From positions 1 through 25,301 of IMG/VR virus record IMGVR_UViG_3300047560_001111: DNA of 25,301 nt. One strand, given 5' to 3'. The first letter of the stretch is position 1. Each line of letters begins with the position of its first letter. This DNA comes from a virus. The notes under the pieces were generated by a model. It was not told the DNA's origin. It saw only the letters and a list, made by a program, of their open reading frames with translations, and made no database searches. This document shows, one piece after another, positions 1-25,301 of this stretch. Made by a program: the position numbers and the translations under genes.

Positions 1-762
1 GTATAATGCTGCATCCATAGTAGCCACGCAATTAGTAAGGAAAAGAGAATCGATGGGTCCCTCAACCACATACACAGTTTGCAATGCATCCAATCTATCC
101 CAGCCAAAAATCTTAGGGTTAGTTTCATCGCCTTTGATTGTGATGTATTTGATCTTCGCATGTCTGTCAAGTGAACGTCCCTGTATGCCTAGAAGGTTAC
201 CGTCCTTGTCTTTGAACGGTATGATTATGCGTGGTTCCTTATATAGTGTTTTCTCATAGTGAGGATAGAGGTTCTTCACAAACTCGGCAAAGTCTGCCGC
301 ATACCACATATCTATAAGAGATACTTTACGATCCTCAAGATACTTTCTTGCATAGAACTCTGGTGGGAACGTCTTGATACGACCCGCACCAGCCTGAAAT
401 AATGTATCCGAACTTGGTACATGGTATAGAGGTTTGAATGTAGGTTTAGTCACAAAGTCTTGAACATTCACACTATTACTGGTATTGGATTGCACAAAGG
501 CCTCCAACACATAGTCACGGTATAGCATCGGATCTTCATCTTTTAGGAATCTCTGGAACGTGGTAGAGGCATGGCAGTTGTGACACATAAAGAAGAAGTT
601 TTCTTTCTTCTTATAGATATAACCTCTGGCCTTAGTCTTGTCCTTGGAGGAATCTCCACAAACAGGACATCTAAAGTTCCATAAAAACTCTCCCCGCTGC
701 TTGAACTGTTTTAGTCTAGGAGCGAGGAGAGATATATACTTCTTATCGATATAAACGGACAT
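1..762 (-). CDS. DNA primase, T4 gp61-like (C-terminus beyond window)
   Basis: The reading frame stays open for 254 codons from the ATG at 762 to the window edge, so the 3' end is missing. The N-terminus carries a zinc-ribbon with Cys32-Pro-Val-Cys35 and Cys60-His-Asn-Cys63. A Toprim motif, VVEGPIDSLF, follows near residues 232-241 with the acidic pair E234 and D238. This order is that of DnaG/gp61 primases, which make RNA primers for lagging-strand synthesis with the gp41-type helicase. The start is preceded by AGGTGG four bases upstream. It has its own sigma70-type promoter (791-819), in keeping with early expression, although it lies just downstream of lysis genes. Confidence 0.93.
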   Translation of the reverse strand, partial: MSVYIDKKYISLLAPRLKQFKQRGEFLWNFRCPVCGDSSKDKTKARGYIYKKKENFFFMCHNCHASTTFQRFLKDEDPMLYRDYVLEAFVQSNTSNSVNVQDFVTKPTFKPLYHVPSSDTLFQAGAGRIKTFPPEFYARKYLEDRKVSLIDMWYAADFAEFVKNLYPHYEKTLYKEPRIIIPFKDKDGNLLGIQGRSLDRHAKIKYITIKGDETNPKIFGWDRLDALQTVYVVEGPIDSLFLTNCVATMDAALY

Positions 763-790
763 ATTCCACCTGACACATAACGAAGATCAC

Positions 791-819
791 ACTATATCAT
801 TCACTCGACACTGTGTCAA
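791..819 (-). promoter_or_regulatory. sigma70-type promoter for primase
   Basis: Read on the minus strand, TTGACA (819-814) and TATAGT (796-791) are separated by exactly 17 bases. The expected start near 784 would give a leader of about 20 bases before the primase ATG. The -35 box lies within a near-perfect palindrome (802-822). Confidence 0.85.
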
Positions 820-822
820 GTG
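802..822. promoter_or_regulatory. Palindrome over the primase -35 box, possible operator
   Basis: The 21-base stretch has arms CACTYGACAC and GTGTCRAGTG with one mismatch at each side. In minus-strand RNA the mismatch would be a U-G pair. It overlaps the -35 hexamer and has no following T-run, so an operator or upstream 3'-end hairpin is more likely than an intrinsic terminator. Confidence 0.45.
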
Positions 823-1167
823 TTATTTTTTAAGTAGTGGTTTCATCTGTTGGATGACTTCCTTGAGACTGTCAATTTCTTTTCTTAGGTCTTGACGGTC
901 GCTGTCAACCACAGGAATACGAGTATCAAGTTTGTTCTTAATGGTATCCATAGTTTCTTCTATATGGTCAACCTTCTGTTCAAGGTAAATGACCCTCTGC
1001 TGGATTTCCATGTCTTTAACTTTGAACTCACCAATAGTCATGAAGTAAGCGGCTACCAAACCGCCTACCGCCAGAATGGCAGTAATAAGAGGTGGTAGTC
1101 TCGTTACGGCTTCACCAACTCCATGTTCAAAGTCGTTGGTGTTATTATCGGACATTGATAGTTCCAT
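823..1167 (-). CDS. Membrane protein with coiled coil, possible holin/spanin-type lysis protein
   Basis: This 114-residue protein has one hydrophobic segment at about residues 24-45 (LPPLITAILAVGGLVAAYFM), followed by a charged, heptad-like coiled-coil region up to a Lys-rich end. It lies 14 bases downstream of the GH19 endolysin gene, which suggests a lysis role, but no family-specific holin or spanin motif is visible. Two starts are possible. The ATG at 1167 has AGGGG nine bases upstream; the ATG at 1155 (MSDNN) has AAAGGA twelve bases upstream. Function is inferred from topology and position only. Confidence 0.75.
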   Translation of the reverse strand: MELSMSDNNTNDFEHGVGEAVTRLPPLITAILAVGGLVAAYFMTIGEFKVKDMEIQQRVIYLEQKVDHIEETMDTIKNKLDTRIPVVDSDRQDLRKEIDSLKEVIQQMKPLLKK

Positions 1168-1181
1168 TCCTTTCTACCCCT

Positions 1182-1781
1182 TTAAGCAAAGTCTTTGGGG
1201 ATAAACTGTGGACCTACTTGATCTAGGTCTACAGAAGCAACGCTGACCGCTTTGATTGCTCTCTTTGCGTTCTCCAGCATCGCTATTCTTGAATTGAGAC
1301 CGTTATAACCACCATTAATACGTTTAGTGATGCCCCTAATATCATCCTTATCGGCAAACGCATTTAGTCCATGATCTGTCCAATAAAGAATGGCAATCTT
1401 AACACCGACCTCTGGGGTCTCTGCCAGTTCGGGTTTCTTTACTAGGTCAATACCTAGTTTCTTACCATACTTTTCATAGTTAGCACGACCTGTGATCTGA
1501 ATAGGACCACGTCCTCTGAATCTTTTACCATCACCGGCCTTTACATTACCCAAATCTCTACGACCTTCGTATGCTGCACCTGACGCATACTCTCTTAGTG
1601 TTCTAAAATGGTCGCTCTCGTGTCCTAGTTGTGCTAGAAAGTGAGCAATTCTTAACTTAGTAGTAATGCCTGCTTTTTCCATTTCTTTTGGCAGGAACTT
1701 TGCTAGACCCTCGGTAACTTCTTTGTTAACTGGAGCACCAGCAACTTTTCTTAGCAACTCTGGTGTGATGACTAAACTCAT
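1182..1781 (-). CDS. Endolysin, glycoside hydrolase family 19
   Basis: The 199-residue protein has the GH19 lysozyme/chitinase pattern: GHESDHF with probable catalytic acid E55, a second conserved Glu at about E64 or E72 (YEGR), and the signature RGPIQITGRANY at 91-102, followed by a helix with ILYW. Phage members of this family cut the glycan backbone of peptidoglycan at lysis. No signal peptide is present, so a holin or similar export route is expected; the membrane protein gene at 823-1167 is the local candidate. The start has an AAGGAG-type ribosome site a few bases upstream. Confidence 0.92.
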   Translation of the reverse strand: MSLVITPELLRKVAGAPVNKEVTEGLAKFLPKEMEKAGITTKLRIAHFLAQLGHESDHFRTLREYASGAAYEGRRDLGNVKAGDGKRFRGRGPIQITGRANYEKYGKKLGIDLVKKPELAETPEVGVKIAILYWTDHGLNAFADKDDIRGITKRINGGYNGLNSRIAMLENAKRAIKAVSVASVDLDQVGPQFIPKDFA

Positions 1782-1783
1782 TC

Positions 1784-2191
1784 TTATCTCCTTTTGCCAT
1801 ATCTGGCATATGTCATTTCGCCTGTGTTCTTATTCTTTAGAATGATCGGACGGCCAGGATTCTTGTTAGCATATTCTCTAACCTCTGCTAGACAATCATC
1901 CTCTTCTAAATACTTGCGCCAGGTTTTGTGCTTACGCTTTTCCATCTTGGCAGCGTGAAATACACCAGGTGAAACCTCAAAGACCATTGCACCAGCAAAT
2001 GTATCTTCTGCTAGAACGGGTGCCTTACGTCTAAAGTATGCCATAATGACATCGTTAGATGGTGTCTTTTGTCTCTTTTGGATCTTTCGTTGAGTCTTTA
2101 CAGATACAGGAGGTTCTCCATGACTGCCAACTCCAATGCCAGCAATACCACCTCCGCCTGCGCTATTTGTCGGAGCATCTTCTTCAATCAT
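1784..2191 (-). CDS. Hypothetical basic phage protein
   Basis: I do not recognise this 135-residue protein. The N-terminus is Gly-rich (GGGGIAGIGVG), followed by a Lys/Arg-rich stretch and a compact C-terminal half. Its start overlaps the stop of the upstream gene by four bases (ATGA) and it ends two bases before the endolysin gene, so it belongs to the same operon. No membrane segment or catalytic motif is visible. Confidence 0.75.
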   Translation of the reverse strand: MIEEDAPTNSAGGGGIAGIGVGSHGEPPVSVKTQRKIQKRQKTPSNDVIMAYFRRKAPVLAEDTFAGAMVFEVSPGVFHAAKMEKRKHKTWRKYLEEDDCLAEVREYANKNPGRPIILKNKNTGEMTYARYGKRR

Positions 2192-2580
2192 TGTAGATTC
2201 CTCAGTTTATCGGCGATATCAAGATCAACCAATATCTCTTCCTGTCTTATACGGTATTTATTAAACGAGATAGTTAATCTCTTAGGCATATAGTTTAAAA
2301 AGATAAGGATTGTCTTTAAAAGTGGGTAATCATCGGGGTCAACTTTAAAGAAAAGCATGTTGACCGTGGGTTCTACACCAAAGACATTGGAGAGGATGAT
2401 CACATGGTTTAGGATCAGCCTCTCCTTAAAGTCTCCAGTTTGTCTATACTTTCTCAACAACCTTTTGACATACTTTAAACGCTTTAGGTCCTCCTCAAAT
2501 TCACTTGTAATAATATGTGGTTTATCATAGGCCTTGGCAGCATATATCAAAAAGTTATCATCATTTAGATCATCAAACAT
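2188..2580 (-). CDS. Conserved T4-like phage hypothetical protein (DUF7207-like)
   Basis: The 130-residue protein, beginning MFDDLNDDNFLIYAAKAY, resembles a small protein family common in T4-like cyanophages that is, from memory, catalogued as DUF7207; its function is unknown. It is mostly helical in appearance with alternating charged and hydrophobic residues and no membrane segment. Its ATG overlaps the stop of the 667-residue gene upstream as TAATG, and its own stop overlaps the next ATG (ATGA), so translation is probably coupled on both sides. Confidence 0.75.
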   Translation of the reverse strand: MFDDLNDDNFLIYAAKAYDKPHIITSEFEEDLKRLKYVKRLLRKYRQTGDFKERLILNHVIILSNVFGVEPTVNMLFFKVDPDDYPLLKTILIFLNYMPKRLTISFNKYRIRQEEILVDLDIADKLRNLQ

Positions 2581-4583
2581 TACACCTTAACGTATCTTGT
2601 GGCGTCAAACTTATCTTTGGCAATACGAAGAACCTTACGAGAAGGATCATTCTTTCTTGTTACTTGAATGGTTTTTGATTCACCTTCAACACCAAGACCC
2701 GCTTTTACCTGGGTAGAAACCTTACGTTTCATGGTACGAAAAGCAGATGCTTTCTTGATAGAACCCATGGCCTCGTCCATTTGATCCTCATTCACCTTGG
2801 ACTTTTCTGGATGCATACCGTAATAGGCACCTAGAGCCATCTTCTGACGTTCTTTGGTAGATTTACCTTTGAACTTTGGATCTTTTGAATGAACAAAGTC
2901 GGAGATAACTTTACCAGCGGACATACCTTTGGTTAGTTTCTCTTTAAGGTCACGGTTTCTTTCAGCCTGAGGATTACCTGGTGTAGATGTATCAAGTTTC
3001 TTTTCAACATCATCAGGAGCAACTCTGCTGGTAGATTTTGGACTCATAGGATAGATTGTCTGTTGCTTGGACTCGCCACCTTGAGGTGCTTTACTAACCA
3101 TTGTCATACCACCCTGACCAGTACCAATCTCTTTAGCAATAGTATCAAAGTCTTTACGATTAGCAAAACCGGGAGTTAGTCTGTCACCTTTTTCTTCCTT
3201 GACATGCTTCTTCTTTAACTTGTTCATAATACCATGCTTGATCTTACGAGTATGTTCGTTATCATCTTTATAACCAAAGTCTGGCTTTGAATAATCTCTC
3301 TCCCTAGGACGGAGGTAGACATCAGAAGATGAAGCATCACCCTGACGGATCTTTGATCTGCCAAGTTGCCCCTTACGCTTATCACCATACTTAGAAGCAT
3401 TTGGATTATCTTTACCTAGGCGACCAGCAACATCAGCACGGTGCTTGGTACCATGGGCCTTGTTATAACCCTTAATAGCACTTTTGATAGCACCCATTGT
3501 TTTATCGTCGCCTTTTTTAACATTGGCAACAAAACGGTCGCTCATTCTTGCTTCATCAACCTGTTCTTTCTTTTCAAAAGAACCATGCTTTGAATACTCA
3601 TTGCTGTCTTTGCCATAACCATGACGGCGAGCCATTGACTTTAGTTGTTCTTCTGATTTACCAGCGAACTTCTTAGCCTTTTCTTCTGGTGTCATGTTAG
3701 CGATGCGCTGTTTATGCTTGATAACAGAAGCGGGCATACGGGTTTCATCTACTCTTTTAATTTCAGTGCGATGTGGATCATAAGCAGGTGAACCAGCCTT
3801 CATTCTTTCAGCAGATGATTTATATGTTACATCCGAATGAAATACATTTGGGTGACCTTCCCTATTCTTGGCAACGTCACCCATGGTTTCTGGTGCTTCA
3901 TCTAAACTTTTTCTTTGGCTTGTTGCCACTGCCTTCTTGGTGCTTGGTGATCTACCTTGATTGCAGTCACAGTCACCTATTGCAGTATGTGGTTCTTCTT
4001 TAGGGGCCATAGCCTTTGCGATGGCGGCGGCGTCCGCGTCGGTCAATTCGTCGATCGCCAGAACCTCGCGCGCGCGACGCTTGAGGCGGCGGTATTCGGC
4101 ATCTTCCTTCATAACAATCTCTGCCATGTCTAGAAGTCTGTCTAGTTCCACCTTGTCAACAATTCTGGCCATTACCTTGAACATACCACCCGTTGAAAGA
4201 ATAGATGGATCAACGGATGTGAATGACACCAATGATGGTGACATATTATACTGAAGGAAGAGGTAGTAGGTTGCTGGAACCTCGTTGATAAACTCTCCCT
4301 GATCGGTCATACCCATCTTATGTCCGAACTGCTTAACTTCAAATACTTCCACACCCTTGTCACCGTCCAAGAATTTTCTTGGCATAGTGATATGGAACTG
4401 TGAAAGTAGTTTTGAAATGCGGTTATAAACAACATAAGGGGTAACTGCTGGCTGTGCAGTAACGCTGGTTAGTGCAGCATTAATGGAAGCCATAACAGTT
4501 GGATTGCGTAGGTCGATACTACCATCCTTAACTTGAACGGATGGTAGTACCTCTTCACTTATAAAATTACGGAATGATTTCAT
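2580..4583 (-). CDS. Large, mostly disordered virion-associated protein (T4-like phage type)
   Basis: The 667-residue product starts MKSFRNFISEE, a leader type common in T4-like phage proteins. Residues 1-150 look folded. Residues 160-192 are an Arg/Ala-rich helix encoded by an anomalously GC-rich DNA patch. From about 195 onward the protein is Lys, Ser, Asp and Gly rich and low in hydrophobics, with scattered short motifs including VAGRLGKD (385-392) and a late segment around 553-595 (SDFVHSKDP, then KSTKERQKMALGAYY). I know comparable segments in cyanophage hypothetical proteins, but not a function. AAGGAG lies nine bases before the ATG. The stop overlaps the next start. Confidence 0.8.
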   Translation of the reverse strand: MKSFRNFISEEVLPSVQVKDGSIDLRNPTVMASINAALTSVTAQPAVTPYVVYNRISKLLSQFHITMPRKFLDGDKGVEVFEVKQFGHKMGMTDQGEFINEVPATYYLFLQYNMSPSLVSFTSVDPSILSTGGMFKVMARIVDKVELDRLLDMAEIVMKEDAEYRRLKRRAREVLAIDELTDADAAAIAKAMAPKEEPHTAIGDCDCNQGRSPSTKKAVATSQRKSLDEAPETMGDVAKNREGHPNVFHSDVTYKSSAERMKAGSPAYDPHRTEIKRVDETRMPASVIKHKQRIANMTPEEKAKKFAGKSEEQLKSMARRHGYGKDSNEYSKHGSFEKKEQVDEARMSDRFVANVKKGDDKTMGAIKSAIKGYNKAHGTKHRADVAGRLGKDNPNASKYGDKRKGQLGRSKIRQGDASSSDVYLRPRERDYSKPDFGYKDDNEHTRKIKHGIMNKLKKKHVKEEKGDRLTPGFANRKDFDTIAKEIGTGQGGMTMVSKAPQGGESKQQTIYPMSPKSTSRVAPDDVEKKLDTSTPGNPQAERNRDLKEKLTKGMSAGKVISDFVHSKDPKFKGKSTKERQKMALGAYYGMHPEKSKVNEDQMDEAMGSIKKASAFRTMKRKVSTQVKAGLGVEGESKTIQVTRKNDPSRKVLRIAKDKFDATRYVKV

Positions 4584-4595
4584 TTATTTCACTCC

Positions 4596-5231
4596 TTATG
4601 GGTGTAGTGTAATTGTTGCTGAACCAGATGTTACTGCGTTAGCACCAACTGCGGTTACTAGGACACGGAATACGTTGCCGTTTGCGGTTAGGTTGTTTGC
4701 AGTAAATGTTGGTGAAGTATTGTTGAAATACTGACCAGCGGTATTTGCAACGTTGGCCCAAGAAGAACCATTATACTTCTGCCAATGGTAAACAATTGAA
4801 GCACCAGATGGTGTTGATGTAGCAGCAGCGGTAAATGTTAGGTTACCTGCTGTAGCAGAGTTATTGCTTGTTGGGTTTGTTGTAACTGTGATTGCATAAT
4901 CTGGGAACCATGTATCGTCTGAGTTATCTGTAGCAATAGAACCTGTAGCAACTAGAACTTCGTAGGTTACACGACCAGCACGGAGACCGGTACCTTCTTT
5001 GCGAAGGACCCAACCTGAGTGAGGAGCATGATTTCTATTGTTGGCATTAGCAGCACGAATTTCGTTTGTATCAACTGCGAACTGACCAATAATCTGGTTG
5101 GTGAAGAAAGCGTTTGCTGTAACGTTTTCGAATAGTGAGGTCTGATTGGCAGAAGTTGTTGCCTTATTGACCTGCATAAGTGCTGCAATGTCTGAATTGG
5201 CAGCGTTGTCTTTATTACCCCATAGTGGCAT
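4596..5231 (-). CDS. Structural protein with C-terminal Ig-like domain
   Basis: The 211-residue protein starts MPLWGNKDNAANSD. The first ~110 residues look like a small virion subunit. From about residue 115 to the end the sequence is Thr/Ser/Asn/Ala rich with beta-strand periodicity and an Ig-like core (YHWQKYNGSSWANV, then FRVLVTAVGANAV). Ig-like domains on phage virions usually display weak adhesive surfaces on capsids or tails. I infer a decoration or tail-associated role but cannot say which. A good ribosome site, AAGGAAAAG, precedes the start. Confidence 0.8.
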   Translation of the reverse strand: MPLWGNKDNAANSDIAALMQVNKATTSANQTSLFENVTANAFFTNQIIGQFAVDTNEIRAANANNRNHAPHSGWVLRKEGTGLRAGRVTYEVLVATGSIATDNSDDTWFPDYAITVTTNPTSNNSATAGNLTFTAAATSTPSGASIVYHWQKYNGSSWANVANTAGQYFNNTSPTFTANNLTANGNVFRVLVTAVGANAVTSGSATITLHP

Positions 5232-5245
5232 TGTTCTTTTCCTTT

Positions 5246-5419
5246 TTAGTTATAAGTTTGACCAACGACGCCTGGGACCACGGGATTCTGAACTACAGGA
5301 TCCGCAGGTTGACCAGTCTGGGTCTTTCCTGGGTTTAGTTGTTTTTTATCGGCGGCCTTTTTCAAGGCCACCTTTGTATCTTCCTTGGCAATCTTCTTGC
5401 TGTCGGGTTTCTTTTTCAT
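5246..5419 (-). CDS. Lys-rich 57-residue microprotein
   Basis: The frame runs from the ATG at 5419 to the TAA at 5246 and encodes 57 residues. It begins MKKKPDSKKIAKED and ends with a Pro/Gln/Val tail. Its ATG overlaps the upstream stop as TAATG, the same coupling seen across this genome, which is the main argument that it is real. It has no hydrophobic segment and no family I recognise. A similar Lys-rich coupled microprotein is at 9008-9094. Confidence 0.7.
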   Translation of the reverse strand: MKKKPDSKKIAKEDTKVALKKAADKKQLNPGKTQTGQPADPVVQNPVVPGVVGQTYN

Positions 5420-6060
5420 TATACGATCCTATATTTATTGTCACCAATAACAACACTCTCACTCAACTTTCTTGAACTTGGTGTAGTCTTAGAAAGTGTT
5501 GCTGCATTATCTGGACCTGTTGAACCATCTGTACCAGAACCATCGCTTGGAGTGGCACCTTGCTTCATACGGAGTCCTTCGCCGGCACCTTGTGATGGTG
5601 TAGTTAGACGAGGATCATCCGCTTCTTTCATAGGTGTCTTTTTGCTTTCAATATCTCTCTGCAATTCAGCAGGAGTACCATACTGTTTCTTAACATCTTC
5701 TGGTGAAGAAGGTGAATTACCTAATCCACTTTCGGAAGGTGGTATCATTCTGCCTCTGAAACTTGCGGTTTCTGGACTAGAAGCAGCGGAACTACGTCTT
5801 AGTTCCGATGGTACGGGTTCTGCGGCACTACCTGGTATAGGAGTATTAGACACAGGACTTGTAGTAGGTCTACTAGTATCAGAAGCCTTAGGAGCGGATG
5901 GGTTATACGCCTGTTCACCACTCTTTAGAGTTTTCTGAATAACAGAAGGATCATTACGGCTGCCAGCACGAGCAGTTAGACCACGTTGGGCATTCATATA
6001 CTGGCCCAATGTAGCGTTCTTGTTTCCAACCTTATCCTGAAATGCCTTTAGTTGTGCCAT
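5419..6060 (-). CDS. Low-complexity hypothetical protein
   Basis: The protein has 213 residues from the ATG at 6060, which has GAGG eight bases upstream; a GTG two codons earlier (6066) is less well placed. The composition is dominated by Ser, Pro, Thr, Gly and Lys, with long stretches lacking hydrophobic residues, so it is probably disordered except at its ends (N-terminal MAQLKAFQDKVGNKN; C-terminal VVIGDNKYRIV). It sits among virion-type genes. I do not recognise a function. Confidence 0.72.
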   Translation of the reverse strand: MAQLKAFQDKVGNKNATLGQYMNAQRGLTARAGSRNDPSVIQKTLKSGEQAYNPSAPKASDTSRPTTSPVSNTPIPGSAAEPVPSELRRSSAASSPETASFRGRMIPPSESGLGNSPSSPEDVKKQYGTPAELQRDIESKKTPMKEADDPRLTTPSQGAGEGLRMKQGATPSDGSGTDGSTGPDNAATLSKTTPSSRKLSESVVIGDNKYRIV

Positions 6061-6101
6061 TGACACAACCTCGTTTACCGACTTACCAGTTTCCTGTGCG
6101 C

Positions 6102-6938
6102 TTAGAAAGACTGATCTTCCTTCACGAATTTTGCACGAACAGCAGCAAGAACGGATTCCTTTACTGTCTTTGGCTGATGTGCGGTTGAACCGGCAGCAGC
6201 ATGGAACTTTTCGTGGTTGAAACGTGGGTTCTGCTTTGCAAAGATACCTGCATGATGTGAAGCAAGTTCGTTTCTCTTTTCCTGTGATTCATGACCCTTG
6301 ATTAGGTCTGCAACCTGCTGGAAATGCTTACGAGAAACACCTTCTGCAATAGAAACACCTGGAACTGGTGCCTTAACTACTGCACCCTTGTTTGGCTGGC
6401 GCTTCATTGCCCAATCCTTAGGAGCAGTTACACCATCTTCTTTGACCATGTTCTGCATACGCTGTGAAGTTGGGTTATTAGGAGCAGTTGAAGATGCGGC
6501 GCCCGGATATTCTTTTGGTAGTGTCTTGTCATAAGATGTGGCTTTAGGGTCACGATCCTGTGTGACTGTGCTTTTACCAGAATAATCTCTTGGTACAACA
6601 TCAAGGCCTTCGCCCATCTTTTTCTTACCACCCATCTGGTCTTTACCTAGACGGCCAGCAACAACGTCACCACGGGTAACCTTGTCGTATGGAGGATAGT
6701 TGTTAGCAAGATTGCCATCGTTTGGCTTCTTACCTTCTTTAAGGTCAAGATAGGTTGACTCTAGTGCGGCGTCATAAGCAGCAAGGTTTTCACGAATGAC
6801 TGCCTTGCGTGAATAAACACCAAACTGTTCGTTGACAAGGGCCTCGGCCTGACGGCGCATATCGCCATCTTTTCTTGCTTCCATGACCGCTTGAACAAGA
6901 GGGTCTTTCTTGGTTAGAAATGGATTGTTTCCAAACAT
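6102..6938 (-). CDS. Hypothetical virion-block protein, T4-like phage type
   Basis: The 278-residue protein has a folded-looking N-terminus (MFGNNPFLTKKDPLVQAVME through FGVYSRKAVIRENLAAYDA, residues 1-58) and a Gly/Lys/Pro-rich remainder with a DVVAGRLGKD motif (91-100) that also occurs in the 667-residue protein at 2580-4583. It has AAGGA eight bases before the ATG and lies just downstream of a candidate late promoter (6981-6987). The N-terminal region resembles cyanophage conserved hypotheticals; no enzyme motif is visible. Confidence 0.75.
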   Translation of the reverse strand: MFGNNPFLTKKDPLVQAVMEARKDGDMRRQAEALVNEQFGVYSRKAVIRENLAAYDAALESTYLDLKEGKKPNDGNLANNYPPYDKVTRGDVVAGRLGKDQMGGKKKMGEGLDVVPRDYSGKSTVTQDRDPKATSYDKTLPKEYPGAASSTAPNNPTSQRMQNMVKEDGVTAPKDWAMKRQPNKGAVVKAPVPGVSIAEGVSRKHFQQVADLIKGHESQEKRNELASHHAGIFAKQNPRFNHEKFHAAAGSTAHQPKTVKESVLAAVRAKFVKEDQSF

Positions 6939-6965
6939 TTTAGTTTTCCTTGTTAGTTGAATTGG

Positions 6966-6987
6966 ATAATATAATCCTATTATTTAG
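6966..6987 (-). promoter_or_regulatory. Candidate late promoter CTAAATA followed by small hairpin
   Basis: On the minus strand CTAAATA (6987-6981) overlaps the TAA of the upstream gene and lies 43 bases before the next ATG. It is followed by the inverted repeat ATAATA/TATTAT (6966-6971 with 6978-6983). T4 late promoters share the core TAAATA. Confidence 0.5.
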
Positions 6988-8983
6988 CTTTCTTAAATTT
7001 CTTCTTACCGAATATTGAACGTTTTTCATCATCAGCCGCTGCCATGTTAGGACGAACATCGTCATTTCCGGTGGTAGCAGGAACTGTCCCGCTACCTGGG
7101 TCAAACGGGTCTGTTAGACTTTCAATTCTGACCAACTTTTCAGCAGTCTCTTTCATTTTCTGTTCTGAAAGAGAACCATAACGTGCTTTGAAACGCTTTT
7201 TGGTTTCTTCACTTTGCATCCAGCGATCTAGTCTCTGTCTGCTAATCTGTCTATCAAGTCCATTGGTATCAATGCTCTGATTATCACCGAATCCAGGACT
7301 CTTTGGTAGTCCTGCTTCGTCACCAATTCTGTCGCCACCAATAGGTGCCGCAGATTGGCCTCTTGCAATTTTCTGTTTCAATTCTAATACTCTCATAGGT
7401 TTGGGTGGACCAGGTTCCTGACCTGGGGTATCTTTAGCATATCTGTCTGTTAGTTTCTGGGTTGCCCAGTTACCTGCACCACCAACCAATATCTTTCTAT
7501 TGTTATTGGAGAAATCTGTATATCCCTCCAACATAGACTGGAACTTACGATCATTATCAGTCGTAACAAATTCATCAATCTCGGAAGTTACCGAGTCAAT
7601 TAACTTTTGATATGTTTCCTGAATAACTGTTTCTGATTGGTTTAGGTCTAGGTCATTCTTGACCTCGATGACCTTTTCAAATAACTGGTCGTATTTGTTT
7701 AGTGCGTCTTGTGCATCTTTCCACTTACCAAAGCGGATACCTTCTGAAATGACACGACCTTTACCAGCACGAGCCTCGTTTCTTAGTTTTGAAACCTCGT
7801 TACTGGTATTAACAAACACCATAATTGTTTTATAACCTCTGGCATCAAGTGACTCCTTGATACCCTTTACTCTATCATAATCGAATGAACCATTAATAAC
7901 CACATTACCTTCTAATGTGGACTTATGGAACTCGTCCGCATTTATCTCCGAGAAACCACAAGGTAGAATGGCCTCCTTCAAAATCTTATCTTTGCCGGAA
8001 CCAGGGGTACCGGCGAGAATGATTGCCTTTTCGGTCACATACTGCATATCAAAGTAACCTGGATTCAAACTACCATAATAACGCATAACCTTACCTGCTT
8101 CGGAATTGGCCTCGTTCTCAATCTTAGAACCAGTGGCACCTTCTTTAGCAATGTTCTTACCTAGTCTTCCGTCTAGGTTCTGTTTATGGTGCACCAACTC
8201 ATGTGCTACTGAACGGAAGATATCCATAGGGTGACGGTTCTTGGTGCTGATATACACCTGCTTTGTACCTGGTGAGTATGCAGCAAACGAAGGCTGACCC
8301 TCTCCTTTGTCATCCTTATAGTGAATGGTAGGTTGTTCGTCAATACCAAGATGATCACAAGTGAAGTCAACAAAGGACATTAACTTCTCATGGAAATCTT
8401 TGCGAGATATTCCTGTAGAAACATCTTCCCTTAACTGTGATCTGGTTGCCGAGAATATCTTCCGTGCCAATGATTTGTCTCTGGCAGCGGATGCCTTGGC
8501 AAAGGTAGCAAAGTCACCCTTGCGGACGGCCGCACGAAGGTCTGTACCTGAAATACCTTTCTTGCGGGCACCAGATGATACGACCTGAAAATTCTTGAAT
8601 GGATAATTAATCTTTGGATTAAAGTCTTTGGCAGTCTTTGGTTTGACATACTTACCAAGTGATCTGGAAAACTCTACTACACGGTCATCACCGACCACAA
8701 AGGTAACATCTTCGTAACCTTCATCTGCTAGTTTCTTACAAATAGCAAAGGCGGTATTCATCCTTGGGTCATCCACAAAGTTTACACCAGGGAAAATCTG
8801 GCGCAGAAAGGCCATCTTCTCTCGTGGTGACAGAGGATTCTTGGTTGGGTCGTGTGATTGGGAGGTATAAATTCGGTGTTCGGCACCAGTTCTCTGGGCA
8901 TACTTTACCGCATACATTATTAGTTCGGCATGGCCTACGGTTGGTGGGTTATAACGGCCAAATGTGAATACAATCTTTTTCAT
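6980..8983 (-). CDS. Fusion: nucleotidyltransferase, HExxH metallopeptidase-like and P-loop kinase-like domains
   Basis: This 667-residue protein has three recognisable parts. Residues 1-155 are a cytidylyltransferase/NMN-adenylyltransferase-like HIGH-superfamily domain, with GRYNPPTVGH at 9-18 and ISGTDLR at 144-150 as the nucleotide-binding signatures. Residues 190-305 contain HELVHH (261-266), a zincin-type motif. Residues 318-445 carry a Walker A, GTPGSGKDK (325-333), with a possible Asp (NADEF) downstream, as in small polynucleotide or nucleoside kinases. The tail is charged and low complexity. The substrate is unknown; cofactor salvage, nucleic-acid end processing or virion ejection are all possible. 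It starts with GAGGGAG four bases upstream and follows a candidate late promoter. Confidence 0.85.
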   Translation of the reverse strand: MKKIVFTFGRYNPPTVGHAELIMYAVKYAQRTGAEHRIYTSQSHDPTKNPLSPREKMAFLRQIFPGVNFVDDPRMNTAFAICKKLADEGYEDVTFVVGDDRVVEFSRSLGKYVKPKTAKDFNPKINYPFKNFQVVSSGARKKGISGTDLRAAVRKGDFATFAKASAARDKSLARKIFSATRSQLREDVSTGISRKDFHEKLMSFVDFTCDHLGIDEQPTIHYKDDKGEGQPSFAAYSPGTKQVYISTKNRHPMDIFRSVAHELVHHKQNLDGRLGKNIAKEGATGSKIENEANSEAGKVMRYYGSLNPGYFDMQYVTEKAIILAGTPGSGKDKILKEAILPCGFSEINADEFHKSTLEGNVVINGSFDYDRVKGIKESLDARGYKTIMVFVNTSNEVSKLRNEARAGKGRVISEGIRFGKWKDAQDALNKYDQLFEKVIEVKNDLDLNQSETVIQETYQKLIDSVTSEIDEFVTTDNDRKFQSMLEGYTDFSNNNRKILVGGAGNWATQKLTDRYAKDTPGQEPGPPKPMRVLELKQKIARGQSAAPIGGDRIGDEAGLPKSPGFGDNQSIDTNGLDRQISRQRLDRWMQSEETKKRFKARYGSLSEQKMKETAEKLVRIESLTDPFDPGSGTVPATTGNDDVRPNMAAADDEKRSIFGKKKFKKAK

Positions 8984-9007
8984 TCTTCTCCCTCTGCGGG
9001 TTATTGT

Positions 9008-9094
9008 TTATTTAGTCTTTTCTTTTTCCCGTGCTTTCTTAACAATCTTCTTGATTGTCTTGACAACAGGTACTGGTTTCTTTTCTTTATCCAT
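9008..9094 (-). CDS. 28-residue Lys-rich peptide
   Basis: A 28-codon frame starts at the ATG at 9094, overlapping the upstream stop as TAATG, and ends with TAA at 9008. Eleven of its residues are Lys (MDKEKKPVPVVKTIKK and onward). The coupling and the conserved junction type argue that it is translated. I cannot assign a function; a nucleic-acid-binding or packaged peptide is possible. Confidence 0.55.
   Translation of the reverse strand: MDKEKKPVPVVKTIKKIVKKAREKEKTK
9009..9015 (-). promoter_or_regulatory. Candidate late promoter CTAAATA
   Basis: Minus-strand CTAAATA overlaps the TAA of the 28-residue gene and lies 26 bases before the ATG of the nucleotidyltransferase fusion. The TAAATA core matches T4 late promoters. 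Confidence 0.45.
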
Positions 9095-10332
9095 TACTTA
9101 CCCCAGTTCTTTACTGCTAGGAAGTTTGCTCTGCTAAACTCCATTCTATCTACCAGTTTAACAGCATCCCCGCCCGTGGACCAGGCAGCAACATATCCTT
9201 CTGGTGTAGTAACCTTGTAACCACCATCGGCAGTGTGTAAGAATGTGCCAAGGTCATTACACTGATTAAACTTATGAATAAGCAACATTTTAGCCTCAAC
9301 CAATATTCTCTGTAACTCAAATATCTTTTTGAGATTGGAGGCATGTTGACGATACCAACGTAGAACAATGTTTCTTTCGTTGATACGCTTTTGCTTGGTT
9401 GCTGCCATCTTAGCAGTTTCGATATTCTTGGTATATTTATCTCCAACCCACTTTATAAGTTCTGCGGTATATCCAGTTCCGTATGATTGACCAGCACGGA
9501 CTTTCTGGTTATTGAAAGTCATAATGTCAATACGGTATGTGGAGTTAGAAGCAATCTCATTTAGTAGTGAAGATGGAATGGTTCTGAATAGAGAACCGGC
9601 CTGTGACAGCAATGAGGTAAGTCTGGCATTCTCTGAACGGGTTAGCGTAGCACGACCAGTGACATCAGAGAACTTGTTTGATCTAAACCAAACGTTTCTA
9701 CTCTTTCTTAGCATAGAGATATCAACGTCAAAATGGGTCTGTAGTGTATCCATAGTCTTACCTTCGTAAGAGGTATGAAACACAATACCCATCTGTGCTG
9801 CTAATACTTCTCTGGCCATAGCAGAGTCAGCAGGTACGGCGTATGTAATAGTGTTTGGTCTGAAAGTAATATACTTCTTACCATCGATGGTTTCTGTTTT
9901 AAGATCAGACTTGGAGAACATAAAGTCACCATGAATGATACCTTTAATACCAAGTGCTGGTAGGTATTTCAATGCCTGTGATAGTTTCTCCGCTAGACCA
10001 CCGGAGTGGTTAGCACGAATGTCGGCCTCGGTATAATTCAGTTTGGCATTCTTAGCAAAGATGGATTTTGAACCAACAAAGAACTTACCATTCTCTGGAT
10101 TGATACCAGCATATAGAGCAGGAGCACCATCAAACTTGGTACGAAGAATAAGCGACTCTGATAGCAGGTCTTCCTCGGACTTTAGAGCAAACATATCTTT
10201 CAGAGAGATTAGAAAGTTGATTGCGTTACGAGTGCCTGCAACACCACCTTCCAACACCGCATCTTCAATGTGGGTTAGATGGCGATCCTTCTCGGCTGCT
10301 GCCTCTTTGAGGTATTGATTGAGTCTAATCAT
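9094..10332 (-). CDS. DUF6267-like protein with nucleotidyltransferase (ligase/capping-type) motifs
   Basis: The 412-residue protein starts MIRLNQYLKEA, then RHLTHIEDAVLEGG, as in the T4-like phage family I recall as DUF6267. It shows ordered motifs of the covalent nucleotidyltransferase superfamily: KFDGAP at 66-71 (motif I, K66 the candidate nucleophile), GKFFVGSKS near 82-90, and IHGDFMF at 133-139 in the position of motif IV (E replaced by D). DNA/RNA ligases and mRNA capping enzymes use this arrangement to form enzyme-NMP adducts. Ligase activity is an inference. Its ATG overlaps the upstream stop (TAATG at 10332) and its stop overlaps the 28-residue gene. Confidence 0.85.
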   Translation of the reverse strand: MIRLNQYLKEAAAEKDRHLTHIEDAVLEGGVAGTRNAINFLISLKDMFALKSEEDLLSESLILRTKFDGAPALYAGINPENGKFFVGSKSIFAKNAKLNYTEADIRANHSGGLAEKLSQALKYLPALGIKGIIHGDFMFSKSDLKTETIDGKKYITFRPNTITYAVPADSAMAREVLAAQMGIVFHTSYEGKTMDTLQTHFDVDISMLRKSRNVWFRSNKFSDVTGRATLTRSENARLTSLLSQAGSLFRTIPSSLLNEIASNSTYRIDIMTFNNQKVRAGQSYGTGYTAELIKWVGDKYTKNIETAKMAATKQKRINERNIVLRWYRQHASNLKKIFELQRILVEAKMLLIHKFNQCNDLGTFLHTADGGYKVTTPEGYVAAWSTGGDAVKLVDRMEFSRANFLAVKNWGK

Positions 10333-11621
10333 TATGATACCTTTATGCTATTGAATTTGATGGCCAAATTATACCCCTGTGCTACCTTATTATTAGGTGG
10401 AACAGCATTAGAACGGACAGCCATGTTCATAGTAATGGTTTTATCTTTTGACTTTAGGTCAATATGCCAATTCTGTTTAGAAGTCTTAGAAGCATAAGCC
10501 GTAATACTTGTAACTTGTGGTAAGAAGTTTTCAATAGAGTTTTCATCGGTGATGAAGGTATAACTCTTTGATAGACCTTTAACCACGATCAAAGGTACCG
10601 ATTGTTCTTTTTTAATGATCTGCGTTTCAATATACTTTTTGGATACCGCCAAATCTTTGTTGAAGGCAGCAATGATTGCCTGTCTAATCATTTCAAGCAT
10701 CTTATCATAAAGTGCCTCATATTTAACATTATGCTGTTTTTCAAATGCTGATATGGTTTTGACGGCAGCAGGTTTGTTGTTTCTTTCTTGCCAGTCAGAG
10801 GTCAGGCCTAGTGTGGCATGAACCTTCTTATACACGTTGTCTATCAGTAACTTCTTATCTTCCGCATATCCTAGATCATCAAACATCTTACCGACATAGG
10901 TGTTTAACTGTGGTTCTTTTGATGAAACCGATCCTGCTTTTACGGATACACCTAACATACCACCACCAGAAAATTCAACAAAGATATCTCCCTTGTGTGT
11001 GTTAGGAACTCCTTTTGGCTTTGATCTGTAACCCCAATATAGTTTTTTGATTGGTACTTCTTTGTTCTTTTCCGAAAGGAACTGTAGAACACCCATTGCT
11101 GCTTCCATCTTCTCTTTATACTTGGAAGAGGAGGTCATTTGCTTGATGAACTTGGCACCAGCCTTTTGATCGTCATTAGTTACATACACACTGGTATCCG
11201 ACGATTCGCTGATGGATTTATAGAGTTGGTTGATATCTCTTACAACATTTCTTTGTCCAGGTCCATATCTAAGACCAGCATTGAAAGCAAGAATAGGTAC
11301 AAGTTCTGTGATTGTGGAGTTTAGAGTTGTTTCTCCCATACCACCAGAACCAGCAGTAGGTTTGTATGATATTTTAATCGTATGACCTGTGAATAGGACA
11401 TCGGTTGTACCAATGCTTCCGCCGGATCCTTTGACGAACATATACCCAACTTTGTTGAGTTTCTTTTCAACATCTTTTTTGACATTGGCACGTTCTTTTG
11501 TTTCAGCACGAATTACCAACGATGTTGTTTTTGTAGACTGTGAAGCAATTTCATATGTATAAGGAGAGACCGTTTTTTTAAGTTCGGCCTCATCTTTTCT
11601 TGTGATCGCAGTTATTGGCAT
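10332..11621 (-). CDS. Conserved phage protein, possible PD-(D/E)XK-like fold
   Basis: The 429-residue protein is of a type I associate with T4-like phage hypotheticals. A segment HKGDIFVEFSGGGMLGVSVKAG (209-230) has Asp212, Glu216 and Lys228 on adjacent predicted strands, which is loosely like a PD-(D/E)XK nuclease core, but the canonical ExK is SVK here, so the assignment is weak. The gene starts 32 bases after a CTAAATA element and its stop is coupled to the DUF6267-like gene, so the two probably act together. Confidence 0.75.
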   Translation of the reverse strand: MPITAITRKDEAELKKTVSPYTYEIASQSTKTTSLVIRAETKERANVKKDVEKKLNKVGYMFVKGSGGSIGTTDVLFTGHTIKISYKPTAGSGGMGETTLNSTITELVPILAFNAGLRYGPGQRNVVRDINQLYKSISESSDTSVYVTNDDQKAGAKFIKQMTSSSKYKEKMEAAMGVLQFLSEKNKEVPIKKLYWGYRSKPKGVPNTHKGDIFVEFSGGGMLGVSVKAGSVSSKEPQLNTYVGKMFDDLGYAEDKKLLIDNVYKKVHATLGLTSDWQERNNKPAAVKTISAFEKQHNVKYEALYDKMLEMIRQAIIAAFNKDLAVSKKYIETQIIKKEQSVPLIVVKGLSKSYTFITDENSIENFLPQVTSITAYASKTSKQNWHIDLKSKDKTITMNMAVRSNAVPPNNKVAQGYNLAIKFNSIKVS

Positions 11622-11630
11622 ACGAAGTCC

Positions 11631-11657
11631 TATAAGAGTTAATTCTCTTATATTTAG
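11631..11657 (-). promoter_or_regulatory. Candidate late promoter plus 8-bp hairpin
   Basis: Minus-strand CTAAATA (11657-11651) overlaps the methylase stop codon. It runs into a perfect inverted repeat, TATAAGAG/CTCTTATA (11631-11638 with 11645-11652, six-base loop). The ATG of the next gene is 30 bases downstream. The hairpin could be a 5' leader structure or a 3' end of the methylase message. Confidence 0.5.
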
Positions 11658-12484
11658 TCGTAGTTGGTAAGCAATAACTCTAATCTTTTTGGCTGGTTCT
11701 GACGATAGTTGGCAGAGTTTGACCGCATGGTGTAGGTCAGAGGAAAGTCATTCTGATTCCACTCTGGGAAACGATCTTTGACCGACTGATCCGAATTATA
11801 GGAGATAGCAATGTTCGCCAGGGTAGGATTGTTGCACTCTGCGGCAAACAGGTCGTGGTCAAATCCCTTATGCATATTACCTTTCTTACCATATAGATTA
11901 GAACCAATCTCATACGGAGGATCCAGATAGATGAATGTATCATCATCGGCACCCTTTAGTAGTTCCTCATATGATAGATTGGTGATCTTCCAATCTTTGA
12001 TAATCTTACCATACTCTTTTAGATCCTCGATGCCTTTTAGAGTAAAGTTACCATTAGAGGCCATCTTGGAGAAGGACGAGGATTCGGTGAGACCAGAGAA
12101 AGAACACTTATTGACAATCCAAAATGCCTTTGCTTTCTGTAAAGGAGTTTCATCCGGATTGTTAAGTATTTCTTTGTTGACCTGAAATAGGACTCTGGCC
12201 TTATCTTCGTCACTGTTATCTAGTTTGGCCTCTTTCAATTCATCAGACAACAGGGTGGGTACCTTTTGTAAATGAATCCAAAAGTTATAGAGAGGCCAAT
12301 ACAGGTCATTCACCCATACGGTTTCTGGATTATAGTTCTGTGTCATCCATAGGGCAACAGAACCGCCCCCAAGGAACGGTTCTCTATAATGCACCACACT
12401 ATCCGTTGGTGGAAAGTAAGGTGCCATCTTGTTCATGGCCTTGGACTTTCCACCAGGATATCTCAACGGAGTTTTATACTTCAT
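11654..12484 (-). CDS. DNA adenine-N6 methyltransferase, D12 class (Dam-like)
   Basis: The 276-residue protein has LRYPGGKSKA (7-16), FLGGGS (37-42; AdoMet binding) and DPPY (188-191; catalytic), the order of alpha-class D12 methylases such as Dam and T4 Dam. These transfer a methyl group from AdoMet to N6 of adenine, typically in GATC. Length is typical. In phages such orphan methylases protect the genome from host restriction or mark it for packaging. The ATG overlaps the upstream stop as TAATG. No restriction partner is present nearby. Confidence 0.93.
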   Translation of the reverse strand: MKYKTPLRYPGGKSKAMNKMAPYFPPTDSVVHYREPFLGGGSVALWMTQNYNPETVWVNDLYWPLYNFWIHLQKVPTLLSDELKEAKLDNSDEDKARVLFQVNKEILNNPDETPLQKAKAFWIVNKCSFSGLTESSSFSKMASNGNFTLKGIEDLKEYGKIIKDWKITNLSYEELLKGADDDTFIYLDPPYEIGSNLYGKKGNMHKGFDHDLFAAECNNPTLANIAISYNSDQSVKDRFPEWNQNDFPLTYTMRSNSANYRQNQPKRLELLLTNYD

Positions 12485-13116
12485 TATGCCTCCTCAATAA
12501 ACTTGACCAAGTCTTCCGGCTTGACCATGATGAACTTCTCGTTACCATACTTCTTTCTGACCTTTTCAATAATAGGCTTTGCTGCGTCCTTTTCAATATT
12601 GACCAACTTGTCTTTATAGTAAGTTTCAAGTCTTTGATAGTCTCTCTTGAGACCTGCAATCTCTTTCTCATACTTTGCCTTATTAGAAGGAACAAAGTGT
12701 TTCTGAAATCCTAACCAGAACTCACGGACCGCTTCGTCACGTCCGACACCTACAGGTATAGTAATATCACCAGTTTCGACATTGACACCAACTCTACCAA
12801 GTTTGGTTTCGATAGCAATAACATTTGTTGGTGGGTTGTGAAATGCGTATGACTGACCATTACCTACCGAAAGATCGCCTACACTAGAGATTGAGGCACG
12901 AACCGACCCACCGGTCATGGCACCAGATGTTTCTACCCAGCCGCTTTGAGTATAGATATACATGCTTCCTGCGTCGTCAGTCCACAAATCTCCGAATGTA
13001 GGGTTAGCAGGTTGCTGGCCATGAGAATGTGTGGCATAACCACTAGGTAGTGACTGACCTATCTGGCCCACGCCGGCCTGCATGGCACCTTTCATTGCGT
13101 TTATATTAATAGCCAT
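12484..13116 (-). CDS. Virion-type hypothetical protein sharing a C-terminal module with its neighbour
   Basis: The 210-residue protein has an N-terminal part with a head/tail-protein flavour (FGDLWTDDAGSMYIYTQSGW near 42-61; VIAIETKLGRVGVN near 98-111). A charged helix follows, then a C-terminal segment RKKYGNEKFIMVKPEDLVKF (about 187-206). Both KHFVP (138-142) and this final segment recur in the protein at 13412-14002. It starts at a TGATG overlap and ends at a TAATG overlap with the methylase gene. Function unknown. Confidence 0.75.
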   Translation of the reverse strand: MAININAMKGAMQAGVGQIGQSLPSGYATHSHGQQPANPTFGDLWTDDAGSMYIYTQSGWVETSGAMTGGSVRASISSVGDLSVGNGQSYAFHNPPTNVIAIETKLGRVGVNVETGDITIPVGVGRDEAVREFWLGFQKHFVPSNKAKYEKEIAGLKRDYQRLETYYKDKLVNIEKDAAKPIIEKVRKKYGNEKFIMVKPEDLVKFIEEA

Positions 13117-13415
13117 CAGTCATGCACCTCAAAAACGTGATAGAGACGGGGACCATTCACCATCCCGATATACTCAAATGTTTTCTTCTCATAGTCTTCC
13201 AGTGGAACTTCTTCACAATAGACAGCAAACCACCGTTCTTTCAGTTTATGTTCTGGGTTCACGATAACATGAATATTGATATAGTTATCATCAAACGGCC
13301 ATGTATGTGATACATTGATAACCTTAGCACCCTTTGGTAGGTCTACCCTTACAAAGTTGGCAACACCTAGATCATTCATTGTATCCATTTTGTATCTACG
13401 AATCTCTTTTGTCAT
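13116..13415 (-). CDS. Small phage protein, DUF7352-like
   Basis: The 99-residue protein has the pattern IRRYKM...VDLPKGAKVINV...NIHVIVNPE...RWFAVYCEEVPL...YHVFEV, which I recognise from small conserved phage proteins catalogued (from memory) as DUF7352. The function is unknown. It is coupled to both neighbours: ATGA overlap upstream and TGATG downstream. Confidence 0.75.
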   Translation of the reverse strand: MTKEIRRYKMDTMNDLGVANFVRVDLPKGAKVINVSHTWPFDDNYINIHVIVNPEHKLKERWFAVYCEEVPLEDYEKKTFEYIGMVNGPRLYHVFEVHD

Positions 13416-14002
13416 TTCATGTCCTCAATCAGTTTGGCCAGAGACTCTGGCTTTTCCATAATCAACTTCTGACCCTTATACTTATTACGAATAAGAGTGG
13501 CAGCATCTTTCTTAACATCGGTTCTTACCTGTGCGGTAATCTGCTCCTTGAAAGCAATCTCTTTCTCTTGAAGTTCTTTCTCGATCTCTGAAACCTCGCC
13601 ACTTAGGTATTTCTCTTTAAGAGTTTTCAAACAAAAGTGACCTGGTTTACCCGGTACAGTATATGCATCAATCCCCTCATAAACTCTGGCACCGGCCTTT
13701 TTCAAGTCCGAATACATCTTGTCCATCAGTTCTTGAGTTTTCTTTTGCTTCTCCACAATATCATAATACTTAACCTCTTTGCTACGCTTAGGTACAAAGT
13801 GTTTTCCTTCGATACCACACAAATGGTCATACTTTCTGTCAATATCACAGAATCCTCTTTTATAGACCAGATGTCCAGACACGACATCGGATTCATAGTT
13901 ACCAGGCCTATGACACTTGGCAAACTCATAGTTTTTGAATATAGGAAGAAAGAACCAATCCGGCTTACAAAACTTACAGTCTTTACAAGGTAGATCGGTC
14001 AT
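13412..14002 (-). CDS. Cys-rich, probably zinc-binding phage protein
   Basis: The protein has 196 residues from the ATG at 14002; the start is chosen because it overlaps the upstream stop (ATGA) and has GGGA six bases upstream, rather than a GTG four codons earlier. The N-terminus has Cys6-Lys-Asp-Cys-Lys-Phe-Cys, then further Cys near residues 30, 52 and 62, and HLCGIEGKHFVP (60-71), a metal-binding pattern seen in many small phage proteins. The C-terminal half is a helical charged region ending IRNKYKGQKLIMEKPESLAK, which matches the tail of the neighbouring protein at 12484-13116. Function unknown. Confidence 0.75.
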   Translation of the reverse strand: MTDLPCKDCKFCKPDWFFLPIFKNYEFAKCHRPGNYESDVVSGHLVYKRGFCDIDRKYDHLCGIEGKHFVPKRSKEVKYYDIVEKQKKTQELMDKMYSDLKKAGARVYEGIDAYTVPGKPGHFCLKTLKEKYLSGEVSEIEKELQEKEIAFKEQITAQVRTDVKKDAATLIRNKYKGQKLIMEKPESLAKLIEDMK

Positions 14003-14418
14003 TTTAAATCCCACTTTGCTGCTTTGATTGCGACAAGAATATCCGTGCTATCATTTGCATAGTTTTTCATTTCTTCTATACGAATGAAACCAGTTTTATA
14101 AAGATCATGTGACAATTTTCGGATCAAACTATCAGTCACACTCGATTTAAACATCGATATCTCGGACTGACCCATTTGGCGAAGTTTTAATTCGTCGATT
14201 GCTTCTCTGGCGTGGAAAGTGTATGTTTCTTCTCTACCAAAGTTTTGTAGGTCTTGTAAAGAATAGTTTGGTGTTGCGGGTTTCGGTGGGTTGATATCAA
14301 TACCCTGATCAATAAGATACTTCTTACAAAAGGCAACACGGGTATTCTTATCAAAACACTTTTCAGCACCACGCTCAAATAGAGACTGTGCCAGTTTTTC
14401 TTCCATTGTCTCGTTCAT
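13999..14418 (-). CDS. Hypothetical protein
   Basis: I do not recognise this 139-residue, probably helical protein (MNETMEEKLAQSLFERGAEK at the start; charged throughout). It has no membrane segment or catalytic motif. Its start and stop both overlap neighbouring genes by four bases (ATGA), placing it in the coupled run 13116-15151. Confidence 0.7.
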   Translation of the reverse strand: MNETMEEKLAQSLFERGAEKCFDKNTRVAFCKKYLIDQGIDINPPKPATPNYSLQDLQNFGREETYTFHAREAIDELKLRQMGQSEISMFKSSVTDSLIRKLSHDLYKTGFIRIEEMKNYANDSTDILVAIKAAKWDLK

Positions 14419-14741
14419 TGTAACACCTCAAAGATATAGTAGTTAGAAGGAAAGAATGGACCGTGTGCTGGAGTCCACCAACTCGGTTGTGTTGTTTCTA
14501 CTCTTGTGATAAACCTAAAAGGTTTCTTTTGTATGGAATCCATGTTCTGATATGATGAGGTTGCTATGAAGTTACGAACAACCTCTATATCACCTTCTTC
14601 TAACATGGCCATATAAAGGTTGCCACCTTCTCTACAATATACGTCCAATATCTCGGAGTTCTTTTTGGTTGTTATACCAATGGTATATCCGTTATTGAGA
14701 TTGCTTGTATGGGCCATAGGTTTTTCAATGATTTGCATCAT
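14415..14741 (-). CDS. Hypothetical protein
   Basis: This 108-residue protein is not recognised. It looks like a small beta-rich fold, ending FFPSNYYIFEVLQ, slightly reminiscent of the YHVFEV end of the protein at 13116-13415. It overlaps the deaminase stop by four bases and the next gene start by four bases. A start at M9 (14717) is also possible, but the overlap supports the first ATG. Confidence 0.7.
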   Translation of the reverse strand: MMQIIEKPMAHTSNLNNGYTIGITTKKNSEILDVYCREGGNLYMAMLEEGDIEVVRNFIATSSYQNMDSIQKKPFRFITRVETTQPSWWTPAHGPFFPSNYYIFEVLQ

Positions 14742-15151
14742 TCCACCACCTCATAATCTCCATCGTCGCAAGTGTATATCGTTCTTTTTAGACCAAACTC
14801 GGCGATTGCTCTGGCACAACCCGGACACGGCTTAGACAAACCCCATACAAACTTTTTGGTAAACGGTTTCTCTTTCTTTACTCGTGCAATATACAAATCA
14901 CATTTAGAAAGGTCATCCACGTCCATTTCACGCAAGGCATTCTTAATGGCCGCCACTTCCGCATGTAGAAAGATAGCATGTTCATTCTTGGAATACTTGG
15001 CCTGCATCGGATGGGATTTCATACTATTGATGCCGATAGACACGATACGGTTACGGCAAACGACAGCAGCCGCAAACTTTTCCCTTAGACCGGGATTAGC
15101 AGCAGCCACTTTCGCAAGAGTATGGAGAATACCTACATTCACATTTTTCAT
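14738..15151 (-). CDS. Zinc-dependent deaminase, dCMP/cytidine deaminase family
   Basis: The 137-residue protein carries the family's zinc site: His63-Ala-Glu65 and Pro108-Cys109-Pro-Gly-Cys112, with Glu65 the expected proton shuttle. The PCPGCA form and the surrounding spacing fit dCMP- or cytidine-type deaminases. T4-like phages use dCMP deaminase to make dUMP for thymidylate synthesis, and that is the likely role. A sigma70-type promoter (15158-15186) ends so close to the ATG at 15151 that the message may be leaderless; the first in-frame alternative is a GTG at 15142. Confidence 0.88.
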   Translation of the reverse strand: MKNVNVGILHTLAKVAAANPGLREKFAAAVVCRNRIVSIGINSMKSHPMQAKYSKNEHAIFLHAEVAAIKNALREMDVDDLSKCDLYIARVKKEKPFTKKFVWGLSKPCPGCARAIAEFGLKRTIYTCDDGDYEVVE

Positions 15152-15157
15152 AATATC

Positions 15158-15186
15158 ATTATATACGAGGGAGTTTAGGAAGTCAA
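15158..15186 (-). promoter_or_regulatory. sigma70-type promoter for the deaminase operon
   Basis: TTGACT (15186-15181), 17-base spacer, TATAAT (15163-15158). The expected start, about seven bases downstream, coincides with the A of the deaminase ATG. Confidence 0.8.
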
Positions 15187-15193
15187 GAAGTTC

Positions 15194-15313
15194 CTAAAAT
15201 AATAGATTTAGTAATCCGGCAAGAACGGCATAATAGAGATAAGAGATTCCTGTAAGGACTAATAGTCCAAAAAAGAATCCGAAGATTGGTTCTTCTACAT
15301 CGTGGGTTCTCAT
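15194..15313 (-). CDS. 39-residue single-span membrane microprotein
   Basis: The frame from the ATG at 15313 to the TAG at 15194 encodes 39 residues: a short acidic N-terminus (MRTHDVEEP) and a long hydrophobic segment (FGFFFGLLVLTGISYLYYAV and onward). The ATG overlaps the stop of the upstream exported protein as TAATG. It is probably an inner-membrane peptide; no family is recognised. Confidence 0.65.
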   Translation of the reverse strand: MRTHDVEEPIFGFFFGLLVLTGISYLYYAVLAGLLNLLF

Positions 15314-15543
15314 TAGCATCCCTCCTTATAGAAACGCTCACCTCTAGCAGCCATTTGTGGAGTTGGTGTAACGAAACAACCAACCTTTTCCACCTTGATT
15401 GTTGGTGTATCCATGGCAGTATATTCAGCGGTTGATAGTGGTGATGCATGAACACTTGATGTGATTAGCATTAACAAACCAATCAAGCCGATTAGTAGTG
15501 GTGTATCTTTGTGGTTTGGATCTTTGAATGTTGCTGTTGCCAT
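15313..15543 (-). CDS. Small exported protein with N-terminal signal/anchor
   Basis: The 76-residue protein has a hydrophobic segment LLIGLIGLLMLITSS (16-30) followed by VHASP, a plausible signal-peptidase site. The mature part is short, with two cysteines (near residues 56 and 76, the last residue). AAAGGAGAACGAAC precedes the ATG, and a CTAAATA element is 50 bases upstream. Function unknown; its coupling to the membrane microprotein suggests a joint envelope role. Confidence 0.75.
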   Translation of the reverse strand: MATATFKDPNHKDTPLLIGLIGLLMLITSSVHASPLSTAEYTAMDTPTIKVEKVGCFVTPTPQMAARGERFYKEGC

Positions 15544-15592
15544 GTTCGTTCTCCTTTAAATTCGAATCACGAAATCTTTTCGCTTACAAATA

Positions 15593-15599
15593 TATTTAG
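15593..15599 (-). promoter_or_regulatory. Candidate late promoter CTAAATA
   Basis: Minus-strand CTAAATA lies about 50 bases before the ATG at 15543 in the intergenic region 15544-15690. It is followed by the short palindrome AAATATATTT and a hairpin CGAAA-AGA-TTTCG. Confidence 0.5.
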
Positions 15600-15690
15600 A
15601 AGAACTAAGTGTCTGTTTTCACTTATTAATGTTTGATAACGCACACGGTGAACGTGTTTTTGTGTCTGTCATGTGCGATATCGAACTTAT

Positions 15691-16323
15691 TTACGTTAAT
15701 ACAGGATACTTGTTTACAATATTACCTTTAGCGGTAGATACAGTGCAAGGAATAGTTCCACCAATATCTTTACCATCATATCGCCATTGGATCTGAATGA
15801 TGCCGACACCTTTGGCGTGCCATGCTCTCCAACCAGCGGCCTTACCAGAACCGAATGATTGATCATATTCAATCTCAATAACGTCGGTATAACCTAGCAT
15901 TAGGTTATACTGGTTACAAAACTTTACTCTTTGATTTCCTGGTGTACCAACTTCAAACTTTGTTGAAGCAATAGGATCGATCTGAATAGGTGCGTTAAAC
16001 TCGTCACCGATATTCTGTAGACCACCCCAGAAAATCTCTTTTCCTTTAGTGAAGGCCGTTGTTCGGTAGGTCGTCCAAAACTGATATGCTCGTCTTGGAT
16101 AGATGTCGGCACTCTCGGTTACTCCTCGTTCTCCAAGATAGTCCATCACCCAAGTGGAGGTCCACTTGTTGTCGTGGTAATCCTCTTGATAGAAATGTCG
16201 ATTGTCACCTGAGTTCCACACCATAAATGAATATGGTTTACCATCAGCACCATTGCCAAAGTTATGAATTGATAGATAACCTGGTTCTGGTGTTGGCCAA
16301 TAATTTCGGAATAGAAATGCCAT
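15691..16323 (-). CDS. Hypothetical protein, beta-rich, aromatic-rich
   Basis: The 210-residue protein starts at the ATG at 16323, which overlaps the upstream stop as TAATG; a GTG nine codons earlier lies inside the previous gene and is less likely. It is rich in Trp, Tyr and Gly (FRNYWPTPEPGYLSIHNFGN; YQFWTTYRTTAF; WRAWHAKGVG) and looks like a beta-sandwich or lectin-like fold. No membrane segment, signal peptide or known catalytic motif is visible. I cannot assign a function. Confidence 0.75.
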   Translation of the reverse strand: MAFLFRNYWPTPEPGYLSIHNFGNGADGKPYSFMVWNSGDNRHFYQEDYHDNKWTSTWVMDYLGERGVTESADIYPRRAYQFWTTYRTTAFTKGKEIFWGGLQNIGDEFNAPIQIDPIASTKFEVGTPGNQRVKFCNQYNLMLGYTDVIEIEYDQSFGSGKAAGWRAWHAKGVGIIQIQWRYDGKDIGGTIPCTVSTAKGNIVNKYPVLT

Positions 16324-16520
16324 TACTTTTCCTCCGTGTGTTTGTCCCATTTACCGATAGGACACTTTGAGTCCATGAACATTGTCTTGCCATTCATAAA
16401 ACAACCACACTTCTTACATTGACTAGTCGATGGTTTGAAATACTCACACTCCCGACAAATCTTCATTCTTTCTTCGGATACTTTTCTTCTCTTTGCCCAA
16501 AGATTATCAAGTTCTAGCAT
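16323..16520 (-). CDS. Zinc-ribbon phage protein (DUF6171-like)
   Basis: The 65-residue protein has ERMKICRECEYFKPSTSQC, then KKCGCFMNGKT and SKCPIGKW. The paired CxxC elements indicate a zinc ribbon. The pattern (I-C-x-x-C-x-x-F...CGCFM...CP-x-x-KW) is that of a small phage family I recall as DUF6171; its function is not known. It ends in a TAATG overlap with the next gene. Confidence 0.78.
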   Translation of the reverse strand: MLELDNLWAKRRKVSEERMKICRECEYFKPSTSQCKKCGCFMNGKTMFMDSKCPIGKWDKHTEEK

Positions 16521-16550
16521 AGTAATACCCCACTACGGGATATATAGGCA

Positions 16551-16578
16551 AAAGAAAAGGGCGGTATTTCTACCGCCC
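16551..16578 (-). terminator. Rho-independent terminator after the M15-like peptidase gene
   Basis: On the minus strand the stem GGGCGGTA/TACCGCCC with a GAAA tetraloop is followed directly by TTTTCTTTT. It begins 7 bases after the stop codon at 16585. This is the clearest intrinsic terminator in the window. Confidence 0.92.
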
Positions 16579-16584
16579 TCCTTG

Positions 16585-17082
16585 TTATCGCTGAACGTGC
16601 ATATGATTGTAGTGTCCGGCCACACGCCACAACACCGTATATCCCTCGCTTCTTAATTCTTGAGCAAGGGAATCAAATCTATGTGCATACCCAGAACGTG
16701 CTTCAACCACGCCACGACCCACATTGATGTCGATGGCACGGCCAGCATAGTGCGCCCAACCATGATGAACGTGATGAACGCCACCAAATCTTGGATGTTC
16801 CGATACACGGAAACCTCTATGCTGTAAGTCATAGCCTAGGGCGACTAAGGAGTTTGAAGCATGACCGAAACCCCAATGATCTTCTTGCTCCTGCTTATAC
16901 GCCATGGATTGTCTCTTGTTTTTAAAACGTGGCTGAGGTGAGACGGCCCAGTTATCACCACCTAGAATAGAGGTGATGAAATCTGGTTCCTCGGCAACGT
17001 GATTGCCTGAATAGCGGCTTCTTGCTTCTGCGGTACCGCATAACGCAAGTACCGTAAAGAGAGCAAATAAAACCTTCTTCAT
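16585..17082 (-). CDS. Exported M15-like peptidase (DD-/LD-peptidase fold)
   Basis: The 165-residue protein has a classic signal peptide (MKKVLFALFTVLALCGTAEA, cleavage about residue 20). The C-terminal half carries HYAGRAIDIN (H111, D118) and HYNHMH (157-162), the H...D...HxH zinc-ligand layout of the M15/hedgehog-type peptidases that cleave peptidoglycan peptides. A His-rich loop (GGVHHVHHGWAH) precedes it. Export to the periplasm by Sec would act on the cell wall without a holin. It has its own terminator and a long structured leader (17083-17275). Confidence 0.82.
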   Translation of the reverse strand: MKKVLFALFTVLALCGTAEARSRYSGNHVAEEPDFITSILGGDNWAVSPQPRFKNKRQSMAYKQEQEDHWGFGHASNSLVALGYDLQHRGFRVSEHPRFGGVHHVHHGWAHYAGRAIDINVGRGVVEARSGYAHRFDSLAQELRSEGYTVLWRVAGHYNHMHVQR

Positions 17083-17266
17083 TATAGTACCTTTCTGTTA
17101 TGCCTCCACGCACAATGCTCCACAAGGAACGAAAGATGAATAAATTGTGGGATTGATTTAGACCGAAGTCTGACGAGGAGGAGTTAGATGCCGCCTGCCA
17201 TTACATCCGTGGTCAGGCGACTGTTATACAGACCGCAAGATCGCAAGCCTGTATAATTCTATTTAG
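17083..17266 (-). ncRNA. Structured leader or small RNA upstream of the M15-like peptidase
   Basis: About 190 bases between genes hold three hairpins read on the minus strand: TTATACAG/CTGTATAA (17224-17231 with 17249-17256); a nine-pair helix with one bulge (17192-17200 with 17210-17219); and AGAC-TTCG-GTCT (17160-17171). The last has a stable UUCG tetraloop only on the minus strand. A CTAAATA element (17260-17266) sits at the 5' side. It may be a regulatory 5' UTR or an independent RNA. Confidence 0.5.
17260..17266 (-). promoter_or_regulatory. Candidate late promoter CTAAATA
   Basis: Minus-strand CTAAATA lies 10 bases past the stop of the YkuK-like gene, just before the first leader hairpin and about 180 bases before the peptidase ATG. 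Confidence 0.4.
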
Positions 17267-17275
17267 GCGCCAGCG

Positions 17276-17737
17276 TTACAAACTTGGAAATTTGTCTGCT
17301 GCAATGGATGCCGCCCAAGCAGATGGTTTAACCTTAGGCGTAACACCAGTCATGCCTTTGATATATCCCATTGCTTCATTGATTACACACGATGAACCAT
17401 GCTTAAAGTCTGGGTTGATATCGATATGAACTTCATACTTTCTATCACCAATAGACTCGGCCAAGTCCAAATACATTTGTGCTGCCTTCATTACCTCATT
17501 CATAAGTCTCATACGAGGCTTATCACGAGATTGATCATAGTCACGTTCGGTAACAATCTCACCAAAAATCTTAGCACCTCGGTTACCATCATAATGGACA
17601 ACAACTACGGTTGCGTAGTCTGCCCACCAAATACCATGTCGCTTGTGTCTTTCCGAATCTGCACCGATGTAAATGTGGGTGGACTCGGAGGTATTTTCGA
17701 TAAAGTCTCTGACTTCATCCAAGTCCAACCTCTTCAT
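17276..17737 (-). CDS. YkuK/DUF458-like predicted RNase H-fold protein
   Basis: The 153-residue protein has IYIGADSE (22-29) at the position of an RNase H-like first strand, HIDINPDFKHGSS (about 104-116), and a C-terminal INEAMGYIKGMTG...KPSAWAASIAAD, which matches the bacterial YkuK (DUF458) family. That family is predicted to have an RNase H-like fold, but no activity is established that I know of. The acidic residues D27, D106 and D149 could form the metal site. It is two bases downstream of the AdoMet decarboxylase homologue. Confidence 0.82.
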   Translation of the reverse strand: MKRLDLDEVRDFIENTSESTHIYIGADSERHKRHGIWWADYATVVVVHYDGNRGAKIFGEIVTERDYDQSRDKPRMRLMNEVMKAAQMYLDLAESIGDRKYEVHIDINPDFKHGSSCVINEAMGYIKGMTGVTPKVKPSAWAASIAADKFPSL

Positions 17738-17739
17738 CG

Positions 17740-18087
17740 TTACTGCCTTTCTATATAACGGTCAATGATCTTTTTAGGAGCAAAGAACTGTTTAACTGTT
17801 TCAATTACCACGGCATTCTCATAGGGCTTACATGAGAAAACATCAAGGTAAAAATTGCCTGTGTCATCACAAAAATGGGCACAGATATTGGAGGTTTCGA
17901 TCAACTGAACCAGAGTATAACCCTGCTTGTCATCTTCTCCGAAATGGATGACCTGCGGTTCACCATAGGCCTTCATATGAATACGCTGCACTAATGCTTT
18001 CGCAAAGGCGGCAATGTTCTTTCCGTCTGTAATGAGTTCCTTGTCGCCTTCATAGCAATCAAGGACTAGATGATAACCCCATGCCAT
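17740..18087 (-). CDS. S-adenosylmethionine decarboxylase homologue (SpeH/SpeD type)
   Basis: The 115-residue protein matches the bacterial prokaryotic-type AdoMet decarboxylase: LVLDCYEGD at 7-15, a central VQLIETSNICAHF (60-72) where the family has LIESHISIHTWPE, and LDVFSCKPY (81-89). AdoMetDC self-cleaves at Glu-Ser to make a pyruvoyl group for polyamine synthesis. Here Glu-Ser is Glu-Thr-Ser (64-66), and the ESH His is Asn67. Phage homologues with altered motifs exist, and some SpeD relatives decarboxylate ornithine or arginine instead, so the substrate is uncertain. No spermidine synthase is seen. Confidence 0.82.
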   Translation of the reverse strand: MAWGYHLVLDCYEGDKELITDGKNIAAFAKALVQRIHMKAYGEPQVIHFGEDDKQGYTLVQLIETSNICAHFCDDTGNFYLDVFSCKPYENAVVIETVKQFFAPKKIIDRYIERQ

Positions 18088-18089
18088 TC

Positions 18090-18461
18090 TCAGATGTCCT
18101 TCTGTTTAGTCTGCTTCTTGTAGTTTTCCCAAATCTCCTCAATGGCATTCGGGTTAACAATAACATTACCCATATTCGCAATCAGGCAACTGGTCTCGCC
18201 TTTAGGCACGGTTGCTGTAACGACGATATTCTCGCCGCCGATCCAGACCGTTTCGATAACACCTTCTTTGTTATCTTCCTTGCGTGTCATATTTAGTAAC
18301 AGGGCATATCCCTTGTCATTCATAATCTTTTCAATGTCCTTGTTAGAGGCACAAGGAAGTTCTTCCTTCTTAGGTGCTTCTGCACTATGAGCATGATTGA
18401 CATACTGGAAGAAAGCCGAACCTAGCATAAAACCCACAACTGCAATAATAACGTTTCGCAT
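18090..18461 (-). CDS. Exported or membrane-anchored hypothetical protein
   Basis: The protein has a hydrophobic N-terminus (VIIAVVGFMLGSAFF) and then HAHSAEA, a plausible signal-peptidase site, followed by a ~95-residue polar domain with two cysteines (CASNK; SCLIAN). I chose the ATG at 18461 because AGAGGA lies six bases upstream; an ATG two codons earlier (18467) overlaps the preceding stop as ATGA and is also credible. No family recognised; the periplasmic location is inferred. Confidence 0.72.
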   Translation of the reverse strand: MRNVIIAVVGFMLGSAFFQYVNHAHSAEAPKKEELPCASNKDIEKIMNDKGYALLLNMTRKEDNKEGVIETVWIGGENIVVTATVPKGETSCLIANMGNVIVNPNAIEEIWENYKKQTKQKDI

Positions 18462-18463
18462 TG

Positions 18464-18748
18464 TCATTCCTCTGGATATTTGGTATGAACCGAGTTACAG
18501 TAACTAACCAACGAAACGTCAGAGTTACCACTTTTATACTTAGTGATCATTTTCTTAATAGGTGCGGTCACGAGGTCCGCAAATCCATCTGCTATATGTA
18601 TGCCTTCTTGTATATCAAAGTTTGGTAGATTAAAGGTTTTGATATACTCACGTTTGGCATATTCTTCATTATCAGCATCGATGATCATAATAGCCTGCAT
18701 ATGACCATCTTTGTTTTGAATGTCGGATGTGATAGTGAAGTAGCACAT
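18464..18748 (-). CDS. Hypothetical protein
   Basis: The likely start is the ATG at 18748 (MCYFTITSDIQNKDGHMQ), giving 94 residues; the frame stays open upstream but there overlaps the Gly/Tyr-rich gene, whose stop lies two bases before this ATG. The sequence has a mixed alpha/beta look with AIMIIDADNEEYAKREYIK, and resembles small phage proteins I cannot name. No membrane segment. The ribosome site is weak, so translation may depend on coupling with the gene before it. Confidence 0.7.
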   Translation of the reverse strand: MCYFTITSDIQNKDGHMQAIMIIDADNEEYAKREYIKTFNLPNFDIQEGIHIADGFADLVTAPIKKMITKYKSGNSDVSLVSYCNSVHTKYPEE

Positions 18749-18749
18749 A

Positions 18750-19109
18750 TTACCAACCACCGAAGATGTCATCTTCCTCATACACGGTGGCACCAGGACT
18801 ATTCTTGATGATAATCTGCTTCTTAACAGCAGGTGCCCGATATGCAGGAACAGCGACAGGTGCAGCATAGACAGGTGCGTAACCGTATCCATAACCGCCG
18901 TAAACCGGTGCACCGTAAGCATAAGGATAACCATATGTCTGGGCCATCATAGCACCAGCAAGAAGGCCACCTACTGCCATTCCAGCAATAGCACCTCCAC
19001 CATATCCCCATCCGCCGTAACCCCAACCGCCGTACCACGCCTTGGCGGGCGCAGCAGTAGCGAACGCCAATCCGAGGACGGCGACCAATGCAATAATTTG
19101 TTTTCTCAT
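18750..19109 (-). CDS. Exported Gly/Tyr-rich protein
   Basis: The protein has 119 residues from the ATG at 19109, with AAGGA about eight bases upstream. It has a signal peptide (MRKQIIALVAVLGLAFATAA, cleavage after PAKA near residue 23), then WYGGWGYGGWGYGGG, a hydrophobic glycine-zipper-like run GAIAGMAVGGLLAGAMM, and Tyr/Pro/Ala repeats. The first third uses more G/C-ending codons than neighbouring genes. Similar small envelope proteins are common in alphaproteobacteria, so capture from a host is plausible. Function unknown; a glycine-zipper outer-membrane protein is one possibility. Confidence 0.75.
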   Translation of the reverse strand: MRKQIIALVAVLGLAFATAAPAKAWYGGWGYGGWGYGGGAIAGMAVGGLLAGAMMAQTYGYPYAYGAPVYGGYGYGYAPVYAAPVAVPAYRAPAVKKQIIIKNSPGATVYEEDDIFGGW

Positions 19110-19122
19110 TTCAGTGTTCCTT

Positions 19123-19317
19123 TTATCGAACGATAACATCTAACTGGTCACGGAAAAACTGTTTTAGTTTTTCATCAAAATCCTTACTGTCTATATAGTC
19201 ACGGTAAAGATCATATATTGCGTCTGAGGAATTGTTCACCTCGAAACCACGAGACTCAAGTTCCTCAATCATTTCTTCCGTATCAAGATCGGAGTATTCA
19301 AAATAGGCAACTGGCAT
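19123..19317 (-). CDS. Small acidic hypothetical protein
   Basis: The 64-residue protein is acidic and helical (DLDTEEMIEELESRGFEV; DFDEKLKQFFRDQL). It has its own perfect-consensus sigma70 promoter (19346-19374) and a leader of about 22 bases. Small acidic proteins under strong early promoters in phages are often host-takeover or anti-defence factors, but nothing in the sequence identifies a target. Confidence 0.78.
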   Translation of the reverse strand: MPVAYFEYSDLDTEEMIEELESRGFEVNNSSDAIYDLYRDYIDSKDFDEKLKQFFRDQLDVIVR

Positions 19318-19345
19318 TCCGTTTCCCTTTCATCATCATATTTGG

Positions 19346-19374
19346 ATTATATCAAAGGGGATCAGGAATGTCAA
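19346..19374 (-). promoter_or_regulatory. Consensus sigma70 promoter
   Basis: TTGACA (19374-19369), 17-base spacer, TATAAT (19351-19346): a full consensus match. The -10 box starts at the last base after the stop of the Ntn hydrolase gene. The -35 region shares the 11-mer AGGAATGTCAA (plus strand) with the promoter at 21722-21750. Confidence 0.92.
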
Positions 19375-20269
19375 TATATTCCGAAAAGGTTTTTAGGCTT
19401 TCCTTAATGGTAGTTTTGATTTCCGTACCACCATTTTCAACATCGATTTTGGAAAAGTGTCTGATCCTACCATCATAGGTTTTCTTAAGGATCTCGTTGT
19501 CCATTACCTTCACATTGAGTTTGTGAGGAGTGATTTTTAGATTTAGTTTGGTTTGAACAGGTCTGATAATAGCAATACCTTCCGATGGTACCAAGGCCCA
19601 TTGGAAGATGGTTCTCATCTGTCTAGGTTTGTTCTCGACACGGAAGCAATTCATCTGTAGGTCATCAGCAACCTTAGAAGCAAGAGCATCAAGCATTTCC
19701 TCTGGTGTGTTGGTACCTTCTACTGCTTTCTGTGCTATTCTCTTTCTGGATTCGCTGGACCTTCTCCAGATATCTTGCTTTTCATCTACACCGTATTGGA
19801 AACCTGCCCAAGGGTAATTGATACCGTGATTGGTTCTAACAATGGTTTTAGATTTCTGCATGACTGAAACGACAGACTTGTATTCGCCTTTGCCATTATC
19901 TTCTTTTGCTGCTTCTATTACCACCAACTTTTCTGGTGTAGCAACAAAGATAAAACCCGTCATCTTCTGGCCAACAAGGAACTTAACGGCATCCTCTTGT
20001 TTCATCTGGAGTGCCGCTAAGATATTCTTTCCGTCTTCCTTGTTTGTTTCACCGTTTAGAGAGGGAGTTAGACTGGTGGTAATGATCACAAGTCCATTAT
20101 GATTCATACCTTCTTGATAATGTATATCATGGTCATACATGACCAAGATTTCACCCACTTTATCATTAGGTTCATCCCTGAATGAGATATGCGAGACATA
20201 ATCTTGATCTCGGTTCTTTGCTAGAACCCAACCTGTATTCTTAAAATACTTTGCTGCTATGATACACAT
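19352..20269 (-). CDS. Ntn hydrolase, NRDE/TANGO2- or C45-like
   Basis: The 305-residue protein begins Met-Cys-Ile-Ile and has WVLAKNRDQDY at 14-24. Cys2 would become the N-terminal nucleophile after Met removal, and the NRDE-like motif (N19-R20-D21-Q22) is typical of the TANGO2/NRDE and acyltransferase-type Ntn families. These cleave amide bonds, for example in acyl-homoserine lactones, bile acids or penicillins; I cannot predict the substrate. NHNGLVIITTS and RTNHG (about 141-145) are further family-like elements. It starts 27 bases after a CTAAATA element. Confidence 0.82.
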   Translation of the reverse strand: MCIIAAKYFKNTGWVLAKNRDQDYVSHISFRDEPNDKVGEILVMYDHDIHYQEGMNHNGLVIITTSLTPSLNGETNKEDGKNILAALQMKQEDAVKFLVGQKMTGFIFVATPEKLVVIEAAKEDNGKGEYKSVVSVMQKSKTIVRTNHGINYPWAGFQYGVDEKQDIWRRSSESRKRIAQKAVEGTNTPEEMLDALASKVADDLQMNCFRVENKPRQMRTIFQWALVPSEGIAIIRPVQTKLNLKITPHKLNVKVMDNEILKKTYDGRIRHFSKIDVENGGTEIKTTIKESLKTFSEYIDIPDPL

Positions 20270-20280
20270 TGATTAAACCC

Positions 20281-20302
20281 ATAGGTGTGTGAACCTATTT
20301 AG
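20281..20302 (-). promoter_or_regulatory. Candidate late promoter plus hairpin
   Basis: Minus-strand CTAAATA (20302-20296) overlaps the stop of the RlpA-like gene and runs into a six-pair hairpin, ATAGGT/ACCTAT (20281-20286 with 20293-20298). The next ATG is 27 bases downstream. Confidence 0.5.
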
Positions 20303-20778
20303 TTTAATCTTTGGACGGAGATACTTGAAGTGCTACCCATGCCAATAGCACGAGCGGCACCATAAGACAAATCAAGGGAGCGGCCTCTAACGAAAGGACC
20401 TCTGTCATTAACGACAACAGTTGTGCAACCATGGTGACAAACTCTTAGGTGGGTTCCGAATGGAAGGGATCGATGTGCTGCTGTGTGGGCAGAAGGATTG
20501 AAAACTGCGCCTGACGCCGTATGTCTTGAGAGCCGTTCACCGTGCCCGTAAAATGAAGCAACCATGCGGCTGCCACCAGAATTGCTCCCAGCATAATCGC
20601 CATTATAATCGTTATCATAACGTGGAGAAACGCTCTTACCATGTCTTTTTCCTTTGACTGTCTGTGCTGGTTGAGACTGACCGCCAAAGAGACCACCGAA
20701 AAAATCGGATAACGGGTCGGCAGCGGCCGTGGTTGTGAGGGTAATGAATACGGCTATAGTAGTAAAAACTTTATGCAT
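20299..20778 (-). CDS. RlpA-like double-psi beta-barrel protein, exported
   Basis: The 159-residue protein has a signal peptide (MHKVFTTIAVFITLTTTAAA), a Gly/Ser-rich linker and a C-terminal RlpA domain from about residue 72: VASFYGHGERLSRHTASG, TAAHRSLPFGTHLRV, and VVVNDRGPFVRGRSLDLS. RlpA proteins act on peptidoglycan; some are lytic transglycosylases acting on denuded glycan. By alignment from memory with Pseudomonas RlpA, His102 of TAAH is kept, but the Glu and Asp after TASG are Ala91 and Asn94, so activity is doubtful. No SPOR domain. AAGGATATATC precedes the ATG. Confidence 0.87.
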   Translation of the reverse strand: MHKVFTTIAVFITLTTTAAADPLSDFFGGLFGGQSQPAQTVKGKRHGKSVSPRYDNDYNGDYAGSNSGGSRMVASFYGHGERLSRHTASGAVFNPSAHTAAHRSLPFGTHLRVCHHGCTTVVVNDRGPFVRGRSLDLSYGAARAIGMGSTSSISVQRLN

Positions 20779-20796
20779 GATATATCCTTGTTAGAT

Positions 20797-20871
20797 TGGA
20801 TCGGGGACTTGGACTCGAACCAAGAACGATGGACCCAGAAACCATAGTTTTACCAATTAAACTATCCCCGA
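20797..20871 (-). tRNA. tRNA-Gln(CUG)
   Basis: Cloverleaf with U1-A72, as expected for Gln, T73 and encoded CCA. Anticodon loop TTCTGGG gives CTG. Positions 31 and 39 are both T, a mismatch closing the anticodon loop. Last tRNA of the array. Confidence 0.82.
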
Positions 20872-20879
20872 ACAAAATT

Positions 20880-20963
20880 TGGTGCCGAGAGTAGGGTTCG
20901 AACCTACCGTGCTATAAGCGTCCGATTTACAGTCGGGTGCCCGTCCACTCAGGCGGTCTCGGC
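20880..20963 (-). tRNA. tRNA-Tyr(GUA)
   Basis: Class II tRNA with loop CTGTAAA (anticodon GTA), long variable arm, A73 and encoded CCA. Confidence 0.93.
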
Positions 20964-20967
20964 ATAA

Positions 20968-21041
20968 TGGTTGTCCCTGAAGGTATCGATCCTTCGTCTA
21001 TCGCTTATCAAGCGATTGCTCTACCTTTGAGCTAAGGGACA
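20968..21041 (-). tRNA. tRNA-Ile(GAU)
   Basis: Anticodon stem ATCGC/GCGAT with loop TTGATAA (GAT); acceptor TGTCCCT/AGGGACA, A73, encoded CCA. Its first base directly follows the stop codon of the gene at 21042-21230. Confidence 0.92.
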
Positions 21042-21230
21042 TCAACTCTTTAACTTTAGACCAGTCAACGGAATGTCGTAACATTCCATCGACACAATCT
21101 TATAAACTCCTGAACTCATAGCAATGAAACTTTCAACATCACTCCAATTTAAGAATGCCGTTTGGTATGTATTGCTACCATCCTTGATAAACACTATATA
21201 CTGTTTGCCTTCTTTTGTCAAGTCAATCAT
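21042..21230 (-). CDS. 62-residue hypothetical protein
   Basis: The ATG at 21230 has AAGGAG seven bases upstream and follows the HAD gene by one base. The product (MIDLTKEGKQYIVFIKDGSN and onward) is a small alpha/beta protein without membrane segments. The frame is open further upstream but only by overlapping the HAD gene. The stop ends at the first base before tRNA-Ile, so message and tRNA precursor are probably co-transcribed and separated by RNase P. A promoter-like sequence (21193-21221) lies inside the gene. Confidence 0.75.
   Translation of the reverse strand: MIDLTKEGKQYIVFIKDGSNTYQTAFLNWSDVESFIAMSSGVYKIVSMECYDIPLTGLKLKS
21193..21221 (-). promoter_or_regulatory. Promoter-like sequence inside the 62-residue gene
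   Basis: TTGACA (21221-21216), 17-base spacer, TATAGT (21198-21193). It would drive tRNA-Ile, -Tyr and -Gln separately from the rest of the array. It overlaps coding sequence, so it could be chance. Confidence 0.55.
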
Positions 21231-21231
21231 A

Positions 21232-21696
21232 TCAAAACTCCTTACGAGACTGGTTACACTCGAAAGTATACCAGCCTTCGGCACGACAGGCATCGATGAT
21301 ACGGTGACGATCATCAAACATCGCACCAACAGTATAACCAGGATTAGCAGCAAGCCAATTCTTGATAATCGCAACCTTCAAAAGGTCATCATTACCACGA
21401 AAGCCGAAAGGACGCATATACATATCATCATGCGACATCCACGGGATATGCTTATTGACCCACTCTAAAGTGGCCTCACGGAACCGTTCATCACGAGCCG
21501 TAACGATAATCACCTTATCACCCGGACGATCATTAGCCAAAGCGTGTAACACATCGATTACAGGCTGATAAGGCTCATCCAAATGCTGCTTTGAAAAGAA
21601 CGCATCCCATTCCTTTTTACCATTATCAAGATGGTGCATACGATGTTCGTTATCAGCAAGAGTGCCGTCAATATCAAAAATCCAAACCTTATTCAT
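21232..21696 (-). CDS. HAD-superfamily phosphatase (polynucleotide phosphatase-like)
   Basis: The 154-residue protein starts MNKVWIFDIDGTLADNEHRM: Asp8 and Asp10 of DxDGT are the HAD nucleophile and acid/base. VIIVTARDERFR supplies the motif II Thr, a downstream Lys motif III, and AMFDDRHRII the acidic motif IV. It resembles the phosphatase half of T4 polynucleotide kinase (PseT) and related phage HAD proteins but lacks a kinase domain. T4 Pnkp repairs tRNAs cut by host anticodon nucleases, and this gene lies inside a tRNA array, which makes such a role attractive but unproven. Start chosen from AAAGGA upstream and the motif position. Confidence 0.85.
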   Translation of the reverse strand: MNKVWIFDIDGTLADNEHRMHHLDNGKKEWDAFFSKQHLDEPYQPVIDVLHALANDRPGDKVIIVTARDERFREATLEWVNKHIPWMSHDDMYMRPFGFRGNDDLLKVAIIKNWLAANPGYTVGAMFDDRHRIIDACRAEGWYTFECNQSRKEF

Positions 21697-21721
21697 TCCT
21701 TTTCCTTTCACATTATGTCTA

Positions 21722-21750
21722 ATCCTATCACATTCGAAAAGGAATGTCAA
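21722..21750 (-). promoter_or_regulatory. sigma70-type promoter for the HAD gene
   Basis: TTGACA (21750-21745), 17-base spacer, TAGGAT (21727-21722). It begins five bases after the tRNA-Thr CCA end and gives a leader of about 20 bases. Confidence 0.7.
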
Positions 21751-21755
21751 GTAAA

Positions 21756-21829
21756 TGGTGCCGGTTAACGGAATCGAACCGCTATCAGAGGACTACGAAA
21801 CCACTGTAATGCCATTATACTAAACCGGC
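21756..21829 (-). tRNA. tRNA-Thr(CGU), probable
   Basis: Acceptor GCCGGTT/AACCGGC, A73, CCA encoded. Anticodon loop TTCGTAG gives CGT. As in the Gln tRNA, positions 31 and 39 are T-T, so the identity is a little less sure. Confidence 0.75.
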
Positions 21830-21834
21830 GTAAC

Positions 21835-21909
21835 TGGTGCCGCAAGTAGGAATTGAACCTACGACCTTTCCCTTACCATGGGAATGCACTACCTCTGTGC
21901 TATTGCGGC
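21835..21909 (-). tRNA. tRNA-Thr(GGU)
   Basis: Stem TTCCC/GGGAA with loop ATGGTAA (anticodon GGT); A73 and CCA encoded. Confidence 0.92.
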
Positions 21910-21912
21910 GAA

Positions 21913-21986
21913 TGGTACTGGGACTAGGTATCGATCCTAGGCTCCGGACTCCACAAACCCGGGTGCTTCCATTACACTACCCCAGC
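21913..21986 (-). tRNA. tRNA-His(GUG), alphaproteobacterial type
   Basis: Loop TTGTGGA (anticodon GTG). Acceptor GCTGGGG pairs with TCCCAGT so that position 1-72 is G-U; the discriminator is A73 and CCA is encoded. There is no C73 to pair with an extra G at -1. Most bacterial tRNA-His require G-1:C73; this form is known from alphaproteobacteria. Confidence 0.88.
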
Positions 21987-21990
21987 AAAT

Positions 21991-22067
21991 TGGTGCCCTC
22001 GGTCAGATTTGAACTGACACTAAGTTGGGTTTGAATCAACTGCCTCTGCCAATTGGGCTACGAGGGC
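21991..22067 (-). tRNA. tRNA-Leu(CAA), probable, short variable loop
   Basis: Acceptor GCCCTCG/CGAGGGC, A73, encoded CCA. The loop TTCAAAC gives anticodon CAA with an A-C closing mismatch. The variable region is only about five bases, unlike ordinary class II tRNA-Leu, so the charge identity is less certain. Confidence 0.7.
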
Positions 22068-22068
22068 A

Positions 22069-22144
22069 TGGTGCGTCCCCTTAGAATCAAACTAAGTCCT
22101 TCGGTACTTCAAGCCGACGTGCGGATCACCTACACCAGGGACAC
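22069..22144 (-). tRNA. tRNA-Phe(GAA)
   Basis: Stem TCGGC/ACCGA with loop TTGAAGT (anticodon GAA). Acceptor GTGTCCC with one G-U pair; A73 and CCA encoded. Confidence 0.87.
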
Positions 22145-22149
22145 ATAAA

Positions 22150-22224
22150 TGGTGCTCATATCCGGATTTGAACCGAACTCTACACCTTGAGAGGGTGTCG
22201 TCCTGACCACTAGACGATACGAGC
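22150..22224 (-). tRNA. tRNA-Glu(CUC)
   Basis: Stem ACACC/GGTGT with loop CTCTCAA (anticodon CTC); A73, CCA encoded. Confidence 0.92.
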
Positions 22225-22396
22225 ATAATAAGTGAGGATGAGGCTCCCAACCCCTTGCCTGCTGCTCCTCAACAGCGCCCTCTCTCCTGCAAATCCTAGA
22301 CAGTCACGAATAGGACCGAGAGGCATGACTTGCGCCGAGCCGATGGAGACTAACCCACCCAGGCATTATTTCGGCTACAGAGGTCACGGCGACCTT
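22225..22396 (-). ncRNA. Structured non-tRNA RNA within the tRNA array
   Basis: 172 bases between tRNA-Glu and tRNA-Ala with no cloverleaf. Three consecutive hairpin domains are visible: TGAGGA/TCCTCA (22233-22238 with 22266-22271); CCTCTC/GAGAGG (22279-22284 with 22318-22323) enclosing TCCTA/TAGGA (22294-22298 with 22311-22315); and an 11-pair helix with a ten-base bulge (22333-22343 with 22371-22376 and 22387-22391). I infer a stable RNA processed with the tRNAs. The long open frame crossing it also crosses tRNAs and is not a gene. Confidence 0.5.
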
Positions 22397-22472
22397 TGGT
22401 GGACGTGAGAGGACTTGAACCCCCAACCTTCTCCGTGCAAAGGAGTTGCGCTCCCAGTTGCGCCACACGCCC
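22397..22472 (-). tRNA. tRNA-Ala(UGC)
   Basis: Anticodon loop TTTGCAC (TGC); acceptor GGGCGTG/CACGTCC with one G-U pair, A73, CCA encoded. Confidence 0.9.
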
Positions 22473-22476
22473 ATAT

Positions 22477-22551
22477 TGGCGACCCGTAGGGGTATCGATC
22501 CCCTCTCCCTAGCGTGACAGGCTAGAGTCCACACCTGCTGACTCACGGGCC
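22477..22551 (-). tRNA. tRNA-Asp(GUC)
   Basis: Stem CTAGC/GCTAG with loop CTGTCAC (anticodon GTC); G73 as expected for Asp; CCA encoded. Confidence 0.93.
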
Positions 22552-22561
22552 ATTTAAACTT

Positions 22562-22638
22562 TGGTGCGCCTGGCAGGACTCGAACCTGCAAAATCTGGTT
22601 TCTAAGACCAGCGCCTTTACCAATTTGACCACAAGCGC
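22562..22638 (-). tRNA. tRNA-Leu(UAG), short variable loop
   Basis: Stem CTGGT/ACCAG with loop CTTAGAA (anticodon TAG). The D-arm (GTGGTCAAATTGGTAAAGGC) is Leu-like, but the variable region is only ATTTT, so this is a class I shape. A73, CCA encoded. Confidence 0.88.
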
Positions 22639-22644
22639 ATATAT

Positions 22645-22719
22645 TGGTGCGGAATGATGGAATCGAACCACCGACACCCTGCGTGTAAAACAGGTGTTCT
22701 GCCATTGAACTAATCCCGC
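22645..22719 (-). tRNA. tRNA-Val(UAC)
   Basis: Stem CCTGT/GCAGG with loop TTTACAC (anticodon TAC); A73 and CCA encoded. Confidence 0.92.
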
Positions 22720-22724
22720 ATAAC

Positions 22725-22810
22725 TGGCGGATAAGTGAGGTCTCGATCCCCAAGCCTCTCGGCTCCTTTCGTTTTCGAAACGAAGGCCAGTCCCACTGAC
22801 TTACTTATCC
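22725..22810 (-). tRNA. tRNA-Ser(CGA)
   Basis: Class II. Stem TTCGT/ACGAA with loop TTCGAAA (anticodon CGA), long variable arm, G73, CCA encoded. Confidence 0.93.
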
Positions 22811-22816
22811 ATAAAC

Positions 22817-22905
22817 TGGCGGAGTAGTAGGTATCCGACACCTATTCCCTTTCGGGAACCATCCGCTTTCCAAGCGGTGCAGACTCCTTGCCTGTTACTT
22901 ACTCC
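22817..22905 (-). tRNA. tRNA-Ser(GGA)
   Basis: Class II. Loop TTGGAAA (anticodon GGA), long variable arm (TTCCC...GGGAA), G73, CCA encoded. Only one base separates it from the next tRNA. Confidence 0.93.
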
Positions 22906-22906
22906 G

Positions 22907-22994
22907 TGGCGGAGGGCGACGGTCTCGATCCGCATACCCCTAAGGATACCCTTGGTTTAGCAAACCAGGACAAGTCCCACCTGCTTCACCCTCC
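22907..22994 (-). tRNA. tRNA-Ser(GCU)
   Basis: Class II. Loop TTGCTAA (anticodon GCT), long variable arm, G73, CCA encoded. Confidence 0.93.
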
Positions 22995-22995
22995 G

Positions 22996-23109
22996 TTACT
23001 GACTCATTAAAATATTAATATCACTTACAATGAATCCTACCACAATAGCGATAGCAAAGAACACAACAAGCCGAAAGATTGCCTGCATTTTCAACTGTTC
23101 TCTATCCAT
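22996..23109 (-). CDS. 37-residue membrane microprotein inside the tRNA array
   Basis: The frame from the ATG at 23109 to the TAA at 22996 encodes 37 residues: a short charged N-terminus (MDREQLKMQAIFR) and one hydrophobic segment (LVVFFAIAIVVGFIV). GAAGGTGA lies about seven bases upstream. The stop ends one base before tRNA-Ser(GCU). No family recognised; it fills a stretch with no tRNA, which supports it as a gene. Confidence 0.65.
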   Translation of the reverse strand: MDREQLKMQAIFRLVVFFAIAIVVGFIVSDINILMSQ

Positions 23110-23128
23110 ATCTGTCACCTTCTCTAAA

Positions 23129-23204
23129 TGGTCTGGGTAGCTGGACTTGAACCAACAACCTTCCCGCCCCAAACGGGATGCTCTACCAATTGAGCCATAC
23201 CCAG
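23129..23204 (-). tRNA. tRNA-Pro(UGG)
   Basis: Stem TCCCG/CGGGA with loop TTTGGGG (anticodon TGG); acceptor CTGGGTA/TACCCAG, A73, CCA encoded. Confidence 0.93.
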
Positions 23205-23211
23205 ATTATAC

Positions 23212-23287
23212 TGGCACTTCGCTGAGGACTCGAACCCCACTAACGGGTTTTGGAGACCCGGACATCGCCCCTAAATGCTTGCGAAGC
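23212..23287 (-). tRNA. tRNA-Trp(CCA)
   Basis: Stem CGGGT/ACCCG with loop CTCCAAA (anticodon CCA); G73, encoded CCA; acceptor with a G1-U72 pair. Confidence 0.92.
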
Positions 23288-23292
23288 AAACT

Positions 23293-23367
23293 TGGGTGCG
23301 GACCAAGGAATCGAACCTCGCTCTCTTGCTTATGAGACAAGAATGGTCACCAGACCACCTGACCGCA
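23293..23367 (-). tRNA. tRNA-Met or tRNA-Ile2 (CAU), first copy
   Basis: Loop CTCATAA (anticodon CAT). Acceptor T1-A72, C73, CCA encoded. It lacks the initiator GGG/CCC anticodon stem, so it is an elongator Met tRNA or a lysidine-modified Ile2 tRNA; sequence alone does not decide. Confidence 0.85.
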
Positions 23368-23375
23368 ATAACTCT

Positions 23376-23450
23376 TGGTGCTGATAGTTGGAATCAAACC
23401 AACCTTTAAAGCCTTATGAGGACTCCTCGACATCTTGCCGACCTACCAGC
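23376..23450 (-). tRNA. tRNA-Met or tRNA-Ile2 (CAU), second copy
   Basis: Loop CTCATAA (anticodon CAT), stem GAGTC/GGCTT, acceptor GCTGGTA/TATCAGC, A73, CCA encoded. It differs from the adjacent CAU tRNA throughout, so the two probably serve different amino acids. Confidence 0.87.
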
Positions 23451-23458
23451 ATTATATA

Positions 23459-23528
23459 TTAGTGGCTGTTGACACATGCTCCCATTTAACCTATCGGCCC
23501 TAAATCAATAAACGATAGGCACCACTAA
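23459..23528 (-). ncRNA. Two-helix structured RNA in the tRNA array
   Basis: A perfect seven-pair outer helix (TTAGTGG/CCACTAA, 23459-23465 with 23522-23528) encloses a perfect seven-pair inner helix (CCTATCG/CGATAGG, 23490-23496 with 23513-23519). Two bases separate the helices on one side and 24 on the other. No T-arm or anticodon arm can be drawn, so it is not a normal tRNA. Confidence 0.5.
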
Positions 23529-23530
23529 AC

Positions 23531-23612
23531 TGGCCTCCACGGCAGGAGTCGAACCTGCATTTTCGTTCCAGTTACCTTACTCGACGTTCGTAGCGCCGGC
23601 GGATACGTGGAG
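23531..23612 (-). tRNA. tRNA-like element, possible Arg(ACG), D-arm missing
   Basis: The acceptor CTCCACG/CGTGGAG, G73, encoded CCA and T-arm (GCAGG-TTCGACT-CCTGC) are intact. A plausible anticodon arm, CGGCG-CTACGAA-CGTCG, gives ACG. Only seven bases remain where the D-arm should be and the variable region is about 22 bases. It may be an aberrant but functional tRNA, or a decaying one. Confidence 0.5.
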
Positions 23613-23753
23613 ATAAACTGACGATAACTATTCGGCTCTGATCGTCTCGGCGCATGATTGTTCAAACCACGTCCGCAGTCCGACACTCCCGAACTTGTTA
23701 TCGTAGATGGGTCTCTCAACCCACTGGACCTTTATTGCTACAAGGTCTAAGTT
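23613..23753 (-). ncRNA. 141-base structured spacer RNA
   Basis: Between the tRNA-like element and tRNA-Gly, three helices are visible: ACGATAAC/GTTATCGT (23621-23628 with 23697-23704), TGGGT/ACCCA (23708-23712 with 23719-23723), and GACCTT/AAGGTC (23727-23732 with 23742-23747). GACGAT/ATCGTC is an alternative to the first. No coding frame with a credible start is present. Confidence 0.45.
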
Positions 23754-23827
23754 TGGAGCGGATAGGTGGTACTGACCCACCTTCTTCACGTTGGCAACGT
23801 GACATAATACCTTTATACTATACCCGC
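23754..23827 (-). tRNA. tRNA-Gly(GCC)
   Basis: Stem TCACG/CGTGA with loop TTGCCAA (anticodon GCC). Acceptor GCGGGTA/TATCCGC, T73 as usual for Gly, CCA encoded. Confidence 0.92.
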
Positions 23828-23830
23828 AAA

Positions 23831-23906
23831 TGGAGGACTCACTCGGATTTGAACCGAGACCGCATGGGTTAAAAGGCCAGCGCACTACCTATTGTGCTAT
23901 GAGTCC
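23831..23906 (-). tRNA. tRNA-Lys(UUU)
   Basis: Loop CTTTTAA (anticodon TTT); acceptor GGACTCA/TGAGTCC; T-arm CTCGG/CCGAG; CCA encoded. T73 and a C-C pair closing the anticodon loop are unusual for Lys. Confidence 0.82.
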
Positions 23907-23910
23907 ATAT

Positions 23911-23986
23911 TGGTAGACCGTGAGGGATTCGAACCCCCGTCAAGAGATTAAGAGTCTCCTGCTAAAACCAACTCAGCTAACGGTCC
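23911..23986 (-). tRNA. tRNA-Lys(CUU)
   Basis: Stem GGAGA/TCTCT with loop CTCTTAA (anticodon CTT); A73, CCA encoded. Confidence 0.92.
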
Positions 23987-23993
23987 ATATAAT

Positions 23994-24068
23994 TGGTGAC
24001 CCCTAGGAGAATCGAACTCCTCTTACAAGATTGAAAGTCTCGTGTCCTAACCGATAGACGAAGGGGCC
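23994..24068 (-). tRNA. tRNA-Glu(UUC)
   Basis: Stem CGAGA/TCTTG with loop CTTTCAA (anticodon TTC); A73, CCA encoded. Confidence 0.93.
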
Positions 24069-24072
24069 GTAT

Positions 24073-24150
24073 TGGCTCGGCGGGTTGGATTCGAACCAAC
24101 CTCATTCTCGGTTAACAGCCGAGCGCACTCACCTAGAGTGCTACCGCCGA
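24073..24150 (-). tRNA. tRNA-Asn(GUU)
   Basis: Stem CTCGG/CCGAG with loop CTGTTAA (anticodon GTT); acceptor TCGGCGG/CCGCCGA, G73, CCA encoded. Confidence 0.93.
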
Positions 24151-24153
24151 ATA

Positions 24154-24290
24154 TTACTATTAGAAAGATACAGGTTTACTATATCTCGGTCGTGGATGCT
24201 TGCAATCAGAGCCACGATTGGAGATACAAGGTTTGGGCATCAGTTTTATCGGATCCTTGCCCGCACGAGCCTGTACCTTTCTAATAGTAA
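24154..24290 (-). ncRNA. Stable structured RNA closed by a 21-bp helix
   Basis: Arms at 24154-24174 and 24270-24290 are complementary over 21 bases. The only exception, 24168 with 24276, is A-C on the plus strand but U-G on the minus strand, so minus-strand RNA pairs throughout. Inside the 95-base loop are a two-part hairpin (24182-24187 with 24221-24226; 24190-24195 with 24212-24217) and GGGCA/TGCCC (24235-24239 with 24258-24262), giving a multibranched fold. It lies between tRNA-Cys and tRNA-Asn. Its size is close to that of T4 RNA C, a stable RNA of unknown function in the T4 tRNA cluster. Confidence 0.75.
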
Positions 24291-24291
24291 A

Positions 24292-24366
24292 TGGAGGTCT
24301 GCCTCGGAATTGAACCGAGTCCTCAAGGATTTGCAGTCCTGTGCCTTACCACCCGACCCGCAGACC
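24292..24366 (-). tRNA. tRNA-Cys(GCA)
   Basis: Stem CAGGA/TCCTT region with loop CTGCAAA (anticodon GCA); T73, a Cys identity base, and encoded CCA. Confidence 0.92.
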
Positions 24367-24390
24367 AGTTACTATAACCATATTCGATTG

Positions 24391-24591
24391 TCAAACAGCG
24401 TTTTTATACTCCTTATACTTACGCTGTATGGACACGGTGCCATGCGCTTTCAAACGAGTATAATCTCGGAATGCCGAGCCATCTTTATCGTGGTACTCTT
24501 TACGATAGTTTACCCGACCGTTACGGTCGGATGCCTCTACTATCCAAAAGTAATCTCGCTTAGTGTTTTCCTCTTTCATGTCTCGTCTCAT
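24391..24591 (-). CDS. Small hypothetical protein
   Basis: The protein has 66 residues from the ATG at 24591, or 62 from the ATG at 24579 (MKEENTKRDYFWIVEASD). It is rich in charged and aromatic residues and has no membrane segment. A sigma70-type promoter (24605-24633) lies just upstream, giving a leader of only about 7 or 19 bases depending on the start, so the second ATG is somewhat favoured. Function unknown. Confidence 0.75.
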   Translation of the reverse strand: MRRDMKEENTKRDYFWIVEASDRNGRVNYRKEYHDKDGSAFRDYTRLKAHGTVSIQRKYKEYKNAV

Positions 24592-24604
24592 TCAACAGTT
24601 GCAT

Positions 24605-24633
24605 ACTATATAGGCGCCGAAACACAAAGTCAA
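24605..24633 (-). promoter_or_regulatory. sigma70-type promoter
   Basis: TTGACT (24633-24628), 17-base spacer, TATAGT (24610-24605). It serves the gene at 24391-24591 and the downstream tRNAs from tRNA-Cys on. Confidence 0.8.
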
Positions 24634-24688
24634 CCACTTTTTTTGCGACAAAATGACGCACCCTTAATCTATTGACTTTGTAGTCTGT

Positions 24689-24829
24689 TTACATTCCAAA
24701 CTGGGCCTTAACAGTTGTCACAATGTCATCGATGACGGAATTTATTTCATCGTCCGTCTGTGTTAGTCCGAACTTATCCCGAAGGATGACAATAATAGCA
24801 TTTCTCGTTTCGTCTGTCAAGTTAAACAT
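24689..24829 (-). CDS. 46-residue hypothetical protein
   Basis: The frame from the ATG at 24829 to the TAA at 24689 encodes 46 residues (MFNLTDETRNAIIVILRDKF and onward), an amphipathic two-helix protein. GGAG is seven bases upstream. It lies between the first tRNA and the promoter at 24605-24633. No family recognised. Confidence 0.72.
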   Translation of the reverse strand: MFNLTDETRNAIIVILRDKFGLTQTDDEINSVIDDIVTTVKAQFGM

Positions 24830-24846
24830 TTTATACTCTCCTTTGT

Positions 24847-24938
24847 TGGTAGGGGATCCCGGATTCGAACCGAGTCGAGAACGCTAATCGGGCGCTGAAA
24901 GGCTTATAAGGCCTCCCTGTGTACCAACACCATCCCCC
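24847..24938 (-). tRNA. Atypical class II tRNA, anticodon reads UAU (Ile AUA)
   Basis: Acceptor GGGGGAT/ATCCCCT with a G1-U72 pair, A73 and encoded CCA; T-arm CTCGG-TTCGAAT-CCGGG. Stem GAGGC/GCCTT with loop CTTATAA gives TAT. It has a long variable arm (AGCGC/GCGTT) and a very short D-loop (GTGT-TGGT-ACAC), which do not fit ordinary tRNA-Ile, so amino-acid identity is uncertain. Confidence 0.72.
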
Positions 24939-24958
24939 ATAATTTACATTCTACCTTT

Positions 24959-24987
24959 ATTATAACCTAAGGAAGTCCATTTGTCAA
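24959..24987 (-). promoter_or_regulatory. Consensus sigma70 promoter for the tRNA array
   Basis: TTGACA (24987-24982), 17-base spacer, TATAAT (24964-24959). The expected start is about 14 bases before the first tRNA. The -35 box overlaps the end of the homing endonuclease gene. Confidence 0.92.
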
Positions 24988-25301
24988 GTTCTTCCTTTTG
25001 TTTTCTGTGCCGTTAGTGATCCAACAAGTACCATATTGACTATTCTTTTCACCAACTTGCTTTCCTACTGCGGAAAGTTTCATTTGTTCTATGGTTTCAA
25101 GTTTATGTTTTCTGCCTTTCCAAGTTCCTTCTGGATATCTTCCTTTAATGGTTTCGATACCCTTTAAAGAAATCTGCTTCATCAACAACCTTTCCTCATC
25201 ATTTACTTCACATATTTTCTTACGATATGTGGAAAGTTTTCTCGAAATCTTTTCAAAGGTTTTTGTATCTTTACCTTTGTTGTTTAGTTTCTGAGAATTG
25301 A
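24967..25301 (-). CDS. Homing endonuclease C-terminal region (NUMOD-type), N-terminus beyond window
   Basis: The frame is open from the window edge to the TAG at 24967 and encodes about 110 residues. The segment WKGRKHKLETIEQMK is NUMOD3-like, a short DNA-binding repeat of GIY-YIG and HNH homing endonucleases. YGTCWITNGTENKRK is a C-terminal motif frequent in phage homing endonucleases. The nuclease domain would lie upstream, outside the window. Such genes often insert beside tRNA arrays; whether this one is intact cannot be told. Confidence 0.78.
   Translation of the reverse strand, partial: NSQKLNNKGKDTKTFEKISRKLSTYRKKICEVNDEERLLMKQISLKGIETIKGRYPEGTWKGRKHKLETIEQMKLSAVGKQVGEKNSQYGTCWITNGTENKRKNLTNGLP

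Follow-up and report, generated by a model that had tools for sequence, protein, structure and literature searches.

The DUF6267 gene of the window, by which we mean the whole 25-kb stretch of a virus record analysed here, very probably encodes a divergent member of the covalent nucleotidyltransferase (ligase/capping) superfamily. This assignment draws on a series of motifs that are invariant across the family and on predicted structures, in which the fold comes nearest to that of RNA ligases. That the protein also acts as a ligase is a step we take with less assurance than the superfamily assignment itself. The overall reading to which we give about half of our confidence is that of an RNA-ligase-type nucleotidyltransferase, which would seal breaks in nucleic acid, probably RNA, and would probably be packaged in the head in the window's group of viruses.

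The DUF6267 gene

9094 to 10332, minus strand: DUF6267 gene, 412 amino acids, ATG at 10332

A DUF6267-like protein had been placed at these positions in the preliminary description, which gave no strand; the open reading frame is indeed found there, on the minus strand. On the plus strand, the frame in question is crowded with stops. In a Pfam scan of the 412-residue product, DUF6267 (PF19782) was the sole family matched, with 339.2 bits (cut-off 27) and an E-value of 5.1e-101, the alignment lying above the Pfam gathering score and spanning positions 2-374 of the 376 in the model. The protein also belongs to PHROG 455, which is listed as function unknown. Literature searches found no published work on DUF6267 under that name and, among work on cyanophage ligases, no earlier assignment of the gene as a ligase.

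At the junction with the upstream gene, the stop codon of that gene and the ATG of the DUF6267 gene share nucleotides (TAATG). The DUF6267 gene is thus probably co-transcribed and translationally coupled with its upstream neighbor.

Nucleotidyltransferase motifs

We examined conservation in an alignment of 75 DUF6267 sequences with identities down to 26%. The motifs and the large insertion between them are located as follows:

10126 to 10137, minus strand: motif I, K66-F-D68-G69, in 75/75 sequences, ending the strand formed by residues 61-66 of the model
10066 to 10083, minus strand: motif Ia, FFVGSK, with K89 invariant
9916 to 9933, minus strand: motif III, HGDFMF, with D136 invariant (75/75), in model strand 132-140
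9766 to 9783, minus strand: probable motif IIIa region, VFHTSY, with H186 and Y189 invariant, assigned by position only
9253 to 9672, minus strand: helical insertion, residues 221-360, pI 10.1, between motifs IIIa and IV
9190 to 9201, minus strand: motif IV, E378-G-Y-V (in PEGYVA), with E378-G379-[FY]-V381 in 75/75
9151 to 9162, minus strand: motif V, V-K392-L-V (in AVKLVD), with K392 in 75/75

Only 24 of the 412 columns are invariant, and they include K66, D68, G69, P71, F84, F85, K89 and D136 as well as E378, G379, V381 and K392. Six of the motif residues among them (K66, D68, K89, D136, E378, K392) are retained in every sequence, forms without the N-terminal tag described below included. 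Column shuffling, repeated 200,000 times, did not once place the ordered set K.[DHN]G...[DE]...EG.V...K on invariant columns. We presume K66, from its place in motif I, to be the nucleotidyl-lysine. The series as a whole reads KWDGAPA...FFVGTKS...EGYVAAWSTGGDAVKLV or EGYVMHKDGSMIKFV, the former motif IV-V sequence being that of the window protein and the latter that of S-CAM3.

The preliminary description had taken KFDGAP (K66), GKFFVGSKS (K89) and IHGDFMF (D136) for motifs I, III and IV. All three are present, in this order and on invariant columns, but their labels are off by one step: they correspond to motifs I, Ia and III, and the true motifs IV (E378) and V (K392), 240 residues further on, had been overlooked. 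It is because EGYV and K392 occur there that we reject GKFFVGSKS as motif III and IHGDFMF as motif IV, and assign them to Ia and III.

The family departs from the usual pattern in two places. The acidic residue of motif III is Asp throughout, where most ligases have Glu, and the second lysine of motif V (KxK in ligases) is absent, position 394 being V or I in all 75 sequences. Together, these substitutions could entail an altered chemistry. Within the helical insertion, N275 and K348 are invariant and R279 nearly so, and either R279 or K348 might stand in for the lost motif V lysine; in the cyanophage short forms the insertion is much shorter.

Predicted fold

Structures of two members were modeled with AlphaFold2 without templates, and all that follows in this section refers to predictions, not to experimental structures. 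The model of the 412-residue protein reached a pLDDT of 88.9 and a pTM of 0.86, that of a natural 298-residue cyanophage short form 91.6 and 0.85. The predicted core comprises residues ∼15-220 and 361-406, interrupted by the helical insertion. Motifs I, III, IV and V lie on the expected strands, with K66 at the strand end where motif I belongs, as judged from the secondary structure of the model. Past motif V, the 412-residue model has a single helix (396-405) before the chain ends at residue 412, without an OB domain or a motif VI.

The preliminary description had proposed a fold comparison, and both models aligned best to covalent-nucleotidyltransferase ligases. In VIA-align, the top match was in each case the Naegleria RNA ligase, with Z 10.0 and 3.7 Å over 182 residues for the 412-residue model and Z 8.5 and 3.8 Å over 176 residues for the short form. 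T4 Rnl2 and Rnl1 both matched the former with Z 8.8, and the 50 PDB entries listed for each model were exclusively RNA, tRNA or DNA ligases. Z-scores of 8.5-10 are only moderately above the background stated for the tool. Capping enzymes were absent among the 50 entries listed, an absence that does not exclude them. The Foldseek E-values for both models were weak (0.07-0.09). Its lists also contained unrelated folds, among them carbonic anhydrases, but these had low probabilities and did not recur among the 50 VIA-align entries listed, and we set them aside. Foldseek searches against BFVD gave strong matches to DUF6267-like proteins only and were uninformative on function.

Sequence profiles did not lead to ligases: phmmer and hmmsearch against PDB and NCBIfam returned nothing significant, and HHalign comparisons with Rnl1 and Rnl2 profiles, built from viral contigs, stayed below 4% probability. 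As no profile method reaches ligases and the Foldseek matches are weak, the claim of a ligase-like protein rests on fold and motifs. The idea of the superfamily, as originally proposed, is thus supported by the predicted fold and by motifs I, Ia, III, IV and V; the motif numbering is not, and two of the five motifs had gone unnoticed.

Comparison with known ligases

The top structural match to both models, the Naegleria gruberi RNA ligase (Rnl5-type; PDB 6vt0, 5cou), shares with the window protein the KxD of motif I, the Glu of motif IV and the Lys of motif V. The PDB titles of its mutants name K170, D172, E227, E312 and K326, and the spacing between motifs IV and V is 14 in both proteins (E312-K326, taken from these titles, and E378-K392). 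The two nevertheless have only 7-11% identity, residues 1-142 of the Naegleria enzyme are unaligned, and its motif III has Glu227 in place of Asp136. The helical insertion of DUF6267 has no counterpart within the 197-residue aligned range of the Naegleria ligase.

T4 Rnl1 (gp63; PF09511), which reads KEDGS...LFKSKGS...EGYVAVMKDGSHFKIK, resembles DUF6267 in the KxDG of motif I, in the EGYV...K of motifs IV-V and in the Lys of motif Ia (K89, as in LFKSKGS), where Rnl2 has Arg. It matched the two models with Z 8.8 and 8.1, and similarity at the HMM level is nil. Rnl1 carries its extra sequence past motif V, whereas the additional helical part of DUF6267 lies between motifs IIIa and IV, and Rnl1 keeps both motif V lysines (FKIK versus VKLV). 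T4 Rnl2 (PF09414; Z 8.8, 2hvq) has the same motif order and the EGYV of motif IV, but differs in its KxHGxN motif I, the Arg in motif Ia, the Glu in motif III and an extra C-terminal domain. T4 gp30 and other ATP-dependent DNA ligases (PF01068) share KxDG and the core fold (Z up to 7.9); in contrast to DUF6267 they have an OB domain, and the two families co-occur in the phages G001, G003 and DLP6.

Since profile similarity and an OB domain were looked for and not found, we describe DUF6267 as ligase-like and do not file it under the Rnl1, Rnl2 or DNA-ligase families. The combination of RNA ligases as closest folds with a missing OB domain argues against a capping enzyme and also against a standard DNA ligase.

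Probable capsid-targeting sequence

10303 to 10332, minus strand: N-terminal MIRLNQYLKE, a CTS-like propeptide in the register of T4 IPIII MKTYQEFIAE (positions 4, 7, 8, 10)

The N-terminus of the window protein resembles the capsid-targeting sequence (CTS) of T4, for which experimental mapping has assigned positions 4 and 7 to targeting and positions 8 and 10 to processing (PMC9026906). We wrote this rule as a regular expression, so that the test operates at the level of sequence. As a control, ipII and ipIII, the products of which both begin MKTYQEFIAE, were the only T4 genes whose starts the pattern recovered; across five genomes, 6 of 3,771 internal methionines (0.16%) matched. In DUF6267, it matched 41 of 60 non-redundant long forms, with starts such as MKFTEYLTES, MYSFKQYLNEA and MIRLNQYLKEA, and none of 20 short forms. 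Isolates bearing the CTS include C48C1, Melnitz and DLP6. Cyanophage proteins without the CTS have N-termini (MPNKHLEH, MAKNLHLEH) that lie roughly at the point where a tag would stop. Among neighboring genes, the pattern was found in 11 of 33 cytidylyltransferases, in 7 of 12 HAD phosphatases, which PHROG 415 marks as PNK-like, and in 3 of 4 P-loop kinase matches, one of these being a cytidylyltransferase/P-loop protein.

With IPII and IPIII, DUF6267 thus has in common a cleavable-looking N-terminus with an aromatic residue or Leu at position 4, an aromatic at 7, I or L at 8 and E at 10; in the window copy, position 4 is Leu where the T4 proteins have Tyr. It differs from them in the enzyme-like fold of its mature part and in that its packaging is putative. 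On the strength of this N-terminal pattern, DUF6267 proteins bearing the CTS are probably loaded into the head and injected. Cleavage of the gp21 type, after L/I-x-E, would leave a processed protein starting at about A11. We know of no virion proteomics that detects DUF6267. Among the virion proteins of S-CREM2 (PMC10665884), the DUF6267 protein (gp87), a short form without the CTS, was not detected; the cytidylyltransferase is a virion protein both in this phage (PMC10665884) and in S-SM1 (PMC3037559).

CTS-like starts were also observed elsewhere. In the window, the gene at 2580-4583 (minus strand) encodes a 667-residue protein without a Pfam or PHROG match that begins MKSFRNFISEEV, and a gene of similar size in G001 starts MKTFLDYLNED. 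Two adenylate-kinase-family proteins directly downstream of DUF6267 (L182:1239-1823 and L183:9224-9799) have CTS-like N-termini, as do several small genes near DUF6267 at 57-68 kb of locus L085 (C48C1), which looks like an island of packaged proteins.

Genomic context

10332 to 11621, minus strand: upstream gene, PHROG 2496, function unknown, with the motif GDIFVEF..GVSVKAG
6980 to 8983, minus strand: downstream gene, one protein with an NMNAT-like cytidylyltransferase (residues 1-187), a metalloprotease-like HELVH stretch and a P-loop domain (Zeta_toxin/AAA_33, weak)
20797 to 24938, minus strand: array of 24 tRNA genes
21232 to 21750, minus strand: PNKP-type 3'-phosphatase (HAD_PNKP, PF25109, E=4.3e-19), inside the tRNA array

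A downstream cytidylyltransferase is conserved in 50 of 53 short-form DUF6267 loci and is fused to DUF6267 in S-PM2, where the two form a single 591-residue protein (L214:4998-6773). The upstream position is hypervariable, with 22 BLAST clusters among 171 genes. An [ILVM]-S-[LVIM]-K motif is present in 119 of these 171, as against 28 of 523 control ORFs, and this motif, like that of the window gene, may resemble the one of PD-(D/E)xK-type nucleases. A nuclease role for the upstream gene goes no further here than this suggestion, since its sequence diverges in many of the clusters and Pfam gives no match.

T4 mends cleaved tRNA with PNKP and Rnl1. The window has a PNKP-type phosphatase, which is also found in three close relatives (G001-G003; genomes of 165-174 kb with a T4-type portal), and in relatives PNK-like HAD and adenylate-kinase-like genes adjoin DUF6267. 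Since no Rnl1 or Rnl2 gene was found in the relatives, DUF6267 fits the vacancy beside PNKP. The phosphatase is a possible end-healing partner of DUF6267, and the tRNAs of the 24-gene array are possible substrates of the repair. In the cyanophages tested, no PNKP phosphatase scored above the cut-off; as it is absent or below the cut-off there, the partnership in RNA repair is not family-wide.

Two further observations concern the window. Many of the short ORFs within 20797-24938 look like translations of tRNA genes rather than proteins, and positions 17276-17737 (minus strand) encode an RNaseH_like protein (PF04308, E=1.4e-19; PHROG 11311, function unknown).

Distribution and alternative explanations

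DUF6267 is found in 464-471 phage records. Among cyanophages, it is nearly as frequent as UvsX (371, 61 and 24 records named Synechococcus, Cyanophage and Prochlorococcus, respectively, compared with 374, 61 and 24 for UvsX), and it often follows gp43-uvsX-gp41-mazG and precedes the cytidylyltransferase. We surveyed 15 phage genomes or large contigs that carry DUF6267 for four ligase families (PF01068, PF09414, PF01653, PF09511), with T4 as a positive control that matched all profiles except the NAD+ ligase family PF01653. None of the four was found in 12 of the 15; the other three (G001, G003, DLP6) had PF01068, the standard DNA ligase, only. The Rnl2 and Rnl1 families (PF09414, PF09511) were without a match in any of the 15, and PF01653 was absent from all 16 records tested. 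S-CREM2, searched for PF01068 alone, lacked it. In the cyanophages searched, DUF6267 was the only ligase-like gene found.

These data bear on the proposal that, in T4-like cyanophages, DUF6267 takes the place of the missing gp30 ligase of T4, joining Okazaki fragments and closing nicks left by recombination. A review of these phages reported no g30 homologue in cyanomyoviruses, allowing for a distant one that had escaped recognition (PMC2984593), and the frequency of DUF6267, its location near the replication genes in many cyanophages and the absence of the four families from the cyanophages and marine relatives searched all speak for such a replacement. We nevertheless consider it unlikely, as the nearest folds are RNA ligases, the OB domain is missing, DLP6 and close kin of the window virus have a standard DNA ligase as well, and the NAD+ ligase of the host could suffice. 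For the window itself, a simple account of a missing gp30 is weakened by the PF01068 ligases of G001 and G003.

The CTS-like N-terminus of most non-cyanophage members and the presence of the neighboring cytidylyltransferase in the virions of S-SM1 and S-CREM2 would also suit a head-packaged nucleotidyltransferase that, as infection begins, puts AMP or another nucleotide on some protein or metabolite of the host, much as T4 Alt acts by ADP-ribosylation. Such a modifier could dispense with the second motif V lysine and the OB domain, both of which serve in transfer to nucleic acid. Fold and motifs I-V are, however, of the polynucleotide ligase type, partners of the PNKP type speak for ends of nucleic acid as the target and, to our knowledge, the known protein AMPylators (Fic, DrrA and SelO types) have folds other than that of ligases, and we regard this role as quite improbable.

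RNA capping or 5'-end adenylation, by transfer of GMP or AMP or by use of NAD+ with the NMNAT-like neighbor recycling NMN, and in either case without sealing, seems very improbable to us: capping enzymes belong to the same superfamily, and the adjoining, in S-PM2 even fused, cytidylyltransferase would fit, but RNA ligases are the top structural matches and the model has neither OB domain nor motif VI past motif V. A head protein that retains the ligase fold but is catalytically dead or structural could explain the lost motif V lysine and the CTS-like start, yet is highly improbable given six motif residues invariant in 75 sequences down to 26% identity, CTS-less forms too. Chance resemblance of the motifs combined with an over-read model, to which the missing profile similarity, moderate Z-scores and weak Foldseek E-values would lend themselves, is highly improbable when two separately predicted members match only ligases among the 50 entries listed, and when motifs I, III, IV and V fall on the strands where they belong.

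Proposed function

In the preferred reading, that of an RNA-ligase-type enzyme, K66 would attack a nucleotide, ATP or perhaps NAD+, at its α-phosphate, giving lysyl-AMP, and the AMP would be handed to the 5'-phosphate of a nucleic-acid break, which would then be sealed. The helical insertion may grip the substrate, a task that falls to the OB or C-terminal domain in other ligases. For the viruses of the window's group, broken RNA such as tRNA would be the likeliest substrate, because of the 24 tRNAs, the PNKP-type 3'-phosphatase, the adjoining P-loop-bearing gene and the lack of a conventional RNA ligase in close kin. Most members outside the cyanophages would, by their CTS, probably be packaged in the head and injected; T4-like cyanophages would use an untagged DUF6267, often encoded in or near the replication cluster of a genome without a conventional ligase.

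A broader scenario, which we offer tentatively and hold to be doubtful, is that non-cyanophage T4-like phages load their heads with a nucleic-acid repair kit of DUF6267, PNK-like phosphatase, kinase, NMNAT-like partners and the hypervariable nuclease-like neighbor, several of them tagged, which would be injected to mend RNA or DNA before phage gene expression, and that the untagged cyanophage form is the ligase these phages were thought to lack.

A ligase-type reading gives DUF6267 a first testable activity. It reopens the question of a distant ligase in cyanomyoviruses (PMC2984593) and suggests that some T4-like phages may carry repair enzymes inside the virion. The family it concerns is near-universal in T4-like cyanophages, which are abundant among the viruses of the ocean.
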